Shown piece by piece: positions 1 through 64,000 of a stretch of 64,000 nucleotides of DNA. The notes under the pieces are model-generated. The model made no database searches, was not told the origin of the DNA, and saw only the letters and a program-made list of their open reading frames with translations. The stretch comes from Pyronema omphalodes. Lineage: Eukaryota; Ascomycota; Pezizomycetes; Pezizales; Pyronemataceae. The DNA lies in NCBI GenBank assembly GCA_024516155.1, contig JAJJXM010000002.1, forward strand, positions 1 through 64,000. The letters are read 5' to 3'. The stretch's first letter is position 1; the number at the start of each line of letters is the position of its first letter. Made by a program: the position numbers and the translations under genes.

Positions 1-2073
1 AAGGCGAGATGTAATTGTGATAGGATGTATTTAGAGTGTCATTTATGTCATTCTTCCTGGTGAAGAGGTCGCCGTGATGATATTCTGCTTGTTTTTTCGT
101 CGGTGTGGTATAAATTGGTTAAAACTAAACATATTTGTGTTAAATCATTACCTTTATTAGGTGAATTATCAACTTCTGTGAAGCAATTGCGGTTTGTACC
201 GGCAGTCTGTTTGTGCAGAAAATGGGTGTGGTTCTTCAGTGACGGATAGTATTTGTAGTGGATAAATGTGTTTATTGGGTGAAATATTGATTTTTCTTGT
301 CGTACCTTGCGATGCTGCTCTTATTCAATGGGTTTTGGCTTGCATTTACTGGTAAAGTACCGCCATTATCGCTGCCTTTGTACGAGACAATTCTGTAATA
401 TTCATCAGTAGTTTTTTGGTCACATCAAATAACCATGCTGATCACAGTGCAACGTCAATAATGCAATAGAATTGGCATAAATATATATTCCAAAAGCATC
501 CCTCCCTGTTTTTTCATTCAATATCTCCGTGTAATTCTTCCGATAGCCATCTACTTCTATTAAATGTATTTCAATCATATATTATCACATATGCATGAGA
601 TTTACACTTGCTCCAGCGCCTTTCATTTTATCAAGCCCTCAAACAGTGTATCATATAAGGGTCACTTTTTGTATCAAGTACAACACATACTCTTTGCGGA
701 TTCGGAATTCTTTCGAATACTTTGCCCGCGTGAGATTCTGTGAACTCACGGCTTATATCGCTTGGCTTTACTCATGCTTAAGGTAAGTATCCTGCATTTA
801 GGTATAGGTAGTATCTATATGAAGGATATATGTGAGCTCATTATGACATTGATGTTTTGATTGTTATTCCCACCGGTCGGTTGAATTATCATGTCTCGAT
901 TCTGGCAAAGCTGAATTCGTAAATGCTTGATGTCGTAAACGATGCAGAACATGAGAGAAAAAAATTCCCAGCTTCTGGAACAGCTTCCAACTGATATTGT
1001 TACTGGAGAGTACGATACGCTGAAAAATTCAAGATTGCCTTATTTCTTGTGAGATGGTTAAAAACACATCTCGCTAATTTTGGCACCCTTAACGCATGCG
1101 TCATCACAAACGTCCAGTAGTGGTGCACATTCGGTAACCCATAATTGAAAGAGACTGAAAAGAAGATTGATTCAAAATACTTGAAGAACTTAGCTCGATC
1201 GCGAAATTTTGAAGTCACAAGGCGAGGGCGACTTATATGCAAAATGTCTTTGATTTTTATACTCTCTTCGGAGCGCACTGACTCTTTTTTTTTGCTCAGG
1301 CACCTTACCCAAACAAGCGTGATCTTGAATGGCGAGAGTAGATAATACTTGAAGTTTTGAGAATATTGGCTCTTCACTTTATGTATGAAAGTTTTTAACT
1401 GTAGGAATTTACTAACTACTCAATCTTACCAGAGTTTCTCGCACTTTACGTAACTTGTTGAGTTTTTAGACCAAAATTGTTTGGTTTATTACGTATTTTT
1501 CGGTATCATATACAAACCCCACACAAATTTTGTGCCACAGGGAACATGAGCTCGGCAGGCGGTGCGCGCGCAGCTTGTTACCCGGAGGGAGGGTATGCCG
1601 TCTTGCGGTGTAGTAAGTGTCGCCTGTCTTCTCCTCGCGTTGCCCTCATCGGTCTTCTTCCAACATCCACCTCCACCTCCCTCGTTTTCACAATCCTATC
1701 CGTCGACCACATCAATTATAAAAGATTCAATCTCTTAATAGTACTTTAGACTTGCTGATTTATGTATATATACCTGCAATTAGTCCTGTATTTAACTTCC
1801 ATGATTCGTCGACTACATACGTCCCAACGCTCGCTGCTGGATTATCTTTTTTTTTATGCCACGTTCGTAGCAACTGTTCTGTCTGAATTATTTTTAAGAC
1901 TGGTATGGTACTTTTCTTCTTTTAATACTTCCACAAAGTCTCAATTATTTAACTGTATTGGTTCATTCAAAGCAGATCGAAACTAATCATTTCTACAGAA
2001 TGTCTATTAGTATTATTATTCTTACGTATGATACCATTGTACCGTTTCTTTTGTTTACATAAACCCCAAATAC
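1..2073. other. AT-rich spacer, no supported gene
   Basis: The open frames here are short, start in poor context and overlap on both strands. None shows a recognisable domain or a coherent intron-exon model. Nothing else was recognised before the O-methyltransferase stop codon at its right end. Confidence 0.6.
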
Positions 2074-3599
2074 TCAAGCGTCATCCTTCAATCCAATCTC
2101 GACAATTCCAAGCGCTCCAGGAACCGAAACGCTCAAAATCTTCAAACGAGGGTCAGCCATCGCTACAAGGTTCTCCCAATCGCTGCGAGTTCTCTCCTTT
2201 CCGTTCAATACAATCATCATGGAAAGATCCAATGATCTGGGCATGGTTAGCGGTCTTCTAGTTTATTTTGAGTCGTTCGTACTCACCTCTGGATCTTCTC
2301 AACAGTTGAGGGAACCTCATTAGGTCCGGGAAGAACAATGTCGTTAACTACAATCTTGGACCCCTTCTTCATTGCGGGGGCAATCTGTCTCAAGATCATA
2401 GAAGCGTACTTGTCACTCCAGTCGTGAAGAATAAAGCGCAAGAAGTAGACGTCTGCACCCTCAACCGGCTGGGGCTCAAGGAAGTTGTGTGCCATGTATT
2501 CAATACGGGAATCGTCGGGGTTGGTTCCATTTGCCAAGCGGACCTTAGCATCACTTACAACAGATTCGAGGTCCTGGACGATGAAGCGAAGGTTCTTGTG
2601 CTTCTTTGCGATTGCCTGGCAAATATGACCACCGGATCCTCCAATCTGTCGGCATTTGTCAGTCACCGAGCGTACAATTAATGTTTTAACTCGCAAGCAC
2701 TTACGTCAACCATCAATCCATCTCCGACACTGGACCAGTCGTATCCATCGACCAAAGGCTCCGCAGCGTAGGTTTCTCCGAGACCGGCACTGGGATGGGT
2801 AGCCAAGTAGTTCATACCCTCGGCAAACTACCGACATTGTTAGCCACGGATTGGACGCTCGGAGACAACTATGGACGTACTCTCTGCTTCTTGCTCTCAT
2901 TCCCAGGGAGTCCAAGGTAGTGCCAGTAAACCTCCTTGGTGTTGCAAGCCAACTGGAAAGCGGTCTCATCCGCCTCGCCGGAGTCATGGTACAAATCTTC
3001 TGCAGCATTGACCTTTGCGGAAGCCTCGTATACTTCATCGGACATGACACCCAAGAACTGACGCATTCCACGGTTTTCAATCATCGCTCTAGAAGCGGCG
3101 GTGTGGACACACCACCCAGGCCTGGTCTCCCGGAAAACTCTGTTGGTGGAAGCAAACCGAATGATTCTGGAAACAAAGTCCTCGTCCAGTCCGGTCTTCT
3201 CGGCAATGCTAGCAAAGGAGGTCTCTCCCTCGAGAGCGACGGCCTCGGGAATTTTGTAACGGTCGAATGCACGGAGTGAAACACAGTCAAATTTGTTCTA
3301 AGTTGGGTGCACTATCAGATACATATCCTTTAAAAGCCAGGATCTCAGGTACTCACGTTCATTCCGGCCCACATGACTAAAGAAGTAGGGCCGACGGCAA
3401 GATCATGAAGAGCCTTGGCTGCTTCAAGGAGAGCAACACGGGAAGCCTGCTCAGGAACACCATTCGGTACGGGGAAATCCAAAGGAGCATCCTTGTCAAA
3501 ACCGGGCTGAGGGAGGCTGTTTGCATCGATGTAATCCTGAAGGATCTTTGCGTGCTTTGCCACTTCGGCGGCGAGCTCGGTAAGAGATGGAGTAGACAT
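2074..3599 (-). CDS. SAM-dependent O-methyltransferase (plant-type/COMT-like), 5 exons
   Basis: Probable small-molecule O-methyltransferase that moves a methyl group from S-adenosylmethionine to a hydroxyl, typical of fungal secondary metabolism and presumably cytosolic. Exons read 3357-3599, 2881-3297, 2705-2827, 2287-2645 and 2074-2236. All four introns (50-59 nt) are GT-AG and keep frame, giving 434 aa, normal for the family. The N-terminal ~220 residues match the helical/winged-helix dimerisation region. The SAM-binding glycine motif (V-D-I-G-G-S-G-G, about residues 260-267) is split by intron 3. The catalytic H-D-W is at 335-337, followed downstream by the conserved D-L-x-M-M-I-V-L-N-G-K-E-R-T segment. 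The start is the first ATG in frame and has a TATA-like box about 80 bp upstream. No polyketide synthase, NRPS or P450 lies nearby, so the substrate cannot be inferred. Confidence 0.88.
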
Positions 3600-3674
3600 G
3601 ATATCAGTTGAAATGCGAAAAGGATAGAGTTTTCTGTGGTGAAAGCAAGAATTCTGAGCAGGATTCTTCCCGCT

Positions 3675-3682
3675 CTATATAG
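3675..3682 (-). promoter_or_regulatory. TATA-like box of the O-methyltransferase gene
   Basis: The palindromic octamer CTATATAG lies 76-83 bp upstream of the ATG at 3599, a plausible TATA position for a fungal gene with a short leader. It is inferred from position only. Confidence 0.4.
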
Positions 3683-5742
3683 GTCCATCGGGAACAGCGC
3701 TTTGAGCTTTGAGGAGATATTTTGCATACGCAGCCTGGTAAGTGCACCCTGATGAATGACCCACGAACTTCTTTTGGTCAGGTATGCGTGATAATTCCGC
3801 CGAAGATAGAGAGACTCCTCCTTAGTCTAACCCCCACGACCGCTATGCAACCATATTCCACAGCTGTTAGACCCATTCCAGACCTTTGAAACACCTCTTT
3901 TGGTCGAACAACCGTGGAGTCAGGGATGGTGTCAGCCTCGAATAGCGACTCGCAATATATGGTCTGTTCACCATGTACCGGAGATCCTACGCCTATTGTT
4001 ATCAAGTATGATTGCCAGATTTTCCGCAACTTCTGCTAGGATTTCCGCGAAGATATAGTGGGTTTATCTGAGGCGGTATATCTTGTGAAATATTTTGTTG
4101 CTTACAACGCTTCTGTCATACTATACCAGTATTGATCTTATACGGTATTCTCTTCGGTATCATCTTCTAGCACAAGTGCAGGGACAGCGGAGGGATTGGA
4201 AGGGGCTCAGGTTTGGTGATTCCTACATAGTCTGGAACCGTTGGTTCTTCCTCCAATGCTCGAGGTTCCCGCAAATCCATGTCTGGTTCGGATTCCGGAA
4301 TCTCGCTACAGGTTTGATCCCCAGCTCATGTAAGCCCCCGGATCATCACGTTTCCCTGTCTAACAACCCCCGCCACAAAATTAGGCTCGCACAGGCCTTC
4401 TATAGTGTGTACATTGGACAGTCGAACTGTACAGAGCATAAGAACAGAGCCCACGTCATGGAGTGGAGTTCAGTAAACTACACCATAGGAACCCGGGCTC
4501 GTTGTGGATCGATGAAGAGTTGGCAGTGGGGGTGGTTTGATGCAGCACGACACATTCACCACATTGAAATCAATATTTATCTGCAATATATCCACCCAAT
4601 TTTCAGGAACCATGATCAGCAAGATGCCCTGTCTGCCGTATCACACCGGGGTCCCGCTTAACCATCGCGCGGTACGGTATTCGCCGTAAGCGTCGTAGCT
4701 GAAACCTTTTTTGGTATTCCGAACTTGTCCACTCTGAGGATGGGACGGCTTGCCATTGGAGTTAGGGAGCACGGCCCCCGACCTAGCGCTACCAAGCGAC
4801 AGCGTTCTGTATAGTACATACCCAACTATCACCGTGTTTGTCAACTTAAGCCTTCCCTCGGAATAGACCGAACGTCCGTCTATATGTACATACCACCATA
4901 TTTACTGCTAGAATGTTGGCAGGAAGATCCATGGGAAAGCTAAACTGTCAGATCCAGAAGCACAGATCACTGTCAACTGCCGAGCTTCTAGGCCAAGTTC
5001 TCGTTTCGCCAAAACAAAACCCGCAAAATTGAGGGTCAAGACGCCTCGTTTCAATAAAAAGCCATCTGAAAGTCAGTCTGAACGGTTTCGCTGTCCATAA
5101 ATTCGTATGGATTACTGAATGGTTTATCCAGTCAAAAACTTCCTTCGGCGCAGTAGTACCCATGGCTAACTGTTTGAAGAATTAAAACACCGATGGATAT
5201 ATAACCCCGCCATTTGTTGATGGATCATTTACGCACTTGAGATTCCCCCACTTGCAATAGCACAGGATGCGCTTCCATTCTGCAGACCGCGGTTACTGCC
5301 GCACTTCCGGAGGCCCACTTCAGTAGGCTACGTTCAATTTGTCAGGCTCGGAAACTACCAACAGAAATTTCAATATGATATGTTTTCGATGCCGTCGTGA
5401 TGTAACTGCGGAATGTAATGATTTCTTCTACGGAACCACAGACGTACATACCAAGGAATTCATGATCCAAATCCAGCAATCAATTGGAATAACAGCTGTG
5501 TATACACAGATGCATTACATACACACTGTTCTAACTAGTATCTGTGGTAATATAGCACGTCTCCGCTTCGTCACAGCCTTTCTATGCTCGCTCCGTATTA
5601 ATCTCTCGATTCGTTTATACCTGCAATGTGGCCTTCTCAAGCACGGACCTATCGTCCAGAATGATATCTTTACGCCGTGGCTCTTTCAACTTGGCAATCG
5701 GCAAAGTGTCTCAGATCGGGAAATTTGCCAGGTGGTTTCGGG

Positions 5743-5797
5743 GTGTCTTCAGCGTGTCTCCAGCGTGTCTTCGGCGTGTGTTCGGCGTGCCGTCAGC
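5743..5797. repeat. 11-bp tandem array, five units
   Basis: Five in-register copies of a GTGTCTTCAGC-like 11-mer, diverging by 1-3 bases: GTGTCTTCAGC, GTGTCTCCAGC, GTGTCTTCGGC, GTGTGTTCGGC, GTGCCGTCAGC. It is a short minisatellite in spacer DNA. Confidence 0.85.
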
Positions 5798-7340
5798 ACG
5801 TGTTCATATTGTGAGGGCTAATTCCCAGTCTAGCGTGGTCTTGTAGGATCCGAACAGCCTTAATGCCACGCGACCAGCCGCGCGAATAATGGACGCCAAA
5901 TCCACACGAGGTAGGCGACCACAGACGAGCATGCCGATAGCTGCAAGTATCAGAACCAACAATTCAGGGGCCCGTCGTTGATGAAACAGCGAAATCGGTG
6001 GAGCCCAAGCCGCGAGTTCTAATCCTCGTAGACAAGCCAGCTCAGCAGTTAGTTATGCAGGAGGTTTATGCATAGTTTCAGCAAAATTTATGATGGGATT
6101 ATATTAACTGTCGTAATTCGCACGTCAATCAAAAGTAACTTCTCAATTTCAATAGGTAAATATCTCCCATCAATAACTTTTTTCTCAAACTGTGTACACC
6201 AAATAACCATGTCCAATCGGCTGATTGTTCAATACAAGGTATAGTAAGGATTATCTTATCCCAAAGTCTGCACTACGGTGACTTGTAGCATCACCCGGTG
6301 AGTACGTCCAAACCGTCATGCATTATCTTTCTCCTATCCATTGATCCAACTATCCGCTTGCTAAAGTTTGTCATTTTTCTTCCCTTATGGACCTTTTTCA
6401 ATGACATTGTATCGGCCGGAATTGTCGGCTTCCGACTTGGGGTAGCGACGACATTCCTTCGAGCAAGCGCGGGGACCAAGGTGCATGCTATGCATGGTCT
6501 TGATCCCTCATAGTTGCGTTTTACACCCGTCCAGCAGGCTCAAGTATCATGAAGTATTTCCCTGCGCAAAAAGTGCGTACGTTGGTATCATGGATTGTGT
6601 ATAATCATCGCCATATTCCCTATTAGCTTTCGTCTGCAGCTTCAAACATTTGCTGGGATCCGTGAATAATGTATACCCGTGCCTACTATTATTTTTTTTT
6701 TGCCTGCTAACCTACTGGATTTATCATAGACTGTGACATGGAAGCAATTGGAGTAAATCATGTTACCAGTCAGCGTTGAACCCGGTGGGTATTATAAAAT
6801 CCGATGGGATAAGCATGTCTTTTCAAAGCATATCACTCATCCCAAGTATCCATGATAACCATATATCTATAAAAAAAATATTCAAACGGAAAGTTTGGAT
6901 TATGAATCGGCTAATGCATCCAGCCGTTGGACCGATGAACGGCGTTCATTGCTGCTTTCGAAATAGATAACCAATAGGTTGACCGATATCGGTGAGCATC
7001 CTTCATTCTGTCCACTGTTCGTTCCTTCATGATAGACTGTGTTCGCTATTTGAAGCCACGGGGTCATCTGTAGGAACTTTATACATAGCATATATTTAAA
7101 TATATTCTCAATTTTGGAGAGGCCAGTAGTAGGTAGTCCACAAGCTTTAACTGGGAATAATCATTTACCGGACGCACGCAAAGCCCAAGCTAGATATCTG
7201 TGGGGTTGTAGACTACGGGATTGGAATTATTGTATTCTGGGTGTGTGTAAAGACTCCACTGAACGAGTGTAAGTTGTAATATCCGAGTTATCCGCCCGTC
7301 TCAACCTCCAGTTTTCTCGTAACGAAGCCGGGGCTGACTG

Positions 7341-7556
7341 CTATCTCACCCGACTTCCTCTCGTTGCATCATCGAGCTGGATATATCTGTAACATTTGGT
7401 CACAGATTTATAACGAAAGTCGGTAATCAAATTTCTCTCAAGTAGGAATCTCTTCACCGGTAGATACTTCCTACACTGTGCACATAGAAACTGGTGTGTA
7501 CTTTTCCAAAGCCTACGTTCCACCCGCGCAGGTGGGCTGACGCCGTGCATATACAT
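7341..7556 (-). pseudogene. Possible relic of a Cys-motif protein
   Basis: A 71-codon frame contains C-A-Q-C-R-K-Y-L-P-V-K-R-F followed about 20 residues later by K-C-Y-R-Y. This resembles the C-x2-C zinc-type segments found in many short fungal proteins, including those at the C-terminus of some F-box proteins. No flanking exon or upstream domain could be joined to it. It may be a decayed fragment or a chance frame. Confidence 0.15.
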
Positions 7557-10500
7557 AAGCCATAAGCACCGTTTTTATCTCCGATTAGGCTTCTGATATA
7601 TCAGTAACCAGTATATCGGGTGACATGCTGGTGTGCAATTAATATGAGGCATGCATGTCACCATGTGTATACATATACTCAAGGACCAAAATCCCGGTTT
7701 CAACGACTGAAGAAAACCATGAAGGTCCTCTACCTAGTCTGAATTCCAATGAAATTCTTAAAGTGAATTGATCTAAGCAATTAGGCTTTCAATCTTCTTC
7801 TTGCATGTTCTTTGAAAAATTCTTCATGAAATATCACCTTGAACTCGCTAACGAAGAAGTGATGTATTCTACTATCTAGCGAGAGACAGCATTATAACTA
7901 CTTGCATATATACGTTGCATTATAACGTAGATATTAGAATAATGGTTGCGGTCAATAGTAAAACGTTTATTTCTTGCCGCTGTTTTATTTATTGAATCAT
8001 ACGCTGACCGAGGCCTCAAAGGCCCATACGGGAAAAACAAAAAAAATAACTTAAAACTTGTACTCGTGATTTTAAACACCTGATGAATCTCTTGCCCTTT
8101 TTTTCGTCATAAACTCACGAACTTGGAAAATGGGGTGATTTTTCATGATTTAACCTCAACCATAAGCACCCACAACTCGAACGTGTCCCAGGCCAAACCC
8201 CTGTTTCAAATTCGTTATATCTAACTCACCTGAGTAAGTCTACCAATGTATCCACATCATTACCGGATAGGTCTACCACGATGTAGGGTTTTCGATCGAT
8301 TTCAATAATAATTGCTTCAATGAACATTTAGCCCACATATATGACATTCAATGCTCCAGCGCATTATGGTGAGCTTTTGAAATTTACATAAGTCAGCTCA
8401 ACGATGCGGATTGGTCTATATCCGATATCGGAATCCAAGACTTTAATTTGGTTGCCAAAGCGCTTTTGGCGACCTTGATAACGACTATCATTTCAAAGAC
8501 CCCTAGCAGGAAACCCTCTCAGGTTGCATACCAATCCATCGTATGTCTTTCGTTCAATTGTCAATCTACAACTATAATAAACCACAAAGTCATCTTCGAC
8601 GCACTTCTTTCTTCAGCTGTATCGTTTCAACATCAAGTCAATTTACTGTTATTCTACACGATGCACCACATTGACACCTTATTCCGATTGGACCCCCTTC
8701 CAGCTTTGAGTACTCAATATCCCGCTTGATCCCAACTATCCTTGTCGACTACGCCGTCAAATGTGGAAACTCAAACGCCCAGGGCTGGATCTCATTCAAA
8801 CTTCATCGAGGCCGAAAATGGTACTGGTATACACGCAATATAACCAAAACGAGCACATGCGCGCTTCGCCGTTAAGAACGTAGCCTGAAATAAACAGATA
8901 TACAGGCGCGAATTTGTTAACAGGCGAAGACTAGGATCTGTAGCTATTCTCTATGTCTACAAGGATGGGTCCTTCCAGAATGAAGAGGAATATCTCTTGA
9001 GTGAACTCAAGGATATGGTTGAGGTTTGAGCTCTGTCATCGAGCAAATATCTGTTCGTACGGGAATTTTAATACTACCACGCGGATGATACATAATATTG
9101 CCTGCATTTATTGAATTTCGAGGAGATTTAGCATGTGTGTTTCTGCAGATCGTTTGTTCTTTTTTATTATATCATTTGTATCTTAAGCTTTAAATCTAAA
9201 AAAACCTTCTGGATACTTTCATTATAAAATCATCATATATCAAGGGATTTCGGGAATCTCCAAGAAGTGATGTCTTGAAAATTCAATCCCTGACTTCGTC
9301 AATCGTAGTCAATCTAAGTTAGACGAGTGATCTTCTGCACCTATACTCTCAGTTTTCCATGTAGGACGTAGATAATATGATGAATCTATGGTTAAGGATT
9401 CTAGAATTGCTTCAAACAATCTCTCATCCTGAAACAACGATCAGGTTTAGCCTTGCATCTCTACTCATTTGCTCCCCCCTGAGCTGTTAAATCCTTTTTT
9501 CGGAGCTAGAAATTTCCGTCTTATATTTATCCCCATGTCGTCAAATCAGGGAGCTCCTGTCGATTCCATGATGGGCATTTTAACTGGTGCAACACGAGTC
9601 CGGATGTGCCTTCCTTCATACAGTATCACTCCTTTCGAAGCGAGGTCTCAAAGGAACCGTGTTTTATAGCCGGGAAAGTTTTTAAATGATTATTTATTCA
9701 CTCATGGGGCTTCAGACGCCTAATAACTACTGCTTCAACGGACTATTGCTGCCAGTAAATCTGGTTTGCGCCATTCAAATTTCAGAGGCCCATCCTCCAC
9801 TTCTAGAGGTTTCACCACATTTTTGCTTCAATAATTATTACCGCGGTGCACAGTGTATTTATTAAATTCCTTGCTGACCATTCTGAAATAAAGCTTCTTC
9901 AATTAGTTGGTCAGTCAAAGTTCTGCGAACGGAACATTATACTCATCGCCAGAGTTCGGCATGGTTCGTCCAGGACAACAGACCGGATTGAAAAACCGTG
10001 GTTGACCGGTCCCCTCCGCAACTCAAACACGGCAGCTATGTGGTCCGGTCCCGTCCGCGAAGCCAAATGAATTGAAGGGGACCGCAGGTTACGGCAGGAT
10101 CGTGGGTTTCTAAGCAAGCTAGCTTTCCTGTGGCGGTTTGGTTTGATTTTTTCAAATACTATGGGCCGCGACAGAGAAATTTTCAGCACTGCAAAGGGTG
10201 GTCCCTCCATGCTCTACTTCAGTGCAACTTTTACGCCCCACCGCAGGTGCACGCTTCACCCTAAAATAGGTTGACTCTCAACAATAGTTTAATATCACTT
10301 ATTTTTCTCAGAAAAGCACGGTTTCAGTATCAATATTCCATTTTCCACCTGTAAGAAGTTTTGACATCTCTTCTTGCTGCTGTACGCCTAACATCAATGA
10401 AGTAGGGATAGAAAGAGTATTATTCTTTATTAACACATTACTTCTCTTGTGGGTAATCACTTATAGCTGGCTTCATCAGTGCAATGCATCAGAATTTTCT

Positions 10501-10619
10501 GAGCAAAATATCATAGGCCGTAGTAAATAGCGGTCGCTTGCGAGTGACCGTCTGTGACCCAGGTCATGGTCACCCATAATCACCTGCGGTCCGTCTGGTC
10601 CATGGTTCCTCAAAGACTG

Positions 10620-10633
10620 CCGGTCCTTGTCCT
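10620..10633. repeat. Left 14-bp target-site duplication of the LINE
   Basis: CCGGTCCTTGTCCT here is repeated exactly at 25991-26004, directly after the LINE's A-rich tail. A 14-bp duplication flanking a 5'-truncated, tail-bearing element is what target-primed reverse transcription leaves. Confidence 0.9.
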
Positions 10634-10917
10634 GGCTACTCGAACGTACGGAAAAGGCGTGCGGTTTCGAAGCAGTCGAAAAAGTAACAGTCCCGGACCG
10701 CTTCCGTCGCTTCCCCGTGGTTATCGCACCCAGGGCTGAAGCTGAGACTTTTGCCCGGAACTGGAGAAATCTTACGTCCACGACATGCATCTGGACAGAT
10801 GGCTCTAGAATGGAGGGACATACGGGAGCGGGGGTGGTCCGCTACATCAACGGTGCCTTTCGTTCCTCCCAGCACTACTTGGGCCGTCATACAGAGGTCT
10901 TTGACGCTGAGCTCTAC

Positions 10918-10922
10918 GCCAT
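10918..10922. repeat. GCCAT target duplication, left of Gypsy element 1
   Basis: GCCAT flanks the left LTR and recurs at 18561-18565 after the right LTR. In the LINE these bases belong to the codons for Y-A-I in RNase H, so the insertion point is exact. Confidence 0.92.
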
Positions 10923-11190
10923 TATCAGAATCCGTATCCACGGTTACTGACGACAGGCAGCGCGGGGGTTTCGGCGGCGAGGAGAGCGGCGGCGGGTTAG
11001 GTAAGGCTGGTAAGTTGGGAATGGGCAAGGGTTTGTGGGCTGGGAAATCACAGGTGAGTTTGGAGAGATGGGAAATCACAAGGGAACTTTTGTAGATAGG
11101 ATTGTGGTAAATAGAAACTTGATTGCGTGAAGAAATAAACTACATACAAATTTCCTCCTCTTATACTTGTTCCTTCATGACTCGTGACTC

Positions 11191-11216
11191 AGCATTCTCC
11201 GCCTGCGGAGAATGCT
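11191..11216. repeat. Perfect 12-bp inverted repeat in the LTR
   Basis: AGCATTCTCCGC, a 2-nt spacer, then its exact reverse complement. It recurs at 18039-18064 in the other LTR. It lies just upstream of the TATA-like site in element orientation, so it may be a promoter element or an RNA/DNA hairpin; the role is inferred. Confidence 0.8.
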
Positions 11217-11222
11217 TCCAAT

Positions 11223-11530
11223 GCTAACCGCCGTGATACTACATACATGACCAACATTCCCCAACATTTGCCAACCGCCGTGATTCCAAATAAGAAAGCA
11301 AGATAACTAACCGCCATAATTCCAAATAATAATAACAAGGAAAGAGTACATACCAAAAGAGATAACTACCGGCTAACCGCCGTGATTCCAAATAGCAAAG
11401 AAAGAGTACATACCGAAAGAGATAACTTCCTGGCTAACCGCCGTGATTCCAAATAGTAAAGAAAGAGTACATACCAAAAGAGAGAAGTAAAAGATTCCAA
11501 CAATTTCCTAGCCGCCGTAATACCTAAAAG
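11223..11530. repeat. Degenerate repeats inside the element 1 LTR (3' copy)
   Basis: About six occurrences of a TAACCGCCGTGATTCCAAATA-like core. Two adjacent units have a 60-61 bp period and share AAAGAGTACATACC. Tandem motifs in an LTR U3 often act as enhancers; that is inference. The same array lies at 18071-18378. Confidence 0.8.
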
Positions 11531-11571
11531 AAATCCAAATAAGAAATAACTCCGAACATATGAAAATCCTC

Positions 11572-11594
11572 GGCAAGGGGCCCAGCCCCTTGCC
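11572..11594. repeat. 9-bp hairpin in the LTR
   Basis: GGCAAGGGG, a 5-nt spacer, then CCCCTTGCC. It sits just beyond the ORF3 stop codon in element orientation, and again in the other LTR at 18420-18442. Confidence 0.75.
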
Positions 11595-11608
11595 CTAACC
11601 CTATCCCT

Positions 11609-12676
11609 TCACTTCATGACAGCGTAACAGGTTGCTAGGGTGATGACGATCACCCATAGCCCTGCGGTGGTGACGGCGGAGGCCAGGAGCATGTCACGGG
11701 AGCGTTGTGACATAAGCCCCCCCCTCCAGGCCGAGACTCCGGCGAGGCCGCAGGCAGTCCTCAACGCGGGCCTCCGGATGGGGGACCGTCCCCGATACTG
11801 CCTTCCCCGACGTCGGCGACGTACGACGTCCTGGGTGATGTCCCCGAGGACATAAGGCGGTATTTGCTCCTGTTGGTGTCCTAAGGGGGGCGCCGTTATT
11901 TGTTCTTGTTGGTGCCCTGAGGAGAACGGGGGTATTTGATCTTGTTGGTGCCCTGAGGCGGGGGGCTCCGGGGGATCCGAACAAGGGGCGGATGTCAGGT
12001 CGTTGGTTGGTCGGTAGTCGACGGTGGGGAGATGCTGTTCCGGCTCCGCTGTCTGATAGAAAGACAGGTTGATCGCCACCTTCTCGTGGTCCGAGGGTCC
12101 CGTCATCATAATCACTGGGAGTTGGTGTCGGATCGTATGGAGGGTGGAGTCCTCCGATTCCAGTTCGCGGGGACGGGGTGGTTCGTTTTCCTGATTTTCC
12201 GTAGGGACGGGAGGTTCCTTTCCTGTCCCGGGCTCGTCCTTGCAGGGTGGTATCGTTGCCGGGGTTTCCGTGGGGGGTTTCCATCCTCTGATACCGCATC
12301 TCTGGTCGTGTCCGTCTTTGTTGACCAGGAATTTACACACATTGCAGAGTCTCTTTCCTTTCTGCCATGCCTTGCAGGCCTTTTGCGGGTCCATCCTTCG
12401 GTGTCGGATCACCCATTCTAACTCGGCGTCATGTAGCTGCCCGCAGCTACATGATTTTTTTATGCGTGCCGCAATTGCTTGCGCCACCGCTGGGAAATGA
12501 TTGTTGTTTAATTTCGATTGGAGGTGAATGGAGCAGGAGTCGTTGTTGCAGAACGACCAGTGTAGTTCTGCGTGCGGGATCGTGGGGTGAGGGGATTTCT
12601 TTTCTGCCGGGGGAGTAGGGGTTCGGTACCAGCCCAAAGAGGACGGGGGGTCCTCGGAGTTCGTTCTATCGTCCAT
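11609..12676 (-). CDS. ORF3 of Gypsy element 1: Cys-rich protein with LTR-encoded transmembrane tail
   Basis: A 355-residue frame directly after pol. Its ATG shares the A of the pol stop codon (TAATG, 12674-12678), the arrangement used for coupled termination-reinitiation. The N-terminus is Cys/His-rich: C43, C48, C76, C78, C101, C111, C114, H123 and C127 could form one or two metal sites. The middle is Pro-rich with three G-H-Q-Q-[DE]-Q-I repeats. Then comes a basic stretch (V-V-R-R-R-R-R-G-R) and a hydrophobic segment at about residues 330-353, followed by M-K and the stop. The last 34 residues lie inside the 3' LTR. No signal peptide is evident, so a tail-anchored topology is likelier than a classical Env glycoprotein. 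The family is not recognised. The long intact frame argues for a real product. Confidence 0.75.
   Translation of the reverse strand: MDDRTNSEDPPSSLGWYRTPTPPAEKKSPHPTIPHAELHWSFCNNDSCSIHLQSKLNNNHFPAVAQAIAARIKKSCSCGQLHDAELEWVIRHRRMDPQKACKAWQKGKRLCNVCKFLVNKDGHDQRCGIRGWKPPTETPATIPPCKDEPGTGKEPPVPTENQENEPPRPRELESEDSTLHTIRHQLPVIMMTGPSDHEKVAINLSFYQTAEPEQHLPTVDYRPTNDLTSAPCSDPPEPPASGHQQDQIPPFSSGHQQEQITAPPLGHQQEQIPPYVLGDITQDVVRRRRRGRQYRGRSPIRRPALRTACGLAGVSAWRGGLMSQRSRDMLLASAVTTAGLWVIVITLATCYAVMK
11713..11728 (-). promoter_or_regulatory. Polypurine tract of Gypsy element 1
   Basis: In element orientation GGAGGGGGGGGCTTA directly precedes the 3' LTR, the expected place of the plus-strand primer. It also encodes W-R-G-G-L of ORF3. 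Confidence 0.8.
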
Positions 12677-15600
12677 TACAGCTGTGGGGCAGGTTTATTA
12701 GGGTACCTGCGGTGGAATTGGGTGATGGCGTCGGGGGAGTTTTGGAAATTGTCGGCGGGGTACCAGGTCGTATCGGGGTCGTGGAAACCCGTCCACTTAA
12801 CTCGATATTGTATCTGACCCCGGTGGCGTCGAGAATCCACTATCTCCTCAACTTCCCACTCTTCCTCGTCGTCGAGGACAATCGGTAGCGGAGGGGGCTG
12901 AATATGGCCTGGGATGGTGGTCGAAGTGGGTTGAGACGGTTCTAGAAGGGAGATGTGAAATACTGGATGGATCTTTGCGTTTGGGGGGAGGTCCAGTTTA
13001 TAAGCTCGCGACCCTACCTTAGACAAGATAGTGTAGGGCCCCAATAGCTTGTAATCGAGCTTGTTGGAGGGTCGGGTGGTTTTCACATTCTTCCTCTTCA
13101 GCCAGACCCGATCTCCCACTCGAAGGACCGGATCCGGGTGTCGATGCCGGTTCGCCTGTTCTGCATGAGCAGTCTGGGCATAGTGGACCTCTGCCTTCAG
13201 ATCCTCGTGAAGTCGGTTGAGGGCGCCAACATATCTGGAGACCTCGGGGTTTCCTTCCGCGACTTCACCCAGCGGCTGGGTAAAACGGGGATGATATCCG
13301 AAATTCGCAAAGAAGGGGGACACCTTGGTCGTTCCTGAGCGGGAGTTGTTGTAGCAGAACTCCGCCATAGGAAGGAGTTGGTTCCAATTGTCCTGTTGAT
13401 AGTTACAATACGCCCTGAGGTATTGTTCGAGGATCGCATTGACCCTCTCTGTCTGTCCGTCGGACTCTGGGTGAAACGCCGTACTCAGGTTCCTCGTGGT
13501 TCCCATTGCCTCCATAACCCTCTTCCAGAACTGAGAGGTGAATAGAGACCCCCGATCCGAGATGATGCTGCTCGGGAGTCCGTGGGCCCGTACCACATGT
13601 GTGAGAAACCCGTCCGCAAGTTCCCTGGGTCCCATAGTGTCCTTACATGCTACAAAGTGCGCCATCTTCGTCAAGCGGTCCACAATCACCCATATCGCAT
13701 TCATTCCCCCATCTTCCGGAAGACCTGTGATAAAATCCATGGAGATGGATTCCCATGGTCTTTCTGGAATCTGTAACGGTCGTAAGAGGCCGAAGGGGGC
13801 GTGCTTAATGGGCTTGATACGTTTACAGGTATCACAGTAGTCGACATATCGAGTCACATACTGTCGTTGTTGTGGCCAATAAAAATTCCGGCTGACCAAC
13901 TCCAAGGTCCTTGCCCTTCCCGGATGCCCCGCGGCCTGGGAGTCGTGATGCTGTCGTAAAATTTGTAACCTCAGGTCGTCGTCGTCAGGGACCCATATCA
14001 ATCCCTCGTATAGGAGTAACCCATCCTTTTCCTCGCATAACCCCAAGGGGACCCTATTGTCTCGGGCTATCCCTTCCCGAAGTTTGCGGATTACCTCCTG
14101 GAGTTCCGTATCGGTCCTCGTTTTTTCCCGAATTTTGGTAAGGAGGGGGGTGTCCGGGGTGAGTTTTATCAATTGTGTCTCGTTCACATGAAAGACTTCC
14201 TGGGGAAGGAGGACTCGGCTTCGGTTCTGCCGGTGCTTCATCTCCCCTTCCCAGGGAGAGTCTCCTGACTCTCGGGACAATATGTCGGGTTTTCCTGCCA
14301 ACTTCCCCGGACGATACGTGATCGTGAAGTCATAGTTAGCCAGTTGTTCCGCCCATCGGGCCTGTCGGAGGTTGAGGTCCCTCTTTGTTTGCCAATATTC
14401 TAGGTTTTTATGGTCTGACAGTATCCGGATACTGTGTCTCGTCAATTTGCAGTACGTCGACCACTTGTCCAATGCCTCCACTATTGCCAGGAGCTCCTTA
14501 TCGTGGATGTCGTAATTGAGCTCCGCTTCTTTTAATTTTCTTGAAAAATAGGCAAGGGGGTGCAGTACGTTGGAGTCGTCGGGTTGTGAGCAGACTGCCC
14601 CGATGGCATAGTCTGAGGCGTCTGTCTCCAGGGTGAGTGGCCGATCCGGGTCGAAATGTTGCAGGATCGGCTGGGATATCATTGCCGTCTTCAGTTGCTC
14701 AAAGGCCCGTTGTGTCTCGTCGTTCCATTCCCAGGGTACCTGTTTTTTCGTCAATCGTGTCAATGGCGTGGTGATCTTGCTGAAATCCCGGATGAATCGA
14801 CGGTAAAAGTTGGCGAATCCCAGGAAACTTTGGACTCCCTTCACATTTACCGGTTCCTTCCATTCCTTAACCGCCCTAATTTTCTCGGGGTCCATCTGCA
14901 ACCCTGTGGGGGAGATGATGTATCCCAGGTATTCCGTCTTTTTTGTGTGGAATTCACATTTCGAGGGTTTCAGGGTCAGTCCTACGTCCCTTAACCTTTC
15001 CAGGACCATGCGTACGTGTCTTTGATGCTCCGCCAGATCATCCGAGTAGATCAGTATGTCGTCGAGATAGGCGATGCAAAAGATGTCAAGGTAATCACTT
15101 AAGACTTCGTTCATCCATCGTTGAAACGAAGCTGGAGCATTTGTCAAACCAAATGGCATCACCAAATACTCGTATAGACCGTACTTGGTACGGAACGCAG
15201 TTTTCCATTCATCTCCTGTGGCTATTCGGAGGTTATGGTATGCATCTCGCACATCTAATTTGGTATAGATCTTGGCGTTGGAAAGTCTATCCAACGCTTC
15301 CCCTATCAGCGGGAGTGGGGTGCGATCCTTGATTGTGATTTCGTTGAGTCGTCGGTAGTCGACGCATAACCGTAGGGTACCATCCTTTTTCTTAACGAAA
15401 TGGATTGGGGCTCCCGCTGGAGACGTCGACCGTCGGACCCAACCCCTCTTTTCATTCTCTTCCAAGTAATCCCTTAGTACTCGCAGGCGTTCCTCATCGA
15501 GGGCTCGCAGGGGTTCGAACGGCGGAACCTTTCCGTCCATCAAGGGGATCCTGTGGTCATGATGTCGGTGCGGAGGCAACCCTACCGCCTCTTTTTCCCT

Positions 15601-16641
15601 AAATACGGAGAGGTAATCTGCATATTCCGGTGGTATTATTTCTTCCAGGGAGTCAGGTTTGTTCTTCCCCGCTCGGATTATGGTACTCGCGAGTTCCATT
15701 TCCCCGGAAGTGGCAATTGATTTGGCGGGAGCGGTTTCCCAGTTCCCCGGCTCTTCCTGGTTGGTTGGCGCAGTAGCGGTTGGTTTGGCGGGAGCGGTTT
15801 CCCAGTTCCCCGGTCCTTTCTGGTTGGCTGGCGCTTGCGGGGGTTGCCGCGAAGCGCACTGAGGCGAGTCGGGATCGACCTCGGTGGATTCCGCGCGCCT
15901 AGATCCCTGTACGCTTTCCATATCCTCGTCCTCCGACTCTTCCACTTCTTCTCCTTCTTCATCCTCTTCTATACTTTCTCCCCAGATCTCTTGGATGCGA
16001 AGCTCATCTTCCTCATCCATCTGGAGCATCTCCTTCGGCCCTTCCATACCATAGGCGTGCTCCGCTTCCTCGTGTATCCGTTGATTATATTCTTTTTCTG
16101 CCCCCCGTTCCGACACGGTTGTGGCATGGGGCGAGGTAGGAAGGCAGTTCTTTCCGCATTTCTCGGAGTTGAAGACAATCCTTCCTTCTTTCCAGTCGAT
16201 GCTGGGGTTGTGTTTCCGCAACCAAGGCAGTCCCAGGATAATGGGTGCGTTGCCAATGGTAATACAGTGGAGCCGAATATCTTCCCTATGGTCGTTGATC
16301 ACCATGGTCACCATGGCATCGTGGGTCACTGGGCCCCCATCCAATTCCCGTCCGTCTACAGCGAGAACCTTTCGTGGGGTTAATTTTTTCGCGCAGGGCA
16401 ATCCCTGCTGTTTCACATATTTTCGATCTATAAAATTCTCCGTGGCCCCGCAGTCGATCATGGCCGTTGTGTGGTATTCTTTCTTATTTCGTCCGATTAA
16501 TTTTACTCGCAGGATGATTTTTTCGTTTCTTCCGTATGGTCCTACACTCGAGATTCTATCCGCCGGTCCTGCCGTGGTTGAACTGGTGGGCGACAGTTGC
16601 CCCAGGAATCCACCTTTTCCTTTTATTCCTGGGGATTCTCT
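12676..16641 (-). CDS. pol: Pol of Gypsy element 1 (protease, RT, RNase H, integrase, chromodomain)
   Basis: Read in the -1 frame from the slippery site; 1,321 residues from the frameshift, or 1,261 from an internal ATG at 16461. Protease active site D-C-G-A-T-E-N-F lies directly after that ATG, so the ATG alone would lose the N-terminal part of the protease and frameshifting is the sensible route. Reverse transcriptase has L-D-V-R-D-A-Y, F-G-L-T-N-A-P and catalytic Y-L-D-D. RNase H has E-T-D-A-S-D and K-E-L-L-A-I. Integrase has an H-H...C-D-T-C zinc site and a D...D...E core (M-D-F-I-T-G, I-I-S-D-R-G, the E of D-G-Q-T-E-R). The C-terminus is a chromodomain (W-E-V-E-E-I-V to H-R-R-Y-P), which in this family directs integration to marked chromatin. 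No stops or frameshifts are seen. Confidence 0.96.
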   Translation of the reverse strand, partial: RESPGIKGKGGFLGQLSPTSSTTAGPADRISSVGPYGRNEKIILRVKLIGRNKKEYHTTAMIDCGATENFIDRKYVKQQGLPCAKKLTPRKVLAVDGRELDGGPVTHDAMVTMVINDHREDIRLHCITIGNAPIILGLPWLRKHNPSIDWKEGRIVFNSEKCGKNCLPTSPHATTVSERGAEKEYNQRIHEEAEHAYGMEGPKEMLQMDEEDELRIQEIWGESIEEDEEGEEVEESEDEDMESVQGSRRAESTEVDPDSPQCASRQPPQAPANQKGPGNWETAPAKPTATAPTNQEEPGNWETAPAKSIATSGEMELASTIIRAGKNKPDSLEEIIPPEYADYLSVFREKEAVGLPPHRHHDHRIPLMDGKVPPFEPLRALDEERLRVLRDYLEENEKRGWVRRSTSPAGAPIHFVKKKDGTLRLCVDYRRLNEITIKDRTPLPLIGEALDRLSNAKIYTKLDVRDAYHNLRIATGDEWKTAFRTKYGLYEYLVMPFGLTNAPASFQRWMNEVLSDYLDIFCIAYLDDILIYSDDLAEHQRHVRMVLERLRDVGLTLKPSKCEFHTKKTEYLGYIISPTGLQMDPEKIRAVKEWKEPVNVKGVQSFLGFANFYRRFIRDFSKITTPLTRLTKKQVPWEWNDETQRAFEQLKTAMISQPILQHFDPDRPLTLETDASDYAIGAVCSQPDDSNVLHPLAYFSRKLKEAELNYDIHDKELLAIVEALDKWSTYCKLTRHSIRILSDHKNLEYWQTKRDLNLRQARWAEQLANYDFTITYRPGKLAGKPDILSRESGDSPWEGEMKHRQNRSRVLLPQEVFHVNETQLIKLTPDTPLLTKIREKTRTDTELQEVIRKLREGIARDNRVPLGLCEEKDGLLLYEGLIWVPDDDDLRLQILRQHHDSQAAGHPGRARTLELVSRNFYWPQQRQYVTRYVDYCDTCKRIKPIKHAPFGLLRPLQIPERPWESISMDFITGLPEDGGMNAIWVIVDRLTKMAHFVACKDTMGPRELADGFLTHVVRAHGLPSSIISDRGSLFTSQFWKRVMEAMGTTRNLSTAFHPESDGQTERVNAILEQYLRAYCNYQQDNWNQLLPMAEFCYNNSRSGTTKVSPFFANFGYHPRFTQPLGEVAEGNPEVSRYVGALNRLHEDLKAEVHYAQTAHAEQANRHRHPDPVLRVGDRVWLKRKNVKTTRPSNKLDYKLLGPYTILSKVGSRAYKLDLPPNAKIHPVFHISLLEPSQPTSTTIPGHIQPPPLPIVLDDEEEWEVEEIVDSRRHRGQIQYRVKWTGFHDPDTTWYPADNFQNSPDAITQFHRRYPNKPAPQL
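16600..16634 (-). promoter_or_regulatory. Frameshift-stimulating stem-loop, element 1
   Basis: In the mRNA sense, CCCCAGGAAT, a 15-nt A/G-rich loop, then ATTCCTGGGG: a perfect 10-bp stem. It begins 6 nt after the slippery heptamer, within the usual 5-9 nt spacing, and the gag stop codon sits at the stem/loop junction. Confidence 0.85.
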
Positions 16642-17531
16642 TTTCCCGACGTCTCACCGAGTCCCTCGTCTACCAATGTAGTTTCCGCTGCTCTGAATAA
16701 TTTCTTACTTGGGCACTTCGCAGCGTAGTGTCCCACCTTCCCACAGTTAAAACATTCGTTATTCCGCTTCCGCCTATCCTCCTCCGTCCTATCCCTTGGT
16801 TTCGGTCGACGAGTGGAATCTAATTCCATTGGTTCGGGGTCGGAGAGTCGAGAGTCGTGTCCCTGCCCCTTAAGATGGGGGTGGTGATAGAATTGAGGTT
16901 CATATCGAGTCCTCAGGGTTCGGAAGTTGAATAGTCGGTTGTCTAACGCTATGGCCTTGTTGGCGAACTCCGTGAGATCCGTTGGTCGTTCGTCAAGGAG
17001 TGCCAACTGTCGTTGGACGTCTGTGTTTAGTCCATCACTGAATTGATCGATGTAGGTCTCGTCATTATATCTTAAATCGGATTTGATCCTTTGAAATTCG
17101 GCCCAGTATGCAGCGGCGGATCGCGCGCCCTGCCTGATCATCTTAAACTTTCTTCTTGCTACTTCTTTTGAGTCGGCTTCCCCGAAAGCCCTACTGACAG
17201 CAGTCTTAAAGGTCTCCCAGGTCGTGTATACGCTTTTCCCGTCCTTGATGGACGGCTCGATCCATGCCCAAGCGTTACCTCTACAGCGGGAGCTCGCATA
17301 GTTCACCTTTTTCTGTTCGGTGTCGAATCTATTGCCTTCACAATTGAACTTCAGTTCGCATTGTGTCAGGAATGCCCTCAGCTTGGTCCGTTCACCGTAG
17401 TACAGCTCCGGGTCCTCCACCTTGGGGTTACTGGTTGTCGTGGGGCGATGGAGTTGAATGAGGATCTGGTTCAACTGCTCCTGGGTCATCGTGACCGGAG
17501 TGACAAGTCCCAATCCTGCCGGGGTCGCCAT
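16623..17531 (-). CDS. gag: Gag of Gypsy element 1 (nucleocapsid polyprotein)
   Basis: 302 residues from the first in-frame ATG. The frame is open for another 78 codons upstream but has no ATG there. That upstream segment contains a repeated CAGAAAACC-like tract and is probably leader. The central region (W-A-W-I-E-P, W-E-T-F-K-T-A, A-A-A-Y-W-A-E-F-Q-R) is the retrotransposon capsid fold. A single CCHC zinc knuckle, C-F-N-C-G-K-V-G-H-Y-A-A-K-C, lies near the C-terminus. It packages element RNA in a virus-like particle. Translation ends at 16623, or shifts to pol at 16641-16647. Confidence 0.92.
   Translation of the reverse strand: MATPAGLGLVTPVTMTQEQLNQILIQLHRPTTTSNPKVEDPELYYGERTKLRAFLTQCELKFNCEGNRFDTEQKKVNYASSRCRGNAWAWIEPSIKDGKSVYTTWETFKTAVSRAFGEADSKEVARRKFKMIRQGARSAAAYWAEFQRIKSDLRYNDETYIDQFSDGLNTDVQRQLALLDERPTDLTEFANKAIALDNRLFNFRTLRTRYEPQFYHHPHLKGQGHDSRLSDPEPMELDSTRRPKPRDRTEEDRRKRNNECFNCGKVGHYAAKCPSKKLFRAAETTLVDEGLGETSGKENPQE
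16641..16647 (-). promoter_or_regulatory. GGGAAAA slippery heptamer for -1 frameshifting, element 1
   Basis: The gag codons read TCG GGA AAA GAG, so the heptamer is in the X-XXY-YYZ register. The two frames overlap by only about 30 nt and this is the only canonical slippery site I see in that overlap. After a -1 slip translation continues as R-E-S-P-G-I-K into protease. Confidence 0.88.
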
Positions 17532-17759
17532 TTCCGCAGGGTCGTCGGTAGAGGTATGGGGGAGTTCGGGTGATTCGGGGGTCTGTGGTCTGGATGGTTG
17601 TTCGGGGGTCACTGGGCTTGCCGATCCGGTCGGTTCTTGTTCGATATGTTCTCCGAGCTCCTTTAGCTGAAAGGACGCCACTGTGTGCGCCTTCTTCTGG
17701 GTTTTCTGGGTCTTCTGGGTTTTCTGGGTCCTCGCTCCGCGTTGGGTGTCGTACACAGG

Positions 17760-17769
17760 ACGCAATCAA
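17760..17769 (-). promoter_or_regulatory. Self-priming primer-binding site of element 1
   Basis: In the mRNA sense TTGATTGCGT begins one base after the 5' LTR. It is the exact complement of ACGCAATCAA at 17967-17976 in the LTR, 37 nt downstream of the TATA-like box, where the transcript would start. That fits Tf1/sushi-type self-priming. No tRNA-like TGG primer site is seen. Confidence 0.75.
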
Positions 17770-17770
17770 A

Positions 17771-18560
17771 TATCAGAATCCGTATCCACGGTTACTGACG
17801 ACAGGCAGCGCGGGGGTTTCGGCGGCGAGGAGAGCGGCGGCGGGTTAGGTAAGGCTGGTAAGTTGGGAATGGGCAAGGGTTTGTGGGCTGGGAAATCACA
17901 GGTGAGTTTGGAGAGATGGGAAATCACAAGGGAACTTTTGTAGATAGGATTGTGGTAAATAGAAACTTGATTGCGTGAAGAAATAAACTACATACAAATT
18001 TCCTCCTCTTATACTTGTTCCTTCATGACTCGTGACTCAGCATTCTCCGCCTGCGGAGAATGCTTCCAATGCTAACCGCCGTGATACTACATACATGACC
18101 AACATTCCCCAACATTTGCCAACCGCCGTAATTCCAAATAAGAAAGCAAGATAACTAACCGCCATAATTCCAAATAATAATAACAAGGAAAGAGTACATA
18201 CCAAAAGAGATAACTACCGGCTAACCGCCGTGATTCCAAATAGCAAAGAAAGAGTACATACCGAAAGAGATAACTTCCTGGCTAACCGCCGTGATTCCAA
18301 ATAGTAAAGAAAGAGTACATACCAAAAGAGAGAAGTAAAAGATTCCAACAATTTCCTAGCCGCTGTAATACCTAAAAGAAATCCAAATAAGAAATAACTC
18401 CGAACATATGAAAATCCTCGGCAAGGGGCCCAGCCCCTTGCCCTAACCCTATCCCTTCACTTCATGACAGCGTAACAGGTTGCTAGGGTGATGACGATCA
18501 CCCATAGCCCTGCGGTGGTGACGGCGGAGGCCAGGAGCATGTCACGGGAGCGTTGTGACA
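17771..18560 (-). repeat. 5' LTR of Gypsy element 1 (790 bp)
   Basis: It is the promoter-bearing copy. A TATA-like site TATAAG is at 18008-18013 (minus). It has the same internal repeats (18071-18378) and hairpins as the other LTR. Confidence 0.95.
18008..18013 (-). promoter_or_regulatory. LTR TATA box, element 1
   Basis: TATAAG in element orientation. The presumed transcript start (self-primer sequence ACGCAATCAA) lies 37 nt further on. Confidence 0.6.
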
Positions 18561-18565
18561 GCCAT
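18561..18565. repeat. GCCAT target duplication, right of Gypsy element 1
   Basis: Matches 10918-10922. The LINE RNase H frame resumes here. Confidence 0.92.
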
Positions 18566-19367
18566 CTGGCGAGGTCTCAAGGAGTTCCACTCCAACCACT
18601 TTTGGGACCCCAACTCGGACACCAAAGCAATCGTTTTCTCCGACGCCCAAGCTGCCCTTAAGCGTCTGGAGACTGATACACCCGGCCCTGGCCAAGAGCT
18701 CGCCAAACTTATCTCGCTCGAAGCCTACGACCTGCTCGTTTATTCCGGTATCGACGTGGAATGCCATTGGATTCCGGGTCACAGTGATATCCCCGAAAAC
18801 GAAGAAGTGGACCGAGTAGCGAAGGAAGCATCGAAGCATCGATGTGACTCCCTTATGCTCAAACGGTGTGACGACCCGGTTTGTGCTGTCCCAGCGTGGG
18901 CATCCCTGGCGCACCTCAACCGGATCGCTACGGAAACAACATCGATCATCACTCGTCGATGGATCAGGCAGCAAACAGCGACCAGCCGTTCCTTCCGCCC
19001 CCGCCAAAAATGGGGAATCCGCCCCGAGCTGGTCTCCCTCCCCAAACGTCGAGCAGCTGTGTTCCTCCAGCTTGCTTCAGGCCACGCTCTCATCGGCACC
19101 CATCTGGTGCGCGTGAAGAAAAAGGACTCGGACCGGTGCTGGTGGTGCCAGTCGGACAAAAGACAAACCAGAGGCCATCTCTTCGGAGAATGCCCCCGCT
19201 GGCGTAAGGAATTCAAGGCGTTGAAAGAGGAGGTTGAGAGAATAAGGGGACGAAGGGGGAGGCCGAGAGGAAGGCTAAAGGTGGTGGATTTGTTTAGGGA
19301 CGATCGACTCACGAAAGCGATCTTGGAATTTTTATCTGCAACGGAGATAGGCAGAAGATACGTATAG

Positions 19368-19614
19368 GCACGGGTAGAAGGGCCAGGTGCTTGGAGGGCG
19401 AAGTGTAATTTTTTCATTACTTTTCTTTTGATGTTGACGATTTTTTCTTTTTCTTTGGTTACAAGAGGGGAATACGTGAGCGATACTGGGGACTGTACAG
19501 GTTTCGGCTGGGATTAGGACTTTTTGTTTCTTTTTTGTTTCTTTCTTTACTTATCTTTTCAGGGGACGTCACGGGGAGCAGGAGATTGGGGAGCCTCTTT
19601 AGGTGGTCTCGGCC
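19368..19614 (+). other. LINE 3' untranslated region (first part)
   Basis: T-rich sequence following the LINE ORF2 stop. It continues at 25910-25990 beyond Gypsy element 2, as shown by the ACGAG duplication. Confidence 0.75.
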
Positions 19615-19619
19615 ACGAG
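19615..19619. repeat. ACGAG target duplication, left of Gypsy element 2
   Basis: Repeated at 25905-25909 after the right LTR. Confidence 0.88.
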
Positions 19620-19802
19620 TGTCACGGCTCGCCTCATACGCCATCACTCGGCGCCTTCCCCCCCGCCCCGCGTCACGAATTATCACTCGGTCCTCCGCAG
19701 AGCTTACCCGAGCGCCCGCAATTGTGCGAACAGCGACCGAGTGAGTTTAGCAAAAGCAGTCACACGCATTTAGTTTCTTGGTATCTAAGAGGAGGAAAGA
19801 TG

Positions 19803-19810
19803 TATATAAG
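19803..19810 (+). promoter_or_regulatory. LTR TATA box, element 2
   Basis: TATATAAG, in a purine-rich context. The self-primer sequence, presumed transcript 5' end, starts 55 nt downstream. The same box is at 25524-25531 in the 3' LTR. Confidence 0.7.
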
Positions 19811-19857
19811 AGGACTTATCCTCCCTGCGTTCTGTTTTGTTTTCCTTTTCTTTCCTC

Positions 19858-19867
19858 ACTCAGTTAT
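19858..19867 (+). promoter_or_regulatory. Self-primer sequence (predicted mRNA 5' end), element 2
   Basis: ACTCAGTTAT, exact reverse complement of the primer-binding site at 20186-20195. Confidence 0.65.
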
Positions 19868-20185
19868 TTGTTTATCTATTTAAATAAATTCCTTCGTCTT
19901 CTCGATCCTCGCTACGTTCTCGCCTCCGTCTCCGTCTTCCGGCTTCGCTTCGTGAAGACCGCCCTCGTCACGACACCCTGCCCTCGCTTCGCTACCGAGC
20001 CTCCCTCCGGTGACACCTCTTGCCCCTAAACACGGAGCATCGAGGAACTGCTGCACGACACAGTTCCCGATATCCTACGTTGGCGCTGTCTCAGAGTCCC
20101 TGTCCCCCGATCGAGTCCCTCGTCTCCGATTGCGAGCCCCCGGGTTCCCCGCTCCCCCGTCGAACCCCCGCGCTCCCGTTACAAC

Positions 20186-20195
20186 ATAACTGAGT
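20186..20195 (+). promoter_or_regulatory. Self-priming primer-binding site of element 2
   Basis: ATAACTGAGT lies 2 nt after the LTR end, the usual spacing left for integrase 3' processing. It complements the LTR self-primer over 10 nt. No tRNA-type TGG start is present. Confidence 0.75.
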
Positions 20196-20270
20196 TATCA
20201 AGCATCCGTCGGCTCTGCCTCCTCTCCCTTGATTACTCTTCGACTTCCCCCTCCGTTCCTCCCTTCGTCC

Positions 20271-20441
20271 ATGCTCCATAACCTCTGGTTTTACCAATTC
20301 GCCAAACTCGTACCTGAATTCCTTTCCCTCGGTATCCCCGCTATCGTCGACGAAATCGAGATAGCCCGCCAGCTCGGAATCGAATTCTCGGCTACCCGAA
20401 TCACGTTCGACGACACAAAACTCACCTGGCACTTACGATAA
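20271..20441 (+). CDS. Leader ORF upstream of gag, element 2
   Basis: A 56-residue frame ending 16 nt before the gag ATG. It begins M-L-H-N-L-W-F-Y-Q-F-A-K-L-V and continues with a mixed hydrophobic/acidic helix-like stretch (A-I-V-D-E-I-E-I-A-R-Q-L-G-I). Codon use (CTC, ATC, GCC, TTC) resembles gag and pol rather than random sequence. It could be a translated uORF that tunes Gag, or an eroded N-terminal piece. No known family is recognised. Confidence 0.35.
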   Translation: MLHNLWFYQFAKLVPEFLSLGIPAIVDEIEIARQLGIEFSATRITFDDTKLTWHLR

Positions 20442-20457
20442 ATCGCCAACCCCAAAC

Positions 20458-21585
20458 ATGGACGATCAAGAAATCGTCATCGCGCTGTTCCTGAACGCAG
20501 CGCAAAGGGACGAGATCAATAGAGACCCCACAAAATTAAAAGATCTCCGTAATGCAGTCGAGGACTACAAACGAGACTGCCAGAAATTGACCGATCTCCA
20601 GGCAGAATTGACAGATTCCAGGAAGGACAACTCGGATTACGCAAAACGAATCTCCGACCTGGAACGGGATCTCGGATCCGCAAATACTACAATTCGCCTG
20701 CTACAATCGATCACGGAAAAATCGGCCTCCCCCTCGATGAGACCGATCGAGCTCCCCCACCCGCCCGAATTCACCGGAGACCGAAAGGAACTCCCCAACT
20801 TCGTCTCCAAGGTTAGGTCCAAGTTGGCTGGAGACTCAGCCCGCTTCACCGACGACCAACATAAGCTCCGCTACCTCTACGGTTACCTGAAAGGAAACGC
20901 ACAAAATCAGGTCCAACCCTACGTACTCACGGACAAAATCAATCTAAAAGACGCCGAAGAACTGATCACCATCCTTGAGTCCGCCTTCGGAGACCCAGAC
21001 CAGGTCGGCACCGCCTCGATGGAGCTCGACAAACTAAACCAGGGCAATAAAGAATTCAGCGTATACTATGCCGAATTTCAACGAATCATGGCCATCCTCA
21101 ACTTCGACGCAAACGCAAAAAAGGCTGCCCTAAAGAGAGGACTCTCGAGAGAATTACAATCGAGCCTCGTCTACCAAGCGGACGAACCACAAGACTTCAC
21201 CAAGTTCGTCGAACTCTGCCAAAAGCTGGACTACCGGCTCAGAGCCCACGGCACCCTTTCCAAACGAACAATTCCGACGCTCACCCCACGCACTCTCCCT
21301 ACAGCCACTCGACCATCAGCTCACCCAACAAACTCGAATAGTGGCAACTACGGCTCCGCACCCATGGACCTCTCTGCATCGCAGAAAGCCCAGAATCAAC
21401 GCCGCCGGGACGAGCGAATGGCAAAGGGGTTATGCCTCTACTGTGGGTCGGCAGACCACTTCAAAAACGACTGCCCCTCCCTAGCAGCGAACACCTCTCG
21501 GAAGTTACGTCTCGCCGCCGCGGACCTCCTATCACCCCCCCAGGAAACCTCCTCTATCCCCAGCCCCGAGGAGGGAAAAGAATAG
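20458..21585 (+). CDS. gag: Gag of Gypsy element 2
   Basis: 375 residues from an ATG in good context. Residues ~35-95 are coiled-coil-like (heptads of L, R, D, E). The capsid region follows (F-T-G-D-R-K-E-L-P-N-F, Y-Y-A-E-F-Q-R). A CCHC knuckle, C-L-Y-C-G-S-A-D-H-F-K-N-D-C, is near the C-terminus. The protein forms the particle shell. The last codons read GAG GGA AAA GAA TAG, placing a slippery heptamer directly before the stop. Confidence 0.93.
   Translation: MDDQEIVIALFLNAAQRDEINRDPTKLKDLRNAVEDYKRDCQKLTDLQAELTDSRKDNSDYAKRISDLERDLGSANTTIRLLQSITEKSASPSMRPIELPHPPEFTGDRKELPNFVSKVRSKLAGDSARFTDDQHKLRYLYGYLKGNAQNQVQPYVLTDKINLKDAEELITILESAFGDPDQVGTASMELDKLNQGNKEFSVYYAEFQRIMAILNFDANAKKAALKRGLSRELQSSLVYQADEPQDFTKFVELCQKLDYRLRAHGTLSKRTIPTLTPRTLPTATRPSAHPTNSNSGNYGSAPMDLSASQKAQNQRRRDERMAKGLCLYCGSADHFKNDCPSLAANTSRKLRLAAADLLSPPQETSSIPSPEEGKE
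21573..21579 (+). promoter_or_regulatory. GGGAAAA slippery heptamer for -1 frameshifting, element 2
   Basis: In the gag frame it reads G-GGA-AAA two codons before the stop. A -1 slip continues as R-I-V-H-H-Q-P-V-G, which is the open pol frame. Confidence 0.88.
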
Positions 21586-24500
21586 TCCACCATCAGCCCG
21601 TTGGCCCTCCTGGTGGACCTGCCCCGGCCTCTTCGTTCCCCTCGTCCCAAAATAAACTCTACGTATCAGCAAGTTCCCTATCAATTAGTCAAGAAAATGA
21701 AATGGATGGTAGTCATTTAGTCGTACCCTGCACTTTGACCAACCGTGACATCAAAATTGATACCCGTGCCCTTGTTGATTGTGGTTGTACGGGACTCTCC
21801 TTCATGAATGAGACCTTCGCTCGCCAGCACAATCTCCCCCGCTACCAGTTAAAATCCCCAAAAATAGTTGAAGTGATAGACGGTCGCCCAATCTCCTCCG
21901 GCGACATCACAGAATATGTGAGGATCCCATGCACCATCGGTGATCACCACGAAATCCTGACCGCCTACTTAACCTCCCTCGGTCACTACCCCCTCGTCCT
22001 CGGGATCCCTTGGTTGAAGAAGCATGACGTTACCATCAACTTCGCAACCAACGACATCCAATTCCGCTCCCCTAACTGCCTGCCCCACCGCACCGCCGTC
22101 AAGGCACCCCCAATCAAGGGCTTACCACCAGATCGACGAAACAAAATCTGCGCAATCTCAGCCACGACGTTCAAAAGAATCGTCAGGAACAATAACCAAC
22201 GATACGGTAACGTCGAACCCTTTCACCTATCCCTAAACGAAATCAACATGGCCCTACGAGACCCTGCGGACGCCAAACCAGACTTAAAGACCATCGTTCC
22301 CACCGAATACCACGAGTTCCTGGAAATTTTCGAAAAGGTTAACGCCGACAAACTACCCCCACACCGCCCCTGTGACCACAAAATCCCGCTCGAGGACGGA
22401 TTCAAACCTCCGTTCGGACCACTCTACTCCCTCTCACGTCCGGAACTGGAAGAACTCAAGAGGTGGATAGACGAAAATATGAGCAAAGGATTCATACGAA
22501 CGTCCTCCTCCCCGGCCGCCGCCCCAATCCTATTCGTCCGTAAAGGTGATGGCTCCCTACGCCTCGTAGTGGACTATCGCGGGATAAACGAGGGCACCAT
22601 CAAAAATCGCTACCCCCTCCCCTTAATGCAGGATACGCTGATGAACCTGTCCCGAGCAAAGTGGTTCACAAAGCTTGATATTCGAGGGGCCTACAACCTC
22701 ATCCGAATGGCGGAGGGAGAGGAGTGGAAGACCGCCTTTCGCACCCGCTACGGCCTCTTCGAATCCTTGGTAATGCCGTTCGGGCTAACCAACGCTCCCG
22801 CAACCTTCCAAAATTTCATCAACGACACCTTAGCACCCTATCTGGACCGCTTCTGCACGGCATACCTAGACGACACCCTAATCTACTCCGACACGCTCGA
22901 AGAGCACCAGCAACACGTCGCCATGGTCCTGGAAGCTTTCCGAAAAGCGGGCCTCCACCTAAAACCCGAAAAGTGCGAATTTCACCAGCAGCAGGTCAAA
23001 TACCTTGGCCTGATCATCAGCACGGAAGGCATCAAGATGGACCCAGAAAAAATCACCGCAGTGAGAGAATGGGACCCACCAAAAAACCTCAAAGACGTCC
23101 GCGCCTTCCTCGGTTTCGCCAATTTTTATCGCCGCTTTGTACGGAACTATTCGAAAATCGTGCAACCCCTCACCCTCCTGACACGAAAAGGAGTACCGTT
23201 TGCGTGGGACAGCCCACAACAACAGGCTTTCGACGAACTCAAAGCAACCTTCACCTCCGCACCAGTCCTCGCCCGCTTCGACCCCGATCGGGACGTCATA
23301 GTAGAAACGGATGCCTCCGACTTCGTATCGGCTGGCGTCCTATCACAGTACGATGCTAACGACGTTCTACATCCCGTGGCTTATTTCTCAAAAAAGCACT
23401 CCCCCGCGGAGTGTAACTACGACATCTACGACAAGGAGTTGATGGCAATTGTCCGAGCATTCGAGGAGTGGCGGCCAGAACTACAATCGGTCATCAACCC
23501 TGTGCGGGTTCTGTCCGACCACAAAAATTTGGAATACTTCACGACGACCAAGCTCCTCAACAGGCGTCAAGCCCGGTGGTCGCAATTCCTCTCACAGTTC
23601 AACTTTAAGATCGTCTATCGCCCCGGAACTGCGGGAGGAAAACCAGATGCTCTAACCAGGCGATCCGGAGATCTGCCCAAGGAAGGGGATGACCGCTCTC
23701 TGGCTAATCATACAACAGTGCTCAAACCAGAAAACATCCTCCTACACACCTCCGCCGCCACCGTTTCGCCCCTTTCGCCCCACCGCCCCGAGCACCCCGC
23801 CCCTACACCCCGTCCCGATGCACCGCTCCTACAGCGACTCTTCCTCGACGCCTACGCCGCCGACCCCTTTCCCAACAGAGTACTACAGATGCTCAACGAC
23901 GGAACCAAGCACTGTAGGGACATCACACTCGCCGAGTGCGAAAGACAAGACAACCACCTCCTCTACCGTCGCCGAATTTGGGTCCCCGACCACGAGCCCC
24001 TCAAACTACACCTCTTAAAACAACACCACGACACACCCATCGCCGGACACCCAGGAAGGTCCAAAACGCTCGAGCTGTTGCTAAGGACCTACACTTGGCC
24101 CAACATGCGTAAAGACGTGGACCGTTACACCCGGAATTGTCACATCTGCCAACGCTCCAAGCCCAACAGACACGCCCCCTTTGGTGTCCTCCGCCCCCTA
24201 CCCATTCCCGACCGACCGTGGCAAGACATCTCGATGGACTTTGTCACCGGGCTACCCTGGTCCAACGGAAACGATGCTATCTGGGTTGTCGTGGACCGTT
24301 TAACAAAAGAAAGACACTTTGTAGCCTGCCAGACCAACGTCGACGCAAAAGAACTCGCCAACCTGTTCGTCAAACACATCTTTCGACTCCACGGCTTACC
24401 CCTAACGATAATCTCCGATCGAGGCCGCAGTTCTCCGCCCTTTTCTGGAAACACCTCTGCCGTCGACTGGGAATCGAACCTCGGTTGTCGACCGCCTTCC

Positions 24501-25300
24501 ACCCTCAAACGGACGGCCAGACCGAGCGGATGAACGCAACCATGGAGCAATACCTGAGAGCTCACGTAAACTACTTACAGGACGACTGGGCAGAATGGCT
24601 CCCCCTGGCAGAGTTCGCCGCCAACAACCATGCGTCCGAAACCACCGGTTCCTCCCCCTTTTTCGCCAACAAAGGATTCGACCCCCGCTGCCAGTTCGAC
24701 CTGACGCCCGCCGCCACAAACGACACCAACGACCGCCGCGCTCTGGCCACATCCAAAATCCTCTCGGAGATCCACGACCATCTACGATCCGAAATAACTC
24801 GGGCCAATCTCCGCCATCAAGACAACGCCGACAAGCACCGCCTACCTTCACCGAACTACCAGGTGGGTGACCTCGTATGGCTAGACGCCAGGAATTGGAA
24901 GACCAGACGCCCCTCCAAAAAACTCGACAGTAAACGTCACGGTCCCTTCAAGGTAACCGCGAAGATATCCCCCTACACTTATCGTCTCGAGATTCCGACC
25001 ACAATGAAATGTCACGACGTGTACCACGTATCCCTCCTCGAACCCGCCGCCAACGATCCGTACCCCGGGCAACACCCCGAACCCCCTCCACCGATAGAAA
25101 TCGACGGCGAGAACGAATACTTTATCGAGGCAATCCTAGACTCCCGAATCCATCGCCGCAAACTACAATACATGGTGAAATGGGTAGGGTATGACTTACC
25201 GGAATGGGAACCAGCCGAGCTACACACCGATAGCCAAGCCGTCGACACCTTCCACGAAAAATACCCTGACAAACCAGGCCCCCTACAATCGACAGCCTAA
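21579..25300 (+). pseudogene. pol: Pol of Gypsy element 2 (protease, RT, RNase H, integrase, chromodomain), one frameshift
   Basis: Protease active site is D-C-G-C-T-G. Reverse transcriptase has L-D-I-R-G-A-Y, F-G-L-T-N-A-P and Y-L-D-D. RNase H has E-T-D-A-S-D and K-E-L-M-A-I. Integrase has an H-H...C-H-I-C zinc site and the start of its core (S-M-D-F-V-T-G, I-I-S-D-R-G). Near 24425 the frame is lost directly after S-D-R-G and closes at 24533. The remaining integrase (F-S-A-L-F-W-K, D-G-Q-T-E-R) and a C-terminal chromodomain (Y-F-I-E-A-I-L-D to F-H-E-K-Y-P) continue in the neighbouring frame to 25300. The pattern fits loss of one C in a run. With otherwise open frames and identical LTRs this is a very recent lesion or a sequencing error. 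Confidence 0.92.
21585..21618 (+). promoter_or_regulatory. Frameshift-stimulating stem-loop, element 2
   Basis: GTCCACCA, an 18-nt loop, then TGGTGGAC: a perfect 8-bp stem starting 5 nt after the slippery heptamer. Confidence 0.8.
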
Positions 25301-25330
25301 GATCCTACCTCGCCGGAGCTCGCGCCAAAC

Positions 25331-25340
25331 AGGGGGATCC
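25331..25340 (+). promoter_or_regulatory. Polypurine tract of Gypsy element 2
   Basis: AGGGGGATCC directly precedes the 3' LTR, the expected plus-strand primer site. Confidence 0.65.
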
Positions 25341-25904
25341 TGTCACGGCTCGCCTCATACGCCATCACTCGGCGCCTTCCCCCCCGCCCCGCGTCACGAA
25401 TTATCACTCGGTCCTCCGCAGAGCTTACCCGAGCGCCCGCAATTGTGCGAACAGCGACCGAGTGAGTTTAGCAAAAGCAGTCACACGCATTTAGTTTCTT
25501 GGTATCTAAGAGGAGGAAAGATGTATATAAGAGGACTTATCCTCCCTGCGTTCTGTTTTGTTTTCCTTTTCTTTCCTCACTCAGTTATTTGTTTATCTAT
25601 TTAAATAAATTCCTTCGTCTTCTCGATCCTCGCTACGTTCTCGCCTCCGTCTCCGTCTTCCGGCTTCGCTTCGTGAAGACCGCCCTCGTCACGACACCCT
25701 GCCCTCGCTTCGCTACCGAGCCTCCCTCCGGTGACACCTCTTGCCCCTAAACACGGAGCATCGAGGAACTGCTGCACGACACAGTTCCCGATATCCTACG
25801 TTGGCGCTGTCTCAGAGTCCCTGTCCCCCGATCGAGTCCCTCGTCTCCGATTGCGAGCCCCCGGGTTCCCCGCTCCCCCGTCGAACCCCCGCGCTCCCGT
25901 TACA
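25341..25904 (+). repeat. 3' LTR of Gypsy element 2 (564 bp)
   Basis: Same length as and apparently identical to 19620-20183. Confidence 0.95.
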
Positions 25905-25909
25905 ACGAG
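25905..25909. repeat. ACGAG target duplication, right of Gypsy element 2
   Basis: Matches 19615-19619. Confidence 0.88.
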
Positions 25910-25990
25910 GACAGGAAAAACGGATTTAGTTTCCCGCATAGGCCTTAAAGGCCTCGAACGGTGTATGATTAAAATCAAAATCAAATCAAA
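25910..25990 (+). other. LINE 3' end with TCAAA-type tail
   Basis: Last 81 bp of the LINE. It includes a near-palindromic GGCCTTAAAGGCC segment that could form a 3' stem, then a tail of TCAAA/TCAAAA units ending at the right 14-bp duplication. Confidence 0.8.
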
Positions 25991-26004
25991 CCGGTCCTTG
26001 TCCT
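25991..26004. repeat. Right 14-bp target-site duplication of the LINE
   Basis: Exact match to 10620-10633. Confidence 0.9.
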
Positions 26005-27191
26005 ACTACAAGACCGGTTTACGACTGAGACCGTATGAAAAGAACCATTGCGAGCTCTGCAGTCGATAGTAGCTCTATTATTAATCCTGAAATTTGGTGT
26101 CTTCGGTGCTCTTCACTGATATTCAATGATTTCATTTATAGCCATTTTATGGTAGTTGACAGTTCATTAACTACAGATTCTAAAGCTCTGCTATAGCTCT
26201 TCATAAGTTATGTCTTTGCTCACCGTGGAGTAGCATAGTATCATGTTTCTCCACAAAAACCATGTGCCTTCCCTCAATGAAAAACGTGTAGACCCAGCAT
26301 GTGATATATTATAGACCCAGCACAGATACAGCATAGAGATTAGTGTATACAGTAGTTTGAACAAAAGTATAGTCAGTAGTGTAGGTAGCAGTGTAGACAG
26401 CAGTGTATGTCATCGTGTAAATAAAGTGTAACAGGGGGGGTAAAATTACCTCTTCGTACCCTTACTGGACCTCACTCTTTTCATTCATTACCTCAGCATG
26501 CAATATTTCAGAGAGTGTTATTCTGGATGAAGACATTCTGAAGTGTAATAAAGCTCAAGTCAGCATTCTCTAACCGCAGATGTGGAGTAACTGAGCACAG
26601 GGAGTCATGCCAAATAACTCTAGCTGGGCAGAACATTCAAACAATTCTACGGGTTTTGCAGAGGTGTTTTAGGCCTGAGCTGAATAATAGAAGGGCATTC
26701 CTGACACGACCCAGATTTCTTCACTAATTAGATACTCCGGCTCCCTGTTTGAATCGATTATAGCTGCCTCTGGAGCTTACAGCCCCTTTGGTGGGCCCTT
26801 CTACTGATTCTCTCATCTGCCCCTTGAGGCTGTTATGTACCACAGCCAGCTTTTTCATGAAGGATAATTACCCGTTTCATAGTTTTTGGCCATACAGCCG
26901 ACCTGTTTCTCTTCTTGCAATCAACTTAACAAACCGATGCCTTGTGCATCTTATATTATCACTTTTTTTTCCTCGCTCGATCCCCGCTGAGTCCTGGGCC
27001 CGAGCTGCTACGAGTCCCATGCGATTACACCGCCACTCCTTATTTCTCCCCACAATATACAGCAAATCCTTCACAGGCTTCTCTATTCATATACGATGTG
27101 AACTTGAAGCACTGGCGTCGCAAAACCCAGACCAAATGAGTTGAGTTAAACCTGCCATCATTATCCTCTGATTTTTGCGGGGTTCCAACAT

Positions 27192-27209
27192 CCCCCCCCC
27201 CCCCCCCCC
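27192..27209. repeat. Poly-C run of 18
   Basis: Uninterrupted cytosines. A second run of 17 lies at 54292-54308. Run length may be imprecise in the assembly. Confidence 0.9.
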
Positions 27210-30200
27210 TCTGGGCAGCCATAAGCTTCTCAAAAGCAACAGTCAGGAGGGAAAGACGGCCTTTATGAATGCCCCTATAAAACAGTCAAATTCACTAGTT
27301 GCCTAATTCCAGTCGGTAATTTATCTTGGAACACTCGCTCTGGCTTGATCGATGAACTTTGAAATGCCGTTGGTTCAGGACCATTGTATGCCGACCCCGG
27401 ATATTGCATAATGTTGGTTGTCGCTTCCTGACAGTTTCCCATCCATTCATCCCAAACTCTCGGCAGTCACGAGTTGTTATGACAACTTTGTAACTGGAGG
27501 TTATTTTTCGGCCCCAAAAATCCTCCGTGAGACCGACCGAAATGCCGAGCATGAAAGCCCCCGAATATTGTAGTCATCATCAGACCACAACTGAATTAAC
27601 TCCGTTGATCCAAACACCGAACTTCTTGGTGATCGGATGTGAGTAATCCGCGACCGGTTTCTTATGGCTCCTGTTAGATGTCTCTAGTTACTGAGACTAA
27701 GTAGTTTATTTCCCGAGACTCCCTACGCTGCGAGGCTGAGGCTGATGCTGATACATGGAGAATGATTTGACAGATAGCCGAGACGGAAGAATTCCGCCCA
27801 GGCCCAGCATGGCTTTCACTTTGTCTCTTTGTCACCCCGCAGAAATGCCGTATCCCCGCGGCCCCGCAACCCCGCAATCCCCGCAAAATCAGGTACGGGA
27901 TTTGGTTTACCGAAGGTCCAACCCACAATCCATTGGCTTCGGGAGCGGTTATCCGAGTCCGTTCTCCGAGGGTTTCAGTTTTGCGTCGTTGAAAGTAGAA
28001 TGTGAAATGAACGAAATTACATCTAACCTAATCCAGAAACACAGGTCACGCATGAGGTGCAACTGTGAACTGCATACATACGCGTTTGCTTAGGCCGCGC
28101 GCGGAAAGCTTGTGTTGGGCAATGGCGGCTATAGTAGTGATGTTTCGGTTTCGACGATCATGGATTATCAGTCGTACCATAGCGTGATCCGCATATACCG
28201 TAAAACCGCATGGCAGAATCGTCAACGCAAAGACCGTAAGTTGATGGAATTGCAGATCATAACAAAGAAGTCGCCGTCCAGAAGGAAAGAATATGCAAAG
28301 AAAGCTATAAGACTACCGGTATAACAAGGTCCTTAGCTACATGGTCCCATAGTCCGGTCGACAAAGAAGCTTTCCATATCTTGGCAAAATAGAAATCACA
28401 AACGTAATAGTAATCAAGGTTCTGTAGTGCCACATGGAACTTCCTGGGAGGTGATAATTAAACGAACACAATCGGCAGTATTCCGTCCGAAATAGCGCGG
28501 TGCATATGTTGATTTCATGACGGGGCAGATGTTTCATTTGAACGGAAATTTGACGTCCGCGGAGAGGTGTGAAAAACATAGGGAATACAGTTCATGCAAT
28601 ATTTCATAGTACAATATCTAGAAAGCCATCAAAGAGGTTCCATGTGTCTCGACAAACAGAATCACTAACACAGTCGAGATGAGGATGTTAAAACTGCGGG
28701 CGGGATGCGGGCAACACGTCGACCGCATTAGTGGCGGCCAGCGAGATGGGATGTGAAGCGAGGATCGATCGTCTCACGAACGCCACATGCTTCTAGAGAT
28801 ATGCGCCAAGTTCTGGGCAGCATGTGTAGTTCGTTTAGGAAATACAAAGCTTATTTTCATCTTGGCTAGTTGACAATTCTAAGGTGCGGACGGACGGAAT
28901 TTTCTTGCACCCGCTGGCCATGCTAAGGTAGACGTCGATATATTCAGCGAGCTTATGCTGGCGAGACCGTTAAAGGCGTGTATATACGTGGCGAGAGGCA
29001 AAGAAAATACTCTAGTCGCTTATTCCAAAGCCTTGGAGTGCAAAGATTTTCTTTGTGAAAAATTCGAAAGAATCTCCGGTGAGAGACTGGTGTGTGTAGA
29101 GTTGGTTCATTCGGGGTCACTCGGTCCGCCCTGTACGTAGGAGCAGAGTGTCCGCAGGCGTCAAAATATGCACCCATGGTTGGTTTCAAGCCAACGATGC
29201 AGGGGATGTGACCCAAATGTTTATTCGGTGCCTCGTTTAGGAGTCCATATAGAGGGCACATCCAGCTCTTTGGTACCGGTGATCGCCAGTCGCCGGTGAT
29301 TTCTTTAGCGCATGAATTCTCTAACCAAGACCTCAACGTGCATGAAAATGACACGAATTCAAACATCGGGCAATTAATTACCCTCTTCTAAGAACGTATA
29401 GCTTCGGATGTCGGTAGGACCTGGGTAGGTGGGTAAGTGTTGAACTATTGATGAAAGTATTATGGCGTATGTACTGTATATGTACTCTATTCTACATTGA
29501 ATTGATACTCATGTACATGTGTGGGTCCACCATTCAATATTCTATTACAGATTGACAGACGGGATAGTGCCGTTGCATCCACATATTTGCCGCATCGTGA
29601 AAATGCCTCGTTATGACGAGTTGTGTTGCGTTGATGAGAGAATTGTTGTAATTGACTCGCGATTCGCATCATGGGATTCATCATCGCGGGTACAGAACGG
29701 ATGCCCGCAGACGTTGCACGGCCCGAAGCACAGCCTCGTCATGACTGTACGCATGGGCTATGGATTACTCAGTGGGCTACTAGAGGATTACTCACCAAAG
29801 TCTGGATCTGAGCGGCGATGATGCGGATAGATTAGATCCGCAGACTGAAAGCGGCAATCTGACCGCCATACGTCACTTTGATCACTTTTCATCACTCGAT
29901 ATGCCCCTTTTGTAATAGTAGACACATAGCCTCACTCGACATCCCCCCTTCGGGAAGCCCGCTTGGCAACGTCTACTCTCGGCTGTAAGCATCCGACGAT
30001 CCCCACCCAACCATTTGCCCATCCGCCCCATGGACGCCCCCATCGAGAAGTCTGCCGCTGCTGGCCGAACTCGGTCCTTCAACCGTCAAACTCAAACATC
30101 CAAACAAACCACCACGGTGTGAAGAAGTCCTCTCCTCGGCAGCCATAATTAGCGGTTTCAAGGCCAACCTTCCATTTCCCCACATCCGCAGCCCAACCGC

Positions 30201-30540
30201 ATATACGCAGAATTGCCGAACGTGCTGGGCAGTTCTACCGGCATAGTGCAAGACGAGCCAAGAAGCCATTCCCATCCCAAACATTTCCAAATGGAACGGC
30301 GTCCGCTTTATAATCCAAATCTGGAACAGTTGTGCATGTCACCCCTTCAGGACCACTGTCATCCGGCCGCTCGTTCCCCATTGTCGATGTTTCGTTGACT
30401 GGAAGGAACAGAGTGTAATATCGCTTCGCGGAGGTTGGTTTGACACTTGCACGTTTCGCGCCGAGGAAAGGTGACCGGGCCTCATGACCGTGATCGGTCG
30501 TGGGAACACAGACGAGATTCTATGGAGAGATCTTTGATGA

Positions 30541-30573
30541 GCTGGAGCTGGAGCTGGAGCTGGGGCTGCAGCT
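30541..30573. repeat. GCTGGA hexanucleotide microsatellite
   Basis: About five units, the last ones imperfect. Confidence 0.85.
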
Positions 30574-31820
30574 ACTAAGAGGACCTTCGAGAATGCTGCT
30601 AACGAGGCTACGAGAAATGAGCCCTGTATCAGCCATACCTACCAGGCCTGTAAATCACAAATGCGAAGTGCGCGCCTTCCCAGATGGCTGGATTAGCAGT
30701 TTGTGGAAGGATGTTTTGCTAGATTTTGCATTTTTCCAAGACACACTTCCAAGGGCGGAAATTTCGGAGTTTCGTGGAAACAACGGCGGTGATAACTTTA
30801 TTCGAAAGCACAGACAAAAGAGATGTTTAACCTGCTATGATAGAATAGTCTGAGCGTTACTCGGGCATTCCGTAGACAAGTTTCTGGTGTTGCCATCCAT
30901 CCATCCAAGTCCATGATCACGAACGAAGCTCGTGGAACTTCAGATCCATCATTATTCGTGATTTCTGCACTCATCACAAACCTCGGTGACGCTGTGCGGC
31001 GATGCGTCTCTCATCATCGGGTTTCTTGACCAGGCTTCATCCGGTCTAACCCAGCAATTCTTTACAAATTATTACGCCATAATCGCGCTTTTTTTGTGTT
31101 ACTATTTCTATTTTTGCAGCCATCCGGCTCGCTGCAACAGGGTCGCCACCAGCCAACTGGGCAAAAACGCAGACTTCTTTTCACGCAAACTTGGCATTCA
31201 AAAATTCCAAAAAATTAACCACCACTCACGGCGTCACATGAGGCCACTACAAGGCACTTTTCCTAGTTTTACCTAATTCATCACGGCTCCAGTTAACCTG
31301 TGGGACTGTGCACAGCAGCCGTCGTTGGGTTGGTGTCTGCTCTGTGCGGCGTCCGGCTGCTTGTCATTTCGCAAGTACCGTTGGAGGAGGTCAATACAGT
31401 TGGGGAAATCTGGCTTCACGTGGATGGCATCTGGTTGGCTGAATTCATTTTTGAGAATAATGCGTGGAGATGCTTGGATGAATTTCTGTGGAATTTGCAG
31501 ATCCCATGCCCTGTCGATGGCCTGGTTTTTGGCGCAGAGGAGGATGGATGCTAGGCAGAGCTAAAAAACAACGAGCTAAACCCAATCCTGATGGGTGGGC
31601 GCGGACGTTTACGATTAGTGTTCCGTGTTTACCTTTTACCCCAGACGAGACTGCGGCGGACGAGAGCAGCCGTAGACCGAGCAGGCGGGCGTTCGAAGGA
31701 GGGAGTGGTGACTTCTTGATGATCGATGGGGCCTGGCCACGATTCAAGTCCATCAGGAACGCAGTCAACCGGTCCCAAATTGAGTCAGAGCTTCAAAGCT
31801 GCCCTTCTATATCCGCTTTG

Positions 31821-31828
31821 TATATAAG
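31821..31828 (+). promoter_or_regulatory. TATA box of the F-box gene
   Basis: TATATAAG, 204-211 bp upstream of the ATG at 32032. The distance implies a leader of up to about 170 nt. Confidence 0.55.
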
Positions 31829-32031
31829 AAACCCGCAGGCCGCGATCCAAAAACGTCATCAGCAACCAAATACCACCGGTCAACAGCTACACGGCTTCAT
31901 CATCATCACCACTGCTTGCCTTTATAATAAAACCAACACCTTGCAAACAAATATCCGGAACAATCATCATCAACCAGATTCCCATCGATCAACAGTCATC
32001 CTTCGACACCGCGCTAAACACAGCCGCCAAA

Positions 32032-33453
32032 ATGCCTACCTCTTTCACAGATCTCCCATTCGAGATTGTCTCACAAATTTTATCCATTGCTGCAGAACTT
32101 AATGCCAATGATCCCAATACTGTCAAATACTCCTACGGACTCACCCAAGCCGGCCGTCCAATTCAGAAGAAGACAGAAATCCAGAAGTACCTTCGTGGTC
32201 ACCTTCCTACTGACGTCCTCCGATGGAACTCCGTCGACTCCATTAGACGGGTAAATCATGTTTTCCACGAGTGGGCGTTGTCGTTTGCTCTTAAGGAATT
32301 ATACATTCGCAGATGGCAGGGAGGAGAGGTTTGGATGAAGAGGAATTTCGACAACACCAACACCGTTGACCATCTTCCTGTTGTTTTCCAGGACCCATAC
32401 AAGTCCGTTCGTCGCACTGCAAAGCTCTTCCGCGACTACCCCAGTCTCGCTGGACACGTTCGCAAGCTTTGGTTTAATGGTATCTACCGTTTCGACACCG
32501 TCGGAAACATCTTCGACATTTTGGAGAACTGCAGGAACGTCCGCACTGTCACTCTTCCTTGGACTGTTCTTAGATACGCTGGTGACAACGACTGGAACAA
32601 CATGCTCGCTTTCGAGCGTTTGACCTCTCTCGAGCTTTTGGCAGTCCCCCTCAAGAACCAAGTTTGCGAGATGCCCAAGAGCAATGGCGACACCGAGGTT
32701 CTTCGCTCTGGTCTTAACTTCAGCAATCTTCGCCGTTTGAAGATTTTCGGAGACTCCAACCTCAAGCCCGTTTCCGATGACGACCTTATGCTCATGGCAC
32801 AAACTGCCACCAACCTTGAGGAGATTCTCATCACCAATGTTTCTACCATCACCGCTAAGGGAGTCGCTGCTCTCGTCGCTGCTTCACGAAAGACTCTCAA
32901 GCTCCTCGAGTTTATTCCTCTCGAGAAGAACGGATTTGAGCCTCCCCGCAACAGATCCCAGGAGGATGACCTTCACATTTGCAACCTTATTGCGCAGTCA
33001 CCTCGCCTCCAGGACATTGCAGTAACCCTCCCCTCTGCATGCCCTGACCTTTTCTCCAACCCCAATGTCGACTGGCACGAGACCATCCGTGTTCGTGTCG
33101 GAGCCTCGGGTATTACTGGAAAGAGCGATTCTCGCGTCGAGAACCTCTCTGCCTTGTTGGATTCGGCAAGAAACCTCCTCGAGCAGCAGAGCAATCGCGG
33201 TAACGAGTTTGATATCGAAATCTCCGTCGGTCCTTACATCTTTGACACCAAAAACCGTATGGTCCACGGAAGCTACAAGGAGCCAAAGACGGTTTCTGAA
33301 AACCAGTGGAATCCCGTTGAGTTGCCTAGTGTCAAGGGCCCTTACGGATACACTGGATTGTACGGTGGAAGTATGAAGGGGGAGTGGACTTGTATTTCGG
33401 AGCGTTCTTTCTTGGAGGCGGTTCGCGCTGGGTTGGTGCATCTCGATGCCTAA
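32032..33453 (+). CDS. F-box protein, single exon
   Basis: 473 residues. An F-box-like motif starts at residue 5 (F-T-D-L-P-F-E-I-V-S-Q-I-L) and includes W-N-S-V-D-S-I-R-R-V near residue 65. F-box proteins bind Skp1 and bring targets to SCF ubiquitin ligases. The region from about residue 190 to 330 has repeated leucine spacing (L-E-L-L, L-R-R-L-K-I-F, L-E-E-I-L-I, L-K-L-L-E-F) that suggests degenerate leucine-rich repeats for substrate binding. Codon use is strongly biased to CTC, GTC, AAG and ACC. The ATG lies in a good context (CCAAAATGCC). No intron is needed. The target is unknown. Confidence 0.85.
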   Translation: MPTSFTDLPFEIVSQILSIAAELNANDPNTVKYSYGLTQAGRPIQKKTEIQKYLRGHLPTDVLRWNSVDSIRRVNHVFHEWALSFALKELYIRRWQGGEVWMKRNFDNTNTVDHLPVVFQDPYKSVRRTAKLFRDYPSLAGHVRKLWFNGIYRFDTVGNIFDILENCRNVRTVTLPWTVLRYAGDNDWNNMLAFERLTSLELLAVPLKNQVCEMPKSNGDTEVLRSGLNFSNLRRLKIFGDSNLKPVSDDDLMLMAQTATNLEEILITNVSTITAKGVAALVAASRKTLKLLEFIPLEKNGFEPPRNRSQEDDLHICNLIAQSPRLQDIAVTLPSACPDLFSNPNVDWHETIRVRVGASGITGKSDSRVENLSALLDSARNLLEQQSNRGNEFDIEISVGPYIFDTKNRMVHGSYKEPKTVSENQWNPVELPSVKGPYGYTGLYGGSMKGEWTCISERSFLEAVRAGLVHLDA

Positions 33454-35306
33454 GTTAGAGACCTTGGGCTTTTCATTTGTTTTCTTTTGCTTTGAATCGG
33501 CGTTTTTGGGTATTGATGCATCAGCGGGTTATAAAATGGGTTCTTTGTTTTTTTTTTGGTAGCGGATGGTTTTTCATAGTATTCTTTCATAATCTCTGTA
33601 TCTAATAGATCATCTGCTTCCTGTCAGTCAATCAATTCTTCTATATGATTGTCAAACAATTTTGATTCCACTCCTCGCGTGAATCTTGCAGAACTGTGAC
33701 AACTCCAACAAGAAAAGAGAATGAGAATAGGTTACTTGAAGATTAATTGTGAGATCGCCAGATTCAAGAAAATCCTGTCGCATCGCGAATGCTGATTTGA
33801 AGATCGATAATCGAGTACTGATTCGGTAGCATGATCCAAGCGTTTCACGGACTTCAAACACGGTCGGTCGCACGGTTCAATGTCGAAGTAAAAGTTGTCA
33901 CGTCGCAATAAATCGAATATCGAAACTGGAGTTGTATTTTGGATTTTTTCGCATCTCTGCGAAAAAGGGCAGATTCTACGATTATAATATTCTCCAGTTG
34001 ATCGACTTCATTATCATCATTACCTATCTTTGCTTCCTTCGCGATATCTGCATTTTCGTCGCCGATAACTAACTTTACGTTTGGGTGTGTGTAATTCAAA
34101 TTATTAACGGCCACCTGCCCCCCGAAGACCCCGGGGGCTCGCTGTGTAACCCCTGAGTTGGGCTGTTATCTGGCATTTTCGCTTTTAGTCGCCGATTTCA
34201 AGACTCATCGGATACCGGCTCAACCGGTCGCCAAATTCATTTCCCATTTCTTCCCGACACAAACTGTTGCCCGCTCCAAGATTATTCACAGATTCTTGGG
34301 AAAACTTTGATTCAACGTCCCTCGAAATCTCCATCGCGAAGAATCTCTATTGTGGAGAGATGGTGATCGTCATTTTGATCAGTAATCATTTGTCGTTAGC
34401 GAAATCATGGAACATCACTCCGTTTTGGTCTGCATTCTACCGAAATAAAGTGAGAACGTAGAATGAACACAGGTAGGGAAACAGAACAACGAAAAAACAC
34501 AAAACAGAACAATATGAGTCGTCAGCCGTTTGCATATCATGAAATCTCGCTGGCATGACGTACTCTAAGCCCATGAGAGGCGAAGACAATCCTACATCCA
34601 TCTTACTTGCTGTATATGACGTCATAAGCATTTGCTACTTACTTCCAAAATCCGCAGCATTTACCTCCCGCATACCGTAGCTCATGATATTCCGTATCCC
34701 TTTAGTCTTCCTCGTCACAATTGGCAACCCCGTTGTATTTCTACGCCTGTCTTAACCCGCTTATCCATCATCCATCAGATTTACTTTGAAAGTCCATGCA
34801 ACTACAATCAGGAAGTCCGACAACCTTAGTTAGAGGGGAAGGAGTGCGTCATATCACGGCTAAGGTTGACGGTAGAAACAAAGAAAGATGAAATTGCCAC
34901 TGAGATAATACTCTTGATTACAGATCTCAATAAACCAATGATGAAGATCCTAAATTGTTTGGAAAGTAGGGAGGAGAAAAGATTACGCATTTTTGGAGAG
35001 CTTGGAGCGGAGATGGGAGAGAGGTAGTAGTCCATGATCGAATGTGATGTGGTGTAGGTTTAAGCATCGTGAAACCCAGTTGGAGATCAGTGGAAGACCA
35101 GTGGAAGACAAGTTGGAGTTTACATAGTTAAAGATTGGTTGAAGACTAGTTTTAAGACCTTCACATCGGGTCACGAGACTTGACATAAATACATAGACTT
35201 TAGTACTAATCAATCATCTACTCCATTACATTACTCATGTACCGTGTATAGATCCCCATAACCTTTTGATCACTCCATCCCCAACCCAACACAAGACAAT
35301 TAACCA
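33454..35306. other. Spacer with no supported gene
   Basis: The F-box gene 3' UTR (T-rich) is followed by AT-rich sequence. Only short overlapping frames were seen. Confidence 0.5.
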
Positions 35307-36152
35307 CTACAACGCACCATCACCCTGTCCGAAGCACCCTCTCGGCGATGAACATACTCTCCCACCCCTAGCACCACCTCTCGGATCTCCTCTCTGCGGA
35401 ACTTGCTTGACTTGCTCAAACGGCATAGGAACCGGAGCAGGCTGTATAAACCCTCCTCTCCCAGCACCACCAACTGTAGACCCTCCTCTTCCTGATCCCG
35501 TCGATCCCCTAGTCATCCCCGGGATCCTCGTAACAGTTACTTCCTCATGATCAAGCGTACCAGATCCAGGTCTCTTTTTAATTATGAAAGGAGCAGACTT
35601 CTTAGCTGCCTTCTCTGCACCTATAACCATAGCATTAGGAGCAGCAGAAGCCCTGGAAGACTCAAGAATTTTAGATTTTCCATGCCCCTCAGTTGTACCC
35701 TTTAAACGATGAGACCCAGTCTCAAGGAAGCCATCGTCAGGCCTCTTCTCGTTCTTGACAGTAGCCGATAATTTCTTTCTGTCGTTTCCAGCTGCAACTA
35801 CTACTGAACCCCCACGACCTCCCCGGGAAGGAGGAGGGGAAGGAGCAGGTATGGACTTCTCATCACAATGTTTCTTTTCACCCCTTCTCTCATATCGCGA
35901 TGAAGTTGAAACCCATTTTCCGCCTCGACCACGGTTGTTGACGATACGAGAAAACTGAAGCCGTGGACGAGGCCCGGGAGAAGGCGTTTGGTAGGAGATG
36001 TCTCGAGGCTCGATGGTGGTGGATGAGAGGGCGGTAATGGCGGAAGAGTAGTTGATTGATTCCGCTGGAACGTTGGGGGAAGAGAAGGGAGCGGCGACTA
36101 CGGCAGTGGCGGCGAGGGAAGTGGTAAGGAGAGTTAAGAGGGAGGGCGCCAT
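35307..36152 (-). CDS. Secreted RGG/Gly-Arg-rich protein, 281 aa
   Basis: A hydrophobic N-terminus (M-A-P-S-L-L-T-L-L, then A-A-T-A-V-V-A-A-P) is a clear signal peptide with a likely cleavage near residue 20. The mature part is basic and low-complexity, with Ser/Pro/Gly stretches and several R-G-G or G-R-G-G units (around 73-76, 109-113 and 225-270). Only two cysteines lie near the C-terminus (C-S-S-P-R-G-C), plus one near residue 94. No enzyme domain is recognised. It could be a small secreted or cell-wall-associated protein. A TATATAT-like site lies about 145 bp upstream (36293-36303). The signal peptide and the long frame support coding; function is unknown. Confidence 0.6.
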   Translation of the reverse strand: MAPSLLTLLTTSLAATAVVAAPFSSPNVPAESINYSSAITALSSTTIEPRDISYQTPSPGPRPRLQFSRIVNNRGRGGKWVSTSSRYERRGEKKHCDEKSIPAPSPPPSRGGRGGSVVVAAGNDRKKLSATVKNEKRPDDGFLETGSHRLKGTTEGHGKSKILESSRASAAPNAMVIGAEKAAKKSAPFIIKKRPGSGTLDHEEVTVTRIPGMTRGSTGSGRGGSTVGGAGRGGFIQPAPVPMPFEQVKQVPQRGDPRGGARGGRVCSSPRGCFGQGDGAL

Positions 36153-37351
36153 TTGGTTAGCCGGGTTTATGGGTTCGGTGATACTGGTGAGGAATTCATT
36201 GAAATCATGGGAGATGGGATTGATTTATGGAAATTCGGTTTGCCGTGTTTATTCCATTGGATGCCTCTGTGGTGTTGGCGATGCCGTTATACCAGATATA
36301 TAAAATCTCCATTTCAGCTTCAAAGTGTCACTATGTAAGTCTCCACGTCAGTCCAGAAGCTTTTTAGCGAGAGTGCATCGAGTACATAAATAGCATTTTT
36401 CTTCTTGCTCGTCTCCTCAACCAGTGAAATCCCTTCTCGCTACCGTTGTTGTTACCGATTCTGTTACTTGGTTCTGGAAAGGGCCTGTAAGATAGAGCTG
36501 ATAAGGCGCCCAGACTGTTTGTGGCGTCTCTCGTGCATAGGGTTGGGATTGGGTTTTTTGCGACGCCACCGGGTTTGTGCGATGCTCAGCTGAACACCCG
36601 ATGAAGTTGTGGTTATTTTTACGCTCAATACATCTTTGTCCATATGTTACGGTATCGTGTTGGACTCGTGTGCGCATTTTTGATGTCATCGCATCTGGTA
36701 TCGAAAGTTCCAACACGAATGATGGATATTTCGACTGGTGACTTTGCTGATGTGATCTGGATGTAGAATCCTGGTTTGGCGAAGTTATGCTGGAAGAGTT
36801 TGCTCTGATTGTATTGACTAGACAATGATGACTCCTAAACTTGCGCCAACACTGCCTTCTGTACTTTACTAAGACATAGTTTGCACCGTTATCCGTTGAT
36901 GTATGACGTAAAATCATAGAAGCTCACTCAGCTCACTGCAAATTCACCGTATATCATTTTTCGTGGGCAAGTCAGATAAGTTGAATTTTAGTATTATACA
37001 CTAATTTTTTATTTAACTAGAAGTTTAAAAGGCTCAAAACTACCGAGAAAGTATTAAGAAAGCTCGAGATAAACCATTGTCGAAGTACAAGTCAGTTGCT
37101 ATTCAAGATTGGGTAGAGTCACGATTGATCACTCAGGGCGGTATGAACGAACAAGGTACAGAACCACATAAAATTACTCTTAACTACTTAATGAATCCTC
37201 CACTGCACTGACTAATTCCAAAAATCGCACTCCTCTTACATACAAAAAAGACTGGACAGATTTATATAATCACACAACAAGTAAATCTCACATCTCAAAA
37301 ATCAAACTCCCATATGCAACCACTCCCAACTGATACTGCTGTCCGAGACGT
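36153..37351. other. Spacer between two minus-strand secreted-protein genes
   Basis: Contains the promoter of the RGG-rich gene and the 3' region of the repeat-protein gene. A 166-codon minus frame at 36417-36917 has no recognisable motif and is not called. Confidence 0.5.
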
Positions 37352-40096
37352 CTAGTAAGTAGCATAGCTCTGCTTGTTGGTAGGCTTGTAATCATTCTTA
37401 GGCTGAGGCTTCTGGTAGTCGACCTTCTTCTGAGGGTAGGTAGGACGTCCCTTGTTCCACTTGGGCTCATCATCATCAGACTCCCAGTCGCTGTCATCGT
37501 GGTCGTGTCCGTGTCCCTTGTGGTTACGGTGCTTCCAGTCGTCATCGTAGTTCTTCTTGGCGGGGTAGTAAGGACGGCCCTTGTTCTTGTGGTCATCGTC
37601 GTCAGACTCGTAGTCAGAGTCGTCGTCGTGGTGGTTGGCCTTGCGAACGGGCTTGGCGGGGTAGTAGGGCTTTCCATTGTTGTAACGATCACCGTAGTTG
37701 GAAGGCTGGTAGTTGGTTCCCTTCTTCTGGGGGTAACGAGAGCGGTTGTAGTCATCAACGCTGTTGTAGTACTTGCCGTTAACAACGTACTTGCCGTTCT
37801 TCCACTGACCGGTGTATTTGTTGTCATAGTCGCTGTCGTAGTTGTCGCCCTTCTTCTGAGGGTAGCGAGAACGGTTGTAATCATCAACACTGTTGTAGTA
37901 CTTTCCGTTCACAACGTACTTGCCGTTCTTCCACTGTCCAGCGTACTTGTTGTCATAGCTATCATCGTAGTTGTTTCCCTTCTTCTGGGGGTAGCGGGAG
38001 CGGTTGTAGTCATCAACAGAGTTGTAGTATCTTCCGTCCTTGTAGTACTTTCCATTCTTCCACTGTCCATCGTAGTTGTCGTCGTAGTTCTTTCCATTGT
38101 ATTTGGGCTGCGACTTGGAGCGGTTGTAGTCGTCAACAGAGTTGTAGTACTTGCCGTCCTTGTAGTACTTTCCGTTCTTCCACTGCCCGTCGTAGTTGTC
38201 GTCGTAGTTCTTTGGGTCGTATTTGGGCTGAGACTTGGAGCGGTTGTAGTCGTCAACGGAGTTGTAGTACCTTCCGTTCTTGTAGTACTTTCCGTTCTTC
38301 CACTGTCCGTCATAGTTGTCGTCATAGTTCTTTGGGTCGTATTTGGGCTGAGACTTGGAGCGGTTGTAGTCGTCAACAGAGTTGTAGTACCTTCCGTCCT
38401 TGTAGTACTTTCCGTTCTTCCATTGGCCATCGTAGTTGTTGTCATCGTAGTTGTCGGAGTTCTTGGGTCTGTACTGGGGGTACCTGCGCTGGTAGTCGGC
38501 GAGAGTGTTGTAGTACTGGCCGTTCTTGAAGTATTTGCCGTTGCGGTACTCGGGCTCATAGTCGTTGGACTTGTACTGGTCGCCCCTGTAGTTTCCAGAG
38601 AGCTTGGTCTTGTAGTCATCGACAGAGTCGTACTCCTGGCCCTTGTTCCAGTACTTTCCATTCTTGTACTCACCTCCATATTGCTTGATGTAGCTCATGG
38701 TCTTGGTGTAGTCATCAACGGAATCATACTCCTGTCCGTCCTTGAAGTATTTGTCGCCACGGTACTCTCCGCCGTACTTAGGATCCTTGCGGAATCCTCC
38801 CTTCTTGCTGGCATAGTCGTCAATGGAATCGTACTCCTGTCCGTCCTTGAAGTATTTGTCACCACGGTACTCTCCGCCGTACTTAGGATCCTTGCGGAAT
38901 CCTCCCTTCTTGCTGGCATAGTCGTCAATGGAATCATACTCCTGTCCGTCCTTGAAGTACTTTCCATCTCTGTACTCTCCACCGTACTTGGGATCCTTGG
39001 AGTTCTTGGGGTAGCTCAAGGTCTTGGTGTAGTCGTCAATGGAGTCGTACTCTTGTCCGTCCTTGAAATACTTGTCGCCGCGGTACTCTCCACCGTACTT
39101 GGGGTCCTTGGAGTTCTTGGGGTAGTTCAAGGTCTTGGTATAGTCGTCAATGGAATCGTACTCTTGCCCGTCCTTGAAGTATTTTCCGTCTCTGTACTCT
39201 CCACCATACTTGGGGTCCTTGGAGTTCTTAGGGTAGCTCAAGGTCTTGGTGTAGTCGTCAATGGAATCGTACTCTTGTCCATCCTTGAAGTACTTGTTGC
39301 CACGGTACTCTCCACCATACTTGGGGTCCTTACGGAATCCTCCCTTCTTGGTGTTGTAGTCATCAATAGAATCGTACTCCTGTCCGTCCTTGAAGTACTT
39401 TCCATCACGGTATTCTCCGTCGTACTTGGGGTCCTTGGAATCCTTGGGGTAGCTCAAGGTCTTGGAGTAGGCATCAATAGAATCGTACTCCTGTCCGTCC
39501 TTGAAGTACTTTCCGTCTCTGTACTCTCCACCGTACTTGGGGTCCTTGGAGTTCTTGGGGTAGTTCAAGGTCTTGGTATAGTCGTCAATGGAATCGTACT
39601 CTTGTCCATCCTTAAAGTACTTGTTGCCACGGTACTCTCCGCCGTACTTGGGGTCCTTGCGAGATCCACCCTTCTTGGTGTTGTAGTCGTCGATGGAGTC
39701 ATACTCCTGTCCGTCTTTGAAGTACTTCCCATCACGGTACTCCCCATCGTACTTGGGGTCCTTAGAATCCTTGGGGTAGCTCAAGGTTTTGGCGTAGGCA
39801 TCAATTGAATCGTACTCCTGTCCGTCCTTGAAGTACTTGTTGCCGCGGTACTCCCCACCGTACTTGGGGTCCTTGACGTAATCGGCGGCCTTGTAGTTGG
39901 GGTCTTTCTTGGCGTCGTAGTCAGCAACGGCGTAATTGACCTTTTTGTCGTTGTTGTCGTGGCCGTAAAAGAGAGTATCATCGTTATTGTCGCCATAGGT
40001 GAGAGCGGAAGAACCAGAGCTAGCTGGGGCCGCGGTGGCCATGGAGGAAACTGCCGCCAAAAGAGCGGCAAGCTGAATACCCTTGCGAAATTGCAT
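37352..40096 (-). CDS. Secreted Tyr/Asp/Gly/Lys-rich repeat protein, 914 aa
   Basis: Signal peptide at residues 1-22 (M-Q-F-R-K-G, a run of Leu/Ala, then A-T-A-A-P). Residues ~76-800 form about 19 tandem repeats of 35-43 aa sharing the core Y-x-G-x-[YW]-x-[ND]-G-K-Y-x-x-x-G-x-x-Y-[DN]-[ST]-[IV]-x-D-Y. The first 11 are type A (G-E-Y-R-x-x-K-Y-F-K-D-G-Q-E-Y-D-S-I-D). Two are transitional. The last six are type B (G-Q-W-K-N-G-K-Y, Y-Y-N-S-V-D-D-Y-N-R-S). The C-terminal 114 residues alternate acidic Asp/Ser/His-rich patches with K-G-R-P-x-Y-P. There is no cysteine. Codon use is strongly biased, suggesting high expression. A structural extracellular matrix, adhesive or wall protein is plausible; that is inference. 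A TATA-like box is near 40305-40312. Confidence 0.85.
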   Translation of the reverse strand: MQFRKGIQLAALLAAVSSMATAAPASSGSSALTYGDNNDDTLFYGHDNNDKKVNYAVADYDAKKDPNYKAADYVKDPKYGGEYRGNKYFKDGQEYDSIDAYAKTLSYPKDSKDPKYDGEYRDGKYFKDGQEYDSIDDYNTKKGGSRKDPKYGGEYRGNKYFKDGQEYDSIDDYTKTLNYPKNSKDPKYGGEYRDGKYFKDGQEYDSIDAYSKTLSYPKDSKDPKYDGEYRDGKYFKDGQEYDSIDDYNTKKGGFRKDPKYGGEYRGNKYFKDGQEYDSIDDYTKTLSYPKNSKDPKYGGEYRDGKYFKDGQEYDSIDDYTKTLNYPKNSKDPKYGGEYRGDKYFKDGQEYDSIDDYTKTLSYPKNSKDPKYGGEYRDGKYFKDGQEYDSIDDYASKKGGFRKDPKYGGEYRGDKYFKDGQEYDSIDDYASKKGGFRKDPKYGGEYRGDKYFKDGQEYDSVDDYTKTMSYIKQYGGEYKNGKYWNKGQEYDSVDDYKTKLSGNYRGDQYKSNDYEPEYRNGKYFKNGQYYNTLADYQRRYPQYRPKNSDNYDDNNYDGQWKNGKYYKDGRYYNSVDDYNRSKSQPKYDPKNYDDNYDGQWKNGKYYKNGRYYNSVDDYNRSKSQPKYDPKNYDDNYDGQWKNGKYYKDGKYYNSVDDYNRSKSQPKYNGKNYDDNYDGQWKNGKYYKDGRYYNSVDDYNRSRYPQKKGNNYDDSYDNKYAGQWKNGKYVVNGKYYNSVDDYNRSRYPQKKGDNYDSDYDNKYTGQWKNGKYVVNGKYYNSVDDYNRSRYPQKKGTNYQPSNYGDRYNNGKPYYPAKPVRKANHHDDDSDYESDDDDHKNKGRPYYPAKKNYDDDWKHRNHKGHGHDHDDSDWESDDDEPKWNKGRPTYPQKKVDYQKPQPKNDYKPTNKQSYATY
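37697..39871 (-). repeat. Coding minisatellite of ~19 units (105-129 bp)
   Basis: DNA of the protein repeats. Neighbouring type A units are nearly identical over 100 bp, so copy number is likely to vary between strains and could be collapsed in assembly. Confidence 0.9.
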
Positions 40097-40304
40097 ATTG
40101 AAATGTGATTTTTCGGTGTGAATTAAGGTAATAAGTTTTTAAAAATAGAGATGCTAATAGCAAAATATAACAAAATCCTGAGGAGGCGATAAAGAGTGAC
40201 TGTGTCGTCTCGAACGAATGGAGAAATAGACACGGAAGTAGACTGTACTGGAGAAGCTGAAGAAGCTGGTGAGGAGATAATGATTGAGCGGGGGAATTGG
40301 AGGT

Positions 40305-40312
40305 GTTATATA
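40305..40312 (-). promoter_or_regulatory. TATA box of the repeat-protein gene
   Basis: TATATAAC in gene orientation, about 210 bp upstream of the ATG, similar to the spacing for the F-box gene. Confidence 0.5.
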
Positions 40313-43300
40313 CAGATTTTACTATGCTGATATTCTTTTGAGTTTTTCAATATTCAGCCCAGAATTCATCCAAGCCCCCATTCGGCAAGCGCAGATCTGC
40401 TGTTGCTCACAATGCCTAGCATCATGCTGTCTGCATCAGTGCACCGCCGTGCGGAAATTATCATGTTGTTGCTAGGTATAGAAGCGCGGTATCTAGGGTT
40501 GGTAACCTGAATCCCATCAAATGGTACGACTAAGCCTTCGCTTGTTTCCCTGGCACAAGTGTAGGATGAATCATTTCAGGGTTCTACACCTGAGTTGCCT
40601 CACCTTTTGGATGTACATCAGCCCCGCCCCTCGATTCCAGCCGTCTGTGGTCTCGCTTCAGGGCTAGAAAAAAGAAAGTCGAAAGCGCCCACTCTTGCCA
40701 CTGCGGGTACCTTGCAGAATTGCAATGCAACACGGTTCCTAAAAAAACAAAATTCTGCTTGCCTTGTTGTTGATGATGTGATGATTGCTGTTGGGCAAGA
40801 CTCACGTACCATGAGTGTAACCTTCTTATTACGGACTGTTCTCGGCTCGATGGTTTTTGTTGGATCTATTTTCGCGATGAAAGCTGAACCCCATCGTTGG
40901 ATCAAATCTCCCAGTTTAAACATCCAGAAATCAATGGGATTCTCAGAATTCGTTTAATCCGTTGAAAATGTTTACTCATGTTGCACTATCTACTAGCCTT
41001 GTGTATTCCTGTAGGCGACGTAGGATCTAAAATCGCACTGTGGAGGCTAAAGTACACTCTAAGTGCACTGAAATTCGCGGGTCCCCGTGGTTCTGGGGAA
41101 ATCTGGCACTGAATCTCGGTATGTAGGGCTGATAGGCGAGATTGGCTAAAGGCCCTAAAATGATTGGCGATACTAGAGTGGCCCTTAGCAATGAGCGAGA
41201 TGAAATTCGGTAGAGACCCATTTTCATTACGGGCTGAAGGGGAATCGTGCGCACGCCCTTATTCGAAAAAGGAGAAGTCTTGTTTTGGCTTTCGTTTTGT
41301 AAGAACTATCTACGTACATACACCACCGTGTATGGGATTTCGCTCTCGCTCCGAATGCAGTCCCGAGAAACAGAGGCGTAGGGGGCTAGAATTTCATCAT
41401 TTTCTTCTTCCTTCATAAAGATTATACTAATTGATCTACCATAGTGTCACATTCGGGTAGAATATACTTGATTTTTCGCCACAGCGGCCTGAAGGTTGAG
41501 AAGATTGTTGTAAGCGCTTTGACCGTTCTCTGTCTATTGTTAGACGAATAAGCTGCTATGCAACACAGTACTTATGCCTCATACTGTTCCGTGCGACATC
41601 GTGAGCTAAAAATGCATGGCTTTCATCTGTGTTAGATTATCCAGTCGTCATGACGAGTAATCAATTTTGATATCTTCGCCGGCTCGGGATGAAGTTAAAA
41701 CGTTCCACTGTATCCGAGGTGCGTCCCGAGAAGATGGGTAAGGCAAAATCCGACAAGCCTATGAACCGTAACCTTTTCCGGATCATTCATATCTAAAGAA
41801 CAGCAAGTTTTGAAGTCTGTGAAGACGGGAGGTAATTAATAATTTCTCGTTGTTTTCACATATCCTTTCCGAAAGCATGTGTTTATTTTTGTTTCTGTCC
41901 CCTTTTCTGGAAGCAATAGCCACGGATAAGATGTTTTACTCTATCGCCTTATTTTGAACAAAAAAAAACATGCTGGTACTTGCATCTGCTTTTTCTTCAG
42001 CCGCACACAACTGCAGTGTAGCCGCGACAAATGATATGCGGAACCACTGAAGACAAATGAATTTCATCAGAAGCACGTGGAGACTTCTCGCCGAATCACA
42101 TAAAGTTGTTCACTGCGCATTTTGAGGTTGTACAGGATTCAGGGGAATTGCAGGCAGAAAGCTGAACATTATCAAGCCACCAACACAACATTTTTTACCG
42201 TCCCGAATAACAATCAAAAGCAAACTTCTCAAAACATCAGCAGAGAAATTTGCCTAAGCAGTTGATCACAGATGCATACATGTTTGCTTTTGAAAACCCT
42301 GATGGATGAGCTTTTCAGATTCTTCGGAGAAATGGGGTGGGGATTTTGATGAGAAGAGCTGAAGATGGGCTGAAGATTGTGAAGCCGAAAAGGTAATAGA
42401 GGGAAAACATATCTATCACGCTTATCCTGATCCCACGAGAGCTAGAGTAGCTGGCCATGGACCATATTCAAAGAATCGAGAATCGCCAATATACACTTCC
42501 TACAGTCGACATGAGATTTTCCACTGAATTCGGCAGAATTCGATGAGATTTGAGCCAGAGGTCAAAGCACAAATGTCACAGAATCGAACTATGTACTTTG
42601 GAGTAGTCGGTTGAGACCGATCCATCGGGCTTACTTTCCGTGTATGAAATATCGGAATTTGGGGAGTTTAGTGTGATTTTGAAAGAGTGGGGCATGCTGA
42701 CGATGTTATATCCTTCTTTTTGCTACAATCTCGATATTTCTTATCAAAATTTACCGTGCCAAAAGGATTCGCCAGAGATGCGGTCTACGTAAAGTCGATA
42801 TGCCAAATCTTGCTACATTACCGAGAAATCGATGCACAGCCTCATTCAAACACAATTTACACTGCTGACAGCGGAGTTGTATGAGGGATATTTCTCAGGA
42901 AAGTTCCCGATTAGATTGAGAAGAGGCTGGCGTGTCGAAGGATGGACATGTACTTTCCGGAAAATTAAGGATGGCAATGTGGGTTTCTCGATGAATGTTT
43001 TGCATAAAACATGCAGGGTATTATGTCCCTGCTTTCAACAATCTTTGAAATAACAATTCCATGGAGGAAAATTTATTCATTTGTTGTGATGACGTTCCGC
43101 TCGTCGCTGCTAATCCGTTGTTATACTGCGATCATCAACCCTCACTCGATCTCGCTTAACGCAGACCTTCCGCCAAGACTGCAGCGCCAAGTCTCGAAAA
43201 AAGACAGTCACATTGGCCACACACAAACAGTTCAGCCGCAATTCTCGCGATCATACTATCGTTTTCTCACGAACGCCGCCGTCGAATCCGCCCGCCCAAC

Positions 43301-43329
43301 GAATCGTCAACCTGCACCTCTTCCGACAG
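40313..43329. other. Spacer with no supported gene
   Basis: Three kilobases with short frames only. The frames at 40595-40957 and 40618-40923 overlap antiparallel and neither carries a recognisable domain. Confidence 0.5.
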
Positions 43330-43443
43330 GTAAGTCGCGAGCTTTTTGAATCCGTCTTACCTTTTCTCGTCCGGCTTTGCTTGAGAAAAGAAAGTCGGAC
43401 ACTCAAAATGGCTCCCGCAGACTGACCCGAAATTTGTGAACAG
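43330..43443 (+). other. Probable 5' UTR intron of the RPS22 gene
   Basis: GTAAGT donor at 43330, an ACTGACC branch-like site at 43421, and a CAG acceptor at 43441-43443, leaving a 20-nt leader before the ATG. Leader introns are common in ribosomal protein genes. An alternative acceptor is at 43418-43420. Confidence 0.5.
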
Positions 43444-43463
43444 ACCCCTTCAATACCGCCAAA

Positions 43464-44087
43464 ATGGTCAAGACCTCCGTCCTCAATGACTGCTTGAACG
43501 CCATCAACAACGCCGAGAAGGCCGGAAAGAGACAGGTTCTCATCAGACCCTCTTCCAAGGTCATCGTGAAGTTCCTTCACGTCATGCAGAAGCACGGTTA
43601 GTTTGCACGACAATTGGGCCGGAAGGGAATACGGATTGGAAAAACTACGAGAAACCACGAGCACGCGACCCCGGCTATAACTAGTTTATTGCTCCGATTC
43701 TACACAGCAATGGACCTTTAAGTGTCGGGAACATTAAACATTCTCGTGGTTTTACCAATCTCTATTTCACCTTTCCGGGACCAATTGAAATCGGAGCCGA
43801 ATGGGACTACGCTAACATTTCCCTCAGGATACATTGGAGAGTTCGAGGAGGTTGACGACCACCGTTCCGGAAAGATCGTTATCCAGCTCAACGGACGTAT
43901 CAACAAGACCGGATGTATCTCTCCCCGCTACAACGTCAAGCTCAACGAGCTTGAGAAGTGGGTCACCAAGCTCCTTCCTTCCCGTCAGTTCGGACACATC
44001 GTCCTTACCACCTCCGCTGGAATCATGGACCACGAGGAGGCCCGCCGCAAGCACGTCGCCGGAAAGATCATCGGATTCTTCTACTAG
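43464..44087 (+). CDS. RPS22: 40S ribosomal protein uS8 (RPS22/S15a), 2 exons
   Basis: Exons 43464-43596 and 43828-44087 give 130 residues, the exact length usual for eukaryotic uS8. It begins [14 protein letters not shown] and ends A-G-K-I-I-G-F-F-Y. The conserved V-L-I-R-P-S-S-K-V and [13 protein letters not shown] segments are present. It is a component of the small ribosomal subunit, binding 18S rRNA. The intron (43597-43827, 231 nt) uses GTTAGT and CAG with a GCTAAC branch site, splits codon Gly45, and is long compared with other introns here. A second intron probably lies in the leader. Confidence 0.97.
43634..43760 (+). other. Long-range hairpin inside the RPS22 intron
   Basis: GATTGG (43634-43639) pairs with CCAATC (43755-43760), and AAACCACGAG (43652-43661) pairs with CTCGTGGTTT (43743-43752), both perfectly and nested. 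The structure would loop out about 80 nt. It might aid splicing, mediate autoregulation, or be an intron-encoded small RNA. I see no clear C/D boxes. Confidence 0.45.
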
Positions 44088-45520
44088 ATGGTTCATTCGT
44101 TTGGGAGCGGTGTTTGGGATATTTAAAAAAAGTTCTTCGGATCACTGGCGTTATTGTACATTTTAAATAATGGAAGAAACGCGACACTGTTTCACCGGTC
44201 GATGTGATATGTGAGTGCGGATATATTAACAGTTCTCGGGGGTGTGAAGAACAAGTGAGTTTTGGCTGTGGGTTTCGAATGAAGCAGTTCTTGGAGAGTG
44301 GAGAACTTGCAACGGCATTAGTGTGTACAACACCAGAGTTCTTCTACCTCTGAGTGTTGAAGGAATTATTTCAATCGTGCCAAGATTAATGAAAACGGAC
44401 TCTACGAACATGCCCTTCTGACTTTTGGAGGAGTATGTACCGAAGATCTGCAACATCCAATTCCATTTATGGATTCCCTAGACCTTTGCTTAGGTCGTAG
44501 ATAGACCCCAAATACAATCTTTTTCCATCAAACCTTTTTTCTCGACTCTGCGTCATGTGCCTTGCCTCAATTTCCAGTATTTTTCACTGGGAGCTCGTGT
44601 AAAGCAACTAACGACAAAATTCAAGAAACAAATAATCATAAAAAAAATATCTCATCCATGGTATGGTATACCAAATCGGCAACATCATAACTTAATCCCC
44701 AACTCTCTACAGATCCACATCCAACATCCCAATATCCCTATTCCTTCAATCTCCCTAACCCATCACATCAAAAATAACCAAACTCACTCGATTTCAATCC
44801 CCCGCTTCTCCAATATCCACCAAATAAACAACACTCATACATTACAGCGCCGTATCTTCATAGCGTCATAACGTCCCAACGTAACAAAAACCTCAATATC
44901 CCATCTCATCCTCCATGGCTTCCGAAAAGCCTCCAACCATTAACTACAGTGCTAGTCACGCCCTCTCACTCACTGTATATTTTTGGCTGTCACGTATCAC
45001 CTTCCTTTACTCTACTACTAGGCTAGCTACCGCAATCTTGCCACGGTTTAAACTACGATGATGGAAGAAAGTAGTAGGAATTGTGTTGTGCGATTGATAT
45101 TGGTTGGTATTGGTATTGGCTGATACTGGTGTTCAGGGAGGAGTTTGGATGGTGGTTGGGATATATTGTACATATATATTTATGTCTACAGGAGATGGAT
45201 TTCGATGGAATTTTGATATGGGTTCATCTCATGTAATCCAGATAAATATATAATGGTTCAAGATACCGTAACCTCATTTTTTGTTTGCGGGCTTGTAGTT
45301 ATCCTTCCAGTAACCTCTCTATCTGTACAATTCTATCCATCCCTCAACCCCCTCAAAAAGAGAGGGACTATATATACCGGTACATCTCTATACACTGAAT
45401 ACAATGATTATCATTCTTATTTTGATCCAATGGCTTTGAGTTTATAGACTACCCAAGCACCACCCTCACAGGATCACACAATAAATCAACACCTTACATC
45501 CAGCGAACGGCATCTCCTAG
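44088..45520. other. Spacer; one weak 48-residue frame
   Basis: After the RPS22 3' UTR, an ATG at 44915 opens a 48-residue frame (M-A-S-E-K-P-P-T-I-N-Y-S...) to 45061 with a hydrophobic middle. Its start context is good but nothing else supports it. Confidence 0.3.
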
Positions 45521-45993
45521 ATGGACCAATACATAGACTCAGGCATAGGTAAGCTTTTACTGATACGGTATCTGATTATTTTATTGATTTATTTGCGAAC
45601 AAATAGAGATACTTTATGATAACTTTGCGATACGATTAAATAGATTTACTCGGCTTCACCCTAATATCAGAATTTACATTCAGCTCCGGTTCCAGCTCCA
45701 GCTCTGGTCCCGATTTCCATGGAGGTATAGGTCAAGATCGAGGTGAGAATTATAATAAGCTTACATTTACGTTTACATCTTCATTTACATCTACATTGAC
45801 GTTAACCAAACAATCACCAGACGGCCAGCGACGAATCGACGACACCTTCAAAATTCGAAACGCAATCCGTCTCGTCTTGATACCTCCTTCTAGTTATTTT
45901 CATCACTTTTTTTTTTGTAAACCTAGCCTTTCGGAAAATTCAGACACAAATTATGGGAATAAATCCTCATTTTTGAACTTATGGCTACTGTAA
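45521..45993 (+). CDS. Candidate small three-exon gene, 99 aa
   Basis: Exon 1 45521-45548, exon 2 45644-45742, exon 3 45821-45993. The donors GTAAGC and GTGAGA and the acceptors TAG and CAG keep frame at both joints. A GTTAAC branch-like site lies in intron 2. The protein starts M-D-Q-Y-I-D-S-G-I-D, has a Ser/Gly stretch (F-S-S-G-S-S-S-S-S-G-P), then D-G-Q-R-R-I-D-D-T-F-K-I-R-N-A-I-R-L-V-L-I. The last ~30 residues look less protein-like, so the true 3' end may involve another intron. The family is not recognised. The coherent splicing is the main evidence. Confidence 0.35.
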
Positions 45994-46669
45994 ACAGCGA
46001 GATTTCAATGCCAGTTGATTGTGTGTAATCGCTGACTCCTATGGTCCCCTAAAGCTATGTAGCTAAAACTAAAATCAACAACGCCAAACGCCAAAACAAA
46101 CGTAAAGATAAAGAAAGAAAAAAATAGTAACAGAATAGCAATATAACAGGATGCGACACCGCGACGCTGCGACCCCGCGTAGCTGTATATGCTGTATGTG
46201 CTGTCTAATATGTACAATGAAAATTCCTCCTCAAAAATCCTTAGATTCGTCGAACCAGGAGTCATTTCTCGAAGCCCGAAGCTCGTCGTCGTTGTTGGTT
46301 CTTCTTGGTCGGTCGCGCGATCCGTAGTCGTAGTGATGTATGGCGTGCATAGCTTCCAAGCTCCTTACATACACAGCGGGGTTCGAACAGGATCGTGGAA
46401 ACGTATCAATACCACAGCTTAGTTCTTGTTCTCCATAACTATCCATTTGTCGCATTTCGCTCAGTTTCTCAAAGTGAACTCCACGACTCATCTGTTCTGT
46501 CGATGTAAACTGTCAGTCACAGCAGTCCTCGCTTAGAGCTCTTTCTCCTTAACCAGGTTCCTGGAATTCACCGATGATGGTGTACACTGTACATACCAGC
46601 TCATCCACTTCCCGATCTATCATACACCGTGCCCCATCACCGTACAGCCTCGTCCTTTCCAACCGCTCG

Positions 46670-46831
46670 CTAGGCCCATATACCCTCCTTTTTCCTATCC
46701 TTAATAAATGTTGCCCAACCCCAGAGCGCGATACAGCATAGAATCACGGCGCCACAGGACATGAATGCTTTGTCGCTGGGGGATAATGGGTAGAAGGTTA
46801 AGACCTGGTCTGCTACAATGCGTTCGGACAT
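46670..46831 (-). CDS. Small single-pass membrane protein, 53 aa
   Basis: Begins M-S-E-R-I-V-A-D-Q-V-L-T-F-Y-P-L-S-P-S-D-K-A-F. One hydrophobic helix follows (C-G-A-V-I-L-C-C-I-A-L-W-G-W-A, about residues 26-40), then a basic end (I-K-D-R-K-K-E-G-I-W-A). The layout, with an acidic/neutral N-terminus, one helix and a positive C-terminus, is that of a small mitochondrial or ER membrane protein. The ATG is in a strong context (ACACAATGTC). A longer frame overlaps it in another register but is Ser/Thr/Pro-rich low-complexity and less convincing. No specific family name can be given. Confidence 0.55.
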   Translation of the reverse strand: MSERIVADQVLTFYPLSPSDKAFMSCGAVILCCIALWGWATFIKDRKKEGIWA

Positions 46832-49175
46832 TGTGTGTGCGGGAAGTTGTCGTGGTTGTTGAAGGAGTTGGGTTGAGCTGAGCTGAGTTGAGCTGTGGTG
46901 GTGGTGGGTTCCTCAGTCGGGGTTGGAGTTTGGAGTTGGAATTGGAGTGACGGTAGTCGTTTAAAGCCGGAAGAGTTGAGTTCGATGATGTTCTTTCTCG
47001 GGTTGAATGGCGAGGCGAGGGGTCGTATTCAGACTTGAGGATGATCAAAGTTGAACTGGGCGTGGAAGTGGAAGTGGAAGGACGATGACTACAAGAAATC
47101 AAAAGGGCAGACTTCTCGTACGGTAGGTATGTTGGTAGTCCGGATCGAAGTGGGTTTTACATATGTGAGATTATAGGAGATCCCTTAACATGCGGGTTAC
47201 AGTCGCACAAACCACTGAGTAAGTGGGATCATCTTTTTACCTTACCGAAAATAAATAGGGGGCTCTGGCTGGCCTGGCTGGTGTTTATCACAAAGACAAG
47301 GCTCGGGTTATGGTTGGTTGGTTTGGTTGGTTCTTGTTACGTTCGGATGATCGTTACCAAAAGCTACCAAGAGTGGTGATCCCTAACCTCTGACAGGAAA
47401 AGACGCCGCGGCCCAGGAACGCAGAGGCCGCGTAAACGAGACTTGGGAATTGTTTTGAAAACGTGATGATTAAAGTTTGAAGGATTAAATTCAGAGTTTC
47501 ATCGGCATTGATTACAACAGATATGAAGACATGAACGCATAAATATTAAGAGTGGCGATGGCATAGCCGCTGATGCTGTGTGATGGGCCAGCGTGGAAAG
47601 TAAAGTACCTTGCATACGCGCCCGAGAGGTCCAAGAGAGAGCATCATTTGCCTCCGAGGAACGGCATTAAATATCAATGGCTTTAAACACATAACTCATC
47701 TCTATGAAAACCGGGTTCAGTCTATCCCGTACGAGAATTCGGGGATGAAGATATGGAAGCCGAGATGCCTCGGACTCCCCTGGATCGAGTGGATTCAGGC
47801 ATTGACCAAGCTGAGAACCGAGCTTCGCAGTACGTAAGTCGATTCTGGCTTCTGTGGCTGCGATGGGACGCCCATTTGGCTCGAAGTCTTGATGTGGCTT
47901 TGTGCTTTGATGGTTCCGTGGCTTGCAGAGACTTGTAGAGTCGGTAGTGATCTGTGCAGTCACCGCAGTGCACAATTGTAAGTGGGGCTTATTTCTGATG
48001 AGGCTTAAGTCAAATGTCAGAGTATTATATATATATACCCATCTGACTTGCTCCGTGGCATGAGTGTAGGTACATTGAGGTATGTATTGCTATACTCATC
48101 TACATTCCTGCAAGGCACAAGCTACTCTGGCATTAAAGTTTTGTATATTCCCGCCACGGTCTATCTATATATGTATCCCTACAATGTGTACGCAGACCAG
48201 AAAACCCTTAAAGTAAATTACATATGAATTCATCGTCATTAAGATCAGGAACCTGAAGTGCCATTTACACTTATTCCTCGAATGGATATCTATGTAGAAC
48301 AATACGTACTCGACATCATACCAACTGCCACTCGCCTGTCCACGAACTGTTACGAGCGTCAATTCCACAACATCCCAAACAGAAAGATATCTACCTCGTA
48401 TGTATATAACTATATGGTTTTTCTTTTGCTATGAAACTGATAAGGAGATGCATAAACATATCCTGCGTTGCTGTTATTGGTAGGGCTGCATAATTCGACC
48501 ATAAAGCACGGAGGTCCGCAGCCTTGTAGGGCAGAAGCTAGTGTCATTTGGTTTACCTCTACAAAGCTAGCTAGTAAAGTATTTTACCCGCACGATGAAC
48601 CCAGCGGATGAATTTGAATAAGATGTTACTTAATTGATATATTTATGTATTGATACAACACGAAAAAGTACAAAGGTGACAATGACATCACTATAACCAC
48701 CTACTCCACCACGACTAGCCAAGATGTTACATTACCCAGAGCTCTGTGTTACAATTCGTCATAGATTATCACAGGATTTTGTGCAAACTTGAAATATCAC
48801 GATGGGAAAATTGGCAAAGATAAAGAAAGACGAATAACGAAGAGAATATGAGACTTTATTAATGCTAAACCGAAAAGACTATCCTAAATTTATCCTTCTC
48901 CATGGTGCCGTTCATATCTCCTCCATCTCCGAAACAGAACCCAAGATATTGCGAAGCTTAAGACCCGAAAATACTAAGAGAAATAAAAATAAACTGATGG
49001 TAATGAAAAAAGTGTGTAACCGTGCCTAGCCCTCCCCCTCCCCTCCTTACTCCATCTCTTCTTTCTCTCTTTGAAGAAAATAAACGGAAATTACGTTCTA
49101 TCACACATTAGCATCTATGCATCCATCTATCTCTTTCTCTCCCTCCCCTTGCCCCATCAATACCAGGAAGTCAAC
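46832..49175. other. Spacer with no supported gene
   Basis: Short frames only. A frame at 47753-47938 begins M-E-A-E-M-P-R-T-P-L-D-R-V-D-S-G-I-D and meets a GTAAGT donor after 27 codons, but no second exon was found. Confidence 0.4.
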
Positions 49176-49469
49176 TTACAACAAAGCCAACGTCAAATCA
49201 CCATGAATCCTCGCCTTAAGCGTAACCTCCAACTCAATATTCAAATCCAATCTAACACTCGGAGCACCACCCTTTTTCTCTTTTTGTGGTTGTTGCTGTT
49301 GAACCTGTCCCGGCTGCTGCTGATTTATTTGTTGCTGTCTACGTTGGGGTTGCTGAAGCTGTTGGTTTTGTTGTTGTGGAGAAACTTCGTCGTCGAATTC
49401 ACTGTCGTAGTCGGAATCTTCTTCGGATTCAACTTGTGCTCGGGGACGTGCTGGTGCTGCGGTGGCCAT
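49176..49469 (-). CDS. Small Gln-rich protein with conserved-looking C-terminus, 97 aa
   Basis: An N-terminal acidic Ser/Asp stretch (E-S-E-E-D-S-D-Y-D-S-E-F-D-D-E) is followed by about 35 residues dominated by Gln. The C-terminus alternates hydrophobic and charged residues (V-R-L-D-L-N-I-E-L-E-V-T-L-K-A-R-I-H-G-D-L-T-L-A-L-L), which looks like an amphipathic beta strand or helix. This end resembles a short conserved segment of small uncharacterised fungal proteins; that is from memory and unverified. No signal peptide or membrane helix is seen. The function is unknown. Confidence 0.6.
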   Translation of the reverse strand: MATAAPARPRAQVESEEDSDYDSEFDDEVSPQQQNQQLQQPQRRQQQINQQQPGQVQQQQPQKEKKGGAPSVRLDLNIELEVTLKARIHGDLTLALL

Positions 49470-51405
49470 TGTGATGGGAAAGTAGGTTCGCTGGTTTTAT
49501 CGAAGGTGGGTTATCACTCAGTTCGTAGCTTAGGCTTCAGGCTTTGAAAGTTTCGTTCGTCAAAGATCCCGTGAGTCGTATAAGCTAAAACGCCGTAGAG
49601 TTCGTAGTTCTCGTGATAATCGTGGTGCTGGCAGAATATTGGTGATGAAGATAAAGCTAATTACCAAAAAACCGATAAAAAGGTCTCAAGTCATGATTAT
49701 ATCCTCCCACTTTCTCATTGATAATCCTGCCTTGTGCCTTGATCGCCTTGATCTTCCCAGTGACGTTATGTGGTTGCTGCGTTGCCAAGCAGGGAATCGC
49801 GTTACACAAGTTGTGTTGCTTAGCATCCTTCAGGCTGTGAACCTAGATGAGACGTCATGATGTGACGTTTTGGGTGTAGGGATTTGGGGAATGAAGATTG
49901 CGGCTGGAGATTTTGATGTGCATGCAGGTGTGGCGTTGGTTGCTGGAGATGAGGGGGGTTTTGCGGCTTCGGGGGGTAGACGAACGAGTGCGAGTACGTG
50001 ATTAAGGGTGGGTATAAATCTGGCACCGAGCTGCAGAATTTGGACTTGTGCAGTTATTACGATCTGCCTTTGTACAGTGTTCTTGCAATAATTAAATTAT
50101 CCATAAAGCTGGATTTTGACATACGAATAAGCCCATTAAAACCGTGATACATCAACAAACTTATACTTTCCCATACAAATAAACTGCAAATTTACCGCAA
50201 GTCTTAATGACTCAAAAAGTATTCCAAAATATCATGTCAAAACTTACGTTACTTGCATAGAGATCTTGCTCATTCGAGATAAAATTTCCTTCTATTTAGA
50301 TTTCGAAACCAAGCATAGCGTAAACTTACGAATTCAATCTAAACTGCACGAGAGCAGACATACCCAAGCAAAAGAAGTTCAGGAGAAATGCTTACTCAAC
50401 AAAGCCGAGAATTCTAATCTCCAGATAGAAATAATTTCCTTGGCTCGAGGCTGGTGAAAAGGCCATGTCTTTGCTACCATCTATGTAACTTCAAATCCTT
50501 CATATCTTAGAATAATAATGACAGCTTTACCAAAGTTTCGAACGAATATCTATATGCATTCGATAAGGTGTAGAAACTACCTCAGACTTGCTGAAAAGGA
50601 CTACCTGAAATCATCATACTCAATCTGTGCCATAGTAATCAGTATCCGTTTATAGGCCATAGTTTATAGTTTTTCCGTACAAAGCTACCCTGGGTGCCAA
50701 TGAAAAAACGGAATGGTTATGGAAGTGGGAATGAAGGCTAATATAACGCTACATTTAAGGCTGAGGCTGCTTAGTGCTAGTAGTTAGGTGAGACGTGATA
50801 TATAATCACTAACCAGAGTAATGATACCGGGGGAGCCTGGAGGCGAACAGATGTACGGTAGAAAAGTGAACGAGCAGGTGAACTGGCTATAGCCTTGTCA
50901 ACACAAGCGCAGCCTCAATGATGATATTGTACCACTTATAGATAAAGCCTAAGCACATATGCAAAACATAATTCCGTGCAGTCATACATTGCGTTGCACT
51001 AGTTGTAAAGGTTATGGAGCACTGAGCTCCTAAGAAAGTTACAGCTGCTCTATTTTGAACAGTATAAATCATAAAGGCTACCGAACAAAGGCTGGCTGTG
51101 TACTGAAATACACATGGTTATCTGCGTCATGCATGGGGCATTATCATCAGTTATCTGTAGGTGCAATTGCACTCACAGGTTCATGCGCACGGATATGTAC
51201 ATATGTACATATGTACATGCACCTTACTTTCTGCCTTGACCTGCCTCCTTATTTATGAACGCTACTTGACCAGATGGACATCGCTATAGATACCTGAGGC
51301 ACAAGGTTGCAAACGTTTGATAGGGTATCTAGCGTATCATTATATGACATGATATCCATTGTGGCTAGTTCTAATGCACAGAACTGAACTCTCGGATTCT
51401 GCATC
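49470..51405. other. Spacer with no supported gene
   Basis: AT-rich. A short palindromic GTACATAT microsatellite lies near 51.2 kb. No convincing frame or RNA gene was seen. Confidence 0.5.
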
Positions 51406-53369
51406 CTACCTCACAATCTCAACTAGGCCCTCAGTGATAACCCGAAATAACCTCCACACTGCCTTGCCATCTACTGCGGATTCCTCTGCACTTCTGATTC
51501 CTGCCGCTACGGTTCGAAGTAACTGTTCATCTTTTGCTGCCTCCATATCTTGTCCGACTTCAGCGGGAGAAGCCCCATCGATCCCTGGAAGCCCGGGAAG
51601 CCCATAGTATCCGCCCGCCCCTATGAACTCACAATCCCCGCCATCTCCATCACTCCCTACGAACCCCTTACAAACTCTCCTTACAACCACCCCCCACCCA
51701 GCCGCAACCAGCACATACAACCACGCCTTTGTCCTCGGACCGGTCCAACGCATCAACCGTTCAACCTCTTCCTTTACCCACCTATCCGCAGCTTCTTTAT
51801 CCACACCCTGTAGTGCACATAGATACCCCCACCTAAGATGCAAGGTATTCGCATCCTCCTCCCAGGATGCACCTCTTACCAGCGGTGGGAGGCCAATCTG
51901 TAATTGCCTTAGCTCCAGTGAAAGCGTTTCCAGAGAGAGCTCATGATCCTCCTCCCGGCATCGATTAACCCGACAAGCAGCTGTCATGATCTGTGCAAGT
52001 TTCACCCGCTGGAGTAAACTTTTGTTCCAAGGCAAGGGAACATCGAAATCTGCATCTGAAACAGCGGCGGGACGTCCAGTCCTCAACGCGGCTTCTTTGT
52101 CAAGCACATAGAGAATCCAGAACGTATTTATCCTTGCCTCTACTAACTCGGGATCATTTATGTGGAGCTTCTTTGGGTCTCGATGAAGGCCGGCTTGGGT
52201 ACCGATACTGTGTGCTAGCCCTAGGAGAGAGAAGATGGGCTGAACTGCGTCGGATTCTCGGAGGTACAGGGTGAGGCCGAGAAGGGATTGGACTGTGAGG
52301 AGAGAAGGTGGGGATAGGAGGAGTGAAGAGAGGTGGGAGGAGGTTAGTTGGTAGTAGTGGGTGGCGGCGGGAAGATGCTGAGGCTGACTGCGCGCAAGGT
52401 GTTGGGCGCCGAGGGACAGGAGGATGGAAATGGCGACGGGGTGGGTGGGGGTGTGGGAGAAGAGCGGGGTTATGGGGGCTATGTGATGGAAGTACTCTAT
52501 TGTTGTCAGCATAAATGCCTATCTCCGTAGAAAGAGTTATATAGATTTACCATTGATATACAGCTCTCGCAGCCCCGGGGTTTCGGTGTATTCCTCGCGA
52601 GGAGCCTTTTCTGTATCTTGGAGAAGCTGTTGATACTCCCCCTCTGCTCTTCTAATCAACTCCGAGAAATCTTCATTCCCAAGCCTAGCATTAATCCACT
52701 CCGCTCCTTCATGTGAAATGAAAGAAAATGGTGAAGAGGATCCAATAAAGAGGACTGAATCGGTTGAAATGGGACCTTCGAAACTAGGAGAGGTGGGCTG
52801 GGACTTGTTAGCTGTTGTTGGTCGCGTCGTCACATCTTGAGTAGCGATTTGGGTCGTAGCGCCGTCCGCCCCATTGTCGCGTTGCTGCTGAAGGTCTGCT
52901 ACGATTTTGCCTTGGAGCTCTAGATTCCGGAATACAGCTTCTTCGATACGACGAAGGCGGAAGTCGAGATCGGTAACGTGTCTATACGGAATGTTAGCAG
53001 TCTTCTAGCAGCCACAGTCTGATAGCAAGCCCCATAGATATGAGATGTTGGTAGGAGTCGCTGGTGGAGAAACGTACACGTCGGGCGCAGGTACCGCAGC
53101 TGGTTTTGGGTGAGATTTTGGACGCGATTTGCGGATCGTATAGATGCAGGGGATTCCTTTAGCTGTGCAGTGTTGACAGGAGTCTATGCGGCCGTTACAT
53201 CTTTTCTGGAGAGTGTCAGTTGAAAAGATACGTGATTAACTGTTGGATCATTTGCTTCTTTAATTCTCTAGATACAACGGAGATAGGGTCACACCTTTCG
53301 TTTACGACAGGCTTCACACGCGGTGAAGTTGGTCACCAGTTGCGCGCGTGTCGAGGAGCTTTGGTTCAT
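51406..53369 (-). CDS. Zn2Cys6 fungal-specific transcription factor, 4 exons
   Basis: Exons 53295-53369, 53078-53205, 52551-52981 and 51406-52496 give 574 residues. Intron 1 splits the zinc cluster. Joined, it reads C-x2-C-x6-C-x6-C-x2-C-x6-C at residues 18, 21, 28, 35, 38 and 45, the exact GAL4-type binuclear cluster, with basic R-K-R-K-K-R between the second and third cysteines. A short coiled-coil-like linker follows (L-D-F-R-L-R-R-I-E-E-A-V-F). The C-terminal half is the fungal_TF_MHR regulatory domain (L-T-L-Y-L-R-E, A-H-S-I-G-T-Q-A-G-L-H-R-D, F-W-I-L-Y-V-L-D-K). It is a nuclear DNA-binding regulator, probably recognising CGG triplets. The donor of intron 1 (GTGTGA) is weaker than the others. 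It is divergent from the patatin-like gene, which it may regulate (inference). Confidence 0.85.
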
Positions 53370-53496
53370 TGGATCGAGCAAGTGAGGGTGTTTCTAGCGG
53401 AGGCTTGGAAGACGGAATGATGACAGCGGAGGCCTAGGCCATGGATGAGAGGAGGGGACATGTTACGCATGGGATTGGTGGGAGGGCAGTCAGAAT

Positions 53497-53790
53497 GACA
53501 TACAGATAAGATTCCAGGGATTTTAAGTTGTAATGGAATTCATGAGATTTTCATATGAAGCAAGAAGCAAGAAGCAGAAAGATGAGACTGACATGATACG
53601 AATACATAAGATCTCAAGGATTTCATGTTGGAATGGAATTCACCTGGTTTTCATATTAAGAAAAAAGTAAACAGATGAGACTGACATGATACAGATAACA
53701 ACATATCAGGGATTTTGACTTGAAATGGAAGTCATTATTTTCTTATGAAGAAAGAAGCAAAATGATAAGACTGACATGAGAAAGTACAGT
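53497..53790. repeat. ~93-bp minisatellite upstream of the Zn2Cys6 gene
   Basis: Three degenerate units start at 53497, 53590 and 53683, with a partial fourth at 53773. Each begins GACAT and shares AGGGATTT, AATGGAA(T/G)TCA, TTTCATAT and GATGAGACT. It lies 130-420 bp upstream of the transcription factor ATG. Confidence 0.85.
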
Positions 53791-54488
53791 AGATAGAATG
53801 ATCAAAAAGTCCCTTATGAATCTGATCAATCTACGTAAATCGCCATGAACGTCCCGAATCCATAACCTCCCCCCTCAACTCCCTCGACGTCTGAATAAGA
53901 ATAAGGCTGCGTGGCACTAGCAACCATTATTTACTTGACATGATGACAGCAAACAAAACCTATCCAATTCGAAATTCTCCAATAAGAAGCCCTCTTCATA
54001 TACTCATCCGCCTTCTGTGCAGTTCGCCTTACATGACGAACACCCGTCTCCACACCCTCGTCGAAGTGGCACAAATTCACAAAAATCCGCCCCTCTTTTT
54101 CAGCTCTCATCACACGCATACGCCCGCAAACCAACCAACCAGCGTTTGTAGTTCTTCCAGCCACAGCCACACTTTTCCAGATTCACATTACTGTCCTTCT
54201 TAAATCTGTCCTAGAGTCTGTCTCTTCCCTTGGCGCTATGACAGAACAATCGTCATCTCTTCCTTCTATTTGTCGGCTAGCAGCATAACAGCCCCCCCCC
54301 CCCCCCCCTCTGCTCACCTATCGGCGTTCTTTATGTTGAAGGCCATCTTCGCTTCTTGTAAACCTTAAGATCTACGCCGCCATCTGCACTTCCAAACCCA
54401 TCATAAGCCCGCTGCGCGCTGCACATCGCCATCGTTCCTGATTCTCCTCTTCGCTCAACACACGCGACCACGATATAGATATAACCAC
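53791..54488. other. Intergenic region between divergent genes
   Basis: Promoter side of the patatin-like gene, C-rich toward the ATG, with a 17-C run at 54292-54308. Short frames at 53931-54203 overlap on both strands and are not called. Confidence 0.5.
54292..54308. repeat. Poly-C run of 17
   Basis: Lies about 180 bp upstream of the patatin-like ATG, probably in its promoter or leader. Confidence 0.9.
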
Positions 54489-56595
54489 ATGGACTTTTAC
54501 CCCGCCTACACCTACGGAAATAATGGTCGCGGTCCACCAGTTCCACCTAAAGAGCTCGGATTAGTGAAAGAAACCCACAGTGGTGTCGGCGTCGAGATGG
54601 ATGGTAGCGACGCCGGATCTTTAGATTCAGAACAACGCTTTCATCTTCTCCAACAACAGCTTCAACAAAACCCTGCTCCTAAACGAAAAGTTCGCATATT
54701 GTCGCTCGATGGTGGAGGAATTCGTGGTTACTCTACTCTTGTAATTCTTGGAGAGTTGATGCACCAGGTTTATGTCCAAGAACATGGCAAAGCTCCAAAG
54801 TCTCCAAATGACCTTCCACGACCTTGCGATTACTTTGACCTCATCGGCGGTAATGGTATGTCTCCTACATATGATAAATATATACCCTTCTCGATATTCC
54901 GTATCTAACAGCCCCCCAGGTACCGGTGGCTTAATCGCCCTCATGCTCGGCCGAATGCGCATGGACGTAGAATCTTGCAAATCCTATTATGTTTCCCTAA
55001 CACGCTTCGTCTTCATCACCGACAAAACCCTCCTTGGAATGCCATATGGAAAAACCCTCTTCAAAGCCTCCCGCCTCGAAGAAGCCATAAAACACTGCGT
55101 CCGTGAATCCACACGATTCGACCAAGAAAAAATCACCCCTCACTCTCCACCTCCAACCAGTCCAGAGGAACCCAAGCCACTCCACCGTCGCACCGATTCA
55201 TGGCGCCGTCGCAACCGATCCGCATCCCAAAATACCGCCCATAGCGAAGAACGCGGGCGCACCGGTCGTCCTCATCGCAACATAGGAAACCCCGAGGCGC
55301 CTCTGTTAGACACTCGAGAAGGCGCTTGCAAAACCTTTGTAACCGCCATGCTAGAGGGATCTCGCAAGGGTGCAGCTCCGGTACTTCTGCGTTCATACCC
55401 AAGCTCTGCAGAGAGCATGCCGAGTTATAGGACCACTATTTGGCAAGCTGGAAGAGCTACTTGTGCTACTGCAGCAGCTTTTAAAGCTATTACGATTGAT
55501 CAAACTACATTCCTTGATGAAGGAGCGGGAATGTATAACCCTGCATTTCAGGTTCTGGATGAGGCGCATCTATACGAATTTCCAGATTGCGATATTGGTG
55601 TGTTTGCGTCCATTGGTACTGGAAAAAGACCGAAGATTGCGACCCAACAGGCGGAGAAACGTGAGTGGTGGGAGGGAGTGGCTTTCGAGGGGTTTGCGGA
55701 GGCGAAGAGAAGGCTAATGAGGAGGATTGATGACTGTGAGAGAGTTCATAGGGAGCTTGTAGAGGGAGATGACGGAGGGAGACCCAAGCTAGCTCAGGGA
55801 GGTGTACAAACGCAGGACTACTACCGGTTCAACGTCGAAGTCGGAGTGGGAGAATTCGGGATGAACGAATGGAACCGCCTATCAGAAGTCGCAACCGGAA
55901 CTCGTCGCTACTTAAATCAACGAGAAACTTCAAAGCTAGTCAAAGAAGCAGCCAGAAAGCTAGTTTTAATCGAAAAACAAGGTATGACAGATGGAACTAA
56001 AATAAAGTTCCGCCCCAGTAAACCGGGAACTGGCGATGGATATATCGCTGAATTACCTACGCAAGAGGATGGTGCTCCAAATTTACAATCCCATCCAGCA
56101 TTTCAACCTACGCCTCCACAGAATCCGAAATATAATGGACAACCGGTCCCCCAACTACCTCAAATCACCCAGATTGCCCCGGTTATGATGCCGGATGAGA
56201 AATTCTATTCAAGTCCTAAGAGCGCGAGGCCACCACAGCAACCGCAGTTCCCTGTGGTGCCACCAGCAAGACGCCCGAGTCATCCCCCTCCTGTCACCCC
56301 ACCACCGGAGATTTTGCTTTCACAGTCATCGCCGGTTGACACCCCAACCATAGCATTACCAATGGTCCCGCCAAAGCCGACGAAAGAAGGAAAAGTACTA
56401 GTACCAGCGGCGGAACAGAATTATTATGCAGATGACACACCCAATCCAGAGATTCGGGTAACTTCCCCAACCACCGTTGCAGGAGGTAGTGATGACGAGG
56501 ACGAGGAGGTTATAAGCAGAAGAAGAAGACGCAGGGGAAGTAGGAGTAGGAGACGGAGTAGGAGTGGAGGGAGTTTGGCAGGTGTTATGGAGTAA
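54489..56595 (+). CDS. Patatin-like protein lacking the usual nucleophile serine, 2 exons
   Basis: Exons 54489-54855 and 54920-56595 give 680 residues; the intron is 64 nt with GTATGT and CAG. The oxyanion-hole motif D-G-G-G-I-R-G is at residues 74-80. The elbow that is normally G-x-S-x-G reads G-N-G-T-G (121-125), with Gly in the Ser position and the intron falling at that codon. The catalytic Asp region reads F-L-D-E-G-A-G (D322) instead of D-G-[GA]. A short Arg/Ser-rich insert lies between (about residues 185-230). The C-terminal 200 residues are Pro-rich and end in an SR-like basic tail. A true patatin hydrolyses acyl lipids; with this elbow the protein may be inactive, a scaffold, or belong to a variant fungal subgroup. 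Confidence 0.82.
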
Positions 56596-57310
56596 GGGAG
56601 TGGAGGAGTGCTAGAGTCATGAATGATGATGATACGAAGCCGGAGTGAGAATGTGGCAAAGCATGCATTTATGATGCCCTTTTTTATGTTTCTTATGATT
56701 TGTTGAAATGTCTTTTTTTCTTGTTATGGGGTTTGGGGTTTTACATTCTTGACGGGTTTTAGCTTTATGGGTTTGGCGATTTGATTTCTTTTTTTCATGA
56801 GGTTATGTTACGCTTTGATTTGGGATTTATAGCTAGCTTATAGTTATATACGCAGTGGCATTTGTTGAAGGATGTAATTAGATATCTATGGTTCACGACA
56901 GAGGATGTTGCGTGAGGAGGAGAAAGAGGGGGGAAGGAGGAGAAGGAGGGGCGAAGGAGGAGGAGGGGCGAAGGAGGAGAAGAATGGGGAACACCTCATC
57001 TAATATTATTGAATCTTCTACTTCAAACAAACCTGGATTGAAATTGTGCACATGAAATTGAACATTACCAAATCTCGTGCAAAAAATAGCATACGTAATG
57101 CCCTGATTACTCTCTTGATACTCTTTCCTAACACAGTCAACGAGGATGGCCGGCTGAACGGACAAGCCTGGTGATCTCGTAATAGGATTACTAACTATCA
57201 CCACGGGGCCTGATTATCATCAAAAGGCTATATTTATCCATCCCCTTCGGGGGCTCCTAAAGTCACACAGACAACCCGGAGCTCCTAATGGTGTTCTGGT
57301 GTCAGTTTAT
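56596..57310. other. Spacer with a purine tract
   Basis: Patatin-like 3' region, then GAAGGAGGAG-type purine repeats at about 56915-56982. A minus frame at 56893-57204 ends inside that tract; its first 75 codons look moderately protein-like, but no domain is recognised. Confidence 0.4.
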
Positions 57311-57690
57311 AGGGTTAAGGGTACAGGGCAGTTGTCAGATGAGATGGAAGTGGATGGTAAGACCATGTCGCTAGCCTCGTGTCCCGTTATGGTCCTTTCA
57401 ATAGGGTTAAGGGTTTAGGTGAGGGTCTGGAATGGAGGTGGTGGATAAAGTGGAGGATCTAGCCCTGTCGTTAGCCTCACAGCCCATTAAGATTCTTCGA
57501 GTAGGGTTAAGGGTTAAGGGTAGTTGTCAAATGAGATGAGATGGAAGTGGATGATGGAACCCTATCCATAGATTCCGGCGCATTGAGGTTCTTTAAATAG
57601 GGTTAAGGGTTGAGGGTCTGGAGTGGAGGTGGAGGATGATGTGGAGAACGTAGCCCTGCATTGTTAGACTCCTTCAGCCCCAAAGACTTC
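57311..57690. repeat. ~96-bp minisatellite with AGGGTTAAGGG
   Basis: Four degenerate units start at 57311, 57403, 57503 and 57599. Each begins AGGGTTAAGGG and later shares TGGA(A/G)GTGG and a C-C-C-T-rich block. The leading motif resembles a telomeric TTAGGG repeat with an extra A. Confidence 0.8.
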
Positions 57691-59782
57691 ATTTGGGCGT
57701 TGGATGCATAGTTCTTAGGTTTGTGGTTCTAAATTCAGGAGATAAGGTATTTTGAGGGATCTCGATGGATGGTGAAATTTGGTTTGGTCGTAAATTTCTG
57801 GGATTATGTCGCGGTTAAAAGGTTGATATGAGGGCAACCATACGGTGTTATGTTCAACATCGGTAGCCGGTGATGAATGAAATAGCATAGTGTCGAGGTA
57901 GTCCGAGGGTAGAGAAAAAAGTTGTACTAAAACTAGAGAATCTAGTCTTGCTTTAAATACAATTTTCAGGAGCACAGTTGCACACGCATTCTGCATTCTG
58001 TATCATCCTGCATCACGCACGCAGTTCCACAATCACAGATTATCACCCATGAGTTCCTCGTAACAAACGCCGAATTCAAAATTAATGAAGGTCTGGAGTG
58101 ACGTATAAAACTTTCTGAGACCAGTAGTCTATTCTTAAAAATTTCAAATTTACCATGCGTCTATCCCAGCCCCAAGTACGGCGCAATTTCAAAGAACCCC
58201 ATACTGAAATCAACCAAAACTTAACTTTTCGGCCCATCCCGTCTACATAGATCGCAGTTTTTGTGTAAAGACTCCTAATATCTAAGATATCATCAAAGTC
58301 TTTGATGTCTTACTAGACCACTTCCTGAGGAAGTTTTTGGTGGGCACGGATTATCATTCAGACCCCTCGACAATGACGCAACAACCTACTCCGGAGGCTG
58401 GTCTATGATAGATCGGTCTAGACCAAAACACCTGAAGCTTGTTGATACTAACCGCATCTAGTAACTCGTCCTACCAGGTACAAACAATACCTCAATGTCC
58501 AATTGATCACAGTGAACCCTCAACAACAAGTTGAACCACAGCAATCAACATCGGATACCATTGAATACTTACTCATTAGTTCTCATTGGTTCTTGTTTCT
58601 CTCATCGGTAACCATTGCTTCCCATTGGTGCGGTCTAGACCAAATCCGTGCCGCAATATGGAAAAACGCAAACGACTCATAATATTGAGAGTTAAAGATA
58701 TATTAATGTATTATGTTCCTATGAGTCAAATCCTACAGCTGCACCCGGTCAAATATAAAATTTCCCAATGGTCGACTGGGTTTTACCTTGAGATAGACAT
58801 TGGTGAGAATGAGTCGAAATGGTGTGATTCGGTATCCGAATGAATGATGATTGCAGCTTGCTTCCAAGTTCCAAGTTCCAAGTTCGGATTTGGAGGGTAA
58901 ATCCTTAGAATTCACTTCCATCAATGCGGGGCATATCCAAAGCTCGGATAATACTGAAATTCTCTAATAGTTAGGTGCACGGCTGTAGTGGTAATTCCAC
59001 AACGGAACCAGCCATCTTGATGATTGCTGGAATGTTTGTATGTGGTGGCGGGAACCTCATGCAGCAGTTGTGGAGTCAGTTCAAGTCATGTTAAGCTCAA
59101 TCGTCTGTGCACAGGATTGACTTGCACGTGTAGATAAGACCACAAATGTGGGGTGTGTTAAGTTGCCTATGATGAAAATACCTATGCATATAGGCATAGG
59201 GAACAGAGCGTGCAGCAGCTATATTCCAACCAGACGAGTAAAACACAGACGTTGAAATAAAGTTTTTGTCTTTCAGTGTAGTTACCCAGGTTGTATGCAC
59301 TTGGAAATTCTTCCTCGTACGTGCCTAAAGTCCTGCGTCCGGGAACACAGGATACCAATAAATTTGAGGTTTGATCTTAATTCCGAGATCTACGGATGTA
59401 AGAGATTTAGATTTACGAATTCATCGGGTGTTCGGCATGGATTTTTATCTAGATTGGCGTACCGGATTGCAGTTGCATCGATCGCACTAAGGCGGGTGTA
59501 CGGGGCTGGGGCGCCCCGCCCCGGACCGAGACGTATGCGAAGGAGTGACTGATTATGAAGGGTGAAGTTTCTGGATACTTCCTACTCACCTCGGTATGTA
59601 AGTACGTCACACCGGGTTTTAATGGTAGATTACATAGCTATCACAACTCTATATACTCCGGATACAACATGTTTGAAGGCCGGTAAAGCACCTACGTACC
59701 TCTTGTAAGAACCAAGCTTGAGTTAATGTGCCGTAATTTCTCCTTCTTGCGGTTAAATCAGACCTATTAAGTGGCGGAATAA
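57691..59782. other. Spacer with no supported gene
   Basis: Short frames. A pair of inverted GGCACGGATT sequences (about 58343 and 58656) brackets roughly 310 bp, next to a GGTCTAGACC palindrome; it could be a small non-autonomous element, but no target duplication was found. Confidence 0.4.
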
Positions 59783-60342
59783 ATGCGGCAGTTCGCGATC
59801 ATGTTATATCCGTGGCTTATTAATGCCCACGATATCGAGTTCTTAGGGCATTGCGGGAAGTGGGCCGACGACGTGTACCACGCTAATAGCCGGGACGAAT
59901 CAAGCTTAACTAACGGTCGCAAAAGCATCCTAAGGTGCGTAGAAGGTTCGTCTGTGGGTCCCGTAGGTGGTAGCCGGTCGGCGGCCGAACCCCCGGCGAA
60001 ACAGAAGGCAAGTGTGTTACATAACCATTGAGGCTCTTGGAGGCTTTGGTTTCAGGAATTTCACTCGATCTTCAAGCCACCAAACATGGCCCCTGCTTCG
60101 ATCAGGACATGCTACATATGGCCAATGCCCAAAACAGTGTCATCGAAGCTTATTTGCAAGACTGCGGTCTGTACAAATTACAAACAATCACATATCCGGC
60201 CATGTCCGAATTATATAGCGGTATTTATTTCCGAGATGAGTTACCATTACCTACAATCGATATCGGAATTCGGCTCATGTCAGGCACCTGGTTCTTTCTT
60301 CTCTTTAGCACCGCCTTAGTGGGATCAAAAATTATTTTCTGA
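59783..60342 (+). pseudogene. Coding-looking orphan segment, possibly a gene fragment
   Basis: From about 60050 to 60285 one frame reads like real protein: G-I-S-L-D-L-Q-A-T-K-H-G-P-C-F-D-Q-D-M, then A-Y-L-Q-D-C-G-L-Y, then L-P-L-P-T-I-D-I-G-I-R-L-M-S-G-T-W. A TTTCAG acceptor directly precedes it at about 60056. The frame upstream (59783-60031) also looks plausible (M-R-Q-F-A-I-M-L-Y-P-W-L), but no GT-AG joint with good consensus keeps both in phase; a GC-AG joint at 60009 fits by consensus but not by frame. It may be a decayed gene. The family is not recognised. Confidence 0.25.
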
Positions 60343-60834
60343 TTCACATACAAGAATAATCAGACATTCCCCGAGGATCGAGAAACGGCTACAGTTAGTT
60401 GTAGTTGAATGTATAAACCTCAGGTTTATAGATGGGTTTCATGGTGGTGAGTTTCAAATCAAGGTGGTCTAGAGATGGTTCACGGCAAAGTTTCGAACTT
60501 TGATAAGCGTGTGTGTGTGAAAGCAACGAATTATGTCTACACACCCCGCCACCATCGGGCTTAGGCTTGTTTCCGCCTCTGTCTGCCCTTGCGCGTGAAA
60601 AGCCAAATTTGACGAGACCTTTAGCGCAACCTAGCTTCTGGAAGGATTTGCCATATCTTTTCGGCAGCTACTCTAGAATATATAGCTAGCAAGGGTTGGA
60701 GATAACTGTGCCTGAGGAAACAGCTCCTACTACAGGCATGCAGTCATTCCGTCGGATTTTGCTAGCCAAGATTCGGAATTCCGAAGAGTTTGATGCATTC
60801 ATTTGTTAGGCCGTAAATGACAGCAGGGTGCCTC
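60343..60834. other. Spacer upstream of the ABC transporter gene
   Basis: No gene or RNA recognised; presumably distal promoter. Confidence 0.4.
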
Positions 60835-60844
60835 TTTATATATC
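60835..60844 (+). promoter_or_regulatory. TATA-like box of the ABC transporter gene
   Basis: TTTATATATC about 225 bp upstream of the ATG, like the spacing seen for other TATA genes in this window. Confidence 0.45.
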
Positions 60845-61066
60845 TTCGTTATTCCCCAGGACCCTGAATTAAAGTTACAACATTATACGGGATCCCCTAT
60901 CATCCAGGAATATACCAGACCTGTGCCCCAAAACATCACAACCGTGCTATTGTGAGTCTACAATGCAAACTTCGTTACGACACCAATTGCTGACAAACCC
61001 AGCACCGAAATTTTGAGCTCGACTCAACGGAACCCTTAGGTACAGATTAAACACGCCTCCAAAGGC

Positions 61067-64000
61067 ATGGCGAGCAATAAGCAGCCAATGACTGGTTTTA
61101 CAGGCGCACAGTCGTCCAGTGTGTCGCTTTCATCGACCGATACAATGACCGAAGTACATCGCGAAGACCTCAACACTAGCAACCCCCGTGGTAACTCGGC
61201 ACTTCCCAGCGGAATCAATGTCGCCCAAGCCGAAGCCGAGTTTTTGGAGATGAGCCGACAGATGTCCGGAGTTTCCCGTACCGAATCTCGTCGGATATCA
61301 AGGACACAAAGTAGAAGGACTGATGAGGAAAAAGATGATCCTGAGAAGGCCGATTTTGAGGAGGATGAGGATGAACACTTTAATTTGGAGCAGCACTTGC
61401 GTGGAAATGAGTCTTCTGAGAGAGAGGCTGGGATTAAGCCCAAAAGAATTGGTATGTCTGGATTTTGAAGATACCGATAAATTAAGCTGACGAGTGATTG
61501 CAGGTGTAATTTGGCAGGACTTGGTGGTGTCTGGAATGGGTGGTACTAAGAACTTTGTCCGAACCTTCCCTGACGCGGTTACCGGATTCTTCAACGTCCC
61601 AGGAACGATAGCGGGACTTTTGGGATATGGAAACAAATCAAAGGAGGTCGACATTTTGAGTGGATTCAAGGGTGTTCTTAAACCTGGAGAGATGTGTCTG
61701 GTTCTTGGACGACCGGGTTCCGGATGTACGACTTTCCTAAAGGTTATTGCAAACCAGCGAATTGGATACACAAAAGTTGACGGAGAAGTTATGTACGGTC
61801 GATTCTCTGCGGACACTTTCGCTAAGCGTTACCGTGGAGAGAGTGTGTACAACGAGGAGGATGATGTTCACAACCCTACCCTGACTGTCGGACAGACCTT
61901 GGAGTTTGCTTTGGACACCAAGACCCCCGAGAAGCGCCCGGCCGGAATGTCCAAGCAACAGTTCAAGGATAGCATTGTTGAGCTTCTCTTGAAGATGTTC
62001 AACATCACGCATACCAAGAATACCGTTGTTGGAAACCAGTTTATTCGTGGTGTTTCTGGAGGAGAGCGCAAACGTGTTTCCATTGCAGAGATGATGATTA
62101 CCAAAGCCTCCGTCTGCTGTTGGGATAACTCCACCCGTGGATTGGACGCCTCTACCGCTCTGGATTACGCCAAGTCCCTCCGTGTTATGACCAATGTTTA
62201 CCAATGCACCACATTTGTTTCTTTGTACCAGGCATCAGAAAACATTTACGAGCAGTTCGACAAAGTTCTCGTGATAGACTCTGGACGCCAGGTTTACTTT
62301 GGACCTACCACTGAGGCTCGTGCCTATTTTGAGGGATTAGGATTCGCCCCTAAGCCCCGTCAAACGACACCCGACTACCTTACGGGATGTACCGATGTTT
62401 GGGAGCGTGAATTTGCCGAGGGAAGGGATGAGAATAACGTCCCTTCGACTCCCCAGGCACTCGAAGATGCCTTCCGCCGAAGCCCCATCTATGATAGACT
62501 TAACAATGAGATGGAGACCTACCGTGAGCAGCTTCGCGCAGACGAGAATGCACACCGCGACTTTGAGCTTGCTGCTCGTGAGGAGAAGCGGAAGGGAGCT
62601 CGCAAGACTTCTGTTTACACCGTTCCTTTCCACCTCCAAGTTTGGGCCCTGATGAAGCGTCAGTTCCTTCTTAAGTGGGGAGACAAGTTTGCTCTCACTG
62701 TTTCTTGGATCACTTCTATTGTCATCGCCATCATCTTCGGTACCGTCTATCTCCGTCTTCCGGAAACCTCCGCCGGTGCTTTTACCCGTGGTGGTATTCT
62801 GTTCTTGTCCCTCTTGTTCAACGCATTCCAGGCTTTTTCTGAATTAGCTTCCACTATGATGGGACGTGGTATTGTCAACAAACACAAAGCGTATACATTT
62901 CATCGACCATCAGCGTTATGGATAGCACAGATCTTAGTAGATGTTGTTTTCGCAGCATCGCAAATCTTTGTTTTCAGTGTTATCGTCTACTTCATGTGCG
63001 GGTTGGCTCTGGATGCTGGTGCTTTCTTCATCTTCTGGATTATCATTGTCCTTGGATACTTGGCTATGACTTTGTTCTTCCGAACAGTTGGATGCCTCTG
63101 TCCTGACTTTGATTATGCGCTCAAGTTCGCTTCCGTCCTCATCACATTTTTTGTGTTGACCAGTGGTTACTTGATCTCATACCAGTCTCAGGGTAAGTGG
63201 GTTTCATGGATCTTCTGGGTTAACGGTCTCGGTCTTGGATTTTCTGCTTTGATGATGAACGAATTCAAGCGTGTCACTTTCACCTGTGGCCCTGAATCAC
63301 TTATTCCTTCCGGTCCCGGATACAACGACCTTAACTATCAAACCTGCACTCTTCCCGGTGCCCAGCCTGGGTCTAACCAAATCAACGGTGGCGATTACAT
63401 CAATCTCAGCTTCTCCTACAATCCCAAGGATCTTGGTCGCAACATCGGTATCTTGATTCTTTTGATTGGGTTCTTTTTGGCTTGCAACGCCTTCCTTGGA
63501 GAGTATTTTACCTACGGAGCTGGAGGAAAAACCGTTACTTTCTACGCCAAGGAGAATGCTGAGCTCAAGAAGCTCAACTCTAGTTTGAAGCAGCGCAAGG
63601 AGCAGAAGCAGCAGAACAAGAATGCCAAGAATGAAGAGACTTCTTTGAACATCAACTCTAAGTCTGTCTTGACCTGGGAGAACCTTGTCTACGAAGTCCC
63701 CGTTCCTGCGGGTCAGCTCCGCCTTCTCAATAACATTTTTGGATACGTTAAGCCTGGTCAGCTCACTGCCTTAATGGGCGCTTCTGGTGCTGGAAAAACT
63801 ACTCTTCTTGATGTTTTGGCTTCCCGCAAGAGTATCGGAGTGATTACTGGTGACGTACTTGTCGATGGAAAGGAGAAGGGTATAGCTTTCCAACGTGGTA
63901 CTTCATACGCCGAGCAGCTTGACGTCCACGTTCCTACTCAGACTGTTCGTGAGGCTCTTCGCTTCTCTGCCTATCTTCGCCAGCCTTACGAAGTCTCCAT
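61067..64000 (+). CDS. PDR/CDR-type ABC-G transporter, 3' end beyond window
   Basis: Exon 1 61067-61451, intron 61452-61503 (GTATGT...CAG), exon 2 open to the window edge: 960 residues of a family usually near 1,500. The layout is (NBD-TMD)x2. NBD1 has the degenerate Walker A G-R-P-G-S-G-C-T (about residue 197), signature V-S-G-G-E-R-K-R and Walker B C-W-D-N, all typical of this family's non-canonical first site. Six hydrophobic helices follow (starting L-T-V-S-W-I-T-S-I-V-I-A-I-I-F-G). NBD2 begins with canonical Walker A G-A-S-G-A-G-K-T-T. These are plasma-membrane pumps that export azoles, plant compounds and other drugs using ATP. The N-terminal 120 residues are acidic and Ser-rich, a likely phosphorylation region. 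The second membrane domain is cut off. Confidence 0.95.

What the first reader, a model, noticed from the sequence alone, without database searches (positions are those of the whole stretch)
11609..12676. Third ORF in a chromovirus, with a Cys-rich head and a transmembrane tail encoded by the LTR
Chromodomain Gypsy elements normally stop after integrase-chromodomain. Here an intact 355-codon frame follows, with nine Cys/His residues in its first 130 residues, three G-H-Q-Q-[DE]-Q-I repeats, a basic stretch and a C-terminal hydrophobic helix. The last 34 residues, including the helix, lie inside the 3' LTR, so the same coding DNA is also in the 5' LTR upstream of the promoter. It occupies the env position but has no signal peptide or glycoprotein look. 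A tail-anchored nucleic-acid-binding protein could tether particles or cDNA to a membrane. I do not recognise the family.
Basis: partly seen in the sequence, partly recalled or inferred. Interest (0 to 1): 0.85.

Follow-up and report, generated by a model that had tools for sequence, protein, structure and literature searches.

The report
Extra membrane-tailed gene in fungal retrotransposon
A fungal jumping gene carries a third, actively maintained gene for a zinc-type, probably membrane-anchored protein whose last part is written inside the element's own terminal repeat, which suggests that these elements use a dedicated helper beyond the usual two genes.

Summary
ORF3 is on the minus strand (12676..11609, 355 aa), directly after the integrase-chromodomain stop (shared bases, TAATG). 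Its last 33 codons and stop lie inside a 790-bp LTR. The element has a 5-bp target duplication and 2 LTR mismatches. ORF3 is not an accident: 49 of 116 match rows in the host genome are full length without a stop, and dN/dS is 0.43 for ORF3 and 0.22 for its zinc head (integrase 0.24). A second element family in the same genome (integrase end 77% identical, ORF3 about 37%) has the same layout, with ORF3 dN/dS 0.39. Three protein searches returned 66 proteins, one named (Pyronema domesticum). Conserved are three Cys/His clusters and a C-terminal hydrophobic helix read through the polypurine tract and the LTR edge. The GHQQ repeats are not conserved. The first Cys/His cluster (WCCH) also ends a distant Gypsy Gag. 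Structure searches found nothing. Most likely ORF3 is an accessory protein made by termination-reinitiation and anchored by its tail in an internal membrane, where it binds Gag or genomic RNA. Architecture and selection are shown; translation mode, membrane insertion, binding and function are inferred.

The parts
17771..18560 (-). 5' LTR (790 bp)
   Evidence: 99.75% identical to 10923-11712
10923..11712 (-). 3' LTR, beginning TGTCAC
10918..10922 (.). target duplication GCCAT (+ strand), second copy at 18561-18565
16623..17531 (-). gag, 302 aa from its first ATG; capsid and one CCHC knuckle, no WCCH match
16641..16647 (-). GGGAAAA heptamer in the 30-nt gag/pol overlap, candidate -1 frameshift site
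   Evidence: function inferred
12676..16653 (-). pol frame (first ATG 16461): protease, RT, RNase H, integrase, chromodomain
12706..12858 (-). chromodomain at the pol C-end
   Evidence: PF00385 E 4.6e-12; coordinates
12674..12678 (-). TAATG: pol stop overlapping the ORF3 start
11609..12676 (-). ORF3, 355 aa
12515..12565 (-). WCCH motif, residues 38-54 (W-x2-C-x4-C-x2-H)
12431..12451 (-). CxCx3H cluster, residues 76-82
12296..12346 (-). C2HC cluster, residues 111-127
11861..11953 (-). three GHQQ[DE]QI repeats, residues 242-272, not conserved in the family
11713..11727 (-). polypurine-type tract GGAGGGGGGGGCTTA, read by ORF3
   Evidence: role inferred from its place before the 3' LTR
11609..11712 (-). 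part of ORF3 inside the LTR: 33 codons, stop and two bases
11636..11692 (-). C-terminal hydrophobic segment, residues 329-347

Best explanation
ORF3 is a genuine accessory gene of one clade of fungal chromoviruses. Ribosomes that finish pol restart at the overlapping or adjacent ATG and make a small amount of a separate protein (inferred from the junction). Its zinc-type head, which opens with a WCCH motif shared with a Gag C-terminus, faces the cytosol and binds Gag or the genomic RNA (inferred). A long low-confidence linker leads to a C-terminal helix, coded across the polypurine tract and the start of U3, which inserts after translation into an internal membrane (predicted). It thus scaffolds particle assembly, or the incoming complex, at a membrane. 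Because U3 of both new LTRs is copied from the 3' end of the RNA, selection on the translated 3' copy also renews the untranslated 5' copy (established reverse-transcription logic).
For: Selection: ORF3 dN/dS 0.43, 2dlnL 21.2 against omega 1, 22 copies; head 0.22, 22.6; family B 0.39, 49.2, and its C-terminal 50 residues 0.35, 7.4, 21 loci. Junction: TAATG in 37 of 38 family-A junctions read; TAA, 5 nt, ATG in 20 of 21 family-B loci; 79 ATGs lie between the 5' LTR and ORF3, against scanning. Head: W40, C43, C48, C76, C78, C111, C114, H123, C127 invariant in 11 full-length members. Gag link: hhalign 96.7%, E 3e-10 over 34 columns to the C-end of a 618-aa Gag. Tail: confident helix 324-354; best hydrophobic 19-mer ends 2-9 residues from the C-end in 23 of 26 listed proteins; LTR edge inside the frame in the 39 family-A loci shown and 5 of 5 family-B loci.
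Against: No expression, localisation or binding data. The hydrophobic segment is only moderately hydrophobic: 9 of those 23 fall under 1.6. Family-A residues 291-355 do not reject omega 1 (2dlnL 0.6) and the middle is marginal (3.7). No TGGGA or GGGA in the 150 nt before the junction. No structural match gives a function. The Gag link rests on one 34-column motif, and the motif also occurs in geminivirus V2 (passage in PMC7831499). A spliced ORF3 message is not excluded.
Confidence: 0.42

Rival explanations
1. ORF3 counters host silencing from a membrane site, its zinc head binding RNA or a silencing protein.
For: Geminivirus V2, described in PMC7831499 (passage) as able to suppress systemic RNA silencing, carries a WCCH motif; ORF3 matches the WCCH model weakly (17.5 bits, cut-off 22.4; 22.6 bits in the genome search). 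Fast evolution of the linker (dN/dS 0.60) would suit a conflict protein.
Against: The passage concerns residues 1-92 of V2 as needed for suppression, which cover only part of the motif (79-102). The head evolves slowly (0.22). The Gag match is much closer than the V2 resemblance.
Confidence: 0.2
2. ORF3 limits copy number or blocks competing copies: a Gag-like fragment on a membrane that traps Gag.
For: Shared motif with a Gag C-terminus. Truncated Gag acts so in yeast Ty1 (recalled).
Against: Long-term conservation in two families and many relatives suits a helper better; the window's own gag shows no WCCH match.
Confidence: 0.13
3. ORF3 is an env-like protein for passage between cells.
For: It sits in the env position and has a C-terminal hydrophobic helix.
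Against: The strongest hydrophobic segment of the whole protein is 8 residues from the C-end, which leaves no outer domain; the head is rich in Cys/His without an N-terminal hydrophobic stretch in the model or sequence. No signal-peptide program was run.
Confidence: 0.04
4. A chance frame, or a decaying captured gene without function.
For: 67 of 116 match rows are partial or hold stops; family-A C-terminal part alone is not distinguishable from neutral.
Against: Omega 1 rejected in two families. Shifted frames give pN/pS 1.17 and 0.76 against 0.50 in frame (run with the frame-disturbed copy L036 still included). Invariant Cys/His across relatives.
Confidence: 0.02

Closest known systems
Chromoviruses (Ty3/Gypsy with an integrase chromodomain)
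   Same: gag, protease, RT, RNase H, integrase, chromodomain, 5-bp duplications
   Different: A third gene after the chromodomain; the other chromodomain element in the window (19620-25906) has only about 40 bp between pol and LTR and no ORF3
LTR retrotransposons with a non-envelope ORF3, e.g. bdelloid rotifers (PMC5408684, passages)
   Same: Extra ORF after pol; some with transmembrane segments or membrane-targeting enzymes
   Different: Different protein types by their description (GDSL, DEDDy, paramyxovirus env, small TM ORFs); there ORF3s are said to be expressed typically from spliced messages. No sequence comparison was made here
nef of lentiviruses and sag of MMTV (recalled)
   Same: A 3' gene running into U3 of the 3' LTR
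   Different: No sequence relation tested; here only the C-terminal 33 residues are in the LTR, and they form the hydrophobic tail
WCCH motif (Pfam PF03716), in Gypsy Gag C-ends and geminivirus V2
   Same: W-x2-C-x4-C-x2-H stretch at residues 38-54
   Different: Followed by two more Cys/His clusters and a hydrophobic tail; under the curated cut-off in the protein scan
UAAUG gene pairs (silkworm SART1, influenza B M1/BM2, hypovirus; PMC5972666, passages)
   Same: Stop and start overlap as UAAUG in family A
   Different: Family B has 5 nt between stop and start; no TGGGA-type upstream motif found

Membership tests
Chromovirus | Ty3-type order with chromodomain at the integrase C-end | tested here: met
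   RVT_1, RNase H, H2C2, Tf2-1 SH3, Chromo E 4.6e-12; rve and protease under their cut-offs
Chromovirus | flanking LTRs and short target duplications | tested here: met
   perfect 5-bp duplication in 14 of 16 copies with two full LTRs, of 20 examined
Retroviral env | signal peptide and a large outer domain before the anchor | tested here: not met
   hydropathy only: strongest segment 8 residues from the C-end; no signal-peptide program was run
Tail-anchored protein | single hydrophobic segment close to the C-end | tested here: met
   moderate hydrophobicity, 9 of 23 under 1.6
Tail-anchored protein | post-translational membrane insertion | not testable with these tools
   needs a cell or in vitro test
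Pfam WCCH | score at or above the curated cut-off of 22.4 bits | tested here: inconclusive
   17.5 bits in the protein scan, 22.1 and 22.6 with neighbours in the genome search
Coupled termination-reinitiation | start overlapping or within a few bases of the upstream stop | tested here: met
Coupled termination-reinitiation | upstream 18S-complementary motif (TURBS), as in caliciviruses and influenza B | tested here: not met
   no TGGGA or GGGA in 150 nt upstream; hypovirus, without this motif, counts as a case in the review
Coupled termination-reinitiation | downstream product depends on the upstream stop | not testable with these tools
   needs a reporter
Nef/Sag-like U3 gene | 3' gene reading into U3 of the 3' LTR | tested here: met
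   layout only, homology not tested

The most novel reading that the evidence does not exclude
In this clade a Gag-type zinc module has left Gag and become part of a separate, low-abundance, tail-anchored protein, so that an intracellular fungal retrotransposon builds or docks its particles on a membrane through a dedicated anchor whose transmembrane segment is coded by its own LTR.
Probability: 0.25. Interest if true: 0.8.

Novelty: new variant of a known kind. Interest (0 to 1): 0.6.

Why it matters
Fungal Ty3/Gypsy elements are usually described as gag-pol only. A selected third gene with a Gag-like motif and an LTR-coded hydrophobic tail would show that intracellular elements too evolve dedicated membrane factors, and gives a compact, testable gene for asking where chromovirus particles assemble. 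It is also a clear case of one stretch of DNA serving at once as polypurine tract, integration end, U3 start and coding sequence.

Tried and rejected
Env reading: disfavoured on hydropathy and layout. Chance frame: rejected on dN/dS and conservation. GHQQ repeats as the core: rejected, they vary among relatives. Fold searches in PDB and BFVD and the second look by VIA-align: nothing significant. PDB sequence: one weak match, E 0.13, with the single protein, none with the profile. NCBIfam: nothing but one weak match at E 0.06 for one of five proteins. Viral contigs: 73 pattern matches, none a relative. P0018- and P0022-type ORF3 in the own genome: none at the strict limits set, 1e-40 and 1e-90; P0031 found 42 matches, not sorted one by one; the best rows lie at family-B places. 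RNA folding: 100 nt before the junction z -0.12, after it z 1.38, across it z -2.07 (6 of 200 shuffles as good); the last is suggestive only and was not followed across families.

Paper searches: ten counted. In their listings I saw no report of this ORF; the library lacks most subscription papers, so this does not show that none exists. PMC2774666 (passages) says that a clade of fungal chromoviruses carries additional genes, citing two works: one on dUTPase-containing elements of Phanerochaete (title seen only) and Havecker 2004, which is not held.

dN/dS choices: of 40 ORF3 sequences extracted (window included) 22 were used; 17 were dropped for stops or broken frames and L036 for a frame-disturbed stretch. 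pol used 11 of 18, gag 14 of 18. Family B used 21 loci, all chosen from rows that one search lists as full length without a stop (32 of 61 by my count). The omega-1 null was fitted at three kappa values on the free tree, so the 2dlnL values are approximate. The null was not run for integrase, chromodomain or the LTR tail alone.

Full report
What is there. The element lies on the minus strand between LTRs 17771-18560 (5') and 10923-11712 (3'), 790 bp each with 2 mismatches, flanked by GCCAT on both sides. gag is 302 aa from its first ATG and overlaps the pol frame by 30 nt, with a GGGAAAA heptamer in the overlap. pol matches reverse transcriptase, RNase H, integrase zinc and SH3 domains and a chromodomain; protease and integrase core match under their cut-offs. 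ORF3 follows at 12676-11609, its ATG sharing a base with the pol stop (TAATG).

Is it a gene? The own-genome search gave 116 match rows; by my count 49 cover residues 1-354 without a stop. Of 20 copies fetched in wider context, 16 have two full LTRs by my filter; 14 of these have perfect 5-bp duplications, and 12 have 0-3 mismatches between their LTRs, so the family moved recently. In the codon-model fits dN/dS is 0.43 for ORF3 (22 copies), 0.22 for residues 1-130, 0.60 for 131-290, 0.68 for 291-355; it is 0.09 for RT, 0.24 for integrase, 0.23 for the chromodomain and 0.34 for gag. Omega 1 is rejected for ORF3 (2dlnL 21.2), for the head (22.6), for gag (12.6) and RT (56.1); it is marginal for the middle (3.7) and not rejected for 291-355 (0.6). 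So the gene as a whole is under purifying selection, while in family A this measure does not by itself show it for the tail.

A second family. A search with P0015 found family B in the same genome: 61 rows, 32 full length without a stop by my count. Its integrase end is 77% identical to that of family A over 375 residues and its ORF3 about 37%; the other chromodomain element of the window, which has no ORF3, is 43-45% in the integrase part. In family B the pol stop is followed after 5 nt by the ORF3 ATG in 20 of 21 loci; ORF3 dN/dS is 0.39 (2dlnL 49.2) and 0.35 for the C-terminal 50 residues (2dlnL 7.4). In 5 of 5 family-B loci looked at, GGAGGGGGGAGCTAC is followed by TGTCACG inside the frame. 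So a frame running through the polypurine tract and the LTR start is shared by two families, and in B selection on that end is supported.

Junction in family A. Of 40 loci (L009-L048) the junction was read in 38; 37 have TAATG, L047 reads TAATAG; L033 gave none and L044 is family B.

Relatives. Three protein searches gave 21, 26 and 48 hits (limits 1e-3, 0.01 and 1; the last scored only the candidates sharing most words), 66 distinct proteins in all. Nearly all are labelled jgi or ena without an organism; P0004 is from Pyronema domesticum (61% over 82% of the query). P0065 and P0066 are Gags; these and P0016 and P0064 were left out of the last alignment (62 relatives and the window). In 11 full-length members that I picked, W40, C43, C48, C76, C78, C111, C114, H123 and C127 are invariant and H51 and H82 nearly so; in the tail L311, G313, A316, S323, L330, A338 and W341 are invariant. 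In the wider set these positions are mostly kept and change mainly to Tyr, which I read as G-to-A decay of dead copies.

The Gag link. P0065 and P0066 (618 and 617 aa) match Retrotrans_gag, Ty3 capsid and CCHC. Their C-terminal part shows several W/C/C/H clusters by eye, the last of which aligns with the ORF3 WCCH stretch (hhalign 96.7%, E 3e-10, 34 columns). The window's own gag gives no WCCH match, and the 71 rows found in the own genome with P0065 all end before its residue 339, before that region (local matches, so not proof). A move of the module from Gag to ORF3 is possible but not shown. The 93 WCCH rows were not assigned one by one.

Structure. The AlphaFold2 model (39 sequences, mean pLDDT 59, pTM 0.33) is confident only for about residues 61-130 and the helix 324-354. 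Nothing significant matches in PDB or BFVD. The strongest hydrophobic 19-mer ends 2-9 residues from the C-end in 23 of 26 listed proteins; P0016, P0030 and P0040 lack this end, and 9 of the 23 score under 1.6.

How it probably works. Seventy-nine ATGs lie between the 5' LTR and ORF3, so scanning from the cap is unlikely. A UAAUG overlap, or a 5-nt gap, fits coupled termination-reinitiation as reviewed in PMC5972666 (passages); a spliced message is not excluded, and is the usual way in bdelloid elements according to PMC5408684 (passages). The protein would carry a cytosolic zinc head and a C-terminal anchor. I favour a membrane scaffold for Gag or genomic RNA (0.42). Anti-silencing and copy-number control are rivals. 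None of these functions is shown.

Novelty. Extra ORFs after pol are known in other LTR elements, additional genes are said to exist in a clade of fungal chromoviruses, and genes running into U3 are known for nef and sag (recalled). This protein family has no meaningful library match except the weak WCCH motif. I call it a new variant of a known kind.

Noticed in passing
window 10558-10922 and 18566-19364: The element sits inside another reading frame: joining the flanks gives one 388-aa open frame across the site. The right part weakly matches RNase_H and zf-RVT, both under cut-off, so the target is probably a non-LTR retrotransposon.
   Followed up: partly
window 19620-25906: A second chromodomain Gypsy element on the + strand with identical repeats at 19620-20185 and 25341-25906; its pol is split between two frames around 24.1-24.5 kb and it has no ORF3.
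   Followed up: partly
P0065, P0066: Gags with several W/C/C/H clusters after the CCHC knuckles, looking like a tandem array.
   Followed up: partly
window 16641-16647: GGGAAAA in the gag/pol overlap, in frame for a -1 shift into pol; with TAATG after pol the RNA may use two recoding steps.
   Followed up: no
window 15709-15834: Tandem 63-bp repeat (87% alike) inside the pol frame.
   Followed up: no
LTR positions 539-622 of family A against L049: One LTR block of about 85 bp is 75% identical between families A and B, perhaps the core promoter or R region.
   Followed up: no
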